Notes under the pieces: model-generated
Seen by the model: only the letters and a program-made list of their open reading frames with translations
The model's database searches: none
What the model was told of the DNA's origin: nothing
Made by a program: the position numbers and the translations under genes
From: Pyrobaculum neutrophilum V24Sta
GTDB taxonomy: Archaea; Thermoproteota; Thermoprotei; Thermoproteales; Thermoproteaceae
DNA length: 64,000 nt
Assembly: GCF_000019805.1 (NCBI RefSeq)
Contig: NC_010525.1
Span: 1-64,000, forward strand
Direction of reading: 5' to 3'
Shown: one piece after another, positions 1 to 64,000 of the stretch
Position numbering within the stretch: the first letter of the stretch is position 1
Layout of the letters: each line of letters starts with the position of its first letter

Positions 1-16
1 AATTTTTTGTATACCC

Positions 17-57
17 GTGTACACTGAATCTTGTGTAGACTGAAAATATTTATAGCT
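17..57 (+). promoter_or_regulatory. Direct repeat and TATA box ahead of orc1/cdc6
   Basis: Two copies of a 12-base motif, GTGTACACTGAA (17-28) and GTGTAGACTGAA (33-44), differ at one base and start 16 bases apart. The first copy contains the palindrome GTGTACAC. They run straight into an AT-rich TATA element (AAATATTTATAG, about 44-55) that places transcription close to the ATG at 75. Archaeal Orc1/Cdc6 genes often sit beside an origin and bind repeats near their own promoter, so this may be an autoregulatory or origin-edge site. Only 74 bases upstream are visible, so no origin can be called. Confidence 0.45.
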
Positions 58-74
58 GTCTCGTCTATAGCCAC

Positions 75-1244
75 ATGGGCATTATCGCCAACGAAGCCGT
101 ATTTTCGCCCAGCTATGTCCCCGACAGACTCCCCCACAGGGAGCAACAGCTACAGCAGCTCGACACGTTGTTTGGCGGATGGCTGAGGAGCCCCGGCAAC
201 CACTACCCAAGAGCTACCCTCCTCGGCAGGCCGGGCACCGGCAAAACAGTCACCTTGCGCAAGCTGTGGGAGCTCCGCAGAGGCGAGGCGGCGGCGCGGT
301 TTGTCTACATCAACGGCTTTCTATTCCGCAACTTCACAACCATCGTAGGCGAGATAGCCAAGTCGCTGAATATACCCTTCCCGAGGCGGGGCCTCAGCCG
401 CGACGAGTTCCTGGCCCTCCTCGTTGAACACCTCCGCGAGAGGGACATCTACGTTTTTCTAGTTCTAGACGACGCCTTCAACTTCGCGCCAGACATACTC
501 TCGACTTTTATCAGACTTGGGCAAGAGACCGACAAGCTCGGGTCTTTTCGAATAGCCCTCGCCGCCGTGGGCCACAGCGATACGATCCTCAACAACCTGG
601 ACCCGTCCACCAGAGGCATCATGGGGAAATACGTCGTGCGTTTTACGCCATATACAAAAGACCAGATCTTCGACATATTGCTCGAGAGGGCGCGGGCGGG
701 GCTCGCAGACGGGTCCTACAGCGAGGAGATACTCCAGATGATCGCGGATATAACCGGGGCGCAGAGTCCGCTTGATACAAACAGGGGAGACGCCCGGCTC
801 GCGATAGACATTTTATACAGAGCAGCCCACCTTGCTCAACAAAGCGGCAGGAGACAGATAACGCCAGAGGACGTCAGAAGATCATCCAAGGAGGTCCTAT
901 TCGGCGTCTCGGAGGAGGTGCTCGTGGGCCTCCCCCTCCACGAGAAGCTCTTCCTACTGGCGGTCGTCAGAACGCTTAAGACCACCCGCGCCCCATACGT
1001 CTCCTTCGGCGACGCCGAGGAGGTGTACAAGATGATATGTGAAGAATATGGAGAGAAGCCCAGGGTACACAGCCAGCTGTGGACCTACCTAGGGGATCTA
1101 CGGGAGAGGGGCATAATCGAGACGCGGCAGAACAAAAAAGGCGAGGGCATGAGGGGCCGCACGACGCTAATATCCATAGGGACGGAGCCTCTGGACACGC
1201 TAGAGGCCGTCCTCACCAAGATGATAAACGAGGAGCTTAAATGA
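75..1244 (+). CDS. cdc6: Orc1/Cdc6 replication initiator, AAA+ ATPase
   Basis: Orc1/Cdc6-type initiator that binds origin repeats and recruits MCM in an ATP-dependent way. The 389-residue length is normal for the family. Visible motifs are Walker A GRPGTGKT near residue 53, Walker B VLVLDD around residue 128, and a sensor-1 region after it. The last about 90 residues form the winged-helix DNA-binding domain (from about LPLHEKLFLLAVVRTL). The ATG at 75 follows a TATA box by about 25 bases, so the mRNA is probably leaderless. The downstream wHTH gene overlaps the stop by 4 bases. Whether this is the only cdc6 in the genome cannot be seen here. Confidence 0.96.
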   Translation: MGIIANEAVFSPSYVPDRLPHREQQLQQLDTLFGGWLRSPGNHYPRATLLGRPGTGKTVTLRKLWELRRGEAAARFVYINGFLFRNFTTIVGEIAKSLNIPFPRRGLSRDEFLALLVEHLRERDIYVFLVLDDAFNFAPDILSTFIRLGQETDKLGSFRIALAAVGHSDTILNNLDPSTRGIMGKYVVRFTPYTKDQIFDILLERARAGLADGSYSEEILQMIADITGAQSPLDTNRGDARLAIDILYRAAHLAQQSGRRQITPEDVRRSSKEVLFGVSEEVLVGLPLHEKLFLLAVVRTLKTTRAPYVSFGDAEEVYKMICEEYGEKPRVHSQLWTYLGDLRERGIIETRQNKKGEGMRGRTTLISIGTEPLDTLEAVLTKMINEELK

Positions 1245-1519
1245 TAGAGCTCATTCTGGGCTCGCCCCTCCGCATACGTATCGTCCTAACCCTCTGGAGG
1301 TTTGGAGAGCTAAACGCCACAGAGCTCGCGAAGAGACTTGGGACAAACTACAGACAGCTGACGGCACACATCAAGACGCTGGCAGAAAACGGCATAGTGG
1401 AGGAGAGGCGTATAGGCAGGGCGAGACTTGTAAAACTGCGGAACACAGGGTTTGTGGAGGCCCTCGCGAAGGCCTTAGCCGAAGCCGAGGAGGCTCTGTT
1501 GAGGAGAGCCTCCGCTTAA
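1241..1519 (+). CDS. Winged-helix DNA-binding protein (ArsR-like)
   Basis: A 92-residue protein with one winged helix-turn-helix: start LGSPLRIRIVLTLWRFGELN, recognition part ATELAKRLGTNYRQLTAHIK, then the wing GIVEERRIGRARLVKL. It has no metal-binding cysteines or effector domain. Its ATG overlaps the cdc6 stop (ATGA), so the two are very probably co-transcribed and co-translated. That coupling suggests a regulator tied to cdc6 expression or origin function, which is inference. The C-terminal Ala/Glu-rich helix could support dimerisation. Confidence 0.85.
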   Translation: MIELILGSPLRIRIVLTLWRFGELNATELAKRLGTNYRQLTAHIKTLAENGIVEERRIGRARLVKLRNTGFVEALAKALAEAEEALLRRASA

Positions 1520-1554
1520 CCATCACCTTTTTAGCCACCGACATACCCACAGGC

Positions 1555-2136
1555 GTGGGGGCTAGGTTCGAGCGATATGTCGTCGATCTACTCCCGGCTC
1601 TAGGCCTTACGCCCAAGGCCACCCGCTACAAGATATACCGCGACGGCGTTGAAGTGGGCGAGGTAGACATCCTCGCAGTTGACCAAAACGGCAACACCTA
1701 CGCCGTAGAGGTAAAGGCGGGCAAGGTGGACGTCAGCGGCGTCAGGCAGGCGTACGTAAACGCAAAGCTAATAGGGGCCAAGCCCCTCGTCATCGCTAGA
1801 GGCTATGCCGACGAAAACGCGCGCCAGCTGGCCAAGGAGCTGGAGGTAGAAGTCGTCCTTCTGCCGGACTACATCTTCCTGTCTATAGACGACTTATACA
1901 CGGCTTTCACCAACGCCTTTGCCCGCTTCCTAGCCACCGCAGTCGCCGTAGCAGCCGCCCTCGACAAACGCGAGATGGACGCCGTGGAGAGTTGCCCAGA
2001 CTTCCAGTGCCTATGCGAGAAAGTGGACTGCGAGACATTCTTTAGGAAACTCCCAAGGGAGGCGAAGAACTACGAGCTACTTGTCTCCGTTGTGAAGGCG
2101 GTTAGACACCTCCCAGCGCTGTGTGGAAGGCTGTAG
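1555..2136 (+). CDS. PD-(D/E)XK nuclease-fold protein
   Basis: 193 residues starting at GTG. The core GEVDILAVDQNGNTYAVEVK carries the restriction-endonuclease-like signature: Asp in VDIL, then Glu and Lys in VEVKAG. After a long hydrophobic/Ala-rich helix the C-terminal part holds four cysteines in CPDFQCLCEKVDC, which could bind a metal. The gene follows the cdc6-wHTH pair on the same strand with a 35-base gap, so it may belong to the same operon and act on DNA near replication. No close named family is recognised; nuclease activity is inferred from the motif only. Confidence 0.75.
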   Translation: MGARFERYVVDLLPALGLTPKATRYKIYRDGVEVGEVDILAVDQNGNTYAVEVKAGKVDVSGVRQAYVNAKLIGAKPLVIARGYADENARQLAKELEVEVVLLPDYIFLSIDDLYTAFTNAFARFLATAVAVAAALDKREMDAVESCPDFQCLCEKVDCETFFRKLPREAKNYELLVSVVKAVRHLPALCGRL

Positions 2137-2186
2137 GGATCTCCGCCTTGGGTTCCCGCGTGACAAGGTCAAGGCCAACCAGGAGG

Positions 2187-2300
2187 ATGAGGCGTAGGCT
2201 TGTCGTAGCCGCTCTGCTTACAGTGGGGGCGCTGGCGCTACTCCTAGACGAGCCGACGGCAGGTGTCGACGTGGTACACGCCCTCGAGGTGGGGTACGCC
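2187..2300 (+). pseudogene. Relic of an ABC transporter ATPase (Walker B/D-loop segment)
   Basis: Between the nuclease-like gene and mtnA the + strand reads MRRRLVVAALLTVGALALLL followed by DEPTAGVD and VVHALEV. This matches the stretch of an ABC-2-type ATPase from the signature helix through Walker B (LLLDEP) and the D-loop, the most conserved run of the family. There is no Walker A, Q-loop or H-loop around it and the reading continues into GC-rich non-coding sequence. It is therefore a gene remnant, cut about 30 bases before a GC-rich repeat element. Confidence 0.6.
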
Positions 2301-2329
2301 AAGTCGAGGGGGCCCCGAGTCGCGCGGTG

Positions 2330-2374
2330 TGACCCGAGGGCGGCCGCGGGTCCCGGGGAGCCGCAAAGGGGGCT
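2330..2374 (+). repeat. GC-rich hairpin element, copy A
   Basis: Begins TGACCCGAG and ends GAGCCGCAAAGGGGGCTT, with a GC-only middle able to fold (GGTCCCGGGGAG region). The two ends recur at 24387-24430, 29189-29229 (minus) and 44097-44129. Here it lies between the ABC remnant and mtnA, 49 bases before the mtnA start. Confidence 0.45.
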
Positions 2375-2422
2375 TGCGCGGAAACGCCGGCAACAGATAA
2401 TAACCTGGCGCAAGTCGGCCAT

Positions 2423-3520
2423 ATGGAGAAGCTTGTAGAAGAGGTGAAGAGGAGGTTTAAGCCGAAGATAAAGCCAATAGAGTGGAGGGGCGATAGGCTG
2501 ATCCTCCTCGACCAGAGGCGGCTGCCATTTGAGACGAGGTACGTCGAGGCGAGGACCGTGGCGGAAGTGGCGGACGCCATACGGAACATGGTGGTAAGAG
2601 GCGCGCCTGCCATAGGCATAACAGCCGCCTTCGGCATGGTTATATCTCTCCTGGAGTCGAGGCCCAAAACGGTGCAAGAGGCGCTGGCCGTGCTAGCCTC
2701 TGCAAGAGACCAACTCTCTAAGACAAGGCCGACAGCCGTTAACCTCTTCTGGGCGCTCGACCGCATGTACAACAAGGCCCAGGCCCTCGCCACATCTACA
2801 ACATCGGTGGAAGAGCTCGAGGCTGGACTGGAGAAGGAGGCGGTGGCCATATTCGAAGAAGAGCTCGAGGCTGAGATAAGGATGGGTCTCTACGGCGCTG
2901 AGCTTCTGGAAGACGGCGACACTGTGTTGACCATTTGCAACGCCGGAGGGTTAGCCACAGGCACAGGGCTTGGCACAGCCACCGCCCCCATCTACGTGGC
3001 GAACATGTTGGGAAAACGAGTCTCCGTAGTAGCCCCAGAGACAAGGCCTTGGCAACAGGGGGCTAGGCTCACCGTCTACGAACTCGTCCAAAACGGCGTA
3101 AATACGACACTTATCGCGGACACAGCCGTAGGCCTCGTCATGTACCGCAAACTAATCAACCTAGTGATGGTAGGGGCCGACAGGGTGTTGCTAGACGGCC
3201 ACGTCTACAACAAGATAGGCACCCTCAACGAGGCCGTGCTCGCGAGGGAATTCGGCATTCCGTTCTACGTATTAGCTCCAACGAGCACCATAGACCCGCG
3301 TAGCAGAGTAGAAGACGTCAAGATAGAGGAGAGAGATCCGGACGAGGTGCGCACCGCGAGGTCGGAACAGGGCGTGGTCTATGTAACCATGAGGGACGTC
3401 CCCGTCTACAACCCAGTCTTCGACGTCACCCCTCCGAAGTACATTACAGGCATAATAACGGAGCGGGGCATCGCGACGCAGCCGCTACATAAAACACTAC
3501 GCCGTCTGTTGAAGAGCTAG
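2423..3520 (+). CDS. mtnA: S-methyl-5-thioribose-1-phosphate isomerase family (MtnA/aIF2B-like)
   Basis: A 365-residue sugar-phosphate isomerase of the eIF2B/MtnA family. Family marks seen are [14 protein letters not shown] near residue 60, [17 protein letters not shown] with the catalytic Cys near residue 170, and the later GADR Asp followed by NKIGT. The role would be converting MTR-1-P to MTRu-1-P in methionine salvage. Archaeal relatives also include ribose-1,5-bisphosphate isomerase, but the N-terminal layout here ([17 protein letters not shown]) fits MtnA better. The ATG at 2423 follows a TATA-like AGATAATAACC. Confidence 0.88.
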
Positions 3521-3619
3521 TTCGAAAAACGCCGTTTGAAGACGCGATATATACTTAAAAAAGAGGCCTCTGGCAATATACTATACAAAGGTGAAAAATT
3601 TTTTAAGTCAGGTGATCCA

Positions 3620-3946
3620 ATGCCGGCAATGAGGTTTGAAATAGTAGAGAGAAAGCTTGTCGAAGCCTTAATCATACTCTTAATCAACGCAAAGGGCCGC
3701 GTGGTCAGCATCAAGGCCACCTCTCTAGCCAAGCTCGCCGGCCTTGGCACAGACCACAGCGCCATCTTGCGAGCCGCCAGGCTCCTACAGAAGCTGTCGA
3801 GACACAACTTCCTCTCCACCGCGCCAGACATAAAAAGAAACAAGACCTACCGCTACGTTCTAAAGGAAGACGACGAGCTGTGGCAACTGGCAAGAAGAGA
3901 CCCGGAGAGGGCCAAGGAGCTACTCGTCAAAATCCTCCATAGATGA
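3620..3946 (+). CDS. Small uncharacterised basic protein, possible wHTH
   Basis: 108 residues from the ATG at 3620, chosen because a strong TATA box (AAAATTTTTTAAG, 3595-3607) sits just before it. An upstream in-frame start at about 3536 would place that TATA inside the coding sequence. The helical middle GRVVSIKATSLAKLAGLGTD followed by HSAILRAARLLQKLSRHNFL resembles a helix-turn-helix. It overlaps the PUA-NSUN methyltransferase gene by 4 bases (ATGA), so it may help in RNA modification or binding. No family is recognised. Confidence 0.7.
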   Translation: MPAMRFEIVERKLVEALIILLINAKGRVVSIKATSLAKLAGLGTDHSAILRAARLLQKLSRHNFLSTAPDIKRNKTYRYVLKEDDELWQLARRDPERAKELLVKILHR

Positions 3947-5070
3947 ACATACATGGAATAGAGATCGACGACGAACTCTACAAGCATTTTCTCCAGTTTC
4001 TTTCCGACAGCGAGATAGACGCCCTATTTCTCTCAATCACGAGACCGCCAAGGCGGTACTACATAAGGGTGAACACGGCAAAAACCACGAGAGAGGAGCT
4101 CATCGGGCGGTTGAGAGCGCGCGGGGTGACTGCCTACCCAGACGAGCGCTTTGACGACGCCTTATGGATGCCGGTGGAGGGCCCCTTTAAGATACCCACC
4201 GCGAGGAAAAGGGTAGTGGTGGACAAGAAAGCCGCAGAAAGCGTTATGATGGGCGCCGACCTCTACGCCCCAGGCGTGGTAAAGACAGACCACGTGAGAC
4301 GCGGAGAGGAGGTAAACGTGGTGTCGGACAACGGCGTTGTGGTAGCCTTCGGAGTCGCCGTTTCGGACAGCGACGAGGTGATGAAGACGCGGAGGGGGCT
4401 TTACATAAGGGTTGAGACGTCTCTGTATAAAACGCCCAAGATCCGAGATCTCCCAGAGTACAGAGACGGCCTCTTCTACAGCCAGAGCCTGCCCGCCATC
4501 GCCGTAGGCCACGTGGCGAAAAGAGCCGGCGCGGCCACCGCCGTGGATCTCAACGCGGCTCCCGGCGGCAAGGCAACCCACCTCGCCCAGATGGACATGC
4601 GGGTTGTGGCCTTTGACAGATCGTGGCCGAAGATCGAGAGGCTGAAGAGAGAAGTCGAGAGGCTGGGCCTAGCCGGCAACATAGACGTGATACTGCACGA
4701 CAGTAGATACGTGGATAGGGACTTCCCCAGGCTCCGCGCCGACCTCGCCCTTGTGGATCCCCCCTGTACAGACATTGGGGTGAGGCCGAAGATATATCAC
4801 AGGGTCACCATGGAGATGGCTAAAACGCTATCCCGCTACCAGCTACAGTTCCTCAAAACAGCCCTAAAGATCGCGTCAAACGTGATATACTCGACATGCA
4901 CCCTGACTTACATAGAAAACGAAGATGTGGTGAAAAAGTCAGGCGCCGTACCGGCCGACGTTGGGTTAGACGTGGGAGGGCCCGGCTGGGGCTGTCCAGA
5001 GTGCAGACGGTTCCTTCCCCACGTACACGACACGCCGGGCTTCTTCATAGCGCTCCTCAGCCGCCGGTAG
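3943..5070 (+). CDS. PUA-domain RNA m5C methyltransferase (NSUN/Trm4 family)
   Basis: A 375-residue SAM-dependent RNA cytosine-5 methyltransferase. An N-terminal ferredoxin-like part (RRYYIRVNTAKTTREEL) is followed by a PUA domain (about residues 90-160, MMGADLYAPGVV) and the Rossmann catalytic domain. The SAM site is AAPGGKATHLAQ near residue 206. The two catalytic cysteines are in DPPCTD and YSTCT. A PUA inserted before the catalytic domain is the layout of NSUN6-like archaeal enzymes, which act on tRNA. The C terminus (GFFIALLSRR) is complete. Confidence 0.9.
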   Translation: MNIHGIEIDDELYKHFLQFLSDSEIDALFLSITRPPRRYYIRVNTAKTTREELIGRLRARGVTAYPDERFDDALWMPVEGPFKIPTARKRVVVDKKAAESVMMGADLYAPGVVKTDHVRRGEEVNVVSDNGVVVAFGVAVSDSDEVMKTRRGLYIRVETSLYKTPKIRDLPEYRDGLFYSQSLPAIAVGHVAKRAGAATAVDLNAAPGGKATHLAQMDMRVVAFDRSWPKIERLKREVERLGLAGNIDVILHDSRYVDRDFPRLRADLALVDPPCTDIGVRPKIYHRVTMEMAKTLSRYQLQFLKTALKIASNVIYSTCTLTYIENEDVVKKSGAVPADVGLDVGGPGWGCPECRRFLPHVHDTPGFFIALLSRR

Positions 5071-5296
5071 ACGAAAGGGATTTCACGGTCTTCGACACGT
5101 AGAGGTCGCACTGCTTCTTAAAACTACAGAAGCCGCAGGCGGGGGGGCTCTCCCCCCTCAACCTACGCTCCACAGCTTTACAAAGATTCCTTATGTAGTA
5201 CTGCGGGAAGCAGTCCCTACATACAAACACGTCGCCGTAGATATACGCCACGTTCTTGAAGTTCACCTCGTTTCCACATACGGCGCAGCGAGGCAT
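5057..5296 (-). CDS. Small protein with two Cys clusters
   Basis: 79 residues. A zinc ribbon-like N terminus has CAVC (residues 4-7) and CRDC (26-29). A second cluster further on, CGFCSFKKQC, is a C-x2-C-x5-C arrangement that could carry zinc or part of an Fe-S cluster. The 3' end overlaps the convergent methyltransferase gene by 14 bases. The coding DNA holds a perfect GC hairpin around 5138-5155. Function is unknown. Confidence 0.75.
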   Translation of the reverse strand: MPRCAVCGNEVNFKNVAYIYGDVFVCRDCFPQYYIRNLCKAVERRLRGESPPACGFCSFKKQCDLYVSKTVKSLSSTGG

Positions 5297-5360
5297 ATGT
5301 GTAAGACGCTAGAGGTAAATAAGCTTGGCAAACTTATATTACCGCCGCTCCGAGGCTGAT

Positions 5361-6023
5361 ATGGCTGGCGCACTCTTTAAGCCGTATACGATCGAGGAGG
5401 GGGCCTACCTAGTTAAACTGGCGAGGCGCGCAGTCGAGATCTTCCTAAAAACAGGCCGGGTTGTGGAGCCGGAGGGTCCGCCGGCCAGGCTACTGTTGGA
5501 CAACTACGGGGTGTTTACGACCATAGAGACCGCCGGCGAGAGGCTGGAGCTCCGCGGCTGCATCGGGTACCCGGAGGGGTATAGAAACGTAGCCTACGCC
5601 ACGATCCACAGCGCCATTGGCGCCTGTTGCCAAGACCTGAGGTTTCCAGCTCTACGCCTGGAGGAGCTCCCAAACGTCGTCTTCGAGGTATCTGTCCTAA
5701 GCCCGCTTAGCCTCGTGACGGAAGACCCGAGGAAATACCCAGAGGTGGTGCAGGTAGGCCGCCACGGCCTGGTGGTGAGGCGCGGCCCCTACTCCGGCCT
5801 CCTCCTCCCCCAGGTAGCCGTCGAAGAGTGCTGGGACCCTGTAGAGTTCTTGATACACACCTGCGTAAAGGCGTGGCTCCCCGGCGACTGTTGGCTAGAC
5901 AAGAGGACGAGACTCTATGTCTACGAGGCCCAGATCTTCCGCGAGACGGCGCCAGGCGGCGATGTGCAAGAGCGGGATCTTAAGGCGGAGGCCGCTAGAT
6001 GTAGTCCAAAAACTCGCCGATAA
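5361..6023 (+). CDS. AMMECR1 domain protein
   Basis: 220 residues from the ATG at 5361, 20-25 bases after TATA AACTTATATTACC; a TTG at 5325 is in frame but lies before the TATA box. Family marks are GVFTTIETAGERLELRGCIG (the LRGCIG core), then the GLLLPQVAVEECWD motif. The biochemical role of AMMECR1 is not settled; bacteria and archaea often carry it with Memo and a radical SAM protein. A Memo gene is present at 43028 but far away, and a second divergent AMMECR1 gene lies at 61200. Confidence 0.9.
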   Translation: MAGALFKPYTIEEGAYLVKLARRAVEIFLKTGRVVEPEGPPARLLLDNYGVFTTIETAGERLELRGCIGYPEGYRNVAYATIHSAIGACCQDLRFPALRLEELPNVVFEVSVLSPLSLVTEDPRKYPEVVQVGRHGLVVRRGPYSGLLLPQVAVEECWDPVEFLIHTCVKAWLPGDCWLDKRTRLYVYEAQIFRETAPGGDVQERDLKAEAARCSPKTRR

Positions 6024-6462
6024 AGCGGATGGTGAGGTAGTCGAGGTATTGGCCCCCCACGGCCACGAGCCTCTTTTCCCCCCTCTTCACGACGTAGACG
6101 TACGAGTCGCCCAACTTCGCCTGAAGAAGATCGACGTCTAAGCCCTCCAACTTGTCTAGACCCTCCACCCTCGCTCCTAGCTCCCTATCCCCAAGTTTCA
6201 CATAGGTAAACCCAAGCAGGTCCCTCAGCTCTTCAAGCGAGGAGGGAATGTAGCCAACTCTGCCGTAGGGAGGAATAAGCTTATCTATCCTCTCCCTGAG
6301 CTCCCCCACCTGCCTAATGATCTCCTGTTCCCCAGGCGTATACCTGGCTACCGCCTCCGCCTGAGGCGGCGGAGGCTGTCTACGGGCTATGAAAAAGATT
6401 ATGAAGCCCAACACCGCAACCGCCGCCGCCAACAACGATAGCTCCAACACTTGAAGATACAT
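5995..6462 (-). CDS. Membrane-anchored protein with coiled coil
   Basis: 155 residues. One N-terminal membrane helix (about 6-26, LELSLLAAAVAVLGFIIFFI) is followed by a Pro/Ala stretch (QPPPPQAEAVA), a predicted helix EQEIIRQVGELRERIDKL and a mixed alpha/beta tail. The tail probably lies in the cytoplasm because basic residues flank the helix end. TATA CATTATATAC lies about 30 bases upstream of the ATG. The 3' end overlaps AMMECR1 by 29 bases in convergent orientation. No family is recognised. Confidence 0.75.
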   Translation of the reverse strand: MYLQVLELSLLAAAVAVLGFIIFFIARRQPPPPQAEAVARYTPGEQEIIRQVGELRERIDKLIPPYGRVGYIPSSLEELRDLLGFTYVKLGDRELGARVEGLDKLEGLDVDLLQAKLGDSYVYVVKRGEKRLVAVGGQYLDYLTIRFIGEFLDYI

Positions 6463-6573
6463 AGAGATGCCACAGTTGTGTGTATATAATGGTTACAATT
6501 AAAAACAGACCAGAAGCGGTGCCGCGTAAAAGCGCTTCAAGACCTTGGCAAGTTGCACTGCGGAGCCAATGCG

Positions 6574-6632
6574 TTTGGTTCAGCATGGGCATCTCTTCAC
6601 AGGTCAGGAGACCCTTAGCTCGTCACCGTTGA
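6574..6632 (-). ncRNA. Candidate C/D box guide sRNA
   Basis: Read on the minus strand: box C GTGACGA (6626-6620), 12-base guide GCTAAGGGTCTC, box D' CTGA (6607-6604), 3-base spacer, box C' GTGAAGA (6600-6594), 10-base guide GATGCCCATG, box D CTGA (6583-6580). The spacing matches archaeal C/D box sRNAs that direct 2'-O-methylation. A TATA-like CATAAATACC, overlapping the stop codon of the small ORF upstream, lies about 25 bases before box C. Targets could not be checked against rRNA or tRNA. Confidence 0.72.
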
Positions 6633-6649
6633 TACCTCGCCATAGGTAT

Positions 6650-6814
6650 TTATGCGATTATACGTTTCCGCTGCCGCGACAAGGCCTTGCCCAGCCTGTG
6701 CATGTTCCCGAGAAGCAACATGGTAAGACCCAGCGCCACGAGCTCCGGCTCGCCCCCGATAGCCCCCATCGCCAACACCACAGCCCCATACACCGCCACC
6801 ATGTGTATGAACAT
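6650..6814 (-). CDS. 54-residue predicted membrane peptide
   Basis: ATG at 6814, stop TAA at 6652-6650. The peptide begins MFIHMVAVYGAVVLAMGAIG, then GEPELVALGLTMLLLGNMHR and a basic tail ending LSRQRKRIIA. Two hydrophobic segments joined by GGEPE suggest a membrane hairpin with a positive cytoplasmic end. A TATA-like TTCTTAAATC lies about 25-30 bases upstream. No family is recognised, and at this length the ORF might be chance, but the charge and hydrophobicity pattern favours a real gene. Confidence 0.5.
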   Translation of the reverse strand: MFIHMVAVYGAVVLAMGAIGGEPELVALGLTMLLLGNMHRLGKALSRQRKRIIA

Positions 6815-6856
6815 GCCGCTATCTACGTCGCCTGATTTAAGAACTACGCTTAAACA

Positions 6857-6942
6857 GATTTATAGGCAATGGCTACAGCTGTGTCGGTGAGGTCGCACGG
6901 GGACGGGCTGAACATGATGTAAATTCCGCGCGTCTGAACCAC
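6857..6942 (+). ncRNA. Candidate C/D box guide sRNA with its TATA box
   Basis: TATA GATTTATA (6857-6864) is followed at the right distance by box C-like GTGAGGT (6887-6893), a 14-base guide, D' CTGA (6908-6911), a 2-base spacer, C' ATGATGT (6914-6920), the 13-base guide AAATTCCGCGCGT and D CTGA (6934-6937). The mature RNA would run about 6883-6942. Box C is weaker than in the other copies and the guides are slightly long, so this is the least certain of the three in this stretch. Confidence 0.55.
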
Positions 6943-7069
6943 GCTCCAACATAACCGAAAGCCTCTACGGTCGCCATGCAAGAGATCAGCCGACGCCCTT
7001 GGCAAGAAACAGCAACCGAGGCCCTTGCTGTGGAAATCCCCTTTAGAGCTGAGAAGGGATCTTAAAGGC
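6943..7069. other. Non-coding stretch with two short hairpins
   Basis: No ORF with gene-like features is seen. Two simple stem-loops occur: CAGCAA...TTGCTG (7009-7030) and ATCCC...GGGAT (about 7036-7060). They could be parts of a small RNA or transcript ends between the flanking C/D sRNA candidates. Confidence 0.3.
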
Positions 7070-7126
7070 GGGCTCAGCCGCGAGAAGTGTCTTCACCTCT
7101 CTGCAAGTCCTGGAGTCATCAACGTT
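7070..7126 (-). ncRNA. Candidate C/D box guide sRNA
   Basis: Minus strand: C box TTGATGA (7122-7116), 12-base guide CTCCAGGACTTG, D' CAGA (7103-7100), 3-base spacer, C' GTGAAGA (7096-7090), 12-base guide CACTTCTCGCGG, D CTGA (7077-7074). Both guides are exactly 12 bases. A minus-strand TATA (CATATATAG, about 7152-7144) lies about 24 bases before box C, inside the start of the ATP synthase gene on the other strand. The divergent arrangement with that gene's own TATA at 7124 is compact but consistent. Confidence 0.7.
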
Positions 7127-7152
7127 TATAAAATATGGACATCGGTCTATAT

Positions 7153-7470
7153 ATGCTTAAGATAGAGGAGATACTCAAGAAACTCGAAGAGGTGGACAAG
7201 GCGGTGAAAAGCGCCGACGAGGTAAAGATGAAGGCGCTAGCTCTCTCGGACCAGATTTCTAGGAAGTACTCCGACGAGATCGTGAAGAAGATAGAGGAGA
7301 TAGTGAACAACGCCGTTGTTAACTACAAGAAAAACGCGGCAGAGGAGGCGAAGAAGCAAGCTGAGAAGATACTTCAAAACGCCGAGGAGCGAGGCAGAAA
7401 AATACTCCAGAGATACCAGGAGAGAAGGGGGGAGCTCGTCTCTAGAGCCCTAGCTATCCTCAATATATGA
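7153..7470 (+). CDS. A-type ATP synthase peripheral-stalk subunit (H-like)
   Basis: 105 residues, almost entirely one long charged coiled coil (ILKKLEEVDKAVKSADEV, then EEAKKQAEKILQNAEERGRK). This is typical of AtpH/E-type stalk subunits that hold the A1 head to the membrane sector. It overlaps the subunit C gene by 4 bases, which supports the assignment. I chose ATG 7153: the TATA box (GTTTATAAAA, 7124-7133) is about 24 bases upstream, whereas the alternative ATG at 7135 would be too close to it. It is shorter than a usual subunit E, hence the H-like call. Confidence 0.78.
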   Translation: MLKIEEILKKLEEVDKAVKSADEVKMKALALSDQISRKYSDEIVKKIEEIVNNAVVNYKKNAAEEAKKQAEKILQNAEERGRKILQRYQERRGELVSRALAILNI

Positions 7471-8522
7471 AGTTCGCCGTATCCGGCGCCGCTTCGGCGA
7501 TCTTACGCCGGCCGCAACTCGGGCCTAGGGTAAGGGGGTTGAGGATAAGGGAGCTTCCCCGGGACAAGCTCATTTCGTTGATCTACGCCAACTCGCTTGA
7601 GGAATTTCTAAACACGTTGAAGACCACCCCATACGCGGTAACGCTAGATAGGCTAAGTAGAGACAACCTCGGCGAGCTCAGGCGGGAGCTCGTAAAGCTG
7701 TACCTCGACAGAGTTAGATCGATCTACCTCAGCGCCGGCGGTGACGCAAAAGCCGTGGTGCTCTCCTCCCTCAAGTACTTCGAATACGAAAACATAAGGA
7801 ACCTAGCCATCGCGATAAAGGCCGGTAGAAACCCGGAGGAGTACATACTATGGGAACCCCTCGAGTTCACAAAGAGGCGCCACATCATTGCAAACCTCCT
7901 CGGGGCGAAAAACGTGGAGGAGGTGGGCGAGCGGCTTAAGGCGGCTAGACACATGGCCTACAAGGCCTTCGAGCTGGCGACTAAATACGGCGAGGACAAA
8001 CTCTCGATTTTTCTAGATAGGCAGTGGATTGAGGACTTCTCCACAACTGCGCCGACGGGGAGAGATAGATCTCTCGCCACGTTTGTGGCAGACATAAGGG
8101 AATACTTCAACGTGCTGGTCGCCATCAGGGCGAGGATATGGGGGCTCGCCGAGGAGCTGGACGAGCTGGCAGTTGGAGCCCCGACCCCCCTCGTCACATC
8201 GGCGGTAAAGGACCCACCAGCCAAGTTTCTGGAAAACGCAGGCGGAACGCCGTGGGGCAAGGTCCTCCTCGATATGGTCGCCGAGGCGCCGACGCTGGAG
8301 AACATATCTATAGCTATGGACAATATATACCCAGCGTATGTGAAAAAGCTTTCAGATATATACACGGCGAGGTACTCCGAGTTCTCCCTCGGCGCTCTGG
8401 CGGCCCACCTGGAGTACATGAGGGCGGAGGTTATGACCCTCGTCAGAGCCGCCGCGTTGCTGGCAGAGGGGGTACCAACAGAAAAAAGAAGAAAAGTGTT
8501 TGAACCTCTCGCGAGGACTTAA
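7467..8522 (+). CDS. atpC: A-type ATP synthase subunit C (V-ATPase d/AC39-like)
   Basis: 351 residues, all-helical, similar to the AC39/subunit C family that links the central stalk to the c-ring. Typical stretches are ISLIYANSLEEFLNTLKTTP near residue 35, YFEYENIRNLAIAIKAG near 105 and the late RAEVMTLVRAAALLAEGVP. It is co-directional with the H-like gene (ATGA overlap) and convergent with the K gene, whose stop overlaps by 4 bases. The enzyme makes or hydrolyses ATP at the membrane with ion flow. Confidence 0.88.
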   Translation: MKFAVSGAASAILRRPQLGPRVRGLRIRELPRDKLISLIYANSLEEFLNTLKTTPYAVTLDRLSRDNLGELRRELVKLYLDRVRSIYLSAGGDAKAVVLSSLKYFEYENIRNLAIAIKAGRNPEEYILWEPLEFTKRRHIIANLLGAKNVEEVGERLKAARHMAYKAFELATKYGEDKLSIFLDRQWIEDFSTTAPTGRDRSLATFVADIREYFNVLVAIRARIWGLAEELDELAVGAPTPLVTSAVKDPPAKFLENAGGTPWGKVLLDMVAEAPTLENISIAMDNIYPAYVKKLSDIYTARYSEFSLGALAAHLEYMRAEVMTLVRAAALLAEGVPTEKRRKVFEPLART

Positions 8523-8794
8523 GCCGTAAACACCAACAGGCCAATCAACAGGCCGTAGATCGCCACAGCCTCAGCCAGCGCCAGATATATCAAGTACCAG
8601 ATCCTTTCCTGCGGCCTCTCGACCAGCGCCGACATGGCGGCGGCACCCGCAAGGCCTAAGGCTATCCCGGCGCCAAGACCAGCGAGGCCGGCGGCGATGC
8701 CAGCCCCCAAGTATTTTTCGCCTCCTGTGTGTGTTGTCTGTGCCATTGCCAACATCGCCATTAACACAATTGCAGATAGCGCTTTGGCGTTCAT
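8519..8794 (-). CDS. atpK: A-type ATP synthase subunit K (c-ring proteolipid)
   Basis: 91 residues. After a signal-like N terminus (LSAIVLMAMLAMAQ, residues 7-20), a glycine-rich first helix GAGIAAGLAGLGAGIALGLA and a second helix with the ion-binding Glu in LALAEAVAIYGLLIG form one hairpin. That is the 8-kDa single-hairpin type of c subunit. The hydrophobic N-terminal extension may be cleaved. It lies 14 bases downstream of the small coiled-coil gene and is probably in the same transcript as subunit D. Confidence 0.92.
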   Translation of the reverse strand: MNAKALSAIVLMAMLAMAQTTHTGGEKYLGAGIAAGLAGLGAGIALGLAGAAAMSALVERPQERIWYLIYLALAEAVAIYGLLIGLLVFTA

Positions 8795-8808
8795 ATGCGC
8801 CAGACCTC

Positions 8809-8958
8809 TTAGGTTTTTAAGTATTGACGTAGCTCTTCTATCTTCCTATCGATGAGCGTCTCAACTTCTTTTACCTCGTTCTTTATGTTGGCCATGGCCC
8901 TCTCAATTTCCTTGTCTATTAGCTCCTTTACGGTGGTGTTTAGATCCTTCATGGACAT
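8809..8958 (-). CDS. 49-residue charged coiled-coil protein in the ATP synthase cluster
   Basis: ATG at 8958, stop at 8811-8809. The product starts MSMKDLNTTVKELIDKEIER and continues as heptad-like charged helix (NIKNEVKEVETLIDRKIEEL). A strong TATA (GTATATAAGA) lies about 28 bases upstream, and atpK follows by 14 bases. The position between subunits D and K and the helical composition suggest a stalk or assembly factor of the ATP synthase; this is inference. It is too short to match a named subunit by eye. Confidence 0.68.
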   Translation of the reverse strand: MSMKDLNTTVKELIDKEIERAMANIKNEVKEVETLIDRKIEELRQYLKT

Positions 8959-8979
8959 GTGGCTGTTGGACCTACTGTC

Positions 8980-9579
8980 TTATATACGTGATGTTATTAT
9001 CTTTCTCCTTATGAACTCCTCTCTTTCGCCTTCCTCAAGCGCCAGCCTTATGTACTGCATGTTTTCTCTTATGCGTGGGATTATCACGTAGTCTATGCTG
9101 TTTATCATCCTCTGGTACTCCCTAACCCTCCTCAGGAGGGTGTAGAAGAGCGTCTCCTTTTCTGCGAACTCCACAAGCTTCTTGAGGAGCTCTCTCATCT
9201 TCACGAGGGCTACGTCGAGCTCCGCGGCCTCCGTGGCGAGGCTGTAGGTGGGGTAGGTCACGTAGTTGCTGACCTCGAGGCCGGTGTGCGTCCCCCTGTT
9301 TACCAGCTCTACCTTTACGGTTTTGGGGGTGAGCTCCGCTATGTTTTCTACCCTGTCGATGCCGGTCTTGGCTATCGCGATTTTGAAGTTGGTTGCTACC
9401 TCGACGAACCCGTCGGCTATCTCCCGCCTCAGCCTTTCTAGGTCGGGTATGAGGGCTCTGATCCTCTGTATTGTGGAGTTGCGCGCGTCCTCCAGGGTTT
9501 TTTTCATTCTCTGGAAAAGCACCAGCTGCCGCCTAAGCCTTATCAGCTCCAGCCTGGATGGGGGTGGTCTAAACGCCAC
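8980..9579 (-). CDS. atpD: A-type ATP synthase subunit D
   Basis: About 199 residues. The family start is seen as RPPPSRLELIRLRRQLVLFQ, followed by a long helix (MKKTLEDARNSTIQRIRALI) and the C-terminal helix with LLRRVREYQRMINSIDYVII. It forms the rotating central stalk with subunit F. The TATA AATATTTAAAA centred near 9604 is shared with the divergent GTPase gene and predicts transcription at about 9580, which favours GTG 9579 over the in-frame GTG at 9588. Confidence 0.9.
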   Translation of the reverse strand: MAFRPPPSRLELIRLRRQLVLFQRMKKTLEDARNSTIQRIRALIPDLERLRREIADGFVEVATNFKIAIAKTGIDRVENIAELTPKTVKVELVNRGTHTGLEVSNYVTYPTYSLATEAAELDVALVKMRELLKKLVEFAEKETLFYTLLRRVREYQRMINSIDYVIIPRIRENMQYIRLALEEGEREEFIRRKIITSRI

Positions 9580-9597
9580 TTGGCCCACAACGCCAAG

Positions 9598-9610
9598 TTT
9601 TTTAAATATT
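9598..9610. promoter_or_regulatory. Shared divergent TATA box (atpD / GTPase)
   Basis: TTTTTTAAATATT is close to palindromic and lies almost exactly midway between the chosen GTG starts at 9579 (minus) and 9625 (plus). Each start is about 22-25 bases from its centre, as expected for leaderless transcripts in both directions from one box. Confidence 0.6.
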
Positions 9611-9624
9611 GCCTAGAGGGCGTC

Positions 9625-10404
9625 GTGAAGGAGACCTGGAGACTCGTGAGGAGGGTTGTGGAGGACGGCGATGTGGTTTTGGAGGTCCTAGACGCCAGAG
9701 ACCCCCTGGCCACAAGGAGCGAGGAGGTGGAGGAGCTTGCGGATAGGCTCGGCAAGAGGCTTCTCGTCGTGTTGAACAAGGCCGACTTGGTGGAGAGGGG
9801 GCTTCTCGAGGAGTGGAGGAGGTATTTCGAGGGTCTGGGGAGGGCTGTGGTGTACATCAGCGCCAAGTATAGGCTGGGCACCCGGAGGCTGATCACCGCC
9901 ATCAGGTACCTGGCCCCTAGGATCCCCGCCACCGTGGTGGTGGTGGGCTACCCCAACGTCGGCAAGTCCACAATTATCAACTACCTCAAGGGGCGGCATG
10001 TGGCGCCCACCAGCCCGAAGCCCGGCTGGACTAGGGGCGAGCAACTCGTGAGGGCTAAGAGCTGGCTCTTGGTGCTGGACACGCCGGGCATCGTGAGGGC
10101 TACAACCACGGGGGACCTAGCGCTTGACGTAGTTAGGGGGTTGGTGGATCCCGGCACCGTGGACGACCCAGTGCCGTACGCATACGCTCTGCTCAAGCGC
10201 GTGTTGAGCTACAACCCGGACGCCCTTAGGGAGGCCTACGGCGTTAACTGCGGCTTGGAGGAGGCGCTGGAGGAGATCGGGCGAGCTAAGAAGAGGCTTC
10301 TGAGGGGGGGTAGGGTGAACGTGGAGGAGGCGGCGCGTATCGTGTTGAGAGACTGGGTGCTCGGGAGGCTGAGGTACGCGGCGCCTCCGCCTAAACAGAT
10401 ATAA
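9625..10404 (+). CDS. Circularly permuted GTPase (YlqF/HSR1-MMR1 type)
   Basis: 259 residues from GTG 9625; an upstream TTG at 9580 would include the TATA box. G motifs appear in permuted order: G4 NKAD near residue 52, G5-like SAK, then G1 GYPNVGKST near residue 117 and G3 DTPG. This order defines the YlqF/RbgA/Nog2 group, which acts in large ribosomal subunit assembly. The middle PTSPKPGWTRGEQ would be the switch/G2 part. A ribosome-assembly role is inferred from the family. Confidence 0.9.
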   Translation: MKETWRLVRRVVEDGDVVLEVLDARDPLATRSEEVEELADRLGKRLLVVLNKADLVERGLLEEWRRYFEGLGRAVVYISAKYRLGTRRLITAIRYLAPRIPATVVVVGYPNVGKSTIINYLKGRHVAPTSPKPGWTRGEQLVRAKSWLLVLDTPGIVRATTTGDLALDVVRGLVDPGTVDDPVPYAYALLKRVLSYNPDALREAYGVNCGLEEALEEIGRAKKRLLRGGRVNVEEAARIVLRDWVLGRLRYAAPPPKQI

Positions 10405-10424
10405 ACACCCGGCGGATCCCGGCC

Positions 10425-10898
10425 GTGTGGTTGTCTATACTGGCGGCGGCTCTAGCCGTGTTCGTGGTTTTTGTAAACCCCTTCGCGAGGCCTCTCTACG
10501 CCACGGCCCCCGTAGACGTCGGAAATTTCGAAATAACAGCCGGGGGGGAGGTGGACAGGTTTCTACAGATCCCGCCGGCTTTAGCCGCCGCCGTCGCCGT
10601 GGCGTTGCTCGCCGCCGCTGTATATGTGGAGTTTTTCGCGAAGCTGAGGGTAGGGGGGTTGCCTAAGGTTCTGGCTCTGTTGGCCTTGGCCTACGCGGTG
10701 CCGCTTCCATATCTCTATCTGGTGAAGTTCAGCGACGTGGTTGTCGTGGTGAGCAACTTCGCGATGTATCTATCCCTCCCCATGTTCGGCCTCGCCCTTC
10801 TCGTGGCCGTCACCGAGAACCTCCTGGTCCCCAGGAGGAGGGCTAGGGTGATCGCTGATCTGTCAGTGACAGAGGAGAAGACCGAGAGGGGGACGTGA
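10425..10898 (+). CDS. Polytopic membrane protein
   Basis: 157 residues, GTG start, with TATA GATATAAACACC about 25 bases upstream. About four membrane helices are visible: residues 2-20 (WLSILAAALAVFVVFV), 49-68 (PALAAAVAVALLAAAVYV), 77-100 (LPKVLALLALAYAVPLPYLY) and 105-130 (VVVVVSNFAMYLSLPMFGLA). It ends in a charged cytoplasmic tail. The stop overlaps the next gene by 4 bases. No family is recognised. Confidence 0.72.
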   Translation: MWLSILAAALAVFVVFVNPFARPLYATAPVDVGNFEITAGGEVDRFLQIPPALAAAVAVALLAAAVYVEFFAKLRVGGLPKVLALLALAYAVPLPYLYLVKFSDVVVVVSNFAMYLSLPMFGLALLVAVTENLLVPRRRARVIADLSVTEEKTERGT

Positions 10899-11155
10899 TC
10901 TACTGCTTTTTCTGTATGCGGAGGCTCGACGTGTACAACGTCGTTAGGATAAGGTCCGAACTCTCGCTCCCCCTATATACCTACTCCTGCGACGAGTGCC
11001 TACTTAAGTACAGCGATCTGATCCTTGAGGTCGTGAAACGAGGCGAGAAAATTCCCAATTTTTCCAATAGGCACAATAGGAACGCCGTCCGAAATAGCGG
11101 CGGCTTCCGTAGAGGTTACTACAAGCGGTACAACAGAGGGGGCAAAGGCCTGTAG
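10895..11155 (+). CDS. Small zinc-ribbon-like protein with RG-rich tail
   Basis: 86 residues starting MIYCFFCMRRLDVYNVVRIR, with a C-x2-C pair at residues 4-7 and a second pair CDEC near residue 32. The tail is Gly/Arg/Tyr-rich (NSGGFRRGYYKRYNRGGKGL), like an RNA-binding tail. The last 156 bases lie antisense inside the nuclease-like gene on the other strand, so the tail may be real coding on both strands or a fortuitous extension. The ATGA overlap with the previous gene supports the start. Confidence 0.55.
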   Translation: MIYCFFCMRRLDVYNVVRIRSELSLPLYTYSCDECLLKYSDLILEVVKRGEKIPNFSNRHNRNAVRNSGGFRRGYYKRYNRGGKGL

Positions 11156-11548
11156 CTTTGTGAGGCACCTCCTGACCTTTTCTAGGTGTCTACGAGCCAC
11201 CTCGCTCCAGCGGCCGCCTTTCCACCTCTTGGCCTCCGCCACGAAGGCCACCTCCCGGCTCCACGCAACCACGTCGAACTCGGCGCCTCTGCCGCAGCTC
11301 AGCCTGACGTTTGACGCCACCATGTATCCAAACTCCGAGAAGACGTGGCGTATAAACTCCTCGAACTCCCTCCAGTCTAGGTACCTGGCGTAGCTGGAGA
11401 CGTCTATGCCCAACTTCAGCGCCTTGTAGAGGACGTACCCCCTTGTGGAGGGCTCCCGCCCGTCGAGGAAGCCGGCGTCCCTCAGCACCTCCAAGGCAGA
11501 TCTGTCCCCGGCGAGATATCTCTTCACCGCCGCCTCTAGGCCCGCCAC
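11000..11548 (-). CDS. Restriction endonuclease-like (Mrr-type) protein
   Basis: 182 residues from GTG 11548. The nuclease core is seen as WREFEEFIRHVFSEFGYMV, then AEFDVVAWSREVAFVAEAKR: Asp in FDVV and E-x-K in AEAKRW, the PD-(D/E)XK signature. It resembles the Mrr_cat/DUF-type archaeal nucleases. A TATA-like TATTTATT is about 28 bases upstream. The 3' third is antisense to the zinc-ribbon gene (11000-11155). No methyltransferase partner is next to it. Confidence 0.78.
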   Translation of the reverse strand: MAGLEAAVKRYLAGDRSALEVLRDAGFLDGREPSTRGYVLYKALKLGIDVSSYARYLDWREFEEFIRHVFSEFGYMVASNVRLSCGRGAEFDVVAWSREVAFVAEAKRWKGGRWSEVARRHLEKVRRCLTKLQAFAPSVVPLVVTSTEAAAISDGVPIVPIGKIGNFLASFHDLKDQIAVLK

Positions 11549-11576
11549 GTTTTAAAACTGCGGAGCGGCAATAAAT

Positions 11577-11628
11577 ACGTGATGATGAGCTGTGTGTGAC
11601 CGGTGATCGAGGTCCAAAGCGCTGAGGC
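11577..11628 (+). ncRNA. Candidate C/D box guide sRNA
   Basis: Box C GTGATGA (11579-11585) is perfect. A 10-base guide leads to D'-like GTGA (11596-11599), a 3-base spacer, C'-like GTGATCG (11603-11609), the 12-base guide AGGTCCAAAGCG and box D CTGA (11622-11625). The TTTTAAAAC at 11550-11558 is about 25 bases before box C. The RNA lies wholly between two divergent genes and ends just before the promoter (AAATTTAATATAG) of the flavoprotein. The internal boxes are degenerate, as is common for D'/C'. Confidence 0.62.
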
Positions 11629-11664
11629 GTAGCAAATTTAATATAGCTCAGACAGCTACGTGCC

Positions 11665-13077
11665 GTGGGTTGCAGATCGGCTACCACATGTTCTCCCGAG
11701 GCCTCTCGGGAGGGGGATCTAGAGGTCGACGTGTTGGTTGTGGGAGGCGGCCTCGGGGGGTTGGCCGCCGCTCTGGAGCTTAAGAGGTACGGCTACAGCC
11801 CCAAGGTTGTGTACGTGGGCCGCCTAGGGGGACACCACGTGTTGGGCAACGCGCCGAGGTATTCAGAGGACGTCGACGTGCAGTCCATAGTTGGACGGTC
11901 CCGGGAGCTCGACCTCGTCGAGGGGTTTTTCGACGGGGTCTACGTCTACAGCGGCGGCGTGCGGTACAGAGCTAGATATAGACATCTGGTGTTGGCCACA
12001 GGCGGCGTTGATGTGCCCATCGCTTTCCCCGGCGGCGGAGGCGCGCCGCAGAAGACGGCCGAGGAGGTTATGGAGGCGCCGCCCAGCGGCCTCAAGATCG
12101 CCGTGTGGGGAACCACCGAGTGGGGCCTCCGCACGGCTATTACGCTTAGGAGGGCCGGCAACGACGTCGTCGTCCTCGACAACTCTGCCTACCTAAGGGA
12201 CGTCAAGTACTTCGAGAAGGTCAAGGCCTCGGCGGACTTCCCCATCGCCACGGCGGTGAACATAAGGGAATACACACGCGGCGTTGTGAAGTACTTGGCG
12301 ATGACGGAGAAGAGGAAGGCGGAGGTTAGAGAGGAGAGGGTCGATCTGCTCGTGTCCGCCGTTAGGATGGTCAACCCGTACGTCCCGGCAAAGCTCGGGT
12401 TTAGGGTCTACTACAGCTTCGAGCTCAACTCCCTGGTGCCTAGGCGGACGAACACGGGCGAGTTGCTTATACTAGACGCGGCGGGGAAGGCGGTGGGCGG
12501 CAGCAACGTCTACGCTACGGGGCACCTCTACGGCGCCTTGAGGGAGAGCCACGTCGTGGAGCAGGCCAGGCTACTGGCGGCGTATATAGCTACAAAAGAC
12601 GGCCTAGAGAGCCCAGACAGAGTTAAAGACGGGCTCGACCGCTTCCTCGCCAAGCTAGCTGTGGAGGCCAACTGGCTGTTCAACCTCGGCGGTAGGCTGG
12701 AGCGGGGGACCGACGGCACTGGGCGCTATGTGGAGCCCAACGTGATAGACGTCCCCCACTGGGCCTCCTACTGGCCCCAGAAGGAAGAGGTGGAGGAGGA
12801 CCTCGTCGTGTGTCCCTGCGACGGGACGCCCCTCGGCAAGATATTGGAGGAGGTGAAGAGGGAGAACAGGCTGAGGGAGGTGAAGGTCACGATCACGCAC
12901 GAGGAGACAGACCTGTTGAGACAGCTCAAGGTGCCGCGGCTACATTTCGGGGAGTCCGTATGCGCCGAGTCCGTGTGTATACCCTACGCCGCAATCCTCC
13001 TGGGCGCTCTGCTGGCCCAGAAGCCCTCCTACTTCCTCTATGGGAAGCCTGCTATGCTCTACGCCGAGATGAGCTGA
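11665..13077 (+). CDS. FAD-dependent oxidoreductase with C-terminal Cys motif (BFD-like)
   Basis: 470 residues from GTG 11665, about 25 bases after TATA ATTTAATATAG. The N-terminal Rossmann fold shows VDVLVVGGGLGGLAAALEL (GxGxxG) and later LVLATGG, the pyridine nucleotide-disulphide oxidoreductase pattern. A second nucleotide-binding part is seen as KIAVWGTTEWGLRTAITLRR. The C terminus has CPCDG and then ESVCAESVC, spaced like the [2Fe-2S] BFD-like region of HcnB/SoxA-type dehydrogenase subunits. The substrate is unknown. No partner subunit is adjacent. Confidence 0.82.
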   Translation: MGCRSATTCSPEASREGDLEVDVLVVGGGLGGLAAALELKRYGYSPKVVYVGRLGGHHVLGNAPRYSEDVDVQSIVGRSRELDLVEGFFDGVYVYSGGVRYRARYRHLVLATGGVDVPIAFPGGGGAPQKTAEEVMEAPPSGLKIAVWGTTEWGLRTAITLRRAGNDVVVLDNSAYLRDVKYFEKVKASADFPIATAVNIREYTRGVVKYLAMTEKRKAEVREERVDLLVSAVRMVNPYVPAKLGFRVYYSFELNSLVPRRTNTGELLILDAAGKAVGGSNVYATGHLYGALRESHVVEQARLLAAYIATKDGLESPDRVKDGLDRFLAKLAVEANWLFNLGGRLERGTDGTGRYVEPNVIDVPHWASYWPQKEEVEEDLVVCPCDGTPLGKILEEVKRENRLREVKVTITHEETDLLRQLKVPRLHFGESVCAESVCIPYAAILLGALLAQKPSYFLYGKPAMLYAEMS

Positions 13078-14348
13078 CCGAGGAGACTCCTCAGTCTCTC
13101 GAGCCCCTCTTTTGTGCCCGACTCCATCTTGACCCTCAGCAACGGCTCGGTGTTGCTCGGCCTAATCAACAGCCTACCCTCGGCCGTCCTCACGTCTATC
13201 CCGTCTAGCTCGTAGAACTCCAAGCCGGAGGCCCTCCTCTTGGCCTCCTCGACCGCCCTCCTCGGATCGCCTACCCTTAGGTCTATCCGCTCCTCGTAGA
13301 CCTTGGGGGCTTCCTCCAGAACGCGGTCTAGGGTTGTCCCCGCCTCCGCCACCGTCTTGAGGATCTTCAACGCCGCGTAGATACCGTCGTCGAAGTAGTT
13401 GTTTTCCCTGAACCCTATATGTCCGCTGTATTCAGCCCAGAAGATCGCCCCATGTTTGGCAGCTGTGGGCTTCTGGAAGCTGTGCCCTACCCGTTGCCTA
13501 ACCACCTTGACCCCCCTCTCCTCGGCGACCTTCTCCAGATACAGCGGCATGGTGACGTCTAACACGACCACGTCCCCCGGCTTGGCGTAGTAGTTGAGGA
13601 GGGCGTACACCATCTTCTCCGGCCTAAAAATCCTGCCCTCCGCCGTGACCAAGCCCACCCTGTCGCAATCTCCGTCGAGTGCTATGCCTACGTCTAGCCT
13701 TTTCTCGACGACTAGCTTCTGTAGCTGCGCCAAGTTCTCCGCCTTTTCTGGGTCAGGCAGGTGGGCGGGGAACCGCCCGTCTGGGCGGTCGTTTATGGCG
13801 GCGACGTTTTTAAAGGCCCTCTCCAGCAAAGGCTTGAGCAAGACGCCGGCCGCATTTGCTGGGTCGAACCCGACCGAGAGGTCCAACTTGCCGAAGATCT
13901 CGGCGTAGTGGTCTATGTATCTTGACAGCATATCTCTCACGTATACAACGCCGCGGCCGGCCGGAGGCGGTGTCTCCAACATGGAGGCCAGCTGCTGTAT
14001 CTCGTGGCTCTCCAGATCTCGGCCGCCCGGCCTCATGATCTTCATGCCGTTGTACTCGGGCGGGTTGTGAGACGCCGTTATCATGACCGCCGGCTTGTTG
14101 AGTACGTACGAGGCATAGTGCGTCACAGGCGTCGTGGAGGTCCCTATAAACACCACGTTGCTGGAGGATAGGAGCCCTCTAGACAGAGCCTCCGCGATCC
14201 TGAAGGAGTGGGTTCTCACGTCCATGCCCACTACGACGTCCTCGCCCCCGAAAAACTTAGAGATGGCTACCCCGATCTTCTCCACAAGCTCCATGGTTAG
14301 CTCTCTGTCGACGACGCCGCGTATGTCGTATGCCTTAAACACCGTCAT
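13059..14348 (-). CDS. Phosphomannomutase/phosphoglucomutase
   Basis: A 429-residue alpha-D-phosphohexomutase. All four family signatures are visible: the N-terminal substrate start AYDIRG, the catalytic serine loop TASHNPPEYNG with Ser93, the metal loop DGDCDRVG and the C-terminal phosphate loop RPSNTEP. It interconverts the 1- and 6-phosphates of glucose or mannose, feeding glycosylation and trehalose or glycogen routes. TATA AAATATATAAC is about 25-30 bases before the ATG. The 3' end overlaps the flavoprotein gene by 19 bases. Confidence 0.93.
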   Translation of the reverse strand: MTVFKAYDIRGVVDRELTMELVEKIGVAISKFFGGEDVVVGMDVRTHSFRIAEALSRGLLSSSNVVFIGTSTTPVTHYASYVLNKPAVMITASHNPPEYNGMKIMRPGGRDLESHEIQQLASMLETPPPAGRGVVYVRDMLSRYIDHYAEIFGKLDLSVGFDPANAAGVLLKPLLERAFKNVAAINDRPDGRFPAHLPDPEKAENLAQLQKLVVEKRLDVGIALDGDCDRVGLVTAEGRIFRPEKMVYALLNYYAKPGDVVVLDVTMPLYLEKVAEERGVKVVRQRVGHSFQKPTAAKHGAIFWAEYSGHIGFRENNYFDDGIYAALKILKTVAEAGTTLDRVLEEAPKVYEERIDLRVGDPRRAVEEAKRRASGLEFYELDGIDVRTAEGRLLIRPSNTEPLLRVKMESGTKEGLERLRSLLGQLISA

Positions 14349-14395
14349 GGCCCACCAACCACTACAAAGTTATATATTTTGACGGTGGTACACCT
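14349..14395. promoter_or_regulatory. Divergent promoter (phosphomutase / DUF763)
   Basis: The 47-base gap contains one AT-rich block, TTATATATTTT (about 14370-14380). It serves as TATA for both the minus-strand ATG at 14348 and the plus-strand GTG at 14396, each about 20-25 bases away. Confidence 0.55.
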
Positions 14396-15508
14396 GTGAA
14401 GCTTGGCGGAGTTGCAGATCTGCCGCTACACGACGGCCAGGTGCCCCCCTGGCTACTCTCCCGCATGCGTAAGCTGGCGGCTCTGATGCTACACGTCATG
14501 AACGACCTCTACGGCCCGGACGGGATAGTGGAGAGGTTTGCACATCCCGTCTTCTTCCAGGCCTTCAACAACGTAATAGGCATGGACTGGGACAGCTCTG
14601 GGAGCACGACTGTGACGACGGCTGTGGTGAAGGAGGTTCTGCGCGACTCCCCCATCCCCGTCAGAGTGGCCGGGGGCAAGGGGCGCCGCGCCTTAGAAAC
14701 GCCGGCTGAGCTTACAGAGATAGCGCGGCGTTTTGACCTAGACGCCGAAGCTCTCGTGACCGCCTCTAGGCTCACCGCCAAGGTGGACAACGCCTTGGTG
14801 CAAGACGGCTACCAGATATATCACCACGCCTTCTTCGTCTCAGCTTCAGGTAGGTGGGCCGTGGTACAGCAGGGGATGAACCCCGAGGTTAAGATGGCCC
14901 GGCGCTACCACTGGCTATCAACAGACGACTTCTTCAACAGCCCCCACACGGGGATAGTGGGGGTACGCCGCTCCAGAGTCCTCAACCTGGCGTCTAGATA
15001 CAGCGCTGACGACAGAGCCGTCGTGTTGGAGCTGATAAACGGGGGGCCCCAGAGGGTCGCCAGGCACCTCGCCGCCCTTAGAGGCCAGACGACGCTTGTG
15101 GGAGCCGCCTACTACCACCCCTATATGAGGATAGACGTCGATGTCAGAGCCGTCTTGAGGAATCTGCCGCCTCCGGGCTCCGTGTCGAACTTCAGGGAGC
15201 TCCTGCTTAAACACGGGGTGGGGCCTAAAACGCTGAGGGCCCTGGCGCTTGTGGCCGAGGTTGTTTTTAAGGCCCCGGCCGACTGGAACGACCCCGCGGT
15301 GGACCCCTTCAAATTCGCCTTCGCGGTAGGGGGGAAAGACGGCGTGCCCTACCCAGTGGACAGGAGGACCTACGACGAGCTCATCGCGTTGCTGGACGCA
15401 GTAGTGGAGAGGGCAAGGGGCGACCCAGGGCTCTACCGCTACCTCTCCCACCTCGCCAAGAAGTCGGAGAGCTGGAGGTTTCCAGCGGAGAGGAAGAGGC
15501 CGACCTAG
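14396..15508 (+). CDS. DUF763 family protein
   Basis: 370 residues. The start GGVADLPLHDGQVPPWLLSR is the hallmark of DUF763, and the inner blocks VIGMDWDSSGSTTV and HAFFVSASGRWAVVQQGMN are also typical. A C-terminal helix-hairpin-helix-like piece (LLKHGVGPKTLRALALVAEV) suggests DNA binding. The biochemical role is not established; a nucleic-acid role is inference. The stop overlaps that of pyrF by 4 bases (convergent). Confidence 0.9.
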   Translation: MKLGGVADLPLHDGQVPPWLLSRMRKLAALMLHVMNDLYGPDGIVERFAHPVFFQAFNNVIGMDWDSSGSTTVTTAVVKEVLRDSPIPVRVAGGKGRRALETPAELTEIARRFDLDAEALVTASRLTAKVDNALVQDGYQIYHHAFFVSASGRWAVVQQGMNPEVKMARRYHWLSTDDFFNSPHTGIVGVRRSRVLNLASRYSADDRAVVLELINGGPQRVARHLAALRGQTTLVGAAYYHPYMRIDVDVRAVLRNLPPPGSVSNFRELLLKHGVGPKTLRALALVAEVVFKAPADWNDPAVDPFKFAFAVGGKDGVPYPVDRRTYDELIALLDAVVERARGDPGLYRYLSHLAKKSESWRFPAERKRPT

Positions 15509-16113
15509 GGCGTTTCGAAGCAGGTGGGTCTGTACTGGGCCCACTGCGATATGCGGGCGGGGTCCTCCAGCACATATCTGCCCACGATCTCGAAGTCCGC
15601 CCCAGCCTCTATCGCGGCCCCCGGTCTGCCGCCCTGGGGCCCTATGCCCGGCGAGATGATCCTATAGCTACACCCTATCCTCTTCCTCGCCTGGGCGACC
15701 ACCTCGGGCTGGTTGCCGGGGAGGACGAAGCCTCTGACGTCTTGCACGGAGTTTAGCAACTTCTCCCACATTTCGTCGTATATGGTAGGCGCGGTCATCT
15801 TGACTAGCACGTATACGTGTTGTCCCCTGGGGAGGGAGGGGTGGAGGAAGCCGTGGACGATTACACAACAAGCGCCTCTGTTGACGAGCTTCTCCACTAC
15901 TCTGCTGGCGACGTGCGGCACATCCGCGATCTTTAGGTCGACGATCACGTTGCCGTATCTCGCAATTTCGCCTACTATGGAGATGCCCCCCTCGAATATC
16001 AAATCCCAGCCCACCTTGAACCCAGCCACGGCGCCTTTCAGCCTCTTCGCCACGTCGATGGCCTTTAGCACTTCTGTGTCTAGGGCAACAACCAGAGGAA
16101 GATTCGCCGCCAT
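15505..16113 (-). CDS. pyrF: Orotidine 5'-phosphate decarboxylase
   Basis: A 202-residue TIM-barrel enzyme of the last UMP synthesis step. Motifs: VVALDTEV at the N terminus with the first Asp, FKVGWDL, then the catalytic DLKIADVPH (Asp-x-Lys-x-x-Asp), and the phosphate-binding GIGPQGG and EIVGRYV near the end. It is divergent from pyrB with an 82-base shared control region; TATA TTTAAAAC lies about 27 bases upstream of the ATG. The length is normal for archaeal enzymes. Confidence 0.95.
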
Positions 16114-16127
16114 ACGTCAAGCGTCGG

Positions 16128-16189
16128 CAACACTAGGTTTTAAACTTATGTGTTGCGCGGCAGGTGTCTATAAAAACAACGCCACACCT
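16128..16189. promoter_or_regulatory. pyrF/pyrB divergent promoter with two inverted repeats
   Basis: CAACAC (16128-16133) pairs with GTGTTG (16150-16155) around the pyrF TATA (TTTTAAAC). AGGTGT (16162-16167) pairs with ACACCT (16184-16189) around the pyrB TATA (CTATAAAAAC). Both inverted repeats have a 16-base gap. Such symmetry around each TATA box suggests an operator controlling both pyrimidine genes. No regulator is known here. Confidence 0.4.
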
Positions 16190-16195
16190 AGGGCT

Positions 16196-17110
16196 ATGTG
16201 GCGCGGGAGAGATGTGATTTCTGCACGCGATTTCGGTAGGAGGGATCTCGAGGAGCTCTTTGAGACGGCTAGGTACATGGAGAAGTACTCAAAAAGCCGG
16301 CTGGAGTTCCTAAGGGGCAGGGTGATGGCAGTGGCGTTTTTCGAACCCTCGACGCGCACCAGGCTTAGCTTCGAAGTCGCCATGAGGAGGCTCGGGGGCG
16401 ACGTCATCGGCTTCTGGGGCGCCGAGGGCACCAGCGTAGAGAAGGGCGAAACGCTTGTGGACACCGTCAAGATGTTGGACGCCTACTCCGACGTCATAGT
16501 GGTCAGGCACCGGTACGAGGGGGCATCTAAGCTGGCGGCCGAGGTGGCGGAGAGCCCTGTGATAAACGGCGGCGACGGCGCCTTCAACCACCCTACACAA
16601 GCCATGCTCGACGTGTACACCATGTGGAGGGAGTTCGGGACCGTCGATGGGCTAAACGTCGGGCTAATAGGCGATCTGAGACATGCGCGTACGGTAAACA
16701 GCCTCTTGGAGACCCTTACCAACTTCAGAGTAAGGGTCTACCTCATCTCGCCTGAGTATCTCCGCCCGCGTGTGGAGACCATCGACTACGTCCAGTCGAG
16801 GGGGCTCAAGCTCAGCTTCCACACCAACGTCGAGGAGGTCATCCACGAGCTGGACGTGTTATACGTCGTTAGGATCCAGAAGGAGCGGTTTATAGATCCG
16901 CTGGAGTATGAAAAGGTGAAAGGCAGCTACAGGATCACCGTCGACATGTTAAAAAACGCGAGGAGACACCTCATAATACTCCACCCCCTCCCCAGGGTCG
17001 ACGAGATAGACCACCGAGTCGACGCGACGCCACACGCCAGATACTTCAGACAAGCGGCGTTGGGAGTGCCGCTGAGGATGGCCCTTCTGTACTTGATCCT
17101 GCAGTCATAA
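16196..17110 (+). CDS. pyrB: Aspartate carbamoyltransferase catalytic chain
   Basis: 304 residues from ATG 16196, 20-29 bases after TATA CTATAAAAAC; the longer open frame upstream is antisense to pyrF. The carbamoyl-phosphate loop [13 protein letters not shown], the Lys loop [10 protein letters not shown] and the [11 protein letters not shown] and HPLPRVDEI motifs are all present. It makes carbamoyl aspartate in pyrimidine synthesis. The regulatory chain pyrI usually follows pyrB in archaea but does not here; the next gene is an acetyltransferase. Confidence 0.96.
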
Positions 17111-17220
17111 CAACGGCCCCCGCCCTTTCGGCGAGTTGGCCCGGGGCTAGCGGCGGCGCTCTTCCCTGTAGACCGTAGCACGCCGTCGTATGCATAAATA
17201 TATAGCTCAACTTTGTGCCG

Positions 17221-17751
17221 ATGGCGGTAGATGTGGCGGTAGACGGGCCTCAGAGGTTTCTCGGGAGAGATGGGAAGACCGAGTTCGTGATACGGGAGGC
17301 CCAGATGGGGGATCTGCAGGACGTGGTAAATATCAACAGGAGGGTGCTCCCCGAGAATTACCCCGTCTGGTTCTTCGTGGAGCACCTCGAGCAGTTCCCG
17401 AAGGCCTTCGTGGTGGCCGAAGTCGGCGGCAGGGTGGTGGGCTACGTGATGTCGCGTGTAGAATACGGCTGGAGCAACATCGAGAAGGGGAGGCCGGCTA
17501 GGAAGGGCCATATCGTCTCCGTGGGCGTTCTGCCGGAGGCGAGGCGGCTCGGGATAGCCACGGCGATGTTGAAGAGGGCTATGAAGGCCTTGAAGACCTA
17601 CTACGGCGCGTCTGAGGCATACCTAGAGGTGCGGGTGTCCAACAAGCCTGCTATATCCCTCTACGAGAAGCTCGGCTACAGAGTCGTGGGCAGAGTTCCG
17701 CGTTACTACAGCGACGGGGAGGACGCCTACATAATGGCCTGCACACTATAG
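17221..17751 (+). CDS. GNAT N-acetyltransferase (archaeal Ard1/RimI type)
   Basis: 176 residues from ATG 17221, about 22 bases after TATA TAAATATATA (17195-17204); a GTG at 17215 is also in frame. The acetyl-CoA loop is seen in VSVGVLPEARRLGIATAMLK (R-x-x-G-I/A-T). Further family marks are YLEVRVSNKPAISLYEKLGY and RYYSDGEDAYIM. It matches archaeal N-terminal acetyltransferases that acetylate Ser/Ala/Thr/Met protein starts. Confidence 0.9.
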   Translation: MAVDVAVDGPQRFLGRDGKTEFVIREAQMGDLQDVVNINRRVLPENYPVWFFVEHLEQFPKAFVVAEVGGRVVGYVMSRVEYGWSNIEKGRPARKGHIVSVGVLPEARRLGIATAMLKRAMKALKTYYGASEAYLEVRVSNKPAISLYEKLGYRVVGRVPRYYSDGEDAYIMACTL

Positions 17752-17788
17752 AGGGCACAAAACAAAATATTTAAGTGGGAGAAGGTGG

Positions 17789-19318
17789 ATGCTCGTGTTT
17801 AGCCCGTTGATCAAGTGGCAACTGAGGGGTATCGAGAAGACCGACCTCGACCCTCTGAAGTTTAGGGGGACAGCCAGGCTCTTCAACCTCCTGGGCTTGG
17901 GGGTTTTGAGCGCCGGCGGCGTTTTCACGGCGCTGGGGGCGCTCCCCCTCGGCCCTCTGTTCCTCGGCGTAGGGGCTCTGCTCTTCTTCTTCCCCAAGCT
18001 TGTGGTCTCTCTACGCGCCGGCTCCATCCGCGAGCTCTTGACCACCGAGATGGTTTTCTTCACGGCGCTTGTCCAGATGGCCTTCGCAACGAAGGCCCAC
18101 CTGAACCTAGTCATCGAGAGGATGATGCGCTATAGGGAGCTCCCAGGCGTGAGAACCCTAGCGATAGCCGCGTGGAACAACGCCAAGATGATCGGCATGG
18201 AGCCGATGGACGCCATGAAACGCGCCGTGGAGAAGCTGGCCCCCCAGAAGCTGGTGTACCGCTTCAACTCCCTATACACCTCCCTCCGCATCGGCGAAGA
18301 TATCGTGGCGAAGCTCTCCCTCTACATGGATATGGACATCGTGGAGTTCTCGACGGCTATGCAGAGGCGTATGGACAGGCTGACGTCCCTCATATCGTCC
18401 CTAGTGGTGGGCCTAGCGATGCTGTCGGTCACGGCGGTGGTCATCGGGAGAGGTAACCCGGCCATGCTCGTGCTAATGGGCGGCCTCCTCCCCGCCATCT
18501 TAGGCGTCGTCATGGCCCTCTTCATAAACGTGCCGCTTATGAAGATGGACTTTAGGATCCCCCCGCTCCTCTTTGGCATCGCCGCAGCCGTCGCCATGAT
18601 CGTGCTGGGCTTCACGCCGATGTCCTTCTACGCGCCGCTCATCGCCTTCGGCATAGCACTGGCTGGGTGGGTTATCACGCGGGAGAGGGTCGACGCCAAG
18701 GCCTTCGAGAGGGGGTTCATGGACTTTGTATATACGGTGTTTGACGAGCTTAAGAGGGCCCCCTCCGTCTACCGAGCGGTTGAAAACGCCATAACCTTCG
18801 GGGACTACGGCCCGTTTAACAGCAAGGCGGCCGCGCTCTTGCAGACCATGAAGGTGGGAGACAGCAGGCTTGAGGATGTAGCTTTAAAAGGCATGCAACC
18901 GGTAATGTCTGTGATATTGAGGATGCTCTTGGATATATACCGCCTCGGCACGTTGCCCCGATCCACCATAGACCAGCTACAGAACTTCGTGGTGAAGCTC
19001 TTCGAGTACAGGTCCGAGATCGGCAGGACGTTGAACATAACCCGCTTCCTCGCGCTCGCGGGAGCCGCCATGGTGGCCTTCGTAAACACCTCAATGATTA
19101 GGCTGACTGAGGCGATGTCTAAGATCTCCGGCGGGGCGCAACTGGGCGGCATAGGCATGAGCATGCTGTATCTAGCGCTCGCCATAATGTCCGTGGGGTA
19201 CTACTTCCTCTTCACCAAGATAAGCTTCTCCACTAGAGGCGGGCTTCTGTATTTAGCCCTGCTGTATCTGGCCGTATTCGTTGCGTCGTTTGCGGTGGGA
19301 GTGTTCCTCAAGGCGTAG
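17789..19318 (+). CDS. Type II/IV secretion membrane platform protein (TadC/FlaJ-like)
   Basis: A 509-residue polytopic protein with two T2SSF-type halves. Hydrophobic pairs occur near residues 30-75, 205-255, 260-300 and 420-509. Between them lie the cytoplasmic helical modules TEMVFFTALVQMAFATKAHL and FERGFMDFVYTVFDELKRAP. It would be the inner-membrane platform of a type IV pilus-like machine, turning with the ATPase encoded 3 bases downstream. TATA AAATATTTAAG is about 18-25 bases upstream of the ATG. No prepilin or prepilin peptidase lies nearby. Confidence 0.85.
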   Translation: MLVFSPLIKWQLRGIEKTDLDPLKFRGTARLFNLLGLGVLSAGGVFTALGALPLGPLFLGVGALLFFFPKLVVSLRAGSIRELLTTEMVFFTALVQMAFATKAHLNLVIERMMRYRELPGVRTLAIAAWNNAKMIGMEPMDAMKRAVEKLAPQKLVYRFNSLYTSLRIGEDIVAKLSLYMDMDIVEFSTAMQRRMDRLTSLISSLVVGLAMLSVTAVVIGRGNPAMLVLMGGLLPAILGVVMALFINVPLMKMDFRIPPLLFGIAAAVAMIVLGFTPMSFYAPLIAFGIALAGWVITRERVDAKAFERGFMDFVYTVFDELKRAPSVYRAVENAITFGDYGPFNSKAAALLQTMKVGDSRLEDVALKGMQPVMSVILRMLLDIYRLGTLPRSTIDQLQNFVVKLFEYRSEIGRTLNITRFLALAGAAMVAFVNTSMIRLTEAMSKISGGAQLGGIGMSMLYLALAIMSVGYYFLFTKISFSTRGGLLYLALLYLAVFVASFAVGVFLKA

Positions 19319-19321
19319 GCC

Positions 19322-20806
19322 ATGCTGGACTTTAGACTCGACTCCTGCAGGGGGGCGGTCGTTGAGGAGTACCCCTCCGAGGGGGCCCGCATCCAGATAT
19401 ACAGGTCTGAAGACGGGTACTGCTACAACGTGGCGTACGCCTTCCCCTACTCGGAGAAAGTGGGCGAATACGCCTACAAGGTGGTGGAGTACCTCACGGC
19501 CAACCAGATAATTAGGCCTAACCTCACCAGGGAGGAGCTCGGCAAACTTATCGAGATGGCCATGGCGGACATTGGGGTTCCGAGGCAGCTACGCGCCGCC
19601 GTGAGGTACTACGTCCAGCTCGAGGCCGCCGACTACTCCTACCTCACGCCGATTCTCTACGACATAAAGCTGGAAAACGTGAACATAAACGGCACAGACA
19701 GCCCCATCTATGTGGATCACAGAGACTACGGCTACAACGTGAAGACCAACGTGATACCTACAAACAAGGAGACCCTGATCAAGGTCATAGGGAGGGTCTA
19801 CGCGGAGACCGGCCGCCCGCTGAACGAGCAGTACCCCATACAGGATACGTACATACGCCTCAGAAACGGGGCGCTTCTGCGCTTCGCCACTGCGATGTCT
19901 GGCAGAGTGGCGAGAAACCCGCCCTACGTATCCGTCCGTATACAGCCTCCGCACCCCATATCGCCCACCGAGCTGATAAAGAGGCGCACCATCTCCGCCT
20001 TAGCGATGGCCTATCTATGGTACCTATTCGAGCACCACAAGTCGGTGATGGTTGTTGGCGGCACCGGCACGGGCAAAACGACGTTGCTAAACGCGTTGCT
20101 CGTCCTTCTGCCCCACAAACGCCTCGCCATAGCGGAGGAGACCCCCGAGATCAGGATGCCTCCTAGCTACCAGAACGTGGTTATGCTTTTCACATCGCCG
20201 ATGTACGACTACATGAAGAACCTGCCCGGGTCGGAGTCCGCGATATACCTAATAGACCTCGTCAAGTATCTGCTCCGCGCGAGACCTGACATCATCGTCA
20301 TAGGCGAGAGCCGCGGCAGAGAGATCCACGAGCTGATACAGGGAGTCTTGACGGGCCACGGCGGCGCCACCACCTTCCACGCCGAAGACATAATGGAGGT
20401 GTTTATGCGTCTCACAGGAGAGGCCATGGGGGTATCCTCGGAACACATATCCGCGTTCCACGTGACGGCCACGATAAAGAGGTTCGAGTTCGGCAGAAGG
20501 GTCACCTCCATCACCGAGGTCGTCTGGCTCAGGGCGTATCCATACGCCGCGCCGGGCAAGATAAAGATCAAGGAGGAGGAGTTCGGGCTTATAAACGTGG
20601 GCTGGTACGACCAACGTAGCGACACAGTAGAGGTGGATCTGAGGCGGTCCTACTGGCTTCAGAAGCTCGGCGGCTATGACGAAATAGCGGAGAGGGCTAA
20701 GTTCCTCACGTCTCTGGTGGAGCGGGGGGTCTTCGACGCCGAAAAGGTGGGCGAGGCGGTGAGGGAGTACTACAGGCAGAAACATGCTCTACTACGGAAG
20801 GCCTGA
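19322..20806 (+). CDS. Type IV pilus/secretion assembly ATPase (TadA/GspE family)
   Basis: A 494-residue motor ATPase. Walker A GGTGTGKTTLLNALL is near residue 243, an Asp-box/Walker B region DIIVIGESRGRE follows, and the His box is GHGGATTFHAED. The N-terminal 200 residues hold the family's N2 domain, including IRLRNGALLRFATAMSGRVA. It powers assembly through the membrane protein upstream. The 3' end overlaps the next small gene by 23 bases, so translation is likely coupled. Confidence 0.92.
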   Translation: MLDFRLDSCRGAVVEEYPSEGARIQIYRSEDGYCYNVAYAFPYSEKVGEYAYKVVEYLTANQIIRPNLTREELGKLIEMAMADIGVPRQLRAAVRYYVQLEAADYSYLTPILYDIKLENVNINGTDSPIYVDHRDYGYNVKTNVIPTNKETLIKVIGRVYAETGRPLNEQYPIQDTYIRLRNGALLRFATAMSGRVARNPPYVSVRIQPPHPISPTELIKRRTISALAMAYLWYLFEHHKSVMVVGGTGTGKTTLLNALLVLLPHKRLAIAEETPEIRMPPSYQNVVMLFTSPMYDYMKNLPGSESAIYLIDLVKYLLRARPDIIVIGESRGREIHELIQGVLTGHGGATTFHAEDIMEVFMRLTGEAMGVSSEHISAFHVTATIKRFEFGRRVTSITEVVWLRAYPYAAPGKIKIKEEEFGLINVGWYDQRSDTVEVDLRRSYWLQKLGGYDEIAERAKFLTSLVERGVFDAEKVGEAVREYYRQKHALLRKA

Positions 20807-20996
20807 GGATCTGGCGAGGGCCGTGCGGCGCGAGATCGAGCTGCTAGGTGCTTTGCTCAACATCGACGAGAGGCTGGACGCCTTCATAAAGAGGAAGATA
20901 GAGCTACTGAACAGATGTCTTTCCCAGGTGGAAAGGCTGCCGCAGGGCGAGTACCAGCTTATCGCCGTGGGCGGTTGTGAAATAGTGCCGATATGA
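20784..20996 (+). CDS. Small helical protein of the pilus-like operon
   Basis: 70 residues, highly charged and helical (EDLARAVRREIELLGALLNI), ending QLIAVGGCEIVPI. The ATG lies inside the ATPase gene and the stop overlaps the next gene by 4 bases. It has no signal peptide or class III prepilin signal, so it is not a pilin. It may be a cytoplasmic partner of the ATPase. No family is recognised. Confidence 0.65.
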   Translation: MLYYGRPEDLARAVRREIELLGALLNIDERLDAFIKRKIELLNRCLSQVERLPQGEYQLIAVGGCEIVPI

Positions 20997-21505
20997 TCGA
21001 CCTCTACATAGCGGGGGCTGTGGCGGTGCTTTCGGCGATGGGCGGCATCTTCATAAAGGACTTAAAGGCGTTATCTATCTTCACAGTTCTGATAGCCGCA
21101 GCCGCCTTCTTGTTGGCATACGCCGTGGGTATGCCTGCCGTTGTGCTAGGGCTGGTGGGCCTCTCCACCGCCGCGGTAAAGATGGGGAGGGCCGGCAAAC
21201 GCGTCGTCGAAAGGAAGGTGCGCACCTATAGGTCGCGGAGGAGGCTAGCGGGTCTTGAGGAGTCGGTGAGGGCCATACCTGAGAACATACTCGACGTGGT
21301 GCCCGCGGGCTCCGTGAGGGCGATACATCCGAAGATCGTCGGCTTAGTCGCCTTAATCAACGACGCCTACTCCAAGGGCTACACGGTAGAGGAGCCCGCC
21401 TGGTTCAAAGTGGTTAGGCAGTACCTCGCCTCGGTGGGGCCTCAATACACCGCGGATAGGGCGAAGGTGATCTCGGAGTATGAGGTAGTCGAGCTGGAGC
21501 GTTAG
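20993..21505 (+). CDS. Membrane protein of the pilus-like operon
   Basis: 170 residues with two or three N-terminal membrane helices (ACAVAVLSAMGG-like region 4-20, and FTVLIAAAAFLLAYAVGMPA, then VVLGLVGLSTAAV). A basic segment KRVVERKVRTYRSRRR follows and then a soluble C-terminal domain of about 90 residues. It is the last gene of the four-gene assembly operon. The function is unknown; it may anchor the small cytoplasmic partner. Confidence 0.68.
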   Translation: MIDLYIAGAVAVLSAMGGIFIKDLKALSIFTVLIAAAAFLLAYAVGMPAVVLGLVGLSTAAVKMGRAGKRVVERKVRTYRSRRRLAGLEESVRAIPENILDVVPAGSVRAIHPKIVGLVALINDAYSKGYTVEEPAWFKVVRQYLASVGPQYTADRAKVISEYEVVELER

Positions 21506-21572
21506 TTTTTATGCCCGTTGAGGCGTCCTACGTCCAAGGAAGCGCTTAAAAAGGCCTGGGCGCAGACGCCCT

Positions 21573-23057
21573 GTGTCCTTTGAAATAGTTGCTAAGGACT
21601 TGGCCGGGAGGGTGGGGCTACTCCACACGAAGAGCGGGGTGGTGGAGACGCCGGCTCTCTTCCCGGTTGTAGACCCTAGGAAGCAGGAGGTGCCTCTGGA
21701 GGCGGTCCAGCGGTATTTTGGACAGGTGATCACGAACTCGTACTTCATATATAGGCTGACCGGGGGGAGGGCCGTTGATGTGAAAAAGATGCTGGGGTGG
21801 GGCGGCGTCGTTATGACGGACTCGGGCGCCTACCAGATCTTGAGGTACGGCACCGTGGAGGTTGACCCAGATGAAATTCTGCGCTTCCAACAGAAGATCG
21901 GTAGCGACATAGGCGTAATTCTAGACCTCCCCTTCGACTACGAGGAGCCGTACGGAAGCGCGTTGCTCAAGGTGGAGGAAACCATCAGGCGGGCGAAGAG
22001 GGCCGCCGCCTATCTGAAGGAGATGGACATGTTGGTGGTGGCGCCTATCCAGGGAGCTCTCTACGCCGACCTCCTCGCCAGATCCGCCAGAGAGCTTTCG
22101 AGACTGGGCTTCCACATATTCGCCATAGGGAGCCCCACCACCTTGCTGGAGGAGTATAGGTTTGACCTCATCCTCAGGGTGGTTCTAGAGGTGAAGGCCA
22201 ACATAGCTAGGGAGGCGCCTATACACCTATTTGGGGCAGGGCACCCGCTGGTGTTGCCCTTCGCCGTGGCGCTGGGGGTGGACCTCTTCGACAGCGCTTC
22301 CTATATACTCTATGCGCGAGACGACAGAATCATACTTAGGGACCGCACTCTCCGTCTAGACGACGTTAAGACAGACTACCTCCCATGTAGCACTAAGCTC
22401 TGCTACACGCCTGTGAAAGAGCTAAGGGAGATGCCCAAGCAGGAGCGCACGCTTCTAATAGCGGAGCACAACCTGGCCGTCCTAAGGGAGGAGCTCCTGG
22501 AGATAAGACAGAGAATTCACGAAGGCACCCTCTGGGAGTACCTGGAAATCAAGGCGAGGGCGCATCCGACGCTGTATAGGTTCCTCAAGTCTATCGACCG
22601 CCGTCTACTGGAGGAGTACGACCCGGAGACGCATCCAGATCCACACGGCCTCTTCTTCTACTCAGACACCGCACCGCGGAGGCCGGAGCCGGCGAGACAC
22701 AGGGAGAGGCTAAACAACGTAGAGCCCCTCTCTAGGAGGGCCGTCGTTATAAAGGTGGAGGAGAAGCCGTACAACCGCAACTGGCAGTACCTCTACCTGA
22801 AGAAGACGCTGGGGGACCGCGCCCACATACTCTTCTACGACCCCATCTTCGGGATTATTCCAGAGGAGATCGCTGAGGTGTACCCGCTGTCTCAAAACGA
22901 GTCAGAGGGCGAAGACGAGGAGGCTAGGGCACACGCCTATGAGTGGCTGAGGCGCTACGACCTGGTGGTGCTGTACAACGTCGATATCCCGCTGATGGGG
23001 AAAAAGGTCGTTAAGGCCAGATCTCTGGAGGAGGTAGCGCTATATATACAGCCTTGA
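21573..23057 (+). CDS. tgtA: Archaeosine tRNA-guanine transglycosylase, catalytic part
   Basis: 494 residues from GTG 21573, about 25 bases after TATA CGCTTAAAAA. It exchanges G15 of tRNA for preQ0. The nucleophile/base pocket region MTDSGAYQ (Asp83) and the second Asp in VDLFDSASY (Asp240) are intact. Of the zinc ligands CxCxxC...H, the sequence reads CSTKLC with the later His299: Cys272 and Cys277 remain and the middle Cys is Thr274. A C1-like part (GIIPEEIAEVYPLSQNE) follows, but the C2 and PUA domains are absent. They appear to be encoded separately at 26090-26548. Confidence 0.92.
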   Translation: MSFEIVAKDLAGRVGLLHTKSGVVETPALFPVVDPRKQEVPLEAVQRYFGQVITNSYFIYRLTGGRAVDVKKMLGWGGVVMTDSGAYQILRYGTVEVDPDEILRFQQKIGSDIGVILDLPFDYEEPYGSALLKVEETIRRAKRAAAYLKEMDMLVVAPIQGALYADLLARSARELSRLGFHIFAIGSPTTLLEEYRFDLILRVVLEVKANIAREAPIHLFGAGHPLVLPFAVALGVDLFDSASYILYARDDRIILRDRTLRLDDVKTDYLPCSTKLCYTPVKELREMPKQERTLLIAEHNLAVLREELLEIRQRIHEGTLWEYLEIKARAHPTLYRFLKSIDRRLLEEYDPETHPDPHGLFFYSDTAPRRPEPARHRERLNNVEPLSRRAVVIKVEEKPYNRNWQYLYLKKTLGDRAHILFYDPIFGIIPEEIAEVYPLSQNESEGEDEEARAHAYEWLRRYDLVVLYNVDIPLMGKKVVKARSLEEVALYIQP

Positions 23058-23759
23058 GGTCTCCTCCCTCTTGCTCTGCTCCTCGAGCCTCCTGCGCACC
23101 TCCTCCAACTCCCTCTCCAGCTCCTCGGCCATCTGCCTAAGACCGCTGGTGTCTATCGAGATGCCGAAGAGCTTTGAGAAAAAGTCGACGGCGATGCTTG
23201 CTGCGTATGGATCCGCGGGCCTGGTGACGTCCGCATAGGGCAGAACCACAAGGGCGGGGAAGTCGAGCTCTTCGAAGAACGAGGTTAGGAGGGCGAGGGG
23301 GCCCACGATCTGGAGCCCCTGCTCAAGCACCTTGGCTCCGCCGGTAGGTAGCCCGGCTCTTCCATAGGCCGAGGTGTAGACCACGCGCAGTAGGTCGTCG
23401 CCCTTACGTAATCTGCCGTCTAGCCCCCCGAAGAGGACGGCGGTTTTAAAGCCGTTGGCGGCTACCCAGTGGGCTAAGGCCCTAGCATAGTCGTATGTGG
23501 CGGCTTCGTGGATGCCGTAGTTGTTCACGACGCCCACGACGCCCCCGCCGCAGGAAAAGATCTCGTTCTGTAGCAGAAGCCGGCCTCCCTCTATAGACAC
23601 CACGGGGGGCTCCCCCCTGTACCTCACCACGCCCACGACTTCGCAGTTTCTCGCTATGTACTTGGTGGCCAGATGGCCCACTATGCCGATCCCGGCGAAC
23701 CCCGTTATAAACACCTCGTAGTTCTCCACCGGCTTGAAGACCTTGAATTCTATCTTCAT
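23040..23759 (-). CDS. PAC2 family protein (proteasome assembly chaperone-like)
   Basis: 239 residues. The family pattern is seen in EVFITGFAGIGIVGHLATKY and VVGVVNNYGIHEAATYDYAR, and the acidic C-terminal coiled coil ELERELEEVRRRLEEQ closes it. PAC2-domain proteins relate to proteasome assembly chaperones; the archaeal function is uncertain. The ATG overlaps the tfe stop by 4 bases, so the two are one transcript. The 3' end overlaps the TGT gene by 18 bases. Confidence 0.88.
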   Translation of the reverse strand: MKIEFKVFKPVENYEVFITGFAGIGIVGHLATKYIARNCEVVGVVRYRGEPPVVSIEGGRLLLQNEIFSCGGGVVGVVNNYGIHEAATYDYARALAHWVAANGFKTAVLFGGLDGRLRKGDDLLRVVYTSAYGRAGLPTGGAKVLEQGLQIVGPLALLTSFFEELDFPALVVLPYADVTRPADPYAASIAVDFFSKLFGISIDTSGLRQMAEELERELEEVRRRLEEQSKREETSRLYI

Positions 23760-24268
23760 ATCTTATCTATAGACTCGTACGCCTTTGTAAGCTTGTCGAT
23801 CTCCTCAACGTTTTCCACGTACTCAAGCTGCGTGCCGCAGACCGGGCACACCCCGCCGTAGTTTACGGCTTGGTCTAAGGTGTAGCGCATGTGGCAGGTT
23901 GGACAGACGTAGTACGCCCCCTCGGTCAACGACTTAATCAAGGAGGATATCTTCTCCTTCGCCACCTTCGCCCTGTTTTTTATCGCCTGGCGTATCACGT
24001 CGTCGTCGACGTACCAAGTGTACTCGATCCTGTAGTCCTCCGTCGTCCTCTTCTTAACGCCGACCAGACCGAGTTTCATCAGGTACTGCAGTATCCTCCT
24101 AGTCTCCGCCGTGGATATGTTCAAGAGTATCGCAACTCTGTCGTCTGTCAGATCCTCCTTACGGTCGTAGAGAAGTTCGACAACCTTACGCGCAAGTCTC
24201 CCATACTCAGGGCTGTCGAACTCCCAAGCCACGGACTTCTCGACGATATATAGGTAGGCCTCCTTCAC
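23756..24268 (-). CDS. tfe: Transcription factor E (TFIIE-alpha homologue)
   Basis: 170 residues. An N-terminal extended winged helix (LTDDRVAILLNISTAETRRI, then LQYLMKLGLVGVKKRTTEDY) is followed by a zinc ribbon YYVCPTCHMRYTLDQAVNYG with CPVC. This is the TFE layout. It helps open promoters with TBP, TFB and RNA polymerase. TATA ACTTATAAAG lies about 30 bases before the start. It is followed by the PAC2 gene with a 4-base overlap. Confidence 0.94.
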   Translation of the reverse strand: MKEAYLYIVEKSVAWEFDSPEYGRLARKVVELLYDRKEDLTDDRVAILLNISTAETRRILQYLMKLGLVGVKKRTTEDYRIEYTWYVDDDVIRQAIKNRAKVAKEKISSLIKSLTEGAYYVCPTCHMRYTLDQAVNYGGVCPVCGTQLEYVENVEEIDKLTKAYESIDKI

Positions 24269-24360
24269 GCCACCTACCCCCTACGCCTTTATAAGTTTGA
24301 CAGAGGTCTGCCGACTTACGGCCGTCGGCGACGAATCAGACGGCCCTGGGGAGGACGCCA

Positions 24361-25572
24361 CTATCTCGCATCATCTCCGCGGGCGGGTCCCGAGCTCCCC
24401 CGGGGAGACCGGGAGCCGCAAAGGGGAGCTGGGCGCGTGGCTACGAACGTCACATCTCCGACGCGTAGGCCTCTTGCCCCCTCTGCGCTGGCGGTTCTGG
24501 ATATCTGGTAGCCCGGCGTTTTGAAAAACAACACGGCTTTGAGCGCCTCGATCCCAAAGCCGGTAAGGGCGGACACCGGGATGAACCAGCTGAAGTACCT
24601 ACCCACTATGCCCCGCAGATTCTTCACCTCCGCCACCCCGATTTTATCCACCTTGTTGACAACGGGTATCACCCTGTCTCGGCTTATGCCCACCTCGCCC
24701 AGGGTTGCCACGGAGGTCTCTATCTTGCGGGAGATCTCCTCCCGCGGCTCCGAGCCGTCTACGACTAGGAGAATGACGTCGGCGTCTATGATCTCCTGGA
24801 GCGTCGAGTGGAAGGACTCGACGAGGAGCGGCGGGAGGTCATCTATGAAGCCTATGGTGTCTGTCACAACGACTCTCTTGCCCCAGAGGTCCAGAGATCG
24901 GCTGTAGGTCTCCAACGTGGCAAAGGGCTTGCCGTCCACCAGTTTGTCCTCGCCCACCAGCCTATTGAAGAGCGTCGTCTTGCCGGCGCTGGTGTAGCCG
25001 GTGATCACCACCTCGGGAACCCCCGCCTCCTTCCGCTTAGCTATATGCATGACTCTACTCCTGCGCACCTCCTCCAGCTTTCTCCTAATCGTCGAAATCC
25101 TCTTCACCATGTGGCGGTAGTAGGCGTCGACTATGTACTCGCCGGCGCCCATGAAGCCGAGCTGCTCGCCCATCTTAGCTCGCCTCAGGTACTCCTTGAC
25201 CTTAGGCAGTTCGTATCTAAGGCGGGCTAGCTCGATCTGGAGCTTCGACTCTATGCTACCAGCCCTTTTTTCAAAGATCATGAGTATGACCAGAACCCTA
25301 TCCAGCGCCCTACGTTTAAACAGCCTCTCCAGGTTGAACACCTGTAGAGGGGTGAGGCTGTGGTATGCGATAAAGACGTCGAAGTCCTTAGCCGCCACCG
25401 CCTCGGCCTTGCCCGGGCCGAGGTAAAACCTGGTGTCGGCTCTGCCGAACTGGGTAATTAGGTCCACCACCTCGAACCCGGCCACCTCGGCGAGGGATAC
25501 AAACTCCTCAAGCTTGTAAGCTAGGTTGGGCGTCTTGGGGCCTACGTATGAGAGAAGGGCCCTATTCCTCAC
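24361..25572 (-). CDS. hflX: HflX family GTPase
   Basis: A 403-residue GTPase. The HflX N-terminal domain (LYLGPGKAEAVAAKDFDVFI-like region, then GAGEYIVDAYYRHMVKRIST) precedes the G domain with G1 GYTSAGKTTLFN, G3 DTIGFIDDLP and G4 NKVDKI. HflX proteins bind the large ribosomal subunit and rescue or split ribosomes. The last about 25 residues (RPAPLCGSRSPRGSSGPARG) are low-complexity and come from the GC-rich repeat element on the other strand, so the true family C terminus may be lost or replaced. The start overlaps mbf1 by 11 bases. Confidence 0.92.
   Translation of the reverse strand: MRNRALLSYVGPKTPNLAYKLEEFVSLAEVAGFEVVDLITQFGRADTRFYLGPGKAEAVAAKDFDVFIAYHSLTPLQVFNLERLFKRRALDRVLVILMIFEKRAGSIESKLQIELARLRYELPKVKEYLRRAKMGEQLGFMGAGEYIVDAYYRHMVKRISTIRRKLEEVRRSRVMHIAKRKEAGVPEVVITGYTSAGKTTLFNRLVGEDKLVDGKPFATLETYSRSLDLWGKRVVVTDTIGFIDDLPPLLVESFHSTLQEIIDADVILLVVDGSEPREEISRKIETSVATLGEVGISRDRVIPVVNKVDKIGVAEVKNLRGIVGRYFSWFIPVSALTGFGIEALKAVLFFKTPGYQISRTASAEGARGLRVGDVTFVATRPAPLCGSRSPRGSSGPARGDDAR
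24387..24430 (+). repeat. GC-rich hairpin element, copy B
   Basis: Antisense to the last codons of hflX. The stem GCTCCC...GGGAGC encloses CCGGGGAGACC and is followed by GCAAAGGGGAGC. It differs from copy C (29189-29229, minus) at only a few positions over about 40 bases. Both lie at the 3' end of a gene and antisense to it. Confidence 0.6.
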
Positions 25573-26044
25573 CCCCGTCTCTTATCTCCGCCACTTCGCC
25601 CAACGTGAGACCCCTCTCGGCCCCCCTCCCCGTCTGGGCTACGCCCTCTTCCACAGACTCCACCAAAAGCCTAACTCCAAGCGTTTTCTCCAGCTTCCTC
25701 GCTAGGGCGAAGTCGGGCTGCAGTTGCCCGGCCTCGATCCTCCTCAACACGGTCTCCTTCACCCCCAACATGGCGGCTAGGGCCTCTCTAGATAGGCCGA
25801 GGTTCTCCCTCGCCTTTTTCACCACCTCGCCGAAGTTCTCCACAATCTCCACCTCGGGAGGCGGCGGGCGGGGGGCGGCGGGCTTAGGCCTCGGCGTCTT
25901 CTTCACGGCAGGCGCGGCTTGTTGCTGAATCACTTTCTTCCCATATGTGGCGGCGCAACTTCTGCAGACGTATAAGACGGCCTTATCCACCTCTATCGGT
26001 ATCGGCTCGCCCTCTATGGGCCTTCCACAGATTTCACAATACAC
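25562..26044 (-). CDS. mbf1: Multiprotein bridging factor 1 homologue
   Basis: 160 residues. The archaeal MBF1 layout is visible: an N-terminal zinc ribbon (CEIC at 3-6, CRSC near 28), a Pro/Ala/Lys linker (KKTPRPKPAAPRPPPP) and an HTH_3 domain (FGEVVKKARENLGLSREALA, then AMLGVKETVLRRIEAGQLQP). It acts in transcription or ribosome association. Its 3' end overlaps hflX by 11 bases. The PUA gene is divergent, with TATA GTATTTATAAAG between them. Confidence 0.93.
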   Translation of the reverse strand: MYCEICGRPIEGEPIPIEVDKAVLYVCRSCAATYGKKVIQQQAAPAVKKTPRPKPAAPRPPPPEVEIVENFGEVVKKARENLGLSREALAAMLGVKETVLRRIEAGQLQPDFALARKLEKTLGVRLLVESVEEGVAQTGRGAERGLTLGEVAEIRDGGEE

Positions 26045-26089
26045 GCCTCTCCCTAGTGATGTATTTATAAAGAATTCTTGGGGGGTCGC

Positions 26090-26548
26090 GTGTCGGCGGT
26101 CTTGAACATAATCGCCTACATATACGGGAGGGGCACGGCCGAGAAGTTGAAGGGCAGGAGGGTCGAGGTTGAGTACAACAAGGCCGGGAGGGTCAGGAGG
26201 GTGTTCATAGATGGAAGACTGGCCTTTGTGTTACGTAACAACGACGGCTATCTACTGCCGACGTTATACGGGGCCTCGTTTCTAGAAAACAGGGTGGTTG
26301 TGCGGGGGGAAGCCGCCGAGTATGTAGCTGGCGGACGCAACGTGCCGGCTAAGTATATAGCGGACGTCTCAAGCGGCTCTAGAGCCAACGGGGAGGTCGC
26401 CGTCGTAGACGCAGAGGGGCGCCTAATCGCCGTGGGAAGGTTGGTCTACAGCTCTAGGGAGCTGTCGCTGGGGAGGGGCTACGCCGTCCGGGTTCGAGAG
26501 GCGTTGAAAGACGTCACTGGGAAAGAGCCGCGAGAGCCTCCTCGATAG
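26090..26548 (+). CDS. PUA-domain protein, probable C2-PUA part of a split archaeosine TGT
   Basis: 152 residues from GTG 26090, 20-29 bases after TATA GTATTTATAAAG; a TTG at 26078 lies too close to the box. The N-terminal half (LNIIAYIYGRGTAEKL, RRVFIDGRLAFVLRNNDGYL) follows the C2 domain of full-length archaeal TGT. The rest is a PUA domain (NVPAKYIADVSSGSRANGEV, then LIAVGRLVYSSREL). In one-piece enzymes these domains hold the tRNA D-arm/acceptor and sit right after the C1 domain, which is where tgtA at 21573-23057 ends. The pairing is inferred from domain content. Confidence 0.8.
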   Translation: MSAVLNIIAYIYGRGTAEKLKGRRVEVEYNKAGRVRRVFIDGRLAFVLRNNDGYLLPTLYGASFLENRVVVRGEAAEYVAGGRNVPAKYIADVSSGSRANGEVAVVDAEGRLIAVGRLVYSSRELSLGRGYAVRVREALKDVTGKEPREPPR

Positions 26549-26795
26549 TGCGGTACTCGCCCAGCGGCTCGGAGCCTCTGAAGACCTCCACCTTCTTGAG
26601 GACGCACTGTTGGAGTATGTTCTGTGGCGTAACGCCGGGGAAGACGCGGCTCCAGGGGGCGGGCCTCCCCTCCTCGTCTAAGGCCTTGATCTCCCGGTCT
26701 ATGCCGACTTTGCCGCGGCACTTGGAGAAATGTAGAACGAAGCGGATCCCCCGTGTTCTAGAGATCTCCACCAAGCGCTCAAACGCCTTGAGCAT
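26514..26795 (-). CDS. Hypothetical protein
   Basis: 93 residues, alpha/beta in appearance: LVEISRTRGIRFVLHFSKCR, VFPGVTPQNILQQCVLKKVE, and a C-terminal helix TIEEALAALS. It overlaps the gene upstream on the same strand by 17 bases and the convergent PUA gene by 35 bases. No motif or family is recognised. The two Cys residues are isolated and do not make a metal site. Confidence 0.62.
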   Translation of the reverse strand: MLKAFERLVEISRTRGIRFVLHFSKCRGKVGIDREIKALDEEGRPAPWSRVFPGVTPQNILQQCVLKKVEVFRGSEPLGEYRTIEEALAALSQ

Positions 26796-27072
26796 AGACG
26801 TTGCGGGGGAGTCTGATCCTCCTGACGAAGTAGTACGTCACTGTGCCGTCGTTGCTAACTAGGGCCAAGACCGTGTCCATAGAGAGCGTCTCGCCCATGT
26901 TTATAACGCTTAACAACGTCTGGGTTGTCACCTCCACGCCCTCCACCATCACGTAGAAGAGGTACTTCTCCTTCTTCTCAGCTACGAACATCCTGTCGCC
27001 TAGCTTTTCAAGGATCTTGAAGCCCTTGGATCTTAAATCCCTGGTTACCTGCTCAAAAAGGACGTCGCTCAC
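26779..27072 (-). CDS. Hypothetical protein
   Basis: 97 residues from GTG 27072, about 30 bases after minus-strand TATA ATATTTTAAAC. The sequence begins MSDVLFEQVTRDLRSKGFKI and continues with alternating beta strands (KYLFYVMVEGVEVTTQTLLS, DGTVTYYFVRRIRLP). This could be a small nuclease-like or sensor fold, but no catalytic residues stand out. It is coupled by a 17-base overlap to the next gene. Confidence 0.65.
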   Translation of the reverse strand: MSDVLFEQVTRDLRSKGFKILEKLGDRMFVAEKKEKYLFYVMVEGVEVTTQTLLSVINMGETLSMDTVLALVSNDGTVTYYFVRRIRLPRNVYAQGV

Positions 27073-27170
27073 GTCCCCCCACTCGGCGTCGGTTTAAAAT
27101 ATTGTGTGTAGACTCCCTTGTGGGGGCCCGTCGGGCGTAAAACTTTATATATCTACCCCAGTGCTGAGGC

Positions 27171-27413
27171 ATGGCTTCGGATATATCTAAGTGTTTCGCG
27201 ACGTTGGGCGCCACGCTACAGGACTCCATCGGCAAACAGGTGTTGGTGAAGCTTAGGGATAGCCACGAGATCAGAGGCATACTCCGCTCCTTCGACCAAC
27301 ACGTGAATCTCCTTCTAGACGACGCCGAGGAGATCATAGACGGCAACGTCTACAAGCGTGGAACTATCGTCGTAAGAGGCGAAAACGTCCTCTTCATATC
27401 GCCGGTGCCATGA
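27171..27413 (+). CDS. Sm-like archaeal protein (SmAP1)
   Basis: 80 residues. The Sm1 motif ([20 protein letters not shown], with [14 protein letters not shown]) and the Sm2 motif ([16 protein letters not shown]) are complete. It forms a seven-membered ring binding U-rich RNA. From memory it is nearly identical to the crystallised SmAP1 of Pyrobaculum aerophilum, a strong clue to the organism. TATA ACTTTATATA is about 25 bases before the ATG. The stop overlaps the eL37 start by 4 bases. Confidence 0.96.
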
Positions 27414-27568
27414 AGGGCACCCCGTCGATGGGTAAACACAACAGAGGCAAAACCCACATTAGATGCCCAAGATGCGGCAGACACTCCTACAACGTCACCA
27501 AGAAGTACTGCGCTTCGTGCGGCTGGGGGAGGACCAAACGTTGGAGGAAGTACAGCTGGGCAAAATAA
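27410..27568 (+). CDS. rpl37e: Ribosomal protein eL37
   Basis: 52 residues: [20 protein letters not shown], then the zinc motif with CPRCG and CASCG, and the basic end [12 protein letters not shown]. It is a zinc-binding large-subunit protein. The ATG overlaps the SmAP1 stop (ATGA); the SmAP-L37e pair is a conserved archaeal operon. Length is normal for the family. Confidence 0.95.
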
Positions 27569-27625
27569 AAAACCTCCGCCGCTATATAGAAACGGTGGAG
27601 AAGGCCCGTCATCGCTGATAGGTGA

Positions 27626-28246
27626 ATGACAAATCTGGGTTCTGACCTAATGGAGCTACTGACGGCCGTGGTTGCCCTCTACGTAATAGTTGACCCTCTC
27701 GGCAATATACCCCTATTCGCAGCCCTCACGGCTGGGCTGAGCGAGGCGCAGAGGAGCAGGGTGCTTCTGCTCTCCGTGTTGGTGGCCTCGGCCGTGCTCG
27801 TGCTCTTCGCCGTATTCGGCGTCGAGATCTTCGGCTACTTCGGGGTGGAGCTAGGCGATTTCATGATAGCCAGCGGCCTCATCTTGATCTCCTTCTCCCT
27901 CCACCAACTGATAAGGCCCTACGAGCAGCGTCCCGCAACAGACGGCCTTGAGGTGGCGGTCGTCCCTCTCGCTGTTCCTTACCTGGCGGGCCCCGCGTCC
28001 ATCTCCTACGTCCTCCTCATGTCTAAACACATGGGCGTCGCCCCCACTCTCTTGGCCGTCGCGGCGGTGTCGCTCCTCACCTTCGCCACCCTACGCGCCT
28101 CCGGATTTATAATGAGGGCGTTGGGCGTGCTCGGGATTAGGGTGGTGGAAAAGATAATGCTTATCCTAAGCGTCGCAATTGGGGTATCGTTGGTGAGGAG
28201 GGGGCTAGAGGCCGGGTGGTCTCTCGGCGCAAGTAGCAGGGGCTAA
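27626..28246 (+). CDS. MarC family membrane protein
   Basis: 206 residues with about six membrane helices. The family marks are YVIVDPLGNIPLFAALTAGL at the N terminus and VVPLAVPYLAGPASISYVLL in the second half. MarC proteins are integral membrane proteins of uncertain transport role. The ATG at 27626 follows CTATATAG by about 40 bases, so the leader may be short rather than absent. Confidence 0.9.
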   Translation: MTNLGSDLMELLTAVVALYVIVDPLGNIPLFAALTAGLSEAQRSRVLLLSVLVASAVLVLFAVFGVEIFGYFGVELGDFMIASGLILISFSLHQLIRPYEQRPATDGLEVAVVPLAVPYLAGPASISYVLLMSKHMGVAPTLLAVAAVSLLTFATLRASGFIMRALGVLGIRVVEKIMLILSVAIGVSLVRRGLEAGWSLGASSRG

Positions 28247-28273
28247 TTTATAAATTCACAACAACGTCTGTCT

Positions 28274-29188
28274 GTGTCGGTAAAAGTCAGCATCAGGGGC
28301 CAATCCGCCGCCCCCGGCTCCCTCGCCGACGCTCTAAAGGGGGTAAAGCTGAAGCTCGTCACAATATCAGGCAAGGGAGGAGTTGGGAAATCCCTCGTGA
28401 CCGCCTCTATCGCGGTAGGCTTCGCGATGAGGGGCTACAAAGTCGGCGTTTTAGACGGGGACGTATACGGGCCGACCGTCCCGAAGATGCTCGGCGTATC
28501 GAACAGCACCCTCTTCGTAGACGAGAGGACAGGCAAGATCGTGCCCGTCACGGGGCCTCTCGGCATCAAGGTGGTCTCTATAGAGTTTGCGCTTCCGAGC
28601 GACGACACGGCGGTCATATGGAGAGCGCCGCTTGTCAACCAAGCGCTTAGGGACTTCATAGCGCAGGTGGACTGGGGCTCCCTAGACCTTTTAGTCGTTG
28701 ATCTTCCGCCGGGAACCGGCGACGCGCCTCTCACGATCGCCCAGAGCCTCCAGGGAGGGCTAGACGGCAGTATCGTTGTGACAATACCCACTGAGATCTC
28801 CAGGAGGATCGTGCTTAAGTCCGTGGACTTCTCGCGCAAGTTGAACATCCGCGTCGCAGGCGTGGTTGAAAACATGTGCTGTTTCAAGTGCCCCGACAAC
28901 GGAAAGATCTACTACATCTTCGGGAGAGATGCGGGGAGGAGGGTGGCCGAAGCCGCCGGAGTGCCGTTTCTAGGCGGCATACCGATCGACCCCGAGCTAT
29001 CGCATTACCTGGACTCGGGCAGACTCCACGAGTTCCTCGCGAAAGAAAACGACACCGCCAGAGCCGTATTGGCTATAGTGGATCAACTGGCCGAGATGTA
29101 TAAGGATAAGCTCTCCCAACAAGTCAAAGCCGAGGAGAAGCCAAAACGCCTATCGCTCCTTAAACTGCCCGGCGAAGAGGAGGAGTAG
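28274..29188 (+). CDS. Mrp/NBP35-type Fe-S cluster carrier ATPase
   Basis: 304 residues from GTG 28274, about 24 bases after TATA ATTTATAAAT. The deviant Walker A SGKGGVGKSLVTASIAVG near residue 32, DGDVYGPTVPKMLG, DLPPGTGDAPL and the cluster-binding CCFKCPDN are all present. It is a P-loop ATPase that carries and transfers [4Fe-4S] clusters in the cytoplasm. The acidic tail LPGEEEE ends at the repeat element C. Confidence 0.94.
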   Translation: MSVKVSIRGQSAAPGSLADALKGVKLKLVTISGKGGVGKSLVTASIAVGFAMRGYKVGVLDGDVYGPTVPKMLGVSNSTLFVDERTGKIVPVTGPLGIKVVSIEFALPSDDTAVIWRAPLVNQALRDFIAQVDWGSLDLLVVDLPPGTGDAPLTIAQSLQGGLDGSIVVTIPTEISRRIVLKSVDFSRKLNIRVAGVVENMCCFKCPDNGKIYYIFGRDAGRRVAEAAGVPFLGGIPIDPELSHYLDSGRLHEFLAKENDTARAVLAIVDQLAEMYKDKLSQQVKAEEKPKRLSLLKLPGEEEE

Positions 29189-29229
29189 CCTCCTTTTGCA
29201 GCCCCCGGTCTCCCCGGGGGCTCGGGTCA
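29189..29229 (-). repeat. GC-rich hairpin element, copy C
   Basis: Begins directly after the mrp stop. On the minus strand it reads TGACCCGAGCCCCCGGGGAG, ACCGGGGGCTGC, then AAAAGGAGGC. The stem AGCCCCC/GGGGGCT has a 9-base loop. As sense RNA of mrp it would be a 3' hairpin. Closely related to copy B. Confidence 0.6.
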
Positions 29230-29349
29230 TTGGGGACTGGCGGCGCCCCCGTTTCTGCGCCGGGCCCTAGACCGGGTGCGCGGCTCATAATACAAACGTC
29301 GCCGGTTCCCGGCGGAGCGTGGCGGAACAGAAAGAGGACGGTCTTGGGC

Positions 29350-29769
29350 TTAAACCTCACTCCTAGGCGTTTTTGGCAGCCGGGTTGGCGTAAAGGGGTT
29401 GGGCAGTAGCTCGCTTAATTTCGCCGTGTATGTCCTGGAGCGCCCCGCCATCACTATCAAGGCGTCTGGGTTAAACTCCGCTATCACCTGCCTACAGGCG
29501 CCGCAGGGCGGCGTGGGCTCTTCGGTGTCTGTGTAGACCACGACGGCTTCAATATCTCTGTCTCCTTCCGATACGGCTTTGAAAACCGCCACGCGTTCTG
29601 CGCAGATCGTTAGCCCATATGAGGCGTTTTCCACGTTGACTCCAGTGTATATCCTCCCGCTTTTTGTCCTAACGGCGGCCGCCACTCTGAAGTTGGAGTA
29701 GGGGGCGTAGGCGTTTTTCAGCGCCGCCTTGGCCCTCTCTATCATCTCCTGTAGTCCAGGGGGCTCCAC
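29350..29769 (-). CDS. cdd: Cytidine deaminase
   Basis: A 139-residue zinc hydrolase. The active site is TICAERVAVF (Cys-Ala-Glu) and the metal motif PCGACRQV, with substrate-side GVNVENASYG. It deaminates cytidine/deoxycytidine in pyrimidine salvage. The GTG at 29769 is about 20-28 bases from a TATA box (CATATATAAAC) shared with the divergent gene. The length is that of the short homotetrameric class. Confidence 0.95.
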   Translation of the reverse strand: MEPPGLQEMIERAKAALKNAYAPYSNFRVAAAVRTKSGRIYTGVNVENASYGLTICAERVAVFKAVSEGDRDIEAVVVYTDTEEPTPPCGACRQVIAEFNPDALIVMAGRSRTYTAKLSELLPNPFTPTRLPKTPRSEV

Positions 29770-29789
29770 GGAGGTGCCGATGTGGCAGT

Positions 29790-29799
29790 TTATATATGT
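29790..29799. promoter_or_regulatory. Shared divergent TATA box (cdd / Fe-S protein)
   Basis: TTTATATATG lies between the two starts, 20-30 bases from the GTG of cdd on one side and 10-20 bases from the ATG at 29809 on the other. It is the only AT-rich block in the gap, so it probably serves both genes. Confidence 0.5.
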
Positions 29800-29808
29800 G
29801 GTTCAAGC

Positions 29809-30756
29809 ATGGCGCTTGTGCCCTCTGCGGAGGAGGTGAGGAGGAGGATCGTGGAACACGGGCTCTCTATCCGCGACAAGGTGGTTGAAACTCTTCCACA
29901 CAGCTACGGCCTTGTCGTAGAACAGGTAAAGTCGATATCGCGTGTCTACAAAGGCGACTTCGAGACTTATCTGTCGAGTCTGTCAAACGTGAAGGGGCTT
30001 GATCTGTTGGTTATATACGCGGCGCTCGTGGCCGCGCTGTATAGCCGTAGGCCTATCGGCGAAGAGGAGCTGAGGAAGCTCGCCGGCGCTTTTGAGGCAA
30101 ACGTGTATGACGTGGTCTCAGCCTCGAAGCTGCGTAGAGCTCTTGAGGCTGTTGGGGTCGAGAGGGAGGTGGCAGACGAGACCATCTCCAACCTCTTGAG
30201 GATGTTGAACGTGGTGGGCGTGAGGTATAAATCGCCGTATCTCTGGGTGGCTAAACAGAGGAGGTTGCCCAAGTTCGAAAAGGAGGTTAGAGACTTCATC
30301 TTCAGGGGCAGGGGAGGGGGGCGCGTGGGGAGGGGCGTAAAGCTCTTCCTAAGGCTCTTCATACACGAGACCAACATCCCGCTGGCGCTCAGGATCGCCT
30401 ACACGCCAGAGTATAGAAAATACATACTACATGGGGATATGTACACCGCGTTGGTCACGTTGAGATCCGGCGCCTTCGAAGACGTGACCACCCTCACGGC
30501 GGAGCGGATAAGGGCTAGGGTGGCCAAGAGGATACTGTGCGAGGCCAGAGAGGGGGGTCCCCGGTGCCGCGACGTGGTTTTTAGGCTTGAGAGCGTCCGC
30601 GGCCTTGTGAGATACGTGGGCAAGATAAGCGGCGATCCTGTGTTGTACGAGAGGGGGGCCTACGACATAGGGGCTAGGTACTGCCGTGATCTAAAATGCG
30701 ATTCGTGCCCAATAAGGGACGTGTGTAGACGCTACACCTTCATTAAGCTGAAGTAG
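29809..30756 (+). CDS. Uncharacterised protein with C-terminal four-Cys Fe-S-like motif
   Basis: 315 residues from ATG 29809, just after the shared TATA TTTATATATG (29790-29799); a GTG at 29782 precedes the box. The first 250 residues are helical and unfamiliar. The C terminus CRDLKCDSCPIRDVC is C-x4-C-x2-C-x5-C, close to the [4Fe-4S] loop of endonuclease III/MutY (C-x6-C-x2-C-x5-C). The preceding GAYDIGARYC also matches the GRTYC-like lead-in. No HhH-GPD catalytic Lys/Asp is obvious, so a glycosylase role is only a possibility. Confidence 0.68.
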   Translation: MALVPSAEEVRRRIVEHGLSIRDKVVETLPHSYGLVVEQVKSISRVYKGDFETYLSSLSNVKGLDLLVIYAALVAALYSRRPIGEEELRKLAGAFEANVYDVVSASKLRRALEAVGVEREVADETISNLLRMLNVVGVRYKSPYLWVAKQRRLPKFEKEVRDFIFRGRGGGRVGRGVKLFLRLFIHETNIPLALRIAYTPEYRKYILHGDMYTALVTLRSGAFEDVTTLTAERIRARVAKRILCEAREGGPRCRDVVFRLESVRGLVRYVGKISGDPVLYERGAYDIGARYCRDLKCDSCPIRDVCRRYTFIKLK

Positions 30757-30788
30757 CCAACGTTATAAGAGGGGGCTCTTCTATACCT

Positions 30789-31568
30789 ATGCTAAAGGGC
30801 AAGGTATCTATAGTCACCGCGGCGAGCAGAGGGATAGGACGCGGCGTTGCCTCCGTTCTCGCGAGGGAGGGCTCAGACCTCGTAATCGCGGCTAGAGACT
30901 GGGGGCGTCTAAAGGAGGTGGCTGAGGAGCTCTCTTCACAACACGGCGTCTCGGTGGTGCCGGTCGCCGCCGATTTGACAAAGAGGGAGGACGTCAAGAG
31001 GATAGTTGAGACGGCCGTGAAACAGTTCGGCAAAGTGGATGTTCTGGTGTACAACACGGGGCCGCCTAAGCCGGGGACCTTCCTAGAGCTTACCGAGGAG
31101 GACTGGGATTACGGCGTGAGGCTACTGCTCATGAGCGCTGTGTGGATAACAAGAGACGTCCTCCCACATATGGTGGAGAGGAGGCAGGGCAGGCTCATAT
31201 ACATAACATCCAGCACTCTGAAACAGCCTATACCGACCCTCACCCTCTCCAACGTCGTCAGGATATCTCTCGCGGGTCTTGTAAAAACCCTGGCTTACCA
31301 GCTGGGGAGGTACAACATCCTCGTGAACGGCATAATGCAGGGCTACGTCGACACTGACCGGGTGAGGGAGGTGGCGGCAGCCAGAGCCCAGAGGGAGGGG
31401 CGCACCGTCGAGGATATACTAGAGGAGATGGGGCGGGAAATCCCGTTGGGTAGGCTGGCGAAGCCCGAGGAGATAGGCGAGCTCGTCGCCTTCCTCGCCT
31501 CCGAGCGGGCTAGCTACATCACGGGTTCCCTTATCCTGATAGACGGCGGGCGCACCTTATGTATTTAG
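30789..31568 (+). CDS. SDR family protein lacking the usual Tyr/Lys pair
   Basis: A 259-residue short-chain dehydrogenase/reductase fold. The coenzyme motif [12 protein letters not shown] (TGxxxGxG type) near residue 10 and VLVYNTGPP near 87 are seen, and Ser in ITSSTLKQP. The usual Y-x3-K is replaced: this stretch reads LSNVVRISL, with Ser/Asn and Arg where Tyr and Lys stand. Such atypical SDRs are known and may bind nucleotide without classical hydride-transfer chemistry. The C-terminal GSLILIDGG is normal. The last bases overlap the glyA 3' end. Confidence 0.85.
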
Positions 31569-32849
31569 GTTCAGCGAATTAAAGACCTTCTCGACCTCTC
31601 CCCTGTCTATTTTAAACCCGTACTTGATCTCTAGGTAGGACTTCCTGAACTCAACGACGTCGCGCCGCACAGCGGCTGGGTCCTCGCCGCGGAGCACGCG
31701 GGCTATGAATCTCGCTATCTCCCTCATCTCGTCCTTCCCCATCCCAAACCTAGTCATCTCCTGTACCCCCATCCTGATGCCGCTGGGCTTCAACACGCTT
31801 TTATCCCAGGGCAACGCGTTCTTGTTCACTATTACGTTCGCCTCCTCTAGAAGCGCCGCCGCCTTGTCGCCTCCGCCGAATTTGGACACGTCCACGGCGA
31901 CTTGGTGCGTCCTCGTGTAGCCTAGCTTCTCCGCGACGGGGGGCACCCCCTCGGACGCCAAGGCCTCGGCCAGAGCTCTGGCGTTCTCCACGATTCTGGA
32001 GGCGTATTCCCTGCCGAAGACCTCCATCTCGACAAGCGTTACGTAGGTGGCGGCGTATCTATGTAGGTGGTAGTTGGAGGTGAAGGTTGGGAAGACCGCC
32101 CTCTGTATCTGCGAGTTCCTCTCATCGTCTAGCGCCGTGGCTATCACCCCGCCTTGGGGGCCTGGAAAGGTCTTGTGGGTCGAGGCGGTGGTTACGTGCG
32201 CCCCCTCCTTCAACGGGTTGGGGAAGACCCCGCCCACTATGAGTCCAAAGACGTGGGCTGAGTCGTGGAGCACGTAAGCCCCCACAGTCTTCGCCGCCTC
32301 GGCCACCTCCTTAACTGGATGCGGGAAGAGGTACAGGGAGGCTCCCAGTATTATCAGGTTAGGCCTCTTCTCCTCTATAAGCTTACGGGCCGCGTCTACG
32401 TCGACGTTGAAGTTCTCCAGATCCCACGGCAGTTCAACGGTCTTTAGCCTAAGCGCCTTAACCCCCCCGACTGTGTTATGGCTTATATGGCCGCCGTATT
32501 TCACGGGCAGAGACGCCACAGTGCCGCCCTCGGGCGTCAGCGCGAAGTACGTGGCCAGGTTAGCCACAGTGCCAGATATGGGCCTTACGTCTACGAACTT
32601 GGCCTCTAGAACCGCGGAGAACTTCTTAACGAGGGCGTCCTCCAACACATCTACGTACCTTGTCCCCTGGTAGTATCTATTCCCCACCGTGCCCTCGGCA
32701 TATCGGCCAGCCAAGTCGTTTATATAGTACAGCTCTGCGAGAGGCGACATCACGTTTTCGCTGGCTATGAGGTTTATAGTCTCCTTACGTCTCCAGGCGT
32801 TGTGCCTAGTGACCACGTCGAGGATCTCCCCTAGTTCCCGCGGAAGCAT
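31557..32849 (-). CDS. glyA: Serine hydroxymethyltransferase
   Basis: A 430-residue PLP enzyme. [12 protein letters not shown] near the start, YHGHxSH-like YGGHISHNT, and the PLP lysine in [15 protein letters not shown] are diagnostic. It converts serine to glycine, charging a C1 carrier. Crenarchaeal enzymes of this length lack long insertions. TATA CATAATTAAATAC is about 25 bases before the ATG. The 128-base gap before moaC is GC-rich with no ORF. Confidence 0.96.
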
Positions 32850-32977
32850 TGTCTCGATAAACCCGGTATTTAATTATGCATCCGCCTCTCTGCGGCTCCC
32901 AACCACGACGGGCCCGCCACAGAGCCTCCAAGCCTCTACGGCCTGGCCCCCCTAGGCCTCGTTGGGGGTCCGAGACG

Positions 32978-33715
32978 TCAGCCGCGGAGCGTTATGACGG
33001 CGATCTTCGTAGCGGGGTACTGGCCCATCTCGTCTTTTTCCCACTTCTTCACCATATCCCAAATGGTGAGGAGCGCCACGCCAACTGCGAAAAGAGCCTC
33101 TGGTGCTGGCGACATGTCTCTGGCCTTTACAGTGGCTGTGGCCTCGACGCGGCTCCCCGCCTCTATGTCGATCTTGAAGTGTTGGATGGAGGGGCAGGGG
33201 CCGCCCAGGAGCTCGCACAACCTCTTGGCGTTTAAGGCGGCGGCGGTCTGCGCCGCATATATCGGATGTCCCTTCTCCACAGGTCCCTTCGCCAACTCGA
33301 CGTTTCTCAACACCATTTCCCCATATGCCGAGGTCTCTAGATCGCCGCCTCTGGCAAAAGGCGTCTCCTGTAGCGGCCCGGCCGAGAGGTCCGGCGGCGC
33401 CTCCCCCTTCTTTTTGACGTCTACAGAGAGATTTCTTATTGTTTCTATGCCGGAGGCCACGGAGCCGACCAAGGCCCCAAATAGGACGTCCATCTCAACC
33501 CCCGTCTGCCACTCGGCGGCTCCCTCAACGTAGAGCTTGCCGCCTCTGCATCCAGCCGAGGCGCGTAGAGGCAGAGGATGTAGGAAGGGCAGATATCTGT
33601 ACGCCTGTAGGGCGGCCCGCGCCGCGACCGACGTGTTGCACCGCTCCGCGGCCACCTCCGCGGAGGCCACGGCGTATCTATACACGTCCGGCTTCCTAGA
33701 TACGTCGACGATCAT
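32978..33715 (-). CDS. Tandem MoaC-like protein (molybdopterin precursor synthesis)
   Basis: 245 residues from ATG 33715, whose ATGA overlaps the stop of the gene upstream; a GTG at 33724 is also possible. The N-terminal half starts IVDVSRKP like MoaC and keeps the LHPLPL histidine (His46) and TGVEMD (71-76), but lacks the YDM-x-K stretch. The C-terminal half (about 125-245) is a second MoaC-like copy: it keeps NAKR (162-165) and IWDMVKK with Asp220/Lys223 but has lost both HPL and TGVEM. Normal MoaC is one domain of about 160 residues. A composite active site is likely. Confidence 0.8.
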
Positions 33716-34041
33716 TGGAAGCACCTCTCGGCGTCGGAGTAGAGCCTCGCGAGCTCGGCTTTAGAGAGCTTGCGCCTCTCCGCCCTCTGGATGAGTATCT
33801 TAGCCGCCAGCAACCTCGCGTTTTTCTCGTCCAGCTCCTTCATCAGCTGGGCTAGAAGCTCCTCGCAACTCTCCGCCGGGGCGTCTATGTACTTCTCGAA
33901 AAGCTTAGCCTTCTTTATATCCGTCTCGATCCACGTGTAATCGACGTGGGGTATAGCCCATCTATGTCCACAGCGACGACAGAGAAACTCGTTGCTAGGC
34001 AGAAGGGCGACCTCTCTAGAGCCGCACTTGGGGCAAGACAC
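33712..34041 (-). CDS. Zinc-ribbon protein
   Basis: 109 residues. The zinc ribbon uses CPKC (residues 3-6) and CRRC (21-24), followed by a helical C-terminal domain [20 protein letters not shown] with [20 protein letters not shown]. It is coupled to moaC by a 4-base overlap. The fold could bind nucleic acid or a partner protein. No family is recognised. Confidence 0.72.
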
Positions 34042-34069
34042 GCCGGTATCTGCTCCGGTGCTTAAAAAT

Positions 34070-35134
34070 TTAACAAGTGAGCCCCCTCTGCTCCAGCCAG
34101 CTTCTCAGACGCGGGCCGTAGACCCGAGGCGCCGACGCGATATCTTTGACAGTCCTAGCGCCTATGAGAAACATGGCCGTCTTCACCTCGGCTACGACGG
34201 TCTCTATCTCCTCCTTCAGCCTCCCCTCCAGAGCCGCCTTTAGAAGAGGTTGCGACATGGTGAAGAAGCTGGCGCCTAGCGCCAACGCCTTCACGCCGTC
34301 GAGCCCGCTTCTGATGCCCCCCGAGGCGATTATGTAGCCCCCGTAGCCGGACTTCGCCTCACATATCGAAGCCGCGGTGGGTATCCCCCACAGCTTAAAC
34401 GTCTCGGCGATCCTCCGCCGAAGCTGGGCCCCGGCGCCGGCCGCTCTAGCCCCCTCTATCGCTATGAAGGAGGTCCCCCCGTAGCCCCCCACGTCGATGG
34501 CGTCCGCAACCCCCGCGAGGCGTGCGGCCACCTCCCTAGATATGCCGTTGCCAACCTCTTTTACAATAAGCGGCCTGCCGGCCGCCCTTTTCACCACCTT
34601 GATCTTCTCCAGCACCCCCCTGAAGCGGGGCTCGCCCTCCGGCTGGACAGCCTCCTGGGCGGCGTTTAGGTGGATAGCCACCGCGTGCGCGTCGACCATG
34701 TCTACCGCCTGCGAAACCCACTCGGCCAGCTTAACCTCGTCGAGTTCCACAAGCTGGGGCGCCCCCAAGTTCGCCACCTTCGGCACAGTTGGGGCGTTCT
34801 TCTTAACAACCTCGAAGGTCCAGCGCACCTCTGGCTTAACCAACGCGATCCTCTGGGAGCCGACGTATATCGGGATCCCAAACGCCTCGGCGGCTTTGGC
34901 CAACTCCGCGTTTATCTTCCCAGCTAGCTCAGTCCCGCCGGTCATAGCGCCGATTCCAAACGGCGCCTTGACCTCGGCCCCCAGGAACTTGGCAGTGGTG
35001 TCTACCTCCGACAGATCTAGCTCGGGCAGGGCGTTGTGGATTAGGATTACCTCGTCGAACCAGGGGGAGCCCACTTGAGAAATCTCGGAGCTCGCCAGAT
35101 AAATGTGGTCGTTTTTCCGCCTGTCAATCTCCAT
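34070..35134 (-). CDS. fni: Isopentenyl-diphosphate isomerase, type 2
   Basis: A 354-residue FMN-dependent isomerase for isoprenoid lipid precursors. R-K-x-D-H-I at the N terminus ([13 protein letters not shown]), [11 protein letters not shown], the VGSQRIAL loop, [13 protein letters not shown] and [11 protein letters not shown]-like [15 protein letters not shown] are all present. It overlaps the uL2 stop by one base. IPP isomerase is needed for archaeal membrane lipids. Length is normal. Confidence 0.95.
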
Positions 35135-35871
35135 TACTGCTTCTGTTGCGCCCTAGCTCTCACACAGCCGCGGCCTGTACACCTGGAGCCGATGAAGCCC
35201 ACCTTCTGGCCGGGAGGCGCCGTCTTCGACACAGGCGTGCCGCCCTTCTGGTGCGATCCGCCGCCGTGTGGGTGGGCATATGGAGACATGGCTTTGCCTC
35301 TGACTAAGGGGTACTTCCACGCCTTTGCCCTCGCTCTGTAGTACTTCTTCCCAGCCTTAACCATGGGCTTTTCTATTCTGCCGCCGCCTGCCACAAGGCC
35401 CACCGTCGCCCTCCCCCTGGCGTCCACCTCCATCGTTCTACCGCTGGGCAGCCTAACGATGGTCTTGTTCTCCTCGGGCTTCTGCCCCACGACCACCGCG
35501 TAGGTGCCCCCAGACCTCGCGAACTTCCCCCCATCGCCGGGCCTCTTCTCGACGTTGAAAACCATGGTGCCCTCCGGCGCCTTCCCGAGAACCACCACGT
35601 TGCCGGTCTTGGGAGACGCCGCCTCGCCTATTTCGATCTCCTGCCCTACGTACAGACCCTCGGCGGCGTAGTTCAGAAACTCCAAGCCGTTTTCGAGACG
35701 TATCTTGGCCACAGGCGCGTTGAGGCCGGGCACGTGGATTATGTCAACGACGTAGCCTCTGCCGGCTGTGCCGAGCGGCGGGTACCTAACGGGGCCCTCC
35801 CTCCTCCAACTCGGCGACCTAAACTGAGAGCCTCCTCTGCCCCTCCTCTGCACAAGTATCCTCTTGCCCAT
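35134..35871 (-). CDS. rpl2: Ribosomal protein uL2
   Basis: A 245-residue large-subunit protein. The N-terminal [20 protein letters not shown] is archaeal, and the C-terminal [20 protein letters not shown] holds the conserved peptidyl-transferase-proximal HPHGGG motif. The gene is outside the usual S10 operon. TATA ATATTTATAAAC lies about 25-30 bases before the ATG. Confidence 0.97.
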
Positions 35872-35920
35872 CGCGCCCCTAGAGGGCTAAGGTTTATAAA
35901 TATTTTCGGAGGATAAGCCG

Positions 35921-35990
35921 CGTTATATAGCGCTGTCGTGATGTCATGCACCTCGTCCGAGAGGTGAGGAGCTCATGGCGTGCTGAACAT
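35921..35990 (+). ncRNA. C/D box guide sRNA with its TATA box
   Basis: TATA GTTATATAG (35922-35930) leads into box C GTGATGT (35938-35944), the 12-base guide CATGCACCTCGT, D' CCGA (35957-35960), spacer GAG, C' GTGAGGA (35964-35970), the 12-base guide GCTCATGGCGTG and D CTGA (35983-35986). Both guides are exactly 12 bases and the D'-C' spacer is 3, the ideal geometry. The mature RNA is about 35934-35990. It lies between divergent uL2 and eS17 genes and ends at the eS17 TATA (ATTTAAATAC). Confidence 0.82.
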
Positions 35991-36018
35991 TTAAATACAC
36001 CCTACCGGCTCTCGCGCC

Positions 36019-36234
36019 ATGGGTCGCGTTAGGCCCAGATACATTAAGTCCCTCGGCGACAAGCTCCTCGAGATGTACCCAGACAGGTTCACAGACAGCT
36101 TTGAGGAGAACAAGAAGGCCGTGGCGCAGCTGGCAGATATACCGAGCAAAAGAGTTAGAAACAGGGTAGCCGGCTACATAACGAGGCTGGTGAAAAGGCG
36201 CAAAGCCCAGGAAAAAGCTGAGGCAGCGGCGTAA
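36019..36234 (+). CDS. rps17e: Ribosomal protein eS17
   Basis: 71 residues, [20 protein letters not shown], then [20 protein letters not shown] and [15 protein letters not shown]. It is a small-subunit protein shared with eukaryotes. TATA ATTTAAATAC is about 25-30 bases before the ATG. FKBP follows by 2 bases. Confidence 0.95.
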
Positions 36235-36236
36235 CC

Positions 36237-36926
36237 ATGCCGCTCGCGAAGGGAGACTACATACTCCTTGACTACACGGTTGTTGTAAAAGACGAGAACA
36301 AGGTCGTCGAGACAACTCAGGAGTCTGTGGCGAAGGAGGCGGGCATATACAAGCCCGAGGAGATCTACGGCCCCCGTCTGGTTATCCTAGGCGAGACCCC
36401 TCTCTGGGAGCCCGTAGAAGCCGCGTTGTTGAAGGCCGACGAGGGACAAGACTTCGAGGTAGAGGTGCCGCCGGAGAAGGCGTATGGGGTAAGAGATCCG
36501 GGGAAGGTGAAGGTGGTCTCCATTAGGGACTTCCACCGCCACGGCATTGTCCCAAGCGTCGGCGACGTGGTCGACTTCGAAGGACAGCGCGCCAGAGTTG
36601 TCTCCATCTCCGGCGGACGGGTGGTGCTGGACTTCAACCACCCGCTGGCGGGCAAGACCTTTATCGTGAGGGGGAGGGTGGCCAAGAAGCTCACGTCTGT
36701 CGAGGAGAAGGCTGTGGCGTTGCTCCGGCTGTACCTCCCCAGGGTGCCGGAGGAGAAGATGAAGGCCTCTCTAGAGGGCGGGGTACTCGCCGTCTCGCTA
36801 CCCGCCGAGGTGTTGCTCTACGAGCGGATAGGCGGCGTCCTCCTACAGTACGCCTCCGAGGTCTCCGCAAAGTTTTCAGACGTGAAGAAGGTGCGGTTTA
36901 TCGAGGAGGTGGAGCTCAAGAGCTAG
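36237..36926 (+). CDS. FKBP-type peptidyl-prolyl isomerase (SlyD-like)
   Basis: 229 residues. The FKBP part (KGDYILLDYTVVVKDENKVV, then EKAYGVRDPGKVKVVSI) is followed by an inserted IF-type domain and the return strand DFNHPLAGKTFIVRGRV. The C-terminal about 80 residues (KLTSVEEKAVALLRLYLPRV) form the extra domain seen in archaeal long FKBPs. It is a folding helper, translated 2 bases after eS17. Confidence 0.92.
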   Translation: MPLAKGDYILLDYTVVVKDENKVVETTQESVAKEAGIYKPEEIYGPRLVILGETPLWEPVEAALLKADEGQDFEVEVPPEKAYGVRDPGKVKVVSIRDFHRHGIVPSVGDVVDFEGQRARVVSISGGRVVLDFNHPLAGKTFIVRGRVAKKLTSVEEKAVALLRLYLPRVPEEKMKASLEGGVLAVSLPAEVLLYERIGGVLLQYASEVSAKFSDVKKVRFIEEVELKS

Positions 36927-36956
36927 TATTTATTAAGTCAACACAACACACAGCCG

Positions 36957-37562
36957 ATGACCACCACCGTAGGCATCGCCGTTAGAGAGGGCGTCGTCCT
37001 CGCCACAGATAAACGGGTAACGGCCGGCTACTACATAGCGCATAAGCAGGGGGAGAAGATATGGAAGATAGACGACCACGTGGCCGCCACGATGTCGGGA
37101 GGGGTGGCCGATCTACAGTCTGTGCTCTCCTTCCTCACCCTGCGGGCGCGTGAGTACAAGATGGAGTACAAGAGGCCTATCCCAATACGCGCTCTGGTGA
37201 ACTACGTCTCGCTGATCCTCTTCTACTCCAGGCCCTACATATACATAGTACACTCAATAATAGGCGGCGTTGACGATGAGGAGGGGGCTGTCCTATACAT
37301 GGCCGACTGGCTCGGCACCGTGACCAAGGAGAGGTACATAGCTACGGGCAGCGGATCGCCCTACGCCAAAGGCGCACTGGAGGTGGGCTACAGAGAGGAT
37401 ATGTCTCTAGAAGACGCCGTGGATCTCGCCATAAAGGCGGTGAAGGCCGCGATTAGAAACGACCCAGGCTCCGGCGAGGGGATAGACGTAGTGGTTATCA
37501 CCAAGAGGGAGGGCTTTAGACGCGTGTTTACGGCACAGCAGAAGATCGTCTTAGCCGAGTAG
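36957..37562 (+). CDS. psmB: Proteasome beta subunit, catalytically competent
   Basis: 201 residues with almost no propeptide: MTTTVGIAVREGVVLATDKR. If Thr2 becomes Thr1, Asp17 (Asp18 here) and Lys33 (Lys34 here) are present, as are the Ser129-type GSGSPYAKG and the Asp166/Ser169-type DPGSGEGIDVVVI. Crenarchaea usually carry two beta types, one inactive; this is the active kind. Only the initiator Met would need removal. TATA TATTTATTAAG is about 25 bases before the ATG. Confidence 0.95.
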   Translation: MTTTVGIAVREGVVLATDKRVTAGYYIAHKQGEKIWKIDDHVAATMSGGVADLQSVLSFLTLRAREYKMEYKRPIPIRALVNYVSLILFYSRPYIYIVHSIIGGVDDEEGAVLYMADWLGTVTKERYIATGSGSPYAKGALEVGYREDMSLEDAVDLAIKAVKAAIRNDPGSGEGIDVVVITKREGFRRVFTAQQKIVLAE

Positions 37563-37596
37563 GCCTACGCATAAATACCACCAAATTCCGGGGGGC

Positions 37597-38850
37597 ATGC
37601 AGATCGAGGACGTCTGGATTAGGAAGGTTTTCACCGGCCGCGGAGATATAACCGTTGAGGTGGAGCTCACCGCGGAGGACCCGGCCGCCGGCGGCTACGT
37701 GGTCACCAGGGCGGCGGCGCCCGCAGGCGCGTCGAGGGGAGCCCACGAGGTTCTGTACTTCCCCGAGGGCGGTGTAGACGCCGCGTTGGCGGCCTTTGAA
37801 AAACTGGTGGCCCCCGAGGTGGTTGGGCTCGACGTCACGGAGACCTACGCTGTAGACGGCAAGCTCGAGGAAGTCGACGGGACGCCTAGGTTTGAGCGTA
37901 TAGGAGGCGCCGTGGCTATAGCTACGTCCTTCGCCGCGGCTGAGGCCGGCGCGGCTTCCCTAGGCGTCCCCCTGTTTACATTCCTCGGCGGGGCCTACGC
38001 GAGGAGGCTACCTCTGCCGCTCGGCAACGTGATCGGCGGTGGTAAACACAGCAGAGGTCTAGGCCCGGACATACAGGAGTTCCTCGTAATTCCGCTGAAT
38101 CCGCCGGACGCGTTCACCGCGGTTTACGTCAACGCCGAGGTTCACAAAAGGGCGCTGAAGTACATCCTCAAGGTCGATAGCTCCTTCACAGGGGGGAAAA
38201 ACGACGAGGGTGCCTGGACCCCCCGGATCTCGTCTATAACAGCCTTGAAGATCTTGAAGGAGGCCGCCGCCGAGGTGGAGAAGGAGCTGGGGGTGGAGGT
38301 AGGGCTTGGGGTAGACGTCGCAGCCTCCAGCCTCTGGAACGGCGGGAGGTACGTGTACAAAAACGAGGGGGTCGAGAGGGGGCCTAGAGAGCAGATGGAG
38401 TTCATATCTAAGCTCGTGGAGGAGTTCGACCTAATATACGTCGAAGACCCCTTCCACGAGGAGGATTTCCAGTCCTTCGCCGAGCTCACAGACAAGTTCA
38501 GAGATAGGCTCATAGTAGGCGACGACTTATTTGTGACAAACCCCGACCGCATAAAGAGAGGCGGCGAGATGAAAGCCGCCACGGGGGTCATAATAAAGCC
38601 GGACCAGATCGGCACCTTGATGAGGGCCCACCAGGCGGTGGAGACGGCAAAGAGGTTCGGCATGCGCGCAGTTGTTTCTCACCGCTCCGGAGACACCGAG
38701 TACAGAACCTTGGCGCATATAGCGGTCGGCTTCGGCGCAGACGTCATAAAGACAGGCATCATGGGCGGCGAGAGGACGGCTAAGTTAAACGAGCTGATAA
38801 GAATCGGTGACTACCTCGGCAAGTGGGCCGCCATCGCACGCATAAGGTAG
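37597..38850 (+). CDS. eno: Enolase
   Basis: A 417-residue glycolytic enzyme interconverting 2-phosphoglycerate and PEP. Key parts are the N-terminal loop PAGASRGAHEVLYFPEGG, the metal ligands in GLGVDVAAS, EDPFHEEDF and GDDLFVTN, the catalytic Lys in VIIKPDQIGT and the SHRSGDTE motif. eno, rps2 and memo in order fits a conserved archaeal cluster, though here interrupted. A GC hairpin follows the stop. Confidence 0.96.
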   Translation: MQIEDVWIRKVFTGRGDITVEVELTAEDPAAGGYVVTRAAAPAGASRGAHEVLYFPEGGVDAALAAFEKLVAPEVVGLDVTETYAVDGKLEEVDGTPRFERIGGAVAIATSFAAAEAGAASLGVPLFTFLGGAYARRLPLPLGNVIGGGKHSRGLGPDIQEFLVIPLNPPDAFTAVYVNAEVHKRALKYILKVDSSFTGGKNDEGAWTPRISSITALKILKEAAAEVEKELGVEVGLGVDVAASSLWNGGRYVYKNEGVERGPREQMEFISKLVEEFDLIYVEDPFHEEDFQSFAELTDKFRDRLIVGDDLFVTNPDRIKRGGEMKAATGVIIKPDQIGTLMRAHQAVETAKRFGMRAVVSHRSGDTEYRTLAHIAVGFGADVIKTGIMGGERTAKLNELIRIGDYLGKWAAIARIR

Positions 38851-38881
38851 CGTTGCGACCAAGCACGTCGATCCGGTTTCC

Positions 38882-38910
38882 CGCCCGCCGCGTTTCTCGC
38901 GGAGGGGGCG
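38882..38910 (+). terminator. GC hairpin after eno
   Basis: The arms CCGCG (38888-38892) and CGCGG (38898-38902) with loop TTTCT are extended by GC pairs on both sides. It lies about 30 bases past the eno stop and just upstream of the ModE-like promoter (GTATTTTAATAG). No T-run follows it directly, so it may be an RNA-stabilising end rather than a true terminator. Confidence 0.35.
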
Positions 38911-38959
38911 AGACTTGTCGCTGTTGTGAACGTATTTTAATAGCATCAAGTGTGTAGTC

Positions 38960-39376
38960 GTGGCGGTTAAAGTCAAGATGCGCATCTGGGTTGACAAAGA
39001 TGGGCAGGAGATCTTGGGCCCCGGCATCTACAACATCTTGAAAGCGCTGGAGGAGACCGGGTCTATCGCCTCGGCGGCGAGAAAGCTGGGATATTCATAC
39101 AAATTCATATGGACATATATAAAGAAGCTTGAGGACGCGTTAGGCGTGCCCCTCGTGGAGTCCCGCCGGGGCGGCAAGGAGAGGGGGGTCACGGAGCTGA
39201 CGGAGGTGGGCAAGCTGCTCGTGGCCTACTACGAGTCTATGAATAGGGAGTTGGAAAACGTTGTGAAGACTTGGGAATCTAAGTTCTCCGAGCTCGTGGC
39301 TACGCTTGAGCAGTACTCCAAGGAGGCGAAGGAGGAGGGGGGCGGAGAGGAGATCCCCTACTACGAGGAGGAGTGA
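38960..39376 (+). CDS. ModE-like winged-helix regulator
   Basis: 138 residues from GTG 38960, after TATA GTATTTTAATAG. The LysR/ModE N-terminal HTH is clear: ILKALEETGSIASAARKLGY, then SYKFIWTYIKKLEDALGVPL and ESRRGGKERGVTELTEVGK. The C-terminal part is a charged coiled coil and there is no molybdate (TOBE) domain. Being convergent with moaA, with a 16-base overlap, it may control molybdenum or tungsten cofactor genes, which is inference. Confidence 0.86.
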   Translation: MAVKVKMRIWVDKDGQEILGPGIYNILKALEETGSIASAARKLGYSYKFIWTYIKKLEDALGVPLVESRRGGKERGVTELTEVGKLLVAYYESMNRELENVVKTWESKFSELVATLEQYSKEAKEEGGGEEIPYYEEE

Positions 39377-40338
39377 ACGCCGCCTGAGGGTACGCCCGGC
39401 TCCGCTGGGCGTGCCAGATACAGCTTAAACCTCGGCTCTCTCTGCGCCAACGCGGTTTTTACGGCATATAGCAACCCCTCCTCGTCTCTAGCCTTGATGA
39501 GGGGCATCAGATCAACGCTCGGCTCTGCGTATATGCAGGTCTTAAGTTTTCCATCGCTCGTCAGCCTCATGGTGGTGCATCCGCTACAGAAGGAGGCGTT
39601 GCCGTAGTTCTTTATCAGCTCTATGGCCACCCCCGCGAGCACGTAGATAGGCCTGTTGTGTAGCTCCTTCCTCAGCTTGAGAGGTCTACCGCCCAGCTCC
39701 GCTACGGCCTTGGCCACCGTCTCAACCGGCTCGTAGTACTGTTCGAAGACGTGGGCACCCTCGCCCGTAGGCATAAGCTCTATGAACTGCAACGACGCGT
39801 CTAACGACGCCGCCAGCTTGACCAGCTCTTTTACGCTGTCTCTATCCGTGTTTACGCCCCTAAGCACAACGACATTTATCTTCAGGGAGATGCCCAACGA
39901 CCTAGCCTCGCGGAGGCCGCGTAGGACGGCCTTTAGAGCGGCCGGCGGCGCCCCGGTGACCTTCGAATACATGCCCGGATCCGTCGAGTGTACAGAGACG
40001 TTGACCCTCTGGAGGCCGGCGGCGGCGAGCTTCGCCGCCCACCTCTCCAGCAACAAGCCGTTTGTGGTAAGCGTAACGGCGCCCCCCGTCTTAGCTATGT
40101 TGTACACCACGGCGTCTATGTCCCGCCTCAGCAGAGGCTCTCCCCCCGTTATCTTGAAGTCGGAGACCCCCACCTTCCTGAAGACAGAGGTGGCGAAGCC
40201 GTAGTCTTCGGCGGTCAGGTAGACCCCCCGGCGCCGGGCCTGCCCCTCGAAGTGGCAGAAAATGCAACTGTAGTTACACTCGTCGTTTAGGATATACCTA
40301 AGCTTCAGGAAAGGTCTCCCGTATCTGTCAAACAACAC
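39361..40338 (-). CDS. moaA: GTP 3',8-cyclase MoaA
   Basis: A 325-residue radical SAM enzyme making the first molybdopterin precursor with MoaC. The N-terminal cluster is CNYSCIFC (Cys21, 25, 28), with GGEPLLRRDI and NVSVHST; the C-terminal cluster is CSGCTTMRLTSDGKLKTC. The start is GTG, about 30 bases after TATA ATATATTTAATC. The usual C-terminal Gly-Gly is not at the very end: the tail reads VPSGGVHSSS, so GG is followed by five extra residues in the overlap with the ModE-like gene. Confidence 0.94.
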   Translation of the reverse strand: MLFDRYGRPFLKLRYILNDECNYSCIFCHFEGQARRRGVYLTAEDYGFATSVFRKVGVSDFKITGGEPLLRRDIDAVVYNIAKTGGAVTLTTNGLLLERWAAKLAAAGLQRVNVSVHSTDPGMYSKVTGAPPAALKAVLRGLREARSLGISLKINVVVLRGVNTDRDSVKELVKLAASLDASLQFIELMPTGEGAHVFEQYYEPVETVAKAVAELGGRPLKLRKELHNRPIYVLAGVAIELIKNYGNASFCSGCTTMRLTSDGKLKTCIYAEPSVDLMPLIKARDEEGLLYAVKTALAQREPRFKLYLARPAEPGVPSGGVHSSS

Positions 40339-40422
40339 GCCCTTTCTCGAACTGCAGATTAAATATATTGCCGTCTACGTCTACTACACGTATACTTATA
40401 TCCCCTCCCGTTTGATTCAACG

Positions 40423-41874
40423 GTGTTGAGCCTGCTGTGGACGCTACCAGCCATCTTAGCCGCCGTGGCCGGCTGGAGATTCTACAGACACAGTGTCGCC
40501 CTCCTGTGGCTAACCGCGGCATCTTCCCTGGCTTTCCTCTTCCCAGAGGGCGCCGCGTTGTTCGTGAACTCGCTCGTCGTCGCGGCCGTGGCGGCGAGGG
40601 CCATATTCGACCGATTCAGGAAGCCGATAACTGCCGTGTTTATAGTTGCGGTTGTCGCAAAGCTCTACATATTCACCGAGTACTACCTCGACGAGCGGCT
40701 GAGCTACGTCTACTATATAGCAGACGGCGTATTTACCGGGCTGTCCGCGTTCCTCCTGCTGGCCTACACGTTCAAGCCGCCGAGGGTTGGGGAAGCCCTC
40801 TGGCTGTTGCTCCCCGCCTCCGCGCTGTCTTCCACCTACACGCTGGCGGTGCAGCCGCTCGCAGGCGCCGTCCTAGCGCTGGCTGACGCACGTCCGCTGT
40901 ACGTAGCCGCCGCCGCGGCGGCCAACCTCTACCTCCTCTTCACCTCGGGCGACCCCCTGCCGGCTCTCCCGGCCTCCCTCCTCGTGCTCGCCTACGTATT
41001 CACACACAAGAGGGTGACGTACCTCTCGCCTCAGTCCCCCGTTGGGTGGCTCCACGCGTGGCTGGGCGGTAGGTACAAGGTGGTCCGGCTCCTCGGGGTA
41101 GGCGGGTTTAGCTATGTTTTGGCCGTCAAACAGAGGGGGGCCCTATACGCCGCCAAGATACTGCGCTACGTAGACGACTACGGAAGCCCACTCGCCGGAG
41201 ATGAAAACATCTTGCGCATCTTTGGGCAAGAGATGCAGAGGTACCTAGAGATAAAGTCGGACCACGTGGTTAAGGCCTACGAGGTATATCTACCCGCCGT
41301 GGGCTACAGAGATGTGGCTCAATATATGAGGAACCCGCCGTATATCCTGCTTGAGTATATGGAGGGGGGGACCCTCAGAGATCTACTGAGGGCTAGGAAG
41401 AGGCTATCTATCCCGGAGGCGGTGGAGCTGTTTAGACAGCTGGCGCGGGGGCTCCACGACATACATAAACACAGCGTGGCCCACCTCGACATAAAGCCCG
41501 AGAACATCATGTTCACGGGGGATAGAAAAACGGCGAAGATAGGCGATATGGGAATCGCCAAGGTGGTAAGCGGGGAGTACGTGCGGAGTAGCTACATGTC
41601 CCCCGCCTATGCGGCCCCGGAGGTTAAAAAAGGCGCGGCGTCTCTGGCGTCCGACGTGTACTCCCTCGGCTGCGTCATGTATGAGGCGTTGACCGGGATA
41701 AACCCAAACGTCTTCGTCGAAAACGGCTACAGAGTGCCGCCCCCAAGCGCCTACAACCCAGAGGTGCCGCCGTGGCTCGACGAGCTTCTGCTTAAGATGC
41801 TCGACGTAGACCCCGCCAGAAGGCCAAGCGCCTCGGAGTTAAACACCTTTTTAAACCGCCTCTCCGGGGGCTGA
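40423..41874 (+). CDS. Membrane Ser/Thr protein kinase
   Basis: 483 residues. About six or seven membrane helices fill residues 1-195. The eukaryotic-type kinase domain runs about 218-481: Gly loop LGVGGFSYV, Lys245 in AAKI, catalytic HLDIKPEN (Asp356, Asn361), DMG at 375-377 in place of DFG, and AAPE at 397-400. HLD and DMG are conservative variants, so it is likely active. GTG follows TATA ACTTATATCC by about 25 bases. The FHA gene lies 2 bases downstream, pointing to a phospho-dependent pair. Confidence 0.93.
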   Translation: MLSLLWTLPAILAAVAGWRFYRHSVALLWLTAASSLAFLFPEGAALFVNSLVVAAVAARAIFDRFRKPITAVFIVAVVAKLYIFTEYYLDERLSYVYYIADGVFTGLSAFLLLAYTFKPPRVGEALWLLLPASALSSTYTLAVQPLAGAVLALADARPLYVAAAAAANLYLLFTSGDPLPALPASLLVLAYVFTHKRVTYLSPQSPVGWLHAWLGGRYKVVRLLGVGGFSYVLAVKQRGALYAAKILRYVDDYGSPLAGDENILRIFGQEMQRYLEIKSDHVVKAYEVYLPAVGYRDVAQYMRNPPYILLEYMEGGTLRDLLRARKRLSIPEAVELFRQLARGLHDIHKHSVAHLDIKPENIMFTGDRKTAKIGDMGIAKVVSGEYVRSSYMSPAYAAPEVKKGAASLASDVYSLGCVMYEALTGINPNVFVENGYRVPPPSAYNPEVPPWLDELLLKMLDVDPARRPSASELNTFLNRLSGG

Positions 41875-41876
41875 TA

Positions 41877-42329
41877 ATGCCTTGGAAGTGTCCTGTGTGC
41901 GGCGCCGAGAACAGAGACGAGGATCTGACCTGTAAAATATGCGGCGCCTACAAGCCCGAGGCGACTACGAAAAAGGTGGCCCAGATCCCGAGGGAGACTG
42001 CGACGGCCGTGCTGGCGGTGGAGGTGCTGGAGAGCCCGGTCGAATCTCTGGTGGGGAAGAGGTTCGAGTTCAGGGTAAACAGCCCCGGCGTAATAGTGAC
42101 CGTGGGGCGGGCCGTGGATAACCAAATCGTTGTGCCCGACCCCGCGGTCTCTCGGAGACACATGAGGCTGATAGCCACCGCCGGAGGCGTAGTTGTAGAG
42201 GACCTCGGCAGTAGCAACGGGACGTATCTAGTGGAGGGCGGCGGCGAGCGTCTAATAAAGGTGGAGAGCGTGGGGAAACAAGCGGTGGTGAGGATAGGAA
42301 ACACGAGACTGAGGGTAGCCCTCGTTTGA
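41877..42329 (+). CDS. Zinc ribbon-FHA domain protein (ArnA-like)
   Basis: 150 residues. The zinc ribbon uses Cys5, 8, 19 and 22 (CPVCGAENRDEDLTCKICGA). The FHA domain shows VGRAVDNQIVV, the phosphothreonine loop DPAVSRRHMRLI and GSSNGTYLV. This layout is that of ArnA, which in Sulfolobus helps repress the archaellum. Here the partner is the membrane kinase encoded just upstream, which may phosphorylate a ligand of this FHA domain. Confidence 0.92.
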   Translation: MPWKCPVCGAENRDEDLTCKICGAYKPEATTKKVAQIPRETATAVLAVEVLESPVESLVGKRFEFRVNSPGVIVTVGRAVDNQIVVPDPAVSRRHMRLIATAGGVVVEDLGSSNGTYLVEGGGERLIKVESVGKQAVVRIGNTRLRVALV

Positions 42330-42377
42330 TCTGGCGCGGGCTCAATGTTTTTAAACCCCTAGAGATGGCGTCGTCGT

Positions 42378-42998
42378 ATGGCAGAGGAGGCCTATGAGTA
42401 TCTGGTCCCCCTGGAGAAATACCTAAGCGCCGGCGTTAGGTTGGGCACACGCCTCTCCAACAGGTACCTCGAGGAGAGGGGCTTCATCTTCGCGGTTAGG
42501 CCAGACGGGCTGAGGATCTTCGACATAAAGAAGATAGACGAGCGCTTGAAGATAGCGGCTAAGTTCATCGCTAGGTATCCGCCCGACAGGGTGTTGGTGC
42601 ACACAACAAGGCCCTACGGCTTCAAGCCGGTGCAGATGTTCTGCAAATTCGTGGGTTGCAGGGCGTTGACCGGGCGGTTTATCCCAGGGACCTTGACCAA
42701 CCCCAACCTCCCCCACTACCAGGAGGTAGACCTCCTCTTCGTCGTCGACCCCAAGCTGGACGCCCAGGCGGTTACAGAGGCGGCTAAGATGGGCATACCC
42801 GTGGTGGCGCTGGTGGATACAGACACGCCGCATCAGTACATAGACCTCATGGTGCCCTGCAACAACAAGGGCAGGAAGAGCCTCGCCCTGATCTTCTGGA
42901 TTCTCGCAAGGCAGATTCTGAGGGAGAGAGGCGAGCTTAAGCCGGACCAAGACCTCCCGGTGCCCCCCGAGGAGTTCGAGACAAGGCTCGTGCAGTAA
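42378..42998 (+). CDS. rps2: Ribosomal protein uS2
   Basis: A 206-residue small-subunit protein. LEKYLSAGVRLGTRLSNRYL, KFIARYPPDRVLVHTTRPYG and the C-terminal VALVDTDTPHQYIDLMVPCN are typical of archaeal uS2. TATA GTTTTTAAACC is about 25-30 bases upstream of the ATG. Memo follows 29 bases later on the same strand. Confidence 0.96.
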   Translation: MAEEAYEYLVPLEKYLSAGVRLGTRLSNRYLEERGFIFAVRPDGLRIFDIKKIDERLKIAAKFIARYPPDRVLVHTTRPYGFKPVQMFCKFVGCRALTGRFIPGTLTNPNLPHYQEVDLLFVVDPKLDAQAVTEAAKMGIPVVALVDTDTPHQYIDLMVPCNNKGRKSLALIFWILARQILRERGELKPDQDLPVPPEEFETRLVQ

Positions 42999-43027
42999 GT
43001 ATATAAGCCGGGGGCGGATCTACCTCG

Positions 43028-43876
43028 ATGGCTAGAGGCGTTAGGAAGCCCGCCGTCGCCGGCTATTTCTACGAGGCCGACCGGGAGAGGCTTATACAGC
43101 AGATAGAGTGGTCTATAAAACACGAGCTGGGGCCGAAGGCGCCCCAGTTGCCTAAGCTCGGCGCCGAGGCCCTCGGCGGCGTTGCGCCACACGCGGGATA
43201 CATGTACTCGGGCCCAGTCGCCGCCTGGATATACGCCGCCCTGTCGGGCTTCGGGAAGCCCGACGCCTTCGTCATAGTGGGGCCGAACCACTACGGCATC
43301 GGCGCGCCCGTGGCCATAATGAAGTCCGGCGCCTGGGAGACGCCCCTCGGGAGGGTGGAGATAGACGCGGAGCTGGCCGAGGAGATAGCTAGAAGCGGGG
43401 CGGCGGAGGAGGACCCCCACGCCTTCTCTAGAGAGCACTCGATAGAGGTGCAGATACCGTTTATACAGTACTTCTTCGGCGACGTGAAAATAGTGCCAAT
43501 CGCCCTCTGGAGGCAGACCCCCTCGGCGTCGCGGGAGCTGGGCAAGGCGATCGCCGCCGCGTTGAAGAAACGAGGGGGGAGGATATACGTGATAGCCAGT
43601 AGCGACTTCAACCACTACGAGCCCCACGACGTCACGGTCAAAAAAGACGAAATGGCCATAGGAAAGATCCTGAAGCTTGACGAGGCCGGCCTCTTCGAGG
43701 TAGCCTCCAAGTTCGACATATCCATATGCGGCCTGGGACCCATAGGCGTGCTCATAACGGCCGCGAAAGAACTAGGGTACAACAACGCTACGCTCCTAAA
43801 ACACGCCACCTCTGGAGACACAAGCGGCTACAGAGACGAGACGGTGGGCTACGCTAGCATCCTCATTCACCGGTAA
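43028..43876 (+). CDS. Memo family protein (AmmeMemoRadiSam protein B type)
   Basis: 282 residues. The family start [20 protein letters not shown], the metal-site histidines in [12 protein letters not shown] and [13 protein letters not shown], and [10 protein letters not shown] are present. Memo relates to extradiol dioxygenases; in archaea the gene often sits near rps2, eno and isoprenoid genes, as here. The function is not settled. AMMECR1-type genes lie at 5361 and 61200. Confidence 0.93.
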
Positions 43877-44132
43877 ACCTCAGCCCCGACCCTCCACAGA
43901 GCCACGGCGCATTGCGAAGAGCGGGCTCGGCAAATCCCGCCGAGGGCGACCAGCGCGGCGGTTACACCGCCCTCTCGATCCGCGGCCTGCATAAACTCAA
44001 GCTCTCTCCTGTGAGCCAACCGGCCCTGGGGGAGCCGGCCGGTTGCAGAAGCCCGTCCGCGGGGCTGGATCCTCGGGCCGATCGGCGGACAGGCCCGACC
44101 CGAGGGGGACATTACAAAGGGGGAGCTGGCGG
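43877..44132. other. GC-rich non-coding stretch with stacked hairpins
   Basis: The 256 bases between convergent memo and aCPSF1 hold no convincing ORF. Several perfect stems are visible: CTCGGC/GCCGAG (43928-43947), GGCGG/CCGCC (about 43959-43973), a strong CAACCGGC/GCCGGTTG (44021-44045) and CCTCGGG/CCCGAGG (44071-44105). A TATA-like GCATAAACTC near 43990 could start a + strand RNA at about 44020. I found no SRP RNA or RNase P core motif, so the role is unknown. Confidence 0.45.
44097..44129 (+). repeat. GC-rich hairpin element, copy D (short)
   Basis: GACCCGAGGGGGACATTACA then AAGGGGGAGCTGG shares both ends with copies A-C but lacks the long central stem. It ends 4 bases before the aCPSF1 stop codon and is antisense to that gene, as copies B and C are to theirs. 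Confidence 0.4.
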
Positions 44133-46037
44133 CTACAGTGCTCTAATTCTCTCGCCTACCTTAGGCACCACTGTAGTTATCTTGTACTTCAGCTCTATGG
44201 AGGTGGCCAGGCTGACTATCTTGGAGGGCTCGCCGTGTATCAACACGATCTTTCTAGGCTTGGGCTCGAGGTGCTCCACGTACTTCATGAGCTCCCTCCT
44301 ATCGCTGTGGCCTGAGAAGCCGGGTATGGAGACCGCCTCCATCCGCATCTCTACCTTCGCCTCGCCCCCCACCAAGCTCCTGACCACGAACTCCCTCTCG
44401 CCGTTTAGGATCCTCCTGCCGAGCGTCCCCTCGGCTTGGTAGGAGACGAACACCAGCTTGTTCCTCGGGTCGTGCGCCAGCTGTGAGAAGTAGTCCACCA
44501 CAGGCCCCCCGTTTAACATGCCGTGTGGCGCAATTATGACGGCTGGCTCCTCGCTCTGGGCTATCTTGGCCACCTGGTTTATCCTATCCTCCACCCGTTT
44601 GGCGCGGTCCACAATGACCACGCTTCCCGAGGTGGTGAAGGGGTTGACCCCGCCGTAGACCTCCTCGGCGACCTCGGGGTTTAGGTAGTGGGGGTACATG
44701 AGGTAGGCGTTGAGCGTCTCTACAATCATCCCGTCTACGTAGACGGGCACCCTGGGGATCAAACCCCCCTCGATCATCTTGTTGAGGATATAGAGGATCT
44801 CCTGGCCCCTCCCCGTGCTGAAGGCGGGGATCAGCACCTTGCCGCCTCTCGACACGGCCTCGGCCACGTGTTTAGCCAAGGCGTTCTCGGCCTCAACCCT
44901 AGGCGGTTGCACGTCGTCTCTACCGCCGTAGGTGGACTCCATTATGAGCATCTCCACCCTCTTGAACTTAGACACGGCGCGGTTCAGAAGCCTCGTCTTG
45001 CCGTATTTGAAATCCCCGGTGTAGAGGATGTTGTACCTCCCGTTGCCTATGTGCAGATGCGCCATGGCAGACCCGATCTCGTGGCCCGCGTCGTAGAAGG
45101 TCAGCTTGACGTCTGGCGCTATGTCGGTGACCTCCTCGTAGTCCAGCGTTATGGTGTGGTATATGACGGACTCCACGTCGGCTTTGGAGAAAGCCGGCTC
45201 CAGCCCCTCCCTCTCCTTCAGCTCTATGTAGTCCATGAGGAGTATAAACGCTTGGTACTTGGTGGGGTCGGTCATGTAGACAGGCCCCCTGTAGCCGTAC
45301 TTGTAGAGAAACGGGAGGCAGCCCACGTGGTCCATATGGGCGTGGGTTAACACAACCGCGTCTAGCCTATCGATATCTACGGCGTCTAGCATGGGGAAAT
45401 CCTCGTCGTATTGGCCGGGCTTCAGCCCGCAGTCGAGCAACACGTTGCTCTCGGTGGTGCTGACCAGTATCGCGCTGCGGCCCACCTCCATCGCGGCTCC
45501 GAGAAAGGTGACAGTTATCGCCCCCTCCTTGACCACCGGCTCCTGGTGTATATATCTGGCCAAGCGCTCCATAAGCTCCCTCCTCTGGGCGTAGGCACCG
45601 TGGAAGATCTGGCGCACCCCCACGATCTCGTGGGCAGGGAGCTTGACCTTGTCCCGGGGCACCCCGCTCTCCACCACAGCCCTCCAGCCGGTCCTCACGA
45701 AGACCTCCCGCGCTACGGCTCTTATCTCCCTCTCCCGCATCGGCTTGGCGAGGTAGATATAGACGTCGCCGCTTTCCTCGAAAACGACGTCGTCGACGTC
45801 CTCCACCACCTCCCTAATTATCTGGGAGGCCTTCTTCTCCGGCAGTCTGCTGGAGGCCTCGGTCCTCAAAACCACGCGCTTCTTGAGGGCCTTGGCCACC
45901 TCGCCGACCATGTCTAGGAGAGCCTCCGAGGGCTTCTTCACATAGATGCAGAGGTTCGGGCCCTCGTAGCTGACTCTGGAAACCTCGGCGCCAGATAGAA
46001 TAGACCTTACCCTACTCTCAACTTCCGAAAAAGACAC
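44133..46037 (-). CDS. aCPSF1/FttA RNase, beta-CASP metallo-beta-lactamase with KH domains
   Basis: 634 residues from GTG 46037; the longer frame upstream is antisense to cysS. N-terminal KH-like domains (residues about 1-145) precede the MBL core with HAHMDHVG, the later DAGHEIGSAM and YTGDF, and the beta-CASP motifs ending HGEPSK. aCPSF1 cleaves nascent transcripts at U-rich sites and ends transcription in archaea. Start choice: TATA TTTATATA is about 24-28 bases upstream and is shared with cysS. Confidence 0.95.
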   Translation of the reverse strand: MSFSEVESRVRSILSGAEVSRVSYEGPNLCIYVKKPSEALLDMVGEVAKALKKRVVLRTEASSRLPEKKASQIIREVVEDVDDVVFEESGDVYIYLAKPMREREIRAVAREVFVRTGWRAVVESGVPRDKVKLPAHEIVGVRQIFHGAYAQRRELMERLARYIHQEPVVKEGAITVTFLGAAMEVGRSAILVSTTESNVLLDCGLKPGQYDEDFPMLDAVDIDRLDAVVLTHAHMDHVGCLPFLYKYGYRGPVYMTDPTKYQAFILLMDYIELKEREGLEPAFSKADVESVIYHTITLDYEEVTDIAPDVKLTFYDAGHEIGSAMAHLHIGNGRYNILYTGDFKYGKTRLLNRAVSKFKRVEMLIMESTYGGRDDVQPPRVEAENALAKHVAEAVSRGGKVLIPAFSTGRGQEILYILNKMIEGGLIPRVPVYVDGMIVETLNAYLMYPHYLNPEVAEEVYGGVNPFTTSGSVVIVDRAKRVEDRINQVAKIAQSEEPAVIIAPHGMLNGGPVVDYFSQLAHDPRNKLVFVSYQAEGTLGRRILNGEREFVVRSLVGGEAKVEMRMEAVSIPGFSGHSDRRELMKYVEHLEPKPRKIVLIHGEPSKIVSLATSIELKYKITTVVPKVGERIRAL

Positions 46038-46054
46038 GCGCCCCAGAAATGCAC

Positions 46055-46064
46055 ATGTATATAA
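46055..46064. promoter_or_regulatory. Shared divergent TATA box (aCPSF1 / cysS)
   Basis: TGTATATAAA lies between the GTG starts at 46037 (minus) and 46086 (plus), about 22 bases from each. This single box explains both chosen starts and predicts leaderless mRNA for each gene. Confidence 0.6.
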
Positions 46065-46085
46065 ACAATGTGGTTCGGGGGTGGC

Positions 46086-47510
46086 GTGCGGATCTACAAC
46101 ACCGCCACTAGACAGGTGGAGGAGTTCACAACGTACGTCCCCCGCCTGGCTAGGGGGTACGTGTGCGGCATAACCCCCTACGACCACATGCACGTGGGAC
46201 ACGGCAGGGTCTACGTCTTCTTCGACATATTCAGAAGGTACCTGGAGAGACTGGGCTACGAGGTTAGGCTTGTTATAAACTTTACAGACATAGACGACAA
46301 GATCGTAAACAAGGCGAGGGAGGAGTTCGGACACGAGGCGTACAAGAGGTGGAGGGAGGTGCCCGAGCGCTACATAGCCGAGTACTTCGAAATGACGAGA
46401 AGGCTCTACATAAAGCCGGCGTATGCGTACCCCAAGGTGACGGAAAACGTGGAAGACATGGTGAAGTGGATATCTACGCTCGTGGAGAAGGGATACGCCT
46501 ACGTTGCCCCCGACGGCTCCGTCTACTTCGAGGTGGCGAAGGTGCCCAACTACGGCGTGTTGTCGAGGCAGAAGATAGAGGAGCTCATAGCGGGGGCCCG
46601 CGTCGAGCCGGAGCCCGGCAAGAGAAACCCCCTCGACTTCGCCCTCTGGAAGAGCTGGACCCCTGGCGAGCCATGGTGGAACTCGCCGTGGTGCCCCGGG
46701 AGGCCCGGGTGGCACCTCGAATGCGTCGTCATGTCGACGAAGCACCTGGGGGCGCCCTTCGATTTCCACGGCGGCGGCGCCGACCTCATATTTCCACACC
46801 ACGAAAACGAGATAGCGATAGCGAGGGCCTACTTCGGCGTAGACAACTTCGCGAGGTATTGGATACACGTGGGCTACCTCACAGTTAGAGGCGAGAAGAT
46901 GTCTAAATCCCTCGGCAACATAATAACACTGAGGGAGGTCCTCTCTAAACACAGCGGCGAGGCCCTAAGGCTTGCATACGCCATGAGCCACTACAGAAAG
47001 CCGATGGAGTTCACCTACGAGCTGTTGCAACAGGCGGAGGACATGGCGAAGACCCTCTACACCGCCTACGACGAGTTGAGCCAAGCCCTCCGAGACGCCG
47101 GGGAGAAGGACCAAGAGCCGATAGCCCAAGAGGCGTTGAAATACGCCGGGGCTTTCTACGGCGCGTTAGACGACGATATGTCGACGCCGGAGGCCGTACA
47201 GCAACTATACGGCATGGCTAGGTACATAATCTCCACGGTTCTGCACAGGGTCGAGAAGATCTCGCGCGAGACGGCGCTGGCCGTGTTGAACAAATACGTA
47301 GAGATGGCCGACGTCTTAGGCGTGTTGGAGAGGCGCCAGATCCCAAAGGAGCTGGAGGAGGCCGTAAAAGCGCTGGTGGAGACCAGGGCAAGGCTACGCC
47401 AAGAGCGGCAGTACCAGCTGGCGGACTACATCAGGCAGAGGCTGGCCGAGCTCGGCGTAGAACTACACGACTTCGGCCCAAGGACTTACTACACCTACAG
47501 AAGGGCTTGA
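46086..47510 (+). CDS. cysS: Cysteinyl-tRNA synthetase
   Basis: A 474-residue class I synthetase. The HIGH-type HVGHGRVYVFFD follows CGITPYDHM, with zinc site Cys in GWHLECVVMS, and KMSKS is seen in GEKMSKSLGNIITLR. It charges tRNA-Cys. GTG 46086 is 22-30 bases from TATA TGTATATAAA; the in-frame ATG at 46068 lies too near the box. The C-terminal anticodon-binding helices are complete. Confidence 0.96.
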   Translation: MRIYNTATRQVEEFTTYVPRLARGYVCGITPYDHMHVGHGRVYVFFDIFRRYLERLGYEVRLVINFTDIDDKIVNKAREEFGHEAYKRWREVPERYIAEYFEMTRRLYIKPAYAYPKVTENVEDMVKWISTLVEKGYAYVAPDGSVYFEVAKVPNYGVLSRQKIEELIAGARVEPEPGKRNPLDFALWKSWTPGEPWWNSPWCPGRPGWHLECVVMSTKHLGAPFDFHGGGADLIFPHHENEIAIARAYFGVDNFARYWIHVGYLTVRGEKMSKSLGNIITLREVLSKHSGEALRLAYAMSHYRKPMEFTYELLQQAEDMAKTLYTAYDELSQALRDAGEKDQEPIAQEALKYAGAFYGALDDDMSTPEAVQQLYGMARYIISTVLHRVEKISRETALAVLNKYVEMADVLGVLERRQIPKELEEAVKALVETRARLRQERQYQLADYIRQRLAELGVELHDFGPRTYYTYRRA

Positions 47511-47522
47511 ACTGCGCCAGCT

Positions 47523-50500
47523 CTACGCAAAACGCCTAGCCACAAGTATCGAGAGGCCCAGGAGACCGTATATGGCTGGCTCTATGTGCCGGAGAGTCTC
47601 AACTACAGCGAGATTCGGCGTCCGGCCCGCCGACAGATCGCCCTCCACCAACGCCCGCGCCAGGAGAGTCATTGGAGTCGGCGGCGCCGTATAGAGCTGG
47701 GAGATGCCGTCGACAAGAGCCCAATCCCCAGTCGCCACCGCCTTCTCCACAAGGAAGCGGAAGTACTCCGCGGCGCGTTGCGACATGTTGCCGGCCGCTT
47801 CGGAGGCCCGGATGTAGCTCTGGGGAGGCACGGCGAAGCCCACAAAGGCCGTCTTGTTCCTAACTCCCATATACTCGCCGTAGATGGTGAAGTTCACTAG
47901 GCCAAGCGCGTCGTAGCGGCCCACCACCACTACGCTACCGTTGACTCTAGAGCCGTTTAGGTACAGCGCGGCGGATAGAGAGCCGGCGGCGAACACGGGA
48001 AGCCCCCCGGCTGTGCCGAGGATCAGAGCCTCGGGTCTCACCTCCAGAGGCCCCCAGTAGAGTCGTCTGGAGACAAGACTGGAGTTGGTCCGGAAGACCA
48101 GATGGAGGACGCAGGTTCTGTTGTAGACGAGATCCAGGGTGTAGTTCAGCGGCACCGTCCTCCTGAACTGCTCGCAGCCCCAAGCCTCGACCACCGCGGA
48201 GACCGCCACGCGGGGCTCCACAAACCCCCCAAGCACCACCCGCGCCCCGGCGCCCAGAGGTAGCGCGGCCGGCCCCGAGATGGATAGGTTGTAGACCCTG
48301 TACCACAGCACCGGCACAGACACAGTGTACGGCCCCGCCTTAAGCACCACGAGGTATCTGCCGGGCCTCTCCGGGGAGGTCACGTTGACGGCGTATTGGG
48401 CATGTGCCCCCGGCCCCACGTCGACAAAAACGCTCTGCGTCCCGTTGACGTAGAGGGGAACTCTCAAGGTTAGATTCGGCGGCGTGGAAACGGCAACGAA
48501 AACCCTAGCCGGCGTGCCCAACTCGGCCGCCTCGGCGCCGGCGCTCAACCTGAGGGGTGGGCGGAGGATGCGCACCTCCCCAAATCCGTAGCTAAAGACG
48601 GCCGCCCCGTCCGAGGCGGCGACCTCTACAACCTTGGAGAGGCGCCCACGCACCTGATCCCCCCCGACCACGTAGGTGTAGTTGGGCGGGGCGTAGATAG
48701 TTAGGTTGAGAAGGGCGGACTCCCCACCGCGGTCCACACGCCAGTTGAGCAAGCGGACAGCCACAGTGGGCCTGGGGATGTGGATGACCTTTTCCACATC
48801 GCCGAAGTTCGTAGAAAGCGTCAACCTGAGATCCTCCCTGTAGGGAAGCGACGCGCCGGCCGTAGCCCTCCCCGTCGCGCAGAGACCGGCGCCGGCTGGA
48901 ATATGTAAGACCGTCCCGTTTATATAGACAAAGTAGTCCGCGTCGACGGAGGGGTTGCAGATAGACGCCTCTATAGACAGGGACACGTCTACGCTTGAGG
49001 GCGTTACCACCACCCTGGAGACGTCTATGCGGAAGCTGGGGCGCGGGAGCCTAACCGATATGGAGCCCCGCTCGACGGCCGTGTAGCTGATGTTTATCAC
49101 CTCGTCGTATCTAGCCTTGAGGATGCAGACGGAGGCGCAGCCAACGCCGCCATCTACCCTCACGGTGATGTTCAAGCCGGGGAAGTTGGTCACAGGCTTG
49201 AGGAGTAGCTCCACGACGGAGCCGTTGACTCTCGCCTTGACCACCTCAAGCCTAACCTGCGGCTTTGGAAGCGCAAGGGTGTACTTCGCCTGGCCTACCC
49301 TAACGTCGACGGCGTTTTTACCGATCGGGGCGTCGTAAGCCACGGAGAGGGCGGACTGACCCACGCCGGCTGGGCCTGTATCTATACGGATTTTGCCGGC
49401 GTCGCGGCCGTCCACGGCGACTGTGGCGAGATATGTGGCGTTCGGCGTCCCGGAGACGGATCCAACGACGGTTATGGAATACTGTAGCAGTCCCCCGCCG
49501 GCTCCCACGGGCTTTACGTCGATCTTGAAGTCTGGCACGGCCAGGCGTATAGATAACGTGGCCGCCGTGTAGCCGGCCCCCGGCACCCTAAGCGTTGTCG
49601 AGAGCCCGGTGAAGTTGGCAGACGCCGCGTATCCCCCCAAAGTCGCGTATACAGCGCCGGCTCCCCTGTCGAGGTCGTAGTAGATCCTGTACGTGGGCCG
49701 CGCCGCCTTTACGGAGAGCGTTGCCGTCGAGCCGGCGTAGGAGATAGAGAGGAGGCAGTCGCCCGGCGTGGAGACGTTGAAAGGTAGCTTAGCCAAGGCG
49801 CTACCGCCCGGCGGAATCTGCAAAACGGCGCCGCCCCCGAAGCCGGGGCACCCAGCCGCCTTCAGCGTCCCCACAACGACGAGGGGGTTGGGGTTGTAGA
49901 CCGTGACGTTGACGGCGCCCCAGGCCCCAGGCCCCACCAGCAACACGCCCGGCGCCGCCGCCAGCTGGAGGCCCGTCAGATTTACCCTAACGACGGTGGT
50001 GTAGCTACCGTTAGACACAACCAGGGCGTAAGGCCTTAGGGCCCCCCTTGTGACATAGGTGGCAAACCCGCCCCTGGCCGTCACGCCGGTCCCGTTTATG
50101 TAAACCACCCCGTTTGCGGGACTCCCGTCCACAGCAACGTAGAGATCCAGCGCGAGGGTCCCGTTGTCGTAGTAGGCGCCCCCCGTGAACTTAGCGTACA
50201 GCCCTCCGAAGTACATCTTCACGGTGGTGTATACGGGAGACGTCGTGGGGTTGACGAAGGCCACCCTCAACGTGCCGTTGACCCAGATGGGCTGGCCCAG
50301 AGGCACGTTGGAGACAACGCCGGCGGCCTCTATTGTGAGATATCCGGGGTAGGGTGGCGAGATCTCGTAGTAGGCCGCGGTGAGGCCGTCTAGGCTGAGC
50401 GGCTGGGGGTTGTAGCCGGGGGCCAGCTGGTACTTCTGAAAATCGGGAGCCAGTTGCACGCCGCCTATGGAGACGCCTTGTGCCAGAGCTAGGAGGAATT

Positions 50501-51113
50501 TCACATACATGGAGACGAGGGCAGGGTCGGCGTTGCCCCTCGTTGCGTTTACCACCACGGGAGTCCAGTTCCCAAGGCTCTGGAGGTACCAGGCAAAGAC
50601 GGCGCTGTATTTATACCAGTCGTCGTGGGAGGCGGAGTAGGGATTTACCTGGTAGAGCTTGCCCGAGAAGTATCTGTAGGGGAAGTAGAAGTACTGGGCT
50701 CCCACGGCCGCCATGCCCTCGGGGAGGGCCTCCACAGGCCACCTCTGGTCGTAGAGCATGTCTGGGTTGATGTACCTAACCTGGAATACGTGCGCCACCT
50801 CGTGGTAGGCAAGATGTCTAAGCTCCACGTCGCTAAGGCTTTGGCTGAAGTCAAGCCTCTGGACGCACACAGTTGATCCCGAAAGGCCCACCCGGGTGTC
50901 GCCGGACGCCACCGATGTGATGTTGACGAAGTACTTTCCGCCAGAACACGGCGGAGCAGGAGAGAGGCCTTTCCCGACGTAGAACCCGTAGGCCTCCTCA
51001 AGGTAATTGGCGAGCTTCTGGGAGTATGTGTCGTTGCCCACCACATAGAAATGGGGGGTCTCCACGGCGAGAACAAGCGCCGCGGCGACCAACAAGGCTA
51101 ATACAAGCCTCAC
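47523..51113 (-). CDS. Secreted, membrane-anchored metalloprotease (gluzincin) with beta-sandwich domains
   Basis: 1196 residues from GTG 51113, with a signal peptide (RLVLALLVAAALVLAVETP). The catalytic helix HEVAH is at residues 104-108 and the third zinc ligand is likely Glu132 in ALPEGMAAV, 24 residues after the second His: a gluzincin layout. Residues about 240-1120 are a string of beta-rich Ig/CARDB-like domains with many N-x-S/T sites. A C-terminal helix (AIYGLLGLSILVARRFA) anchors it. Targets are unknown, but the neighbouring surface proteins are natural candidates. Confidence 0.82.
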   Translation of the reverse strand: MRLVLALLVAAALVLAVETPHFYVVGNDTYSQKLANYLEEAYGFYVGKGLSPAPPCSGGKYFVNITSVASGDTRVGLSGSTVCVQRLDFSQSLSDVELRHLAYHEVAHVFQVRYINPDMLYDQRWPVEALPEGMAAVGAQYFYFPYRYFSGKLYQVNPYSASHDDWYKYSAVFAWYLQSLGNWTPVVVNATRGNADPALVSMYVKFLLALAQGVSIGGVQLAPDFQKYQLAPGYNPQPLSLDGLTAAYYEISPPYPGYLTIEAAGVVSNVPLGQPIWVNGTLRVAFVNPTTSPVYTTVKMYFGGLYAKFTGGAYYDNGTLALDLYVAVDGSPANGVVYINGTGVTARGGFATYVTRGALRPYALVVSNGSYTTVVRVNLTGLQLAAAPGVLLVGPGAWGAVNVTVYNPNPLVVVGTLKAAGCPGFGGGAVLQIPPGGSALAKLPFNVSTPGDCLLSISYAGSTATLSVKAARPTYRIYYDLDRGAGAVYATLGGYAASANFTGLSTTLRVPGAGYTAATLSIRLAVPDFKIDVKPVGAGGGLLQYSITVVGSVSGTPNATYLATVAVDGRDAGKIRIDTGPAGVGQSALSVAYDAPIGKNAVDVRVGQAKYTLALPKPQVRLEVVKARVNGSVVELLLKPVTNFPGLNITVRVDGGVGCASVCILKARYDEVINISYTAVERGSISVRLPRPSFRIDVSRVVVTPSSVDVSLSIEASICNPSVDADYFVYINGTVLHIPAGAGLCATGRATAGASLPYREDLRLTLSTNFGDVEKVIHIPRPTVAVRLLNWRVDRGGESALLNLTIYAPPNYTYVVGGDQVRGRLSKVVEVAASDGAAVFSYGFGEVRILRPPLRLSAGAEAAELGTPARVFVAVSTPPNLTLRVPLYVNGTQSVFVDVGPGAHAQYAVNVTSPERPGRYLVVLKAGPYTVSVPVLWYRVYNLSISGPAALPLGAGARVVLGGFVEPRVAVSAVVEAWGCEQFRRTVPLNYTLDLVYNRTCVLHLVFRTNSSLVSRRLYWGPLEVRPEALILGTAGGLPVFAAGSLSAALYLNGSRVNGSVVVVGRYDALGLVNFTIYGEYMGVRNKTAFVGFAVPPQSYIRASEAAGNMSQRAAEYFRFLVEKAVATGDWALVDGISQLYTAPPTPMTLLARALVEGDLSAGRTPNLAVVETLRHIEPAIYGLLGLSILVARRFA

Positions 51114-51170
51114 GGAGGTTTGGGCGGGGGGTAATTAAAAACCTTTATTTAGCTACCGCACCACGGCCCC
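51114..51170. promoter_or_regulatory. Divergent promoter of the surface-protein locus
   Basis: The 57-base gap holds AT-rich blocks TAATTAAAAA and CTTTATTTAG. The first lies about 20-25 bases before the GTG at 51113 (minus), the second about 25 before the ATG at 51171 (plus). The protease and the 633-residue protein are therefore transcribed apart from a shared control region. Confidence 0.5.
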
Positions 51171-53072
51171 ATGAGATGGCTCATTCCCCTGGCGGTGGCG
51201 GCGGCGTTGATCGCCGTGTACCTCATGTTGCAACCACCTCCGCCGCCTCAGGCGGGGATAACTACGACGGCCACGCCGCAACAGCCCACAACCGCCCCAA
51301 CCCAAACGACGGCAACCGCCCAGACGCCAACCGCGACGGCGCAGCCCACAGCTACGACGACAACGGCGCCGCGCCCCCCCGCGCCTCAGCCCGTCTACCT
51401 GCCCAAGATAACCTGGAGGCTCTCCGCGCCGCCTGTAGTAAACACGACCAAGTTGCCTCTCGCGGTTAACTACACCATAACCCTGGCCAACGAGGGCAAC
51501 GGCACGGGGGCGGTGGAGGTAGACGGCGTGGTGTACACGCTTAAGCCCGGCGAGAGGATAAACGTTACGAAGAGCGTAGTGGCGAAGACCGCTGGTAGGC
51601 AGAAAATAGCCGTGGTGATCAACGGCACAGAGTACGCCTACGCCACGGCCGTTTACTACTACGCCCCCAAGCTCGTGGCGGAGCCCATCGCGGTAAACGT
51701 AACAAAGATGCCCGCCAACGCCACAGTAGAAATAGTGATCAAAAACGTGGGCAACTACAGCGCGGTGGTCGACGGCGTTGTTATACAGCCTGGGCAGACT
51801 GCCAGGATAAAAACCACGTTAAACATCACGGCGGCCGGCACCTACTACGTCAACTACAGCGGCGTACCCATAGCGGTGACCGTCAACTACCTAACCCCCA
51901 ACGTAGAATACAAGCTGGGCGGCCCCACGTACCTAGAGGTGCTCCCCGGCGAAAACGCCACGGCGTGGCTCTGGCTCTACAACAGAGGCAACGCCACGGC
52001 GGAGGTCAAAATCGACGGCAGAGCCTACGCGATAGCGCCCCGGAGCTACATCAACATCACCAAGAGCGTCAGGATAAACAGCGGCGGGCTCTACGCCGTG
52101 GTCTTCCACGCCGAGGGGGCCCTCAACGGCACGTTAGAATGGCGCGTAAAGGCGGCCCTCGTGGCCGTGAGAGTAGAGATAGTCGTGTGGAAGCCGGACC
52201 TAATGAGGAGCTGGCCGGCGCCCACCGACACCCTAGCCCTCTCGGTGACCAGCAAATCGGTAGACATAGCCTGGGGGTACATCATATCGACAAACGCCAC
52301 CTACAGACCCATCACCTTGAACATACAGGGACCTGGAGGCGGGACGTACGTCCTTAAGCCGGGGGCTTACATATCGGCGAACTCCACAGCCACGCTACAA
52401 GCGCCGGGGACGGGAGAGCTCGCCGTATACATAAACGGCACCAAATACGCCACCACTATACGGCTAGACCTAAAGCCGCCCACGGTTTCCGTGTCAGACG
52501 TAAGCCAGATATGGTTCGAAGACGCTAGACCCATATACTCCGTCCAGATAAACTGCAGAGTGGCAACCATCCAGTTCGACCTCATGAGGGTAAGCGGCAC
52601 TGTGACATACAGCCCCACGGCTACAAACCTACAGGGGACAATAACGGTGAAAACAGCAAGCGGCGTCTACACAGGAGACTACAGCGGATACGTCTCCGGA
52701 AACTCGGGACACGTCAGCATAAGCATAGCAGGGCGCAGAGTAGACATAGACTTCACGGTATCCCCACTAGCCCCAACTAGGATACTGGTAGACGGAAGCC
52801 AAGTCACATGCACAGCGCCCACATACCTAATACCACCTGTGCTATACCGACAGAAGCCGACCACCCCGCCGACGTCTGCCACAGCCTACGCCTCCGCGCT
52901 AGTTTCGCTCTTCGCTAAACAAGACGGCGACAGAGCTCAATCTGCTGTGTGGAACGGAGACTACGTGGAGGTCACAGACGGGTGGGGCAACAAGATGGCT
53001 GTGTACATTAGACAGGGCCAGATCGAGATAAGCGGAGCCCTATCGGCAAGAATTACCGCAGTAATATCATAA
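51171..53072 (+). CDS. Exported surface protein with Thr/Pro-rich linker
   Basis: 633 residues. An N-terminal membrane anchor or signal (RWLIPLAVAAALIAVYLML) is followed by a Pro run and a Thr/Ala/Pro linker, residues about 24-78, likely O-glycosylated. The rest is beta-rich with repeated N-x-S/T sites and repeated 'KPGE/APRS-x-INxTKS' turns (e.g. LKPGERINVTKS, IAPRSYINITKS), suggesting tandem Ig-like domains. It has no enzymatic motif. It reads toward the giant gene, 39 bases away. Confidence 0.8.
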   Translation: MRWLIPLAVAAALIAVYLMLQPPPPPQAGITTTATPQQPTTAPTQTTATAQTPTATAQPTATTTTAPRPPAPQPVYLPKITWRLSAPPVVNTTKLPLAVNYTITLANEGNGTGAVEVDGVVYTLKPGERINVTKSVVAKTAGRQKIAVVINGTEYAYATAVYYYAPKLVAEPIAVNVTKMPANATVEIVIKNVGNYSAVVDGVVIQPGQTARIKTTLNITAAGTYYVNYSGVPIAVTVNYLTPNVEYKLGGPTYLEVLPGENATAWLWLYNRGNATAEVKIDGRAYAIAPRSYINITKSVRINSGGLYAVVFHAEGALNGTLEWRVKAALVAVRVEIVVWKPDLMRSWPAPTDTLALSVTSKSVDIAWGYIISTNATYRPITLNIQGPGGGTYVLKPGAYISANSTATLQAPGTGELAVYINGTKYATTIRLDLKPPTVSVSDVSQIWFEDARPIYSVQINCRVATIQFDLMRVSGTVTYSPTATNLQGTITVKTASGVYTGDYSGYVSGNSGHVSISIAGRRVDIDFTVSPLAPTRILVDGSQVTCTAPTYLIPPVLYRQKPTTPPTSATAYASALVSLFAKQDGDRAQSAVWNGDYVEVTDGWGNKMAVYIRQGQIEISGALSARITAVIS

Positions 53073-53111
53073 GGAGAAAAAAACTTTTAAACTCCACCTT
53101 TTTGAAAAGTC

Positions 53112-56100
53112 ATGCATAACAAAACAAGGTTACTCCTGTTAGGGCTACTGCTCGCTGTCGCGCTCCCCGCAATGATATACGCACAAACTCAGAGGGGAGG
53201 GGGATACGTCCTACCCTCCACCTTCAATGTGGTAATGCAGATAAACGACGCCAGAGCCGCATACCAACTAGACCCCAACTACGTCCTCTGTAACCCCTGG
53301 TCAAAATCGCTCTCGAACTACCCGACCTATAGATTCGCGGCAGGCAAAAACTTCACCCTAATAATTAGAGAAATAAGACAAAACCCCGTATATCCGCCCC
53401 AGTTCAAGGACCTAAGGACTAGCGCCACTGCAAATGCCACAGGCTTCGTAAACTTCCAGATAAGCTTCCCAAGCGGTCTCAATGTAACAAAACCTTCGGA
53501 CTGGTATGTCGCTATCGTCGTAGAGTGGCCCCGGCCAGGCTACTACTTCCTCATATACAACAAGACATTTACAAACACGCCGCTTATAGACGTTCTGGGC
53601 AATCTGACGGGCAGACCGGATCTCACTGGCCAGGAGGTATACAACGGACCGTGGGGCGTCATAAAGGTTTATAATGGGCAGGGACACTACGGCAACTTCT
53701 CCGCCTCGACGATACACACGTTCTACATAGGCGTAAACACCCTGGGCAAGCAGTTCCCGCTTACGCTTACTAGGACTGTCACAATTGGGGGCGCCACCAT
53801 AACGCTGGATAACAACGTCGGCCCGGCGGTAGGGCCGACCAACTACGTTAGGAGCATAGATCCCAACGTGCAGGCGGTATTTGGCCCGTTCACATACCTA
53901 GGGTCCTACGTCTATAACCTCGGTGGCGCGGGTACAACGCCGGATCAATACAGCGTTAAGGTTGACCAGAAACAAGTGTCGTATGGCTACTACATCTACC
54001 TCACCATTGAGGGCAACACGGGCGTTGTGATACAGAGCAAGAACTCCATCCAGTATGCCTACAACCTCCTGAGGTACGTATCTATGACGCTTAACAAGAC
54101 CGCAGGCCCCGGCACCGGCACGCCGGTGCCCATGTCCTGCGGCCTGGTGATCTGGAACATGACGACGTACACCGTCAAGATCACAGGCTTGCTAGACCTC
54201 AAGGGCAACCCGGTATTCAACCCAGAGAGCTTCAGGTTCAAGATACAGACGAAGATAGGCGACAACTGGGTCACCTTCGACCGCGCCCAGGGCTCATGGC
54301 GTTTGGACATAGGCGATGTCAAAGCCGCCCTCAACCAGGTCTGTGGTACTATAACCAGCTTCAACGACCTAAAGCAGTGCTACTACAACCTAGGGCCTGA
54401 TGGGTTCAGAGCAGCAGTGCTGAGCTTGTACCAGCCGATAATTCTGACAAGACTCGGCGGGATGCTGAAGTTGACGGATACCACCGCTGACCTATCTACA
54501 CAAGATTTCGTGACAAAGCTGGTGGCCGAGTACGTATACAACAGCGGCAACGACGTGGTCAACGCCCTCGTGTTCGAAGCTCCGCTTATGGCGCCGGTGA
54601 ACTGGCAGGGCGTCCTCAACGTGTCGATTCTGCCCGTCCAGATTAGGCTGTGGAGGTGGAGCAACCTGTCGCTACCTCCTGCGTTGCCTAATCCAAGGGA
54701 GTACTACTACAGCGATCCGCTCGACCTAGCCTCGCTGAGGTTTGTGGTAAGCGGAGACACCGTGTACATTGACAGATATGCCTACGACGGAGCTATTACG
54801 TACGATCCATGGCTCGGCCAAGTGATATGGTCCCTGCCGCCCTATGTGCCTGCTCCCGGGTTTGTCGGCAACGTCAGAGTTAGCCTACTTGCGTGGTTCA
54901 ACGCAAGCGGCTACCTACCAGCCCCGACCTTGATCGCCAACTTGACAACCAGCGGCTTTAGGTACTTCAACTACAGCGATGCCATGGCGTACAGCGGCTA
55001 CTTCTCCAAGTTCAACATTGGGATCGTCGGAAGCTACTCCTACAAGTTCAGGATCTACTACAACGACGCCCTGGTAGGTACCGCTAACATCATCGTGAGG
55101 TATCCAAACGTCACGTCCACGGGCTTGATGAAGCAAGACGCCGCCTCTGTCAGAGGAGTGCTCCAGCCGGTATATGACTCCAACAACAGGGTTGACATGT
55201 ACAATGTTGAGTACGCCACCCCCGCCAGATTCTACGACAGGGAGCACGTGATACACATAGCGATTATTAGGATATTCCAGAACATACTTCTGAGGGACGC
55301 ATGTGGCAACCCGATATCCGGCGTATCTGCCGGCCTGGCCGGCGCCTACCTAACGCTGAACGTGACGGTTGGAGACCGTAGCGTAACAATCAGCAGGCTA
55401 CCGCTTGGAAGCGAGGTGCCTGTCGACGTGTACATACCGATTGACCAGTGGGGCAACCCGCAGCTCGACCTAACAAGAGGCTCTATTGTAGCGTATCCAG
55501 TCCTCTACTACTTCGGCTACAAGCTCTACCCAGTGGCCAACGTTTCCCAGATCCCGGCGAGTCAGCCCATGCCTCTGACGATTCCGATTAAGTTCGGCGT
55601 TGTGAGGAAGCCGGTGCTCTACCTGCCCATCGCGCCGTTGCTCTTCAGAGTCTGGAGCCAGGCGATATCAGCCGACTACGACCCGCTCAAGGAGCCGCTT
55701 GTGGGCTTTGTAGTTAGAGTCTTCAGCACTGCGACCGGCGACGAGATGGCGAGAAGCATATCCAACGTGACGGGCTACGCATACGTGCCCAATGTGCCTA
55801 TTGGCGTGCCGCTGAAGGTATCCGTGAGGACCATCGTGCCGTCTTCTGACAAATACTGGAGCTATACGTACGAGCAGATCAAGAGGTCTAACGACTATGC
55901 CTCCTACGCGACGTTCATGGGCCGCAACCCCTCGGATAACGTCTACACGCTGGGCACAAGGGGCGCGATTGACGCTGGGCTAGAGGTGAACAAGACGACC
56001 ATAGTCCTCACGGCGGGCAACGCGTCGAAATACATATGCGCCAAGGAGCCCATTAACCTAGCTACGCAGGTGTTTGACCTAGTCGTGAGGCTGTGGGATA

Positions 56101-59100
56101 AGACAGGTAAGTACCTCCTGAGGAGCCAGTACGTCTACTTCGGGCCGTATCCGCAGGCAACTAGGCCGTATTTGATGAACGTAACGCTAGTCGTCGACGG
56201 CGGCGTGTATCCCGACGCCTCTAGATGGATGAACTACGCCACGAACGACTACAAGATTTTGACGGACTTCCGCGTAATAGGTATAACCGGCATGAGGTCG
56301 ATATACCAGAAGCTAGCCTCGTACTACTTGAAGCAGGCGCAGACCTATCTCTACTGTCCGACGTATGCGGCTGCCAACTACTCGGCTGCTATCAACGCGT
56401 TTGCCCTAGCTGCGATGGCTGGGTACATCGCCAACGCCTCGACGGACAGGTACGCCGCTGTGTTCCTGCTGACGTCGCAGCAGCCGAAGGACTTGATAGA
56501 TGTGTGTGCGATGACGCCTTCGCAGGTGGGTGCCTCCGAGCTGGCGAGGCTATTTATGCCGGGCCAGAGGCTGAGGTTCGTCGTGTGGTACCTAGGCCAG
56601 AAGGTGTTTGACGACTACGTGACTATCACAGGGCCGGTTGTGGACATAAGGACCGACGTATACCCAGTCAACACCACGACCTACACAAAGAGCATGAGGT
56701 TGCCCGTCGACGCGTTCGTAGGCTTCACGCTGTCTGACGTCTACGTAGGCGTCGCTGCCAACAAGACGCCCGTCGACACGTTGTTTGCAAACGCGTCGGT
56801 GGCCTCGAGGTTGCTTGCTCCGTTTGACTCGATGTACAAGGTATACAACCTCGGCTGGCTTGTTGACAACGAGCTGGCGAAGTCTAGCCAGACGATGTAC
56901 AACGATATGGTATACGCGGTCAGCGGTGACCAATCCCAGACGTGGTACTACGGAACCTACAAGCCGACCACCTCTGGCGTCGAGTTCGTGTATCTGCCTA
57001 ACCTCGCAGTGATAAGAAACGGCACAACTGCGAAGTACCTCACCACGTTGCTCAACAGCGTCCAGCAGAGGACGGTCACACAGAGAACCGCCAACTCCAT
57101 ACCGCTACAGAACTTCACGGTACAGGTCCCCGCCTCTTCCAGCGGCACGGTAACGCTACGCGGCGCCTATATCAAGTACGACCCGGCGTCCAACTCCACC
57201 TACCTCCACCTCACCGCCTATAACGGCACTGAAAACGGCGTCTTGGTTCAGCCGTATGCCGTGTTGAACCTACAGCTTGCCGTGTTGCCAAACGGCACCG
57301 TTAAGAAGGACTTCGTCCGCGAGTATCCAGCCAACTACACAATAGACCTCTACGTCTACGCCAAATGCGGTAGCGTGACGCTTCAAGGCGCCCCCGGCGA
57401 CATAACTGTTAACGTAAACGTGCAGGCAGGTAGCTGTCCCGCAACTATCGTGCTGAAGGGCGTCAACATGAGCTATCCTGTTAAGACGATCGTGTTGCCT
57501 GCAACACCCAGCGCAGAGTACGTCGTAAGCTTCGACAGATGGTTCAGTACGATGTACGACACAGCCTTCATGTCCTACAGTGTGCTCTACCACTCGAGCG
57601 ATGTTGTCGAGAGGAACCACATCCTGTCTGTGTTGACCTATCCGGGCGCCAACAGAATATGTGCTGTTCAGACTGCAGTTGCGCAAGTGGGTGAAGACGA
57701 TGAGTACACCTACAGATTGTGGTTGAGAGGCGCCAACGTGACTAACTACAGGACCTTGTTGGTGACTCTGCCGTGGAAGATCGCCGGCGGCGGAAAGGCT
57801 CTGGTCAACATCACCGCCTACTTTGACAACAACAACACTCTGATCGACTACAAGGTCTACAACTTGACCTCAATGCTCAACGGCACGAAGGGTGAGCAAG
57901 CGACGGTAGCTCTGCCGCTGAACTTCGGCAGAGTTGGCCAGCTGGCCTATGCCATAGCAACCACGGGCGCGAGGGTACGCTACGAGATAAAGTTCTACAT
58001 GTATGACCCGAGGACTGCTCCATACAGCGTCTGTGCGGTTAAGTTGGTGCCGCTGTATGCCAACTACAAGACGGTGTCTATGTACGACTGCGCGGTACCG
58101 TCTCTGGCTGGCCCAACTAACATCGACCCCACCACTGTGGTTTACAGCATCGACCCAGCCGGCTCTGCCAACAACGGATTCACTGTGACGTTTGACCAGT
58201 ATGGCGGGTTCGGAGCTCCGATTACCTACGTGGTGAGAGCCGGAGACGTCGCTCTACTGCCGTCTTGGTACCACAAGACCTCGGTGGCTGGCTCGCGCAT
58301 CTCCAGGATATGGCTGATCGCCGCCAGCGACGACCCGTCCAAGGGCCCGGCGCTTGGTACAAAGTATGTCGAGCTAACGGCTAAGGACGACAAGGTCGCT
58401 GTGGAGGGCTACAAGCTGTTTAAGTACCTCGTGATCAACTACATACCGCCCGTCTGCCGCGGCTACGTCACCACCACCTACCTGGACGAGTTCGACGGCT
58501 CGGGCAGAATTAGCGGCCTGGGCTTCGGCGTGGGCGGCACGAGCTCGCTGTTGCTGAGCAACTACACGCACGTGGCTATGTGGAACTCCACCGCCATGTG
58601 GATGGCCGGAGGAGTGTTCAAGTTGCCCACCGTGGCTCTCGACTACTTGAGCGTGCAGAACGACGCCCAGTTCCCGATATATGTCGGATCGCTGACTGTG
58701 AAGTACCGCGACTGGAGGTACGAGGTGCCGATGAATTTGACGAGGGTTGACGCGAAGTCTACCGTGAGCATGATTCCGCTGAACGGCTACGGCTTCGGCA
58801 GGACGTACATGATCAACGCGACCGACGTCTGGGGCTTCAGGCTGGTGCAGCCCAACTACGCCTACGGTCTGAAGGTCTACCACGGCGGTTTGGTTGACGC
58901 GATTAAGTACTTCGGCATACCGACCATGCCGAAGACGCTTGATAAGTACATACAGCCGCTGACGAGCCAGTACTACCTGCAGAACGTCTTGTACGCGAGC
59001 CATGCCGAGACGACACAGTGGACGTTTGGCATACTGAACAACAAGATCTCCGAGGTGACCCGCGGCGTTTGGGGCAACTTCGACGTGAACACCACCAACT

Positions 59101-61142
59101 GGGACTACAAGTACGTGTTCAACTTCCCGACTCTGCCGCTGAAGGAGATACGCGACTGGAACGACAGACCGCTGGCTAACCAGACCGTGGCGCTGTTTGA
59201 CAGATCCGGCAGGCTCTACGCTGTGGTGTACAGCAACAGCTTGGGTAGGCTGGCATATCCGTTGCCCGATCTGTCTTCGGTAGGCCTATCTAACGTGGTG
59301 AGGGTGGCGTGGTACGACGGCTACATCGTCGAGCTGTTGATGGGCAAGCCCGAGTTCACGATATGGGTCTACGACCAACTGATCCAGAGAGATGTCACTG
59401 AGCTGGGCGACGCATCGGTTAACGACAAGATAAGGACCTATGTCTACCCGCTGACTGTCACCGTGAAGGACGACGCCGGGAGGCCGCTGACGAATATGAT
59501 AGTGAAGGTGGTGGACACCTCGACCGTAGGGCAGTTGGTGAACGCGGCTAATAAGACCGGCGCCGACGGCGGCGCCCAAGTCGTTGACTTGAGGATTTCG
59601 AAGTACTCCACCGGAGTGCTCTCGCAGATTCCGCCTACCAGCTACTACTACTACGTCTATGATCCGTCCGGCGCCTTGGTTGCCGCCGGCAGATTTGAGA
59701 TACAGCGCGGTGCCTCTGTGCCGTCGACCGGCTGGAACGTTGTGGCCACCGTGAGGTATGCCACCGAGATACCCGTGAAGAACAGCGCCACTAGGGGCTA
59801 TCTGCTGATCAAGGGCGTGGAGTTCCTCAACGGCACTAGGAAGGATATCAAGATTCCGTTCACTATATCGGGCGGCGTGATGATCCTGGGCGGCAAGGTG
59901 CCTGTGTCTGTCGAGTACCCAGTTGAGATCTACGTGACCCACGTGACGTTAGGCGGCCAGGAGGTGCCTGTCAAGGGCGGTCAGTTCCTTGTGTACAGCG
60001 GAAAGACCACCGATCTGCTGTCTGGGCTTGACTTCGCCGAGCTTGGGCTGACGGGCGTAGTGACGATACAAGCTGTTGACGCCAGCGGCGCACCGAGGAG
60101 CGACTGGACTGTTCAGGTGCTGTACGGCAACCTCACCGCTGCACAGGGCGCTGGCCAGGTGCAGGCCGTGTTGCCGAGGAGCGACGTCCTTGGCCAACCC
60201 TACACTGTGAAGGTGATTACGAACGCCATGACGCCCGAGGGCCGCGCCTTAGTCAAGACGCAGGTGCTCAACCTAACGCAGAAGGCGCTGTCTCTCCAGA
60301 TACCCGTCTCGACGGTGAAGGTGGTTGTGCAGGTGGTTGACGGCTTTGGTGCTGTGAGGAGCGACTGGCCTGTGGCTGTGGAGAACGTGGGGTCTGGGAT
60401 GGGTCAGCTGTCTGTTGAGCTTGTGGATGGTCAGCAGTACGTGGCTAGGGCCACCGGCCTAGGCTTCACCAACACCACCGCCTTCACAGCCAAAGGTCCG
60501 CAGATGGTGATAAGGATCAAGATACCCACCGGCAAGATAGTGGCCCAGGCCGTAGACGGCTTCGGCAACGTCAGAAGCGACTGGACTGTGCAGATCGTCG
60601 GCGTCACCACAGGCCAGGGTAGTGTAGGGCCCGTGGAGGTGCTGGCCGGCACATACACCGTTAAGACTTCGGTGTTTGGCAAGGAGTTCAGCCAGACTGT
60701 CAACGTGCAGCCGGGCCAGACCGTGACTGCGGCTGTCCAGGTTCCCACCGCGAAGCTGAGCGTCACCGCCGTAGACGACGACAAGAAGCCCATCGACCAG
60801 TACGTCTCGTCTGTGGAGGTAACCGGCCCGCAGACGTTGATGTACTCCAGCTCGCCGAAGAACGTGGAGGTGCTGGCGGGCACCTACACGGTTAAGGTGC
60901 AGGCTCTTGGGAAGGAGGCCACTGCGCAGATCGCGCTGAATCCGGGCGACGTGAAGAACATACAGGTAGTGGTGCCGGGCACCGCCGGGCTTGACTTCTT
61001 CGGCACCAGGATACCGTTGCCGACGCTGGTGCTGTACGGCCTGCTGTTGTTGGTAGTGATAGTGATACTGGCGATACTGATCATCGAGTACAACAACTGG
61101 AGGAGGAGGCGCTTGATGCAGATACTGGCGCCGCCTAAGTAA
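53112..61142 (+). CDS. Giant exported, membrane-anchored surface protein (S-layer-like)
   Basis: 2676 residues. The signal peptide TRLLLLGLLLAVALPAMIYA is followed by long beta-rich sequence with N-x-S/T sites. At the C-terminal end, tandem carboxypeptidase-regulatory-like repeats (VDGFGAVRSDWPV, VDGFGNVRSDWTV) lead to one membrane helix (YGLLLLVVIVILAILIIEY) and a basic tail. TATA CTTTTAAAC is about 20 bases before the ATG. It is the longest gene in the window and may be the main surface protein or a stalk, but the S-layer role is inference. Confidence 0.85.
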   Translation: MHNKTRLLLLGLLLAVALPAMIYAQTQRGGGYVLPSTFNVVMQINDARAAYQLDPNYVLCNPWSKSLSNYPTYRFAAGKNFTLIIREIRQNPVYPPQFKDLRTSATANATGFVNFQISFPSGLNVTKPSDWYVAIVVEWPRPGYYFLIYNKTFTNTPLIDVLGNLTGRPDLTGQEVYNGPWGVIKVYNGQGHYGNFSASTIHTFYIGVNTLGKQFPLTLTRTVTIGGATITLDNNVGPAVGPTNYVRSIDPNVQAVFGPFTYLGSYVYNLGGAGTTPDQYSVKVDQKQVSYGYYIYLTIEGNTGVVIQSKNSIQYAYNLLRYVSMTLNKTAGPGTGTPVPMSCGLVIWNMTTYTVKITGLLDLKGNPVFNPESFRFKIQTKIGDNWVTFDRAQGSWRLDIGDVKAALNQVCGTITSFNDLKQCYYNLGPDGFRAAVLSLYQPIILTRLGGMLKLTDTTADLSTQDFVTKLVAEYVYNSGNDVVNALVFEAPLMAPVNWQGVLNVSILPVQIRLWRWSNLSLPPALPNPREYYYSDPLDLASLRFVVSGDTVYIDRYAYDGAITYDPWLGQVIWSLPPYVPAPGFVGNVRVSLLAWFNASGYLPAPTLIANLTTSGFRYFNYSDAMAYSGYFSKFNIGIVGSYSYKFRIYYNDALVGTANIIVRYPNVTSTGLMKQDAASVRGVLQPVYDSNNRVDMYNVEYATPARFYDREHVIHIAIIRIFQNILLRDACGNPISGVSAGLAGAYLTLNVTVGDRSVTISRLPLGSEVPVDVYIPIDQWGNPQLDLTRGSIVAYPVLYYFGYKLYPVANVSQIPASQPMPLTIPIKFGVVRKPVLYLPIAPLLFRVWSQAISADYDPLKEPLVGFVVRVFSTATGDEMARSISNVTGYAYVPNVPIGVPLKVSVRTIVPSSDKYWSYTYEQIKRSNDYASYATFMGRNPSDNVYTLGTRGAIDAGLEVNKTTIVLTAGNASKYICAKEPINLATQVFDLVVRLWDKTGKYLLRSQYVYFGPYPQATRPYLMNVTLVVDGGVYPDASRWMNYATNDYKILTDFRVIGITGMRSIYQKLASYYLKQAQTYLYCPTYAAANYSAAINAFALAAMAGYIANASTDRYAAVFLLTSQQPKDLIDVCAMTPSQVGASELARLFMPGQRLRFVVWYLGQKVFDDYVTITGPVVDIRTDVYPVNTTTYTKSMRLPVDAFVGFTLSDVYVGVAANKTPVDTLFANASVASRLLAPFDSMYKVYNLGWLVDNELAKSSQTMYNDMVYAVSGDQSQTWYYGTYKPTTSGVEFVYLPNLAVIRNGTTAKYLTTLLNSVQQRTVTQRTANSIPLQNFTVQVPASSSGTVTLRGAYIKYDPASNSTYLHLTAYNGTENGVLVQPYAVLNLQLAVLPNGTVKKDFVREYPANYTIDLYVYAKCGSVTLQGAPGDITVNVNVQAGSCPATIVLKGVNMSYPVKTIVLPATPSAEYVVSFDRWFSTMYDTAFMSYSVLYHSSDVVERNHILSVLTYPGANRICAVQTAVAQVGEDDEYTYRLWLRGANVTNYRTLLVTLPWKIAGGGKALVNITAYFDNNNTLIDYKVYNLTSMLNGTKGEQATVALPLNFGRVGQLAYAIATTGARVRYEIKFYMYDPRTAPYSVCAVKLVPLYANYKTVSMYDCAVPSLAGPTNIDPTTVVYSIDPAGSANNGFTVTFDQYGGFGAPITYVVRAGDVALLPSWYHKTSVAGSRISRIWLIAASDDPSKGPALGTKYVELTAKDDKVAVEGYKLFKYLVINYIPPVCRGYVTTTYLDEFDGSGRISGLGFGVGGTSSLLLSNYTHVAMWNSTAMWMAGGVFKLPTVALDYLSVQNDAQFPIYVGSLTVKYRDWRYEVPMNLTRVDAKSTVSMIPLNGYGFGRTYMINATDVWGFRLVQPNYAYGLKVYHGGLVDAIKYFGIPTMPKTLDKYIQPLTSQYYLQNVLYASHAETTQWTFGILNNKISEVTRGVWGNFDVNTTNWDYKYVFNFPTLPLKEIRDWNDRPLANQTVALFDRSGRLYAVVYSNSLGRLAYPLPDLSSVGLSNVVRVAWYDGYIVELLMGKPEFTIWVYDQLIQRDVTELGDASVNDKIRTYVYPLTVTVKDDAGRPLTNMIVKVVDTSTVGQLVNAANKTGADGGAQVVDLRISKYSTGVLSQIPPTSYYYYVYDPSGALVAAGRFEIQRGASVPSTGWNVVATVRYATEIPVKNSATRGYLLIKGVEFLNGTRKDIKIPFTISGGVMILGGKVPVSVEYPVEIYVTHVTLGGQEVPVKGGQFLVYSGKTTDLLSGLDFAELGLTGVVTIQAVDASGAPRSDWTVQVLYGNLTAAQGAGQVQAVLPRSDVLGQPYTVKVITNAMTPEGRALVKTQVLNLTQKALSLQIPVSTVKVVVQVVDGFGAVRSDWPVAVENVGSGMGQLSVELVDGQQYVARATGLGFTNTTAFTAKGPQMVIRIKIPTGKIVAQAVDGFGNVRSDWTVQIVGVTTGQGSVGPVEVLAGTYTVKTSVFGKEFSQTVNVQPGQTVTAAVQVPTAKLSVTAVDDDKKPIDQYVSSVEVTGPQTLMYSSSPKNVEVLAGTYTVKVQALGKEATAQIALNPGDVKNIQVVVPGTAGLDFFGTRIPLPTLVLYGLLLLVVIVILAILIIEYNNWRRRRLMQILAPPK
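60057..60960 (+). repeat. Internal tandem repeats in the giant surface protein gene
   Basis: At least three units (near 60057, 60320 and 60535) encode V-x-A-V-D-x-x-G-x-x-R-S-D-W-x-V. The phrase GTGGAGGTGCTGGC recurs at 60635 and 60867, encoding VEVLAGTYTVK twice. The units are about 80-90 residues each, as expected for stacked beta-sandwich domains close to the membrane. Confidence 0.65.
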
Positions 61143-61190
61143 CCCCCTCTTTTTCGTATTACCCCCCAACCTTTTTATTTCCCTTTTCCC
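61143..61190 (+). terminator. Pyrimidine-rich transcript end after the giant gene
   Basis: Directly after the stop the + strand has T- and C-rich runs (CCCCCTCTTTTTCG, CCAACCTTTTTATTTCCC). Crenarchaeal transcription ends at U-rich stretches, with aCPSF1 helping. The same block contains the TATA-like CCTTTTTATTT for the next gene at 61200. Confidence 0.5.
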
Positions 61191-61199
61191 CCTTTCCGC

Positions 61200-61796
61200 A
61201 TGTCTCTTGGCCAGATCCTAGTGTCTCACGTCCGTTCTGCCATGTTGGCTAAGCTCCGCGGGCAACCTCTTCCCGAGGCCCACCCCGTGCTCTCTGGCAT
61301 GAGGAGCGGGGTTTTTGTCACTGTGGAGGCCATCGTGAGGTCCGGAGGCTTCGAGAGGAGGGAGGTCAGGGGGTCTCTGGGGGTTGTGGAGCCCTACAGA
61401 GATCTGGCGTACGACACGGCGAAGATCGCGGCGAAGCTTGTATACAGCATCCCCCGTTTTACCGAGTTCGACCTTAGGCGTTCTGTGGTTGAGGTGACGC
61501 TGGTTGGGGCGCTTCGAGAGTGGGACGGGGAGCTGGAGGGGTTTGGCTGGGGTAGGGAGGGGGTCTACGCCGTGTCTCGCCGGGGGATGGCTGTGGTGCT
61601 TCCTCAGACCATGGTGGAGAGGAGGATCTTGGGGGATGCCCTGCATAGATACGTGGAGTCCCTGGTGGGGCCTCCCGAGAGGCTGTACCGGTTCGATACT
61701 CAGATCTTCTACGAGCTACACCCCGAGGGGGAGGTTATCGAGAGGGAGCTCTGGAGATCCCGTGTTATTAGGCAATTTCTGGAAGTTGTGCGTTAA
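61200..61796 (+). CDS. Divergent AMMECR1 paralogue
   Basis: 198 residues. The AMMECR1 pattern is recognisable: [20 protein letters not shown], then [20 protein letters not shown] where LRGCIG is expected, [20 protein letters not shown] (LLPQ motif) and [15 protein letters not shown] at the end. The invariant Cys of RGCIG is Ser here. The other AMMECR1 gene at 5361 keeps RGCIG, so this copy has probably taken a different role. Confidence 0.72.
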
Positions 61797-61825
61797 GCTT
61801 TTATATCTGGGCGCCCCATTTGCCA

Positions 61826-62650
61826 ATGTATATTGAGTTGTTCGTGGTGGCTGGCCAGAGCGTCGATCTTGAGAACGCCCTTAAGAAGGCCGTGGAGGAG
61901 CTTAGGGGTCAGGTGCAGAGGGCGGACAAGGTTAGGCTCGCCACCGTCAAGATCAGGCCCGACGCCGTGGACCAGGTGCTTAAGCTCGTTGGGGAGTCGC
62001 CCGACAAGATCCCTCCGCACTACAGATCTCTCGTGAACATGCTGAAGAAGTACAGCATATCGAGGTTCCCCGCCGTGGTAGTAGACGGGGTGAAGGTCGG
62101 CGAGGGCGACGTCTCCATAGAGGAGGTGCTTAGGGCCGTCCAGGACAGGGCAAGGGCAGAGTTCCCCGAGCTCTCCGCCCTGGAGCTCGTCCCGCCGAGG
62201 CCCACCCCCGCCCCGGTTCAGCCCGTACCCGAGGTCCGACCGCTTGAGCCTCCTCCGGAGCCTCAGAAGCCGCCGGCCGAAGCGCCTAGGCCGGAGCCTG
62301 TAAGGCCTCCAGAGCCGCCCAGATTTGCCCCTCCGGAACCGCCGAGGCCGCCGCCCGAAGTTCCCAGGGCAGAGCCTCCGCGGCCGCCGCTTGAGCTCCC
62401 CAGGCCGGAGCCGCAGCGTCCCGTTGCGGCTGAGCCCGCGCCGTCGGCCCCGGCTGCCCTCCCCAGGCCCGCCGAGGCCTCAGTCCCCCGCCAGCTCACC
62501 GCCGTGGTCAAGCTGGTTCTGGGTCGGCCGGACAGCTGCCTAGAGTGTGCCTATTTTGGCCAGCTGACGTCGCGTTGCTTCCTCTTCGGCTTCGCCGTGG
62601 CTAACCCCGCCTCGCCGCCTTGTAAACAGTATGTTAGAGGTGGAGGTTAA
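61826..62650 (+). CDS. Three-part protein: N-terminal thioredoxin-like, Pro-rich linker, C-terminal four-Cys
   Basis: 274 residues from ATG 61826, about 22 bases after TATA TTTTATATCT. Residues 1-115 look like a thioredoxin-like fold without CxxC (ISRFPAVVVDGVKVGEGDVS). Residues about 118-215 are Pro/Glu/Arg-rich repeats (PEPPRPPPEVPRAEPPRP). The C terminus holds C-x2-C...C...C (SCLECAYFGQL, SRCFLF, PPCKQY), as in small zinc or Fe-S motifs. It overlaps the CYTH gene by 20 bases. The function is unknown. Confidence 0.75.
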   Translation: MYIELFVVAGQSVDLENALKKAVEELRGQVQRADKVRLATVKIRPDAVDQVLKLVGESPDKIPPHYRSLVNMLKKYSISRFPAVVVDGVKVGEGDVSIEEVLRAVQDRARAEFPELSALELVPPRPTPAPVQPVPEVRPLEPPPEPQKPPAEAPRPEPVRPPEPPRFAPPEPPRPPPEVPRAEPPRPPLELPRPEPQRPVAAEPAPSAPAALPRPAEASVPRQLTAVVKLVLGRPDSCLECAYFGQLTSRCFLFGFAVANPASPPCKQYVRGGG

Positions 62651-63161
62651 ATACAGGGCGCACCTCGCCGCAGTTAAGAGCCGTCTGCCGTCGCTCGGCT
62701 TTTCCCCCTCCGGCGCCCAGTCCGAGGAGGACGTCTACTTCCAGCACCCCTGCAGAAACTTCGCGGAGACTGACGAGGCCCTCCGTGTGAGGGTTGTGGG
62801 GGGCAGGGTCGAGGTGACGTATAAGGGGCCGAGGTTGGGCCTCGGCGGTAAGACCAGGGCGGAGATCACGGCGGAGGCCGACTTGGGGGTTCTGGAGGTC
62901 TTGGAGCGGCTTGGCTTCAAGCCGGTGGCTAGGATTAGGAAGAGGCGCGAGTACTACACGGGGAGGGGGCTGACCGTGTCCCTCGACTGGGTGGAGGGCC
63001 TGGGGGAGTTTGTCGAAATAGAGAAGGTGGTGGAGGGCGAGGGGGAGGTGGCGGCGGCCGTCGCCGAGATCAGGAGGCTTGCGGCTGAGCTGGGGGTGGG
63101 GGAGGAGGTGGGGGAGACATATCTGGAGCTTTTCTTGAAGGCTTATAAAGGAGGGGGCTAG
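62631..63161 (+). CDS. CYTH domain protein (CyaB/ThTPase-like)
   Basis: 176 residues. The ExExK signature is seen at the start ([10 protein letters not shown]), with [20 protein letters not shown] and [20 protein letters not shown] following in the tunnel-fold order. CYTH proteins hydrolyse or cyclise triphosphates (thiamine triphosphate, inorganic triphosphate or ATP). The archaeal substrate is uncertain. The start overlaps the gene before it by 20 bases. Confidence 0.9.
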
Positions 63162-63168
63162 ACTCTAC

Positions 63169-64000
63169 GTGCAGTTTGGGGAGCTGGTGAAAACCCTCGC
63201 CGCTGTGGAGTCCACCACCCAGAGGACCACCATGGTTAAGCTCCTCACCTCCCTCCTCAAGAGGGCGAGGCCGGACGAGGTGGACAAGATAGTCTACTTC
63301 GTGCTGGGGGATCTCAAGCCCCCGTGGGAGGGGGTGGAGCTGGGCGTGGCTGAGAAGCTCTGTCTCAGGGCTGTTTCTAAGGCGGCGGGTACGCCGCTGT
63401 CTGAGCTGGAGGCAGTCTACAAGCGGACTGGGGACGTGGGCGAGGCGGCCAGGAGAGCCCTCTCCGCGGCTAAGAGGCCGGGTCTCCTGGCGTTTGGCCA
63501 GCAGAAGCCTCTGGAGGTGTCGGAGGTGTACGACACCCTCCTAAAGGTGGCGAAGGCGGCGGGGGAGGGGGCGCAGGACATGAAGATATCGCTTCTGGCC
63601 TCCCTCTTCGCCAGAGCTACCCCCGAGGAGGCTAAGTACATCGCCAGGTTTGTGGTGGGGAAGCTCAGGCTCGGCGTCGCCGATATGACGTTGCTGGAGG
63701 CGCTCTCTGAGGCCTTCGGCGTGGGGAAGGAGGCCCTCGAGAGGGCGTACCACGTGTGGCCAGATATGGGCAAGCTGGCGCGCCACGTGGCCGAGGGCCG
63801 GCCCCTCGAGGAGGTCAAGATCACGCCGGGGGTCCCCGTACTCCCCATGCTTGCGCAGAGGCTCTCCAGCGCTTCCGAGATCTTGGCGAAGCTCGGCGGC
63901 GCGGCTGTCTGCGAATATAAATACGACGGCGAGAGGGCGCAGATTCACATCAGCGGCGGCTCGGTCAAGATCTTCAGCAGGAGGCTGGAGGACATCACCC
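63169..64000 (+). CDS. lig: ATP-dependent DNA ligase (5' part, runs off the window)
   Basis: From GTG 63169, 20-27 bases after TATA CTTATAAAG, the frame stays open to the window end (277 codons). The N-terminal DNA-binding domain includes [20 protein letters not shown] and [20 protein letters not shown]. The adenylation motif [10 protein letters not shown] is reached near residue 250, in EYKYDGER. It joins Okazaki fragments and repair nicks. The remaining adenylation and OB domains lie beyond 64000. Confidence 0.94.

Follow-up and report, generated by a model that had tools for sequence, protein, structure and literature searches.

Tandem MoaC of Pyrobaculum-like archaea, a probable pseudo-dimer with catalytic residues partitioned between two degenerate halves

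Introduction

Single-domain MoaC (PF01967; PDB 2ohd, 1ekr, 4pya, and 4fdf) is a hexamer arranged as a trimer of dimers (PMC3602415), and the "hexamer of dimers" given in an earlier note on the DNA studied here was in error. The same note held that the active sites are built from two chains, and this is correct. In a model of Mycobacterium tuberculosis MoaC2 based on the GTP complex of the T. thermophilus enzyme, the ligand is held by Lys62, Asp137, and Lys140 of chain A, with a further contact supplied by His88 of chain B (PMC3602415). These four residues align with K51, D128, K131, and H77 of the Escherichia coli enzyme, whose numbering is used below for alignment positions. The lysine equivalent to K67 has a structural role between dimers and makes no ligand contact, and the last helix is placed at the dimer interface (PMC3602415).

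MoaC also occurs fused to other enzymes of molybdenum cofactor synthesis, and models exist for MoaC/MoaB (PRK03604), MoaC/MobA (PRK14500), and MoaC/MOSC (PRK14499); MOCS1AB is a further MoaC-containing fusion (PMC9607355). All of these combine MoaC with another activity, whereas the gene described here joins MoaC to MoaC. It resembles single-domain MoaC in its fold elements, catalytic residues, and partnership with MoaA, but has two units per chain and has apparently lost one of the two interface sites.

Comparable histories are known from unrelated enzymes. In class III adenylyl cyclases, the C1 and C2 domains form pseudo-dimers in which one active site is composite and the other is degenerate. 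The fold and chemistry are unrelated to those of MoaC, and the degenerate cyclase site took on a regulatory role, for which the tandem MoaC gives no indication. Mention of the C1 and C2 domains is made in PMC3838963. The archaeal tRNA-splicing endonuclease exists in homotetrameric and fused homodimeric types, the latter through duplication and fusion with subfunctionalised repeats (PMC6379350). The likeness here is that of duplication, fusion, and subfunctionalisation in archaea; however, the endonuclease is an unrelated enzyme in which one half stays catalytic, whereas the halves of the tandem MoaC split the residues of a single site.

Results

The analyzed window is the 64,000-nucleotide stretch at the start of contig NC_010525.1 of Pyrobaculum neutrophilum V24Sta. 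The tandem MoaC-like gene that the earlier note had proposed in it, from the letters of the DNA, was confirmed by profile searches (Table 1). An alternative GTG start lies three codons upstream of the ATG and would give a protein of 248 aa. Half 2 matched the Pfam MoaC family with 66 bits (E 4e-18; cut-off, 27 bits), and half 1 by itself scored 24.4 bits (E 3e-5), slightly below the cut-off. A profile of four half-1 sequences aligned by hhalign to one of six single-domain MoaCs gave a probability of 97% (E 1e-10) over residues 2 to 106, and the gaps in this alignment were exactly the KGD loop, which carries K51, and the DM-x-K end of the last helix, which carries D128 and K131. The motif contents described earlier therefore stand, HPL and TGVEMD without DM-x-K in half 1, and NAKR and WDMVKK without HPL or TGVEM in half 2. 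Several features had been missed, namely the KGH motif with K148, the N-terminal D4/K8/R13, the C-terminal K101/K103, and the fact that neither half has C76.

Table 1. Coordinates of the tandem moaC gene, its parts, and moaA in the window
Feature	Coordinates	Strand	Description
Tandem moaC fusion gene	32978..33715	-	ORF, 245 aa; ATG at 33715, stop at 32978 included
Half 1, residues 1-108	33392..33715	-	MoaC-like unit; hhalign and Pfam
Half 1 N-terminal motif D4...K8....R13	33677..33706	-	E. coli D17, K21, R26
Half 1 HPL, residues 46-48	33572..33580	-	H46 = E. coli H77, partner-chain ligand contact (PMC3602415)
Half 1 TGVEMD, residues 71-76	33488..33505	-	E. coli T109-E114
Half 1 C-terminal KKK, residues 101-103	33407..33415	-	K101, K103 = E. 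coli K147, K149
Linker between halves, residues 109-127	33335..33391	-	Lowest-confidence internal stretch of the AlphaFold2 model
Half 2, residues 128-245	32981..33334	-	MoaC-like unit lacking HPL, TGVEM, and the N-terminal motif
Half 2 KGH	33266..33274	-	Catalytic-lysine motif; K148 = E. coli K51
Half 2 NAKR, residues 162-165	33221..33232	-	K164 = E. coli K67, structural inter-dimer lysine
Half 2 WDMVKK, residues 219-224	33044..33061	-	D220, K223 = E. coli D128, K131
Half 2 EKDEMGQYP	33014..33040	-	Last-helix tail, like archaeal single MoaC
moaA (radical SAM GTP 3',8-cyclase)	39361..40338	-	Pfam Radical_SAM and Mob_synth_C

The full protein missed two equivalog cut-offs, that of TIGR00581 (55.6 versus 141.5 bits) and that of PRK12343 (86.6 versus 171 bits). 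Because these models describe a single complete domain, the protein is called a MoaC-derived variant and not plain MoaC. An AlphaFold2 model of the fusion, built from an alignment of four sequences, the window protein and those of three other loci, had a mean pLDDT of 61 and was too low in confidence for an overlay. Its top Foldseek matches were MoaC chains, with alignments of about 125 to 130 columns, which fits one MoaC unit; the closest solved relative was the Sulfolobus tokodaii MoaC (2ohd, E 3e-8).

For the residue analysis, 37 first halves and 37 second halves, from tandem proteins of three families, were aligned with 11 single MoaCs including that of E. coli, whose numbering was checked against K51, H77, D128, and K131. 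Three draft genomes with broken frames (G012, G016, and G021) were excluded from the counts. The residues were divided between the halves without exception. All 37 first halves kept D17, K21, R26, H77, P78, T109, G110, E112, M113, L116, K147, and K149, and all 37 had lost K51 and D128. All 37 second halves kept G32, K51, G52, K67, W127, D128, K131, E134, and K135, and all had lost D17, K21, P78, E112, and K147, with R26 present in only 2 of them. No residue conserved in single MoaC was invariant in both halves of the 37 proteins. Recurrence in every tandem protein means that the partition is not due to chance. It also shows the conservation among relatives that the earlier note had suggested checking, over a much wider range than was supposed there. 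Two other positions set the halves apart. The C76 that never varies in single MoaC has been replaced by Leu in all first halves and is missing from all second halves, and position 114 is Asp in every half 1 with Glu in half 2.

The degree of partition differed between families. Among the 31 columns invariant in single MoaC, the window protein retained 12 in half 1 only, 10 in half 2 only, 3 in both, and 6 in neither. The corresponding numbers for a Vulcanisaeta-like protein (G015) were 8, 9, 13, and 1, which resembles a less advanced stage of this decay. Retention in half 1 and in half 2 was negatively correlated over the 31 columns (Spearman -0.64, P 1e-4), a value that is descriptive only because the columns are non-independent and the lineages share ancestry. 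Many of the common losses are explained by one early event. The telling point is that the later, lineage-specific losses always fall on the same side, with H77, T109, and G110 lost from half 2 and K131 and the K51 loop lost from half 1. For example, the Vulcanisaeta-like family retains H77 in half 2 and K131 in half 1, and in the Pyrobaculum family half 1 has lost the K51 loop and the helix end with D128 by deletion, as half 2 has the G110 position.

The ligand contacts K51, H77, D128, and K131 are each present as one copy, K148, H46, D220, and K223, split between the halves. The kept residues can meet in principle, in that the fusion divides K51/D128/K131 from H77 as MoaC chains do, and their meeting in one site would be compatible with the published chain assignment (PMC3602415). 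Since the structures split the Lys/Asp/Lys set and the His in the same way as the halves, a single complete site can be formed, and its counterpart would be dead. In the Pyrobaculum family, all four contact residues fall to one interface site and none to its mirror. The earlier proposal of one composite site and one dead site is thus strongly supported by sequence together with published structure. Of the kept motifs, NAKR contributes no ligand contact, its lysine being the structural K67 (PMC3602415). The segment from T109 to K131 is itself divided, with its front retained by half 1 and its back by half 2. E112 and D128 lie 16 residues apart in it and, if the segment is one straight continuous helix, would be separated by about 24 A within a chain, so that a site using both would need two units. 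We presume that E112, K21, R26, and K147 act from the partner side, given the partition and the E. coli work; the chain assignment of residues other than the two lysines, the aspartate, and the histidine is likewise presumed, from geometry.

The tandem gene is the single MoaC locus of the genome, which is one contig and 99.98% complete. The earlier note had proposed looking for a second, normal single-domain moaC, and none was found in a whole-genome search of this complete genome; the same search readily found intact single MoaCs in other genomes, at E values of about 1e-50. In addition to moaA (Table 1), the genome encodes, at places outside the window, MoaE, three MoeA proteins, and three tungsten/molybdenum oxidoreductases of the aldehyde:ferredoxin-oxidoreductase type. 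With the pathway genes present and no other MoaC, the pathway has MoaC only in its tandem form. MoaA and MoaC were jointly present in 37 of the 44 genomes of the class and jointly absent from the other 7. The latter (G045, G051, G052, and G054 to G057) apparently lack molybdenum/tungsten cofactor synthesis.

Both halves are under purifying selection. The dN/dS was below 0.2 in both halves for every pair with unsaturated dS, the values for half 1 and half 2 being 0.06 and 0.17 (G029-G035), 0.12 and 0.07 (G038-G042), 0.19 and 0.09 (G002-G005), and 0.02 and 0.10 (G015-G018). Gene order was fixed in Pyrobaculum-like genomes as idi2, a zinc-ribbon gene, moaC, and glyA. In the window, the stop codon of a TFIIB-like zinc-ribbon small-protein gene (33712-34041, minus strand) overlaps the moaC start (ATGA), and this neighbor pair was kept in all of the Pyrobaculum-like loci compared.

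The tandem form was found in every MoaC-bearing genome of the Pyrobaculum-/Thermoproteus-like family (f1), complete genomes included, and in the Vulcanisaeta/Caldivirga-like family (f3). Another family of the same order (f2) has a normal MoaC of 157 aa. At the class level, there was one more tandem genome, G048 of family f7, which lies outside the order and whose protein (L060:1024-1905) shows the same residue partition. All other genomes with a match in a sample of 220 from the phylum had one MoaC match each, among the matches listed. The second half of the Vulcanisaeta-like tandem scored 120 to 130 bits against Pfam MoaC, and, judging from the residues kept, this family represents a putative intermediate state. 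One Thermoproteus-like genome (G041, L046:2016-2755) has the two halves in two overlapping frames. We considered a working two-gene version. None of the codons ATG, GTG, and TTG, however, occurs ahead of KGD in the half-2 frame, and the arrangement is therefore read as a frame change, caused either by an error in sequencing or by damage of recent date.

In a tree of 78 rows, the first halves formed one clade (support, 100/100) and the second halves another (89/94), and the internal branching of the two was similar. When 34 motif columns and the long rows were removed, the first halves were still together (100/99), and the second halves formed one group in 46% of bootstraps. A single fusion is favored because the first halves form one clade, and the best reading of the sequences would be one fusion with continuing decay. 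Placement was unsure for the long branches f3g6, f1g3, and f7. In a ribosomal protein L2 tree, G048 adjoined G047, which has a single normal MoaC, outside f1 and f3. The halves of G048 nevertheless grouped with other first and second halves, respectively, and C76L and E114D are common to all 37 first halves, so that its fusion reflects either descent with loss in its neighbors or transfer.

Discussion

With a probability of about 0.85, the tandem MoaC is the cyclic pyranopterin monophosphate (cPMP) synthase of this organism, in a duplicated and fused form with one composite site. An ancestral moaC would have been duplicated in tandem and then fused, so that a single chain came to hold both halves of the former homodimer. 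The homodimer would have had two equivalent interface sites, each with K51, D128, and K131 from one subunit and H77 from the other; we infer that the N-terminal D17/K21/R26, the T109-E114 loop, and the C-terminal K147/K149 belong to the side of H77. After fusion, one site may have been retained and the other left free to decay, so that the Lys/Asp/Lys residues now come from half 2 and those of the partner from half 1. The site would form within one chain (in cis), three fused chains would assemble into a pseudo-hexamer that has three sites where the ordinary hexamer has six, and the fused enzyme would be active. We have filed the protein as a fused, subfunctionalised MoaC variant that is predicted to work like MoaC. 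It is likely, too, that in these heat-loving archaea a core cofactor enzyme has turned into a clade-wide obligate pseudo-dimer with one composite site per chain (three per pseudo-hexamer), that its lineages keep successive stages of decay, and that it is the first such MoaC to be described.

The place where the site forms is open to another reading, in which half 1 of one fused chain pairs with half 2 of another, the hexamer looks like any other, and fusion fixes the stoichiometry only. The residue partition fits pairing in cis and in trans equally, and the linker of merely ~20 residues in the Pyrobaculum family, longer in the Vulcanisaeta-like family, speaks for trans. However, fused dimer partners are the simplest path to complementary decay, and we regard pairing in trans as unlikely. 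It would be a different matter if both halves still had working sites through substitute residues missed by the alignment, as might be suspected from the H77 kept in half 2 and the K131 kept in half 1 of the Vulcanisaeta-like proteins. This is highly improbable, since every tandem protein lacks K51 and D128 in its first half and E112 in its second, and the deletions in the Pyrobaculum family remove the K51 loop and the D128 helix end of half 1 and the G110 position of half 2. The K51 and D128 variants deposited as PDB 4pya and 1eks, the former a K51A-substrate structure, also count against substitutes. We take both variants to be inactive.

A MoaC paralogue that had lost cPMP synthase activity and had some other role, cPMP then coming from an unrelated enzyme, would account for the missed equivalog cut-offs and for the full catalytic set being in neither half. 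It would leave unexplained why all the ligand contacts of the published structure (PMC3602415) are kept once, in the halves that the structure requires, why co-occurrence with MoaA is perfect, and why the less decayed Vulcanisaeta-like tandem has a half 2 that scores so well against Pfam MoaC; a paralogue of this kind is improbable. That the gene is a pseudogene in decay or an artefact of assembly is scarcely credible. The frame break between the halves in G041 and the broken copies in three draft genomes are what such a process would leave, but the same arrangement is found across the MoaC-bearing f1 and f3 genomes, complete ones included, both halves are under strong purifying selection, and gene order is conserved in the Pyrobaculum-like genomes.

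Duplication, fusion, and subfunctionalisation as such are known, and for MoaC they are apparently undescribed. No tandem MoaC was found in literature titles and abstracts (Pyrobaculum, fused, archaea), which, at the partial coverage of the search, is weak evidence of novelty. The fusion is of use as a natural experiment that tells apart the two residue sets of each MoaC site, for residues kept in half 1 must belong to one side of the interface and those kept in half 2 to the opposite side. A MoaC with one site per chain would permit the mutation of one site alone, unlike the ordinary hexamer with its six linked sites. The families would also offer a graded series from a homodimer to an obligate asymmetric pseudo-dimer, with decay running, if this reading is true, from a Vulcanisaeta/Caldivirga-like form that is half-symmetric to a Pyrobaculum-like form that is fully asymmetric. 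A practical consequence is that genomes of this clade can seem MoaC deficient under equivalog-level annotation.

In Thermoproteus-like relatives, the tandem moaC adjoins moaA with a ModE-like gene in between. The same gene, for a ModE-like HTH regulator, is present in the window (38960-39376, plus strand), where it converges on moaA and the 3' ends overlap by 16 bases. In one f3 draft genome (G012, L047:725-1978), moeA lies directly upstream of the broken tandem moaC.

Follow-up and report, generated by a model that had tools for sequence, protein, structure and literature searches.

Electron microscopy of Thermoproteus tenax and 'Thermoproteus neutrophilus' has revealed an S-layer whose p6 lattice repeats at about 30 nm, with pillars that bridge about 25 nm (PMC5744192). 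The S-layer of the Thermoproteales was imaged in the 1980s, and no experimental assignment of a gene to it was found in the literature searched. TTX_1887 has been proposed as the S-layer protein of T. tenax, with its signal peptide, C-terminal transmembrane (TM) helix and glycosylation potential (PMC3189178). In Staphylothermus marinus the S-layer protein tetrabrachion carries the protease STABLE, the sole archaeal example of an S-layer-associated protease cited in a 2017 review (PMC5744192). The first-pass annotation of the locus analysed here knew of no described system of this make-up, which is too strong a statement, an S-layer-bound protease being already known in STABLE on tetrabrachion. 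On balance, and with modest confidence, we favour reading it as an S-layer locus in which a two-protein unit is accompanied by a divergent, membrane-anchored gluzincin acting in the quasi-periplasm.

The window, that is the whole 64,000-nucleotide stretch of Pyrobaculum neutrophilum DNA under study, carries three ORFs (P0001, P0002 and P0003, Table 1) at 47523-61142, which had been predicted to encode exported, glycosylation-rich beta proteins; both the coordinates and this description were borne out. Each of the three proteins starts with a hydrophobic segment, either a signal or an anchor, and P0001 and P0003 end in a C-terminal TM helix. N-x-S/T sequons are in excess over shuffled sequences, P0001 having 31 where 5.5 are expected (at most 12 in any of 1000 shuffles), P0002 17 where 4.7 are expected (at most 11) and P0003 49 where 19.5 are expected (at most 31), corresponding to densities of 1.8-2.7 per 100 aa compared with 0-0.4 in the cytosolic genes of the window. 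AlphaFold2 (AF2) modelling covered P0001 (pLDDT 83) and P0002 (pLDDT 84), both predicted to consist mostly of tandem beta domains. Domain searches, proposed at the outset, found no confident family for any of the three proteins in Pfam, NCBIfam or PDB sequences, and P0001 gave only weak matches to gluzincin families. Codon bias was considered as a sign of high expression and was dropped, the reference genes not being separable from the background.

Table 1. Features of the P0001-P0003 locus, in coordinates of the window.
Feature	Position	Strand	Basis
P0001, 1196 aa: gluzincin-like peptidase domain behind a signal peptide, then about ten beta domains in tandem, a short helical domain and a C-terminal TM with RR tail	47523..51113	-	sequence, homologs, AF2 model
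P0001 C-terminal TM helix, residues 1168-1195	47529..47612	-	AF2 model
Ig-like beta domains of P0001 in tandem, residues about 214-1095	47829..50474	-	AF2; generic Ig matches
P0001 peptidase domain, residues about 19-220	50454..51059	-	homolog alignment; AF2 helices and strands
Glu132, ligand first proposed	50718..50720	-	invariant only in close family
Glu128 (W-x-x-E), likeliest third zinc ligand, predicted helix 125-139	50730..50732	-	invariant 13/13; kept in distant HExxH homologs
HEVAH motif, residues 104-108, predicted helix 95-112	50790..50804	-	H104, E105, H108 invariant 13/13; AF2
Divergent intergenic region, 57 bp, AT-rich TATA-like core, P0001/P0002 starts	51114..51170	.	sequence; nine Pyrobaculum genomes with a similarly short gap between the head-to-head genes
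P0002, 633 aa: anchor helix at the N-terminus, then a disordered Thr/Pro linker, CARDB/Ig domains in tandem and a C-terminal beta domain containing two Cys	51171..53072	+	sequence, AF2 model
Thr/Pro/Ala/Gln linker of P0002 (residues 20-78), its 58 residues including 18 T and 16 P	51228..51404	+	composition, AF2 model
BRE/TATA promoter of the giant AAAAAACTTTTAAA, about -34 to -21 from ATG	53078..53091	+	motif kept at same distance, 12/12 genomes
P0003, probable giant S-layer protein, 2676 aa: signal peptide, beta-rich ectodomain, C-terminal TM, tail	53112..61142	+	ortholog of TTX_1887
P0003 C-terminal TM helix, about residues 2637-2658	61020..61085	+	sequence comparison
P0003 predicted cytoplasmic tail EYNNWRRRRLMQILAPPK	61086..61139	+	near-invariant in Thermoproteaceae; EYxxWRxRR module on other Thermoproteota giant C-termini

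Homologs of P0003, the giant of the locus, occur in each of the 11 Pyrobaculum genomes and in 6 of 6 from genus g3 (Thermoproteus). The T. tenax ortholog, at 2663 aa, matches the published length of TTX_1887 and displays 39% identity to P0003 over 1422 aa (29-54% across the ectodomain in 200-residue blocks), and it shares both the P0002 partner and the promoter. Like TTX_1887, P0003 combines a signal peptide, a sequon-rich ectodomain and a C-terminal TM helix. In a phmmer search against the PDB it gave a chance match only, with no similarity to solved SlaA. A GAAAA-x-TTTAAA-type BRE/TATA motif was present at about -34 from the ATG of the giant in every one of the 12 genomes checked, from Pyrobaculum and Thermoproteus, in Pyrobaculum immediately after the P0002 stop codon, and is rare in the window (chance expectation of 0.22 at up to one mismatch). 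Since this motif is conserved at a fixed distance and rare by chance, the giant probably has a strong, leaderless promoter of its own. We consider it probable that P0003 is a lattice-forming S-layer protein, the giant being already suspected as the coat gene in the relative T. tenax.

Conservation varies along the giant, residues 1201-1600 forming a hypervariable block (46-58% identity within most of Pyrobaculum and 28-29% in G003) flanked on both sides by better conserved sequence, and residues 2001-2676 reaching 72-93% in most species. Smaller proteins encoded in the same genome (G000:C1:816739-817302 and 595086-596003) match parts of the C-terminal beta domains of the giant (residues 2013-2225 and 2206-2542). 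One Pyrobaculum genome, G006 (contigs C22, C48 and C101), apparently contains two divergent P0002-giant pairs without P0001; two S-layers are known in P. organotrophum, another species of the genus (PMC5744192).

The predicted cytoplasmic tail of P0003 is near-invariant in Thermoproteaceae. The last 18 residues, E-Y-[NS]-N-W-R-R-R-R-L-M-Q-I-L-A-P-P-K, have one variable position in nine genomes (Pyrobaculum and T. tenax), and the last 15 are identical between P0003 and TTX_1887. Using a profile of the final 70 residues, the TM helix with an EYxxWRxRR tail was recovered from 119 of the 398 Thermoproteota genomes sampled, which belong to 51 of 163 genera, a breadth that is somewhat circular because the profile rows came from searching with the P0003 tail. 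Not circular is its position, as it often terminates ORFs of 1484-2941 aa. Within the 26 rows of the profile E, Y, R and P are invariant. The same module was also observed on small ORFs of 50-80, 175-190 and 230-260 aa. Such conservation across distant genera suggests that the coat may talk to the cytoplasm, and a near-unchanging inner tail on a coat protein appears to have no earlier description.

P0002 immediately precedes the giant, in the same orientation, in both Pyrobaculum and Thermoproteus, with 44-46% identity across most of Pyrobaculum and about 31% to Thermoproteus. The AF2 model displays a disordered Thr/Pro linker of 54 residues (pLDDT under 50), and matches the CARDB structure PDB 2kl6 with Z 8.0 and an rmsd of 2.8 across 90 residues, which is a generic match at the level of fold. 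P0002 and P0003 had been put forward as two structural layers; of these, the giant is itself the likely S-layer protein (TTX_1887 ortholog), and P0002 resembles a companion tethered beside it more than a layer of its own.

In the arrangement that we favour, P0003, transcribed from its own strong and probably leaderless promoter, would be the S-layer glycoprotein that forms the lattice, and its C-terminal TM helix with the conserved cytoplasmic tail would hold it in the membrane. P0002, membrane-tethered and with its Ig/CARDB rod on a flexible linker, would probably support or space this lattice, in a two-component S-layer analogous to SlaA/SlaB, for which we make no claim of homology. P0001, diverging from the shared 57-bp intergenic region, would be a membrane-anchored gluzincin on a long Ig stalk. 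It would cleave proteins of the quasi-periplasm beneath the S-layer, its likeliest role being the maturation, turnover or quality control of S-layer or surface proteins. That the envelope is its substrate is a plausible reading, evenly poised.

The catalytic residues of P0001 were examined by comparison with its homologs. All 13 close homologs, drawn from Pyrobaculum, Vulcanisaeta and family f5, share H104, E105, H108, W125, E128 and E132, so that HEVAH and Glu132, on whose conservation the original proposal depended, are both retained in the close family. In the wider family, the E128 of W-x-x-E is kept by all aligned HExxH-bearing members, whereas position 132 is D, V or T in four of the alignments of distant HExxH homologs. 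Because position 132 varies and 128 is kept, Glu128, not Glu132, is the likely third zinc ligand; of the three elements first recognised, HEVAH and the C-terminal anchor stand, and the downstream Glu was probably mis-assigned. AF2 places HExxH and Glu128 on two consecutive helices, as in gluzincins. The best Pfam and NCBIfam matches were BSP (E 0.21) for P0001 itself and MXAN_6640_HExxH (E 0.0044) for one homolog, none above the curated cut-off, and the same searches gave no S8 (subtilisin) match. Whole-model fold searches returned nothing beyond generic Ig or CARDB/macroglobulin matches, the Ig domains of P0001 swamping its catalytic domain, and there was no match to P0001 in phage records.

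With the conserved HExxH and a downstream Glu on the following helix, the signature of P0001 is that of a gluzincin, from which we infer zinc binding and proteolysis; P0001 is probably an active metalloprotease. The earlier picture of a membrane-held metalloprotease at the cell surface is upheld by a membrane-anchored, gluzincin-like protein encoded beside surface-layer genes. ORFs of 351 aa in three genus-g4 genomes (L159, L160, L161 and L168) encode short anchored proteins with a P0001-type domain that has lost HExxH. Such relatives illustrate that the fold can persist without catalysis, and P0001 might likewise be an inactive binding module on an Ig stalk, acting as an adhesin or structural spoke; the invariance of H104, E105, H108 and E128 in all 13 homologs argues against this, and we regard it as very improbable.

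P0001 is present in 10 of the 11 Pyrobaculum genomes, the exception being G006, and always adjoins P0002, head-to-head in nine and tail-to-tail in G001. Homolog searches found it absent from the Thermoproteus genomes, and in the Vulcanisaeta and f5 genomes examined its homologs are found apart from the giant, with unrelated genes around them. Co-occurrence of the three genes, as the first-pass annotation would have it, therefore applies to Pyrobaculum but does not extend to Thermoproteus, which has P0002 and the giant without P0001. Being absent from Thermoproteus and unlinked elsewhere, P0001 is, as judged from these comparisons, an accessory rather than an obligate part of the S-layer, which does not need it, since it is missing from both Thermoproteus and G006. 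It also evidently evolves quickly, much faster than the giant, with 36-40% identity within Pyrobaculum against mostly 63-71% for the giant in the same genomes, and it does not track the divergence of the giant in G003. The flanking aCPSF1 and cysS genes are syntenic too, and gene content between cysS and P0001 varies among the genomes.

Ordinary synteny would account for several of these features if P0001 were an independent envelope protease that had settled by chance beside the S-layer operon in Pyrobaculum: the aCPSF1 and cysS flanks are syntenic as well, the homologs in other lineages are unlinked and P0001 shows no co-divergence with the giant. However, the short head-to-head arrangement has been kept in 9 of 11 genomes at 36-40% identity despite changing neighbours, and in genus g4 the S-layer locus harbours a protease of unrelated type, which makes a chance neighbour unlikely. 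P. neutrophilum is an autotroph, and its retention of the gene with all catalytic residues speaks against the view that P0001 is a surface protease for nutrition, supplying the cell with peptides, and that its location simply reflects expression at the cell surface; so does the P0001-P0002 adjacency, which survives the gene-order swap in G001. Anchored extracellular proteases do feed peptide-fermenting archaea, and feeding is one suggested role of STABLE (PMC5744192). For P0001 we nevertheless disfavour this use, which was among those first suggested, as distinctly improbable.

An S-layer locus with its own protease, the reading that we prefer for P0001-P0003, has counterparts elsewhere. In G019, of the Caldivirga-like genus g4, the gene directly upstream of the giant (L231:559-2901) codes for an exported sedolisin of 781 aa, with SGDSG and GTSLASP motifs and a match to kumamolisin at E 5e-14, and in G028, of the same genus, a 33% identical sedolisin occupies the same position before the giant (L233:603-2534). 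An anchored trypsin/PDZ (HtrA-like) protein is encoded about 2 kb upstream of the giant in G146. Most other giants examined had no recognisable adjoining protease among the flanking ORFs scanned, a part of the total, and a universal rule of a protease beside every S-layer giant was thus discarded. In genera g4 and g6, profile comparisons of the neighbours of the giant revealed no partner resembling P0001 or P0002. The association of proteases with S-layers is recurrent, not universal, on account of the g4 sedolisins, the HtrA-type protein of G146 and STABLE on tetrabrachion. Sedolisins are acid-active and Caldivirga is acidophilic; a pH rationale, with sedolisin in g4 (if Caldivirga) and gluzincin in neutrophiles, may be attractive. 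More speculatively, Thermoproteota S-layers might share an EYxxWRxRR...P anchor-tail docking to a conserved intracellular partner, and their loci might recruit a class-swapped protease (gluzincin in Pyrobaculum, sedolisin in the Caldivirga-like genus, subtilisin in Staphylothermus) that matures or remodels the coat, a generalisation that we hold to be doubtful.

The protease adjoining the S-layer genes here appears not to have been described previously. The locus provides a concrete gene set, comprising a putative lattice protein, a tethered companion and a protease, with genus-wide orthologs, and P0001 is a candidate enzyme for S-layer maturation or turnover.

Among known systems, the closest to P0003 is its ortholog TTX_1887, with which it has length class, signal peptide, C-terminal TM helix and promoter motif in common, although the P0002-giant pair of T. 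tenax is without P0001, and the lattice role is putative in both T. tenax and Pyrobaculum. SlaA/SlaB of the Sulfolobales likewise pairs a large lattice protein with a membrane-tethered Ig companion (SlaB) encoded side by side, but in the present locus the giant itself carries a C-terminal TM helix, the companion is anchored N-terminally and no PDB chain is matched. P0001 shares HExxH and W-x-x-E with BSP (PF04450), Peptidase_MA_2 (PF13485) and MXAN_6640_HExxH (NF045524), to which its profile matches are weak, and differs from the Peptidase MA and gluzincin families in the roughly ten Ig domains and TM anchor that follow. The sedolisins (kumamolisin) of genus g4 are analogous in their placement directly before the giant, but belong to the serine-carboxyl class and are unrelated to P0001. 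Tetrabrachion with STABLE offers the same combination of an S-layer system and an associated extracellular protease in the quasi-periplasm; STABLE, however, is a subtilisin bound to the stalk, whereas P0001 is of the HExxH type and carries its own TM helix.
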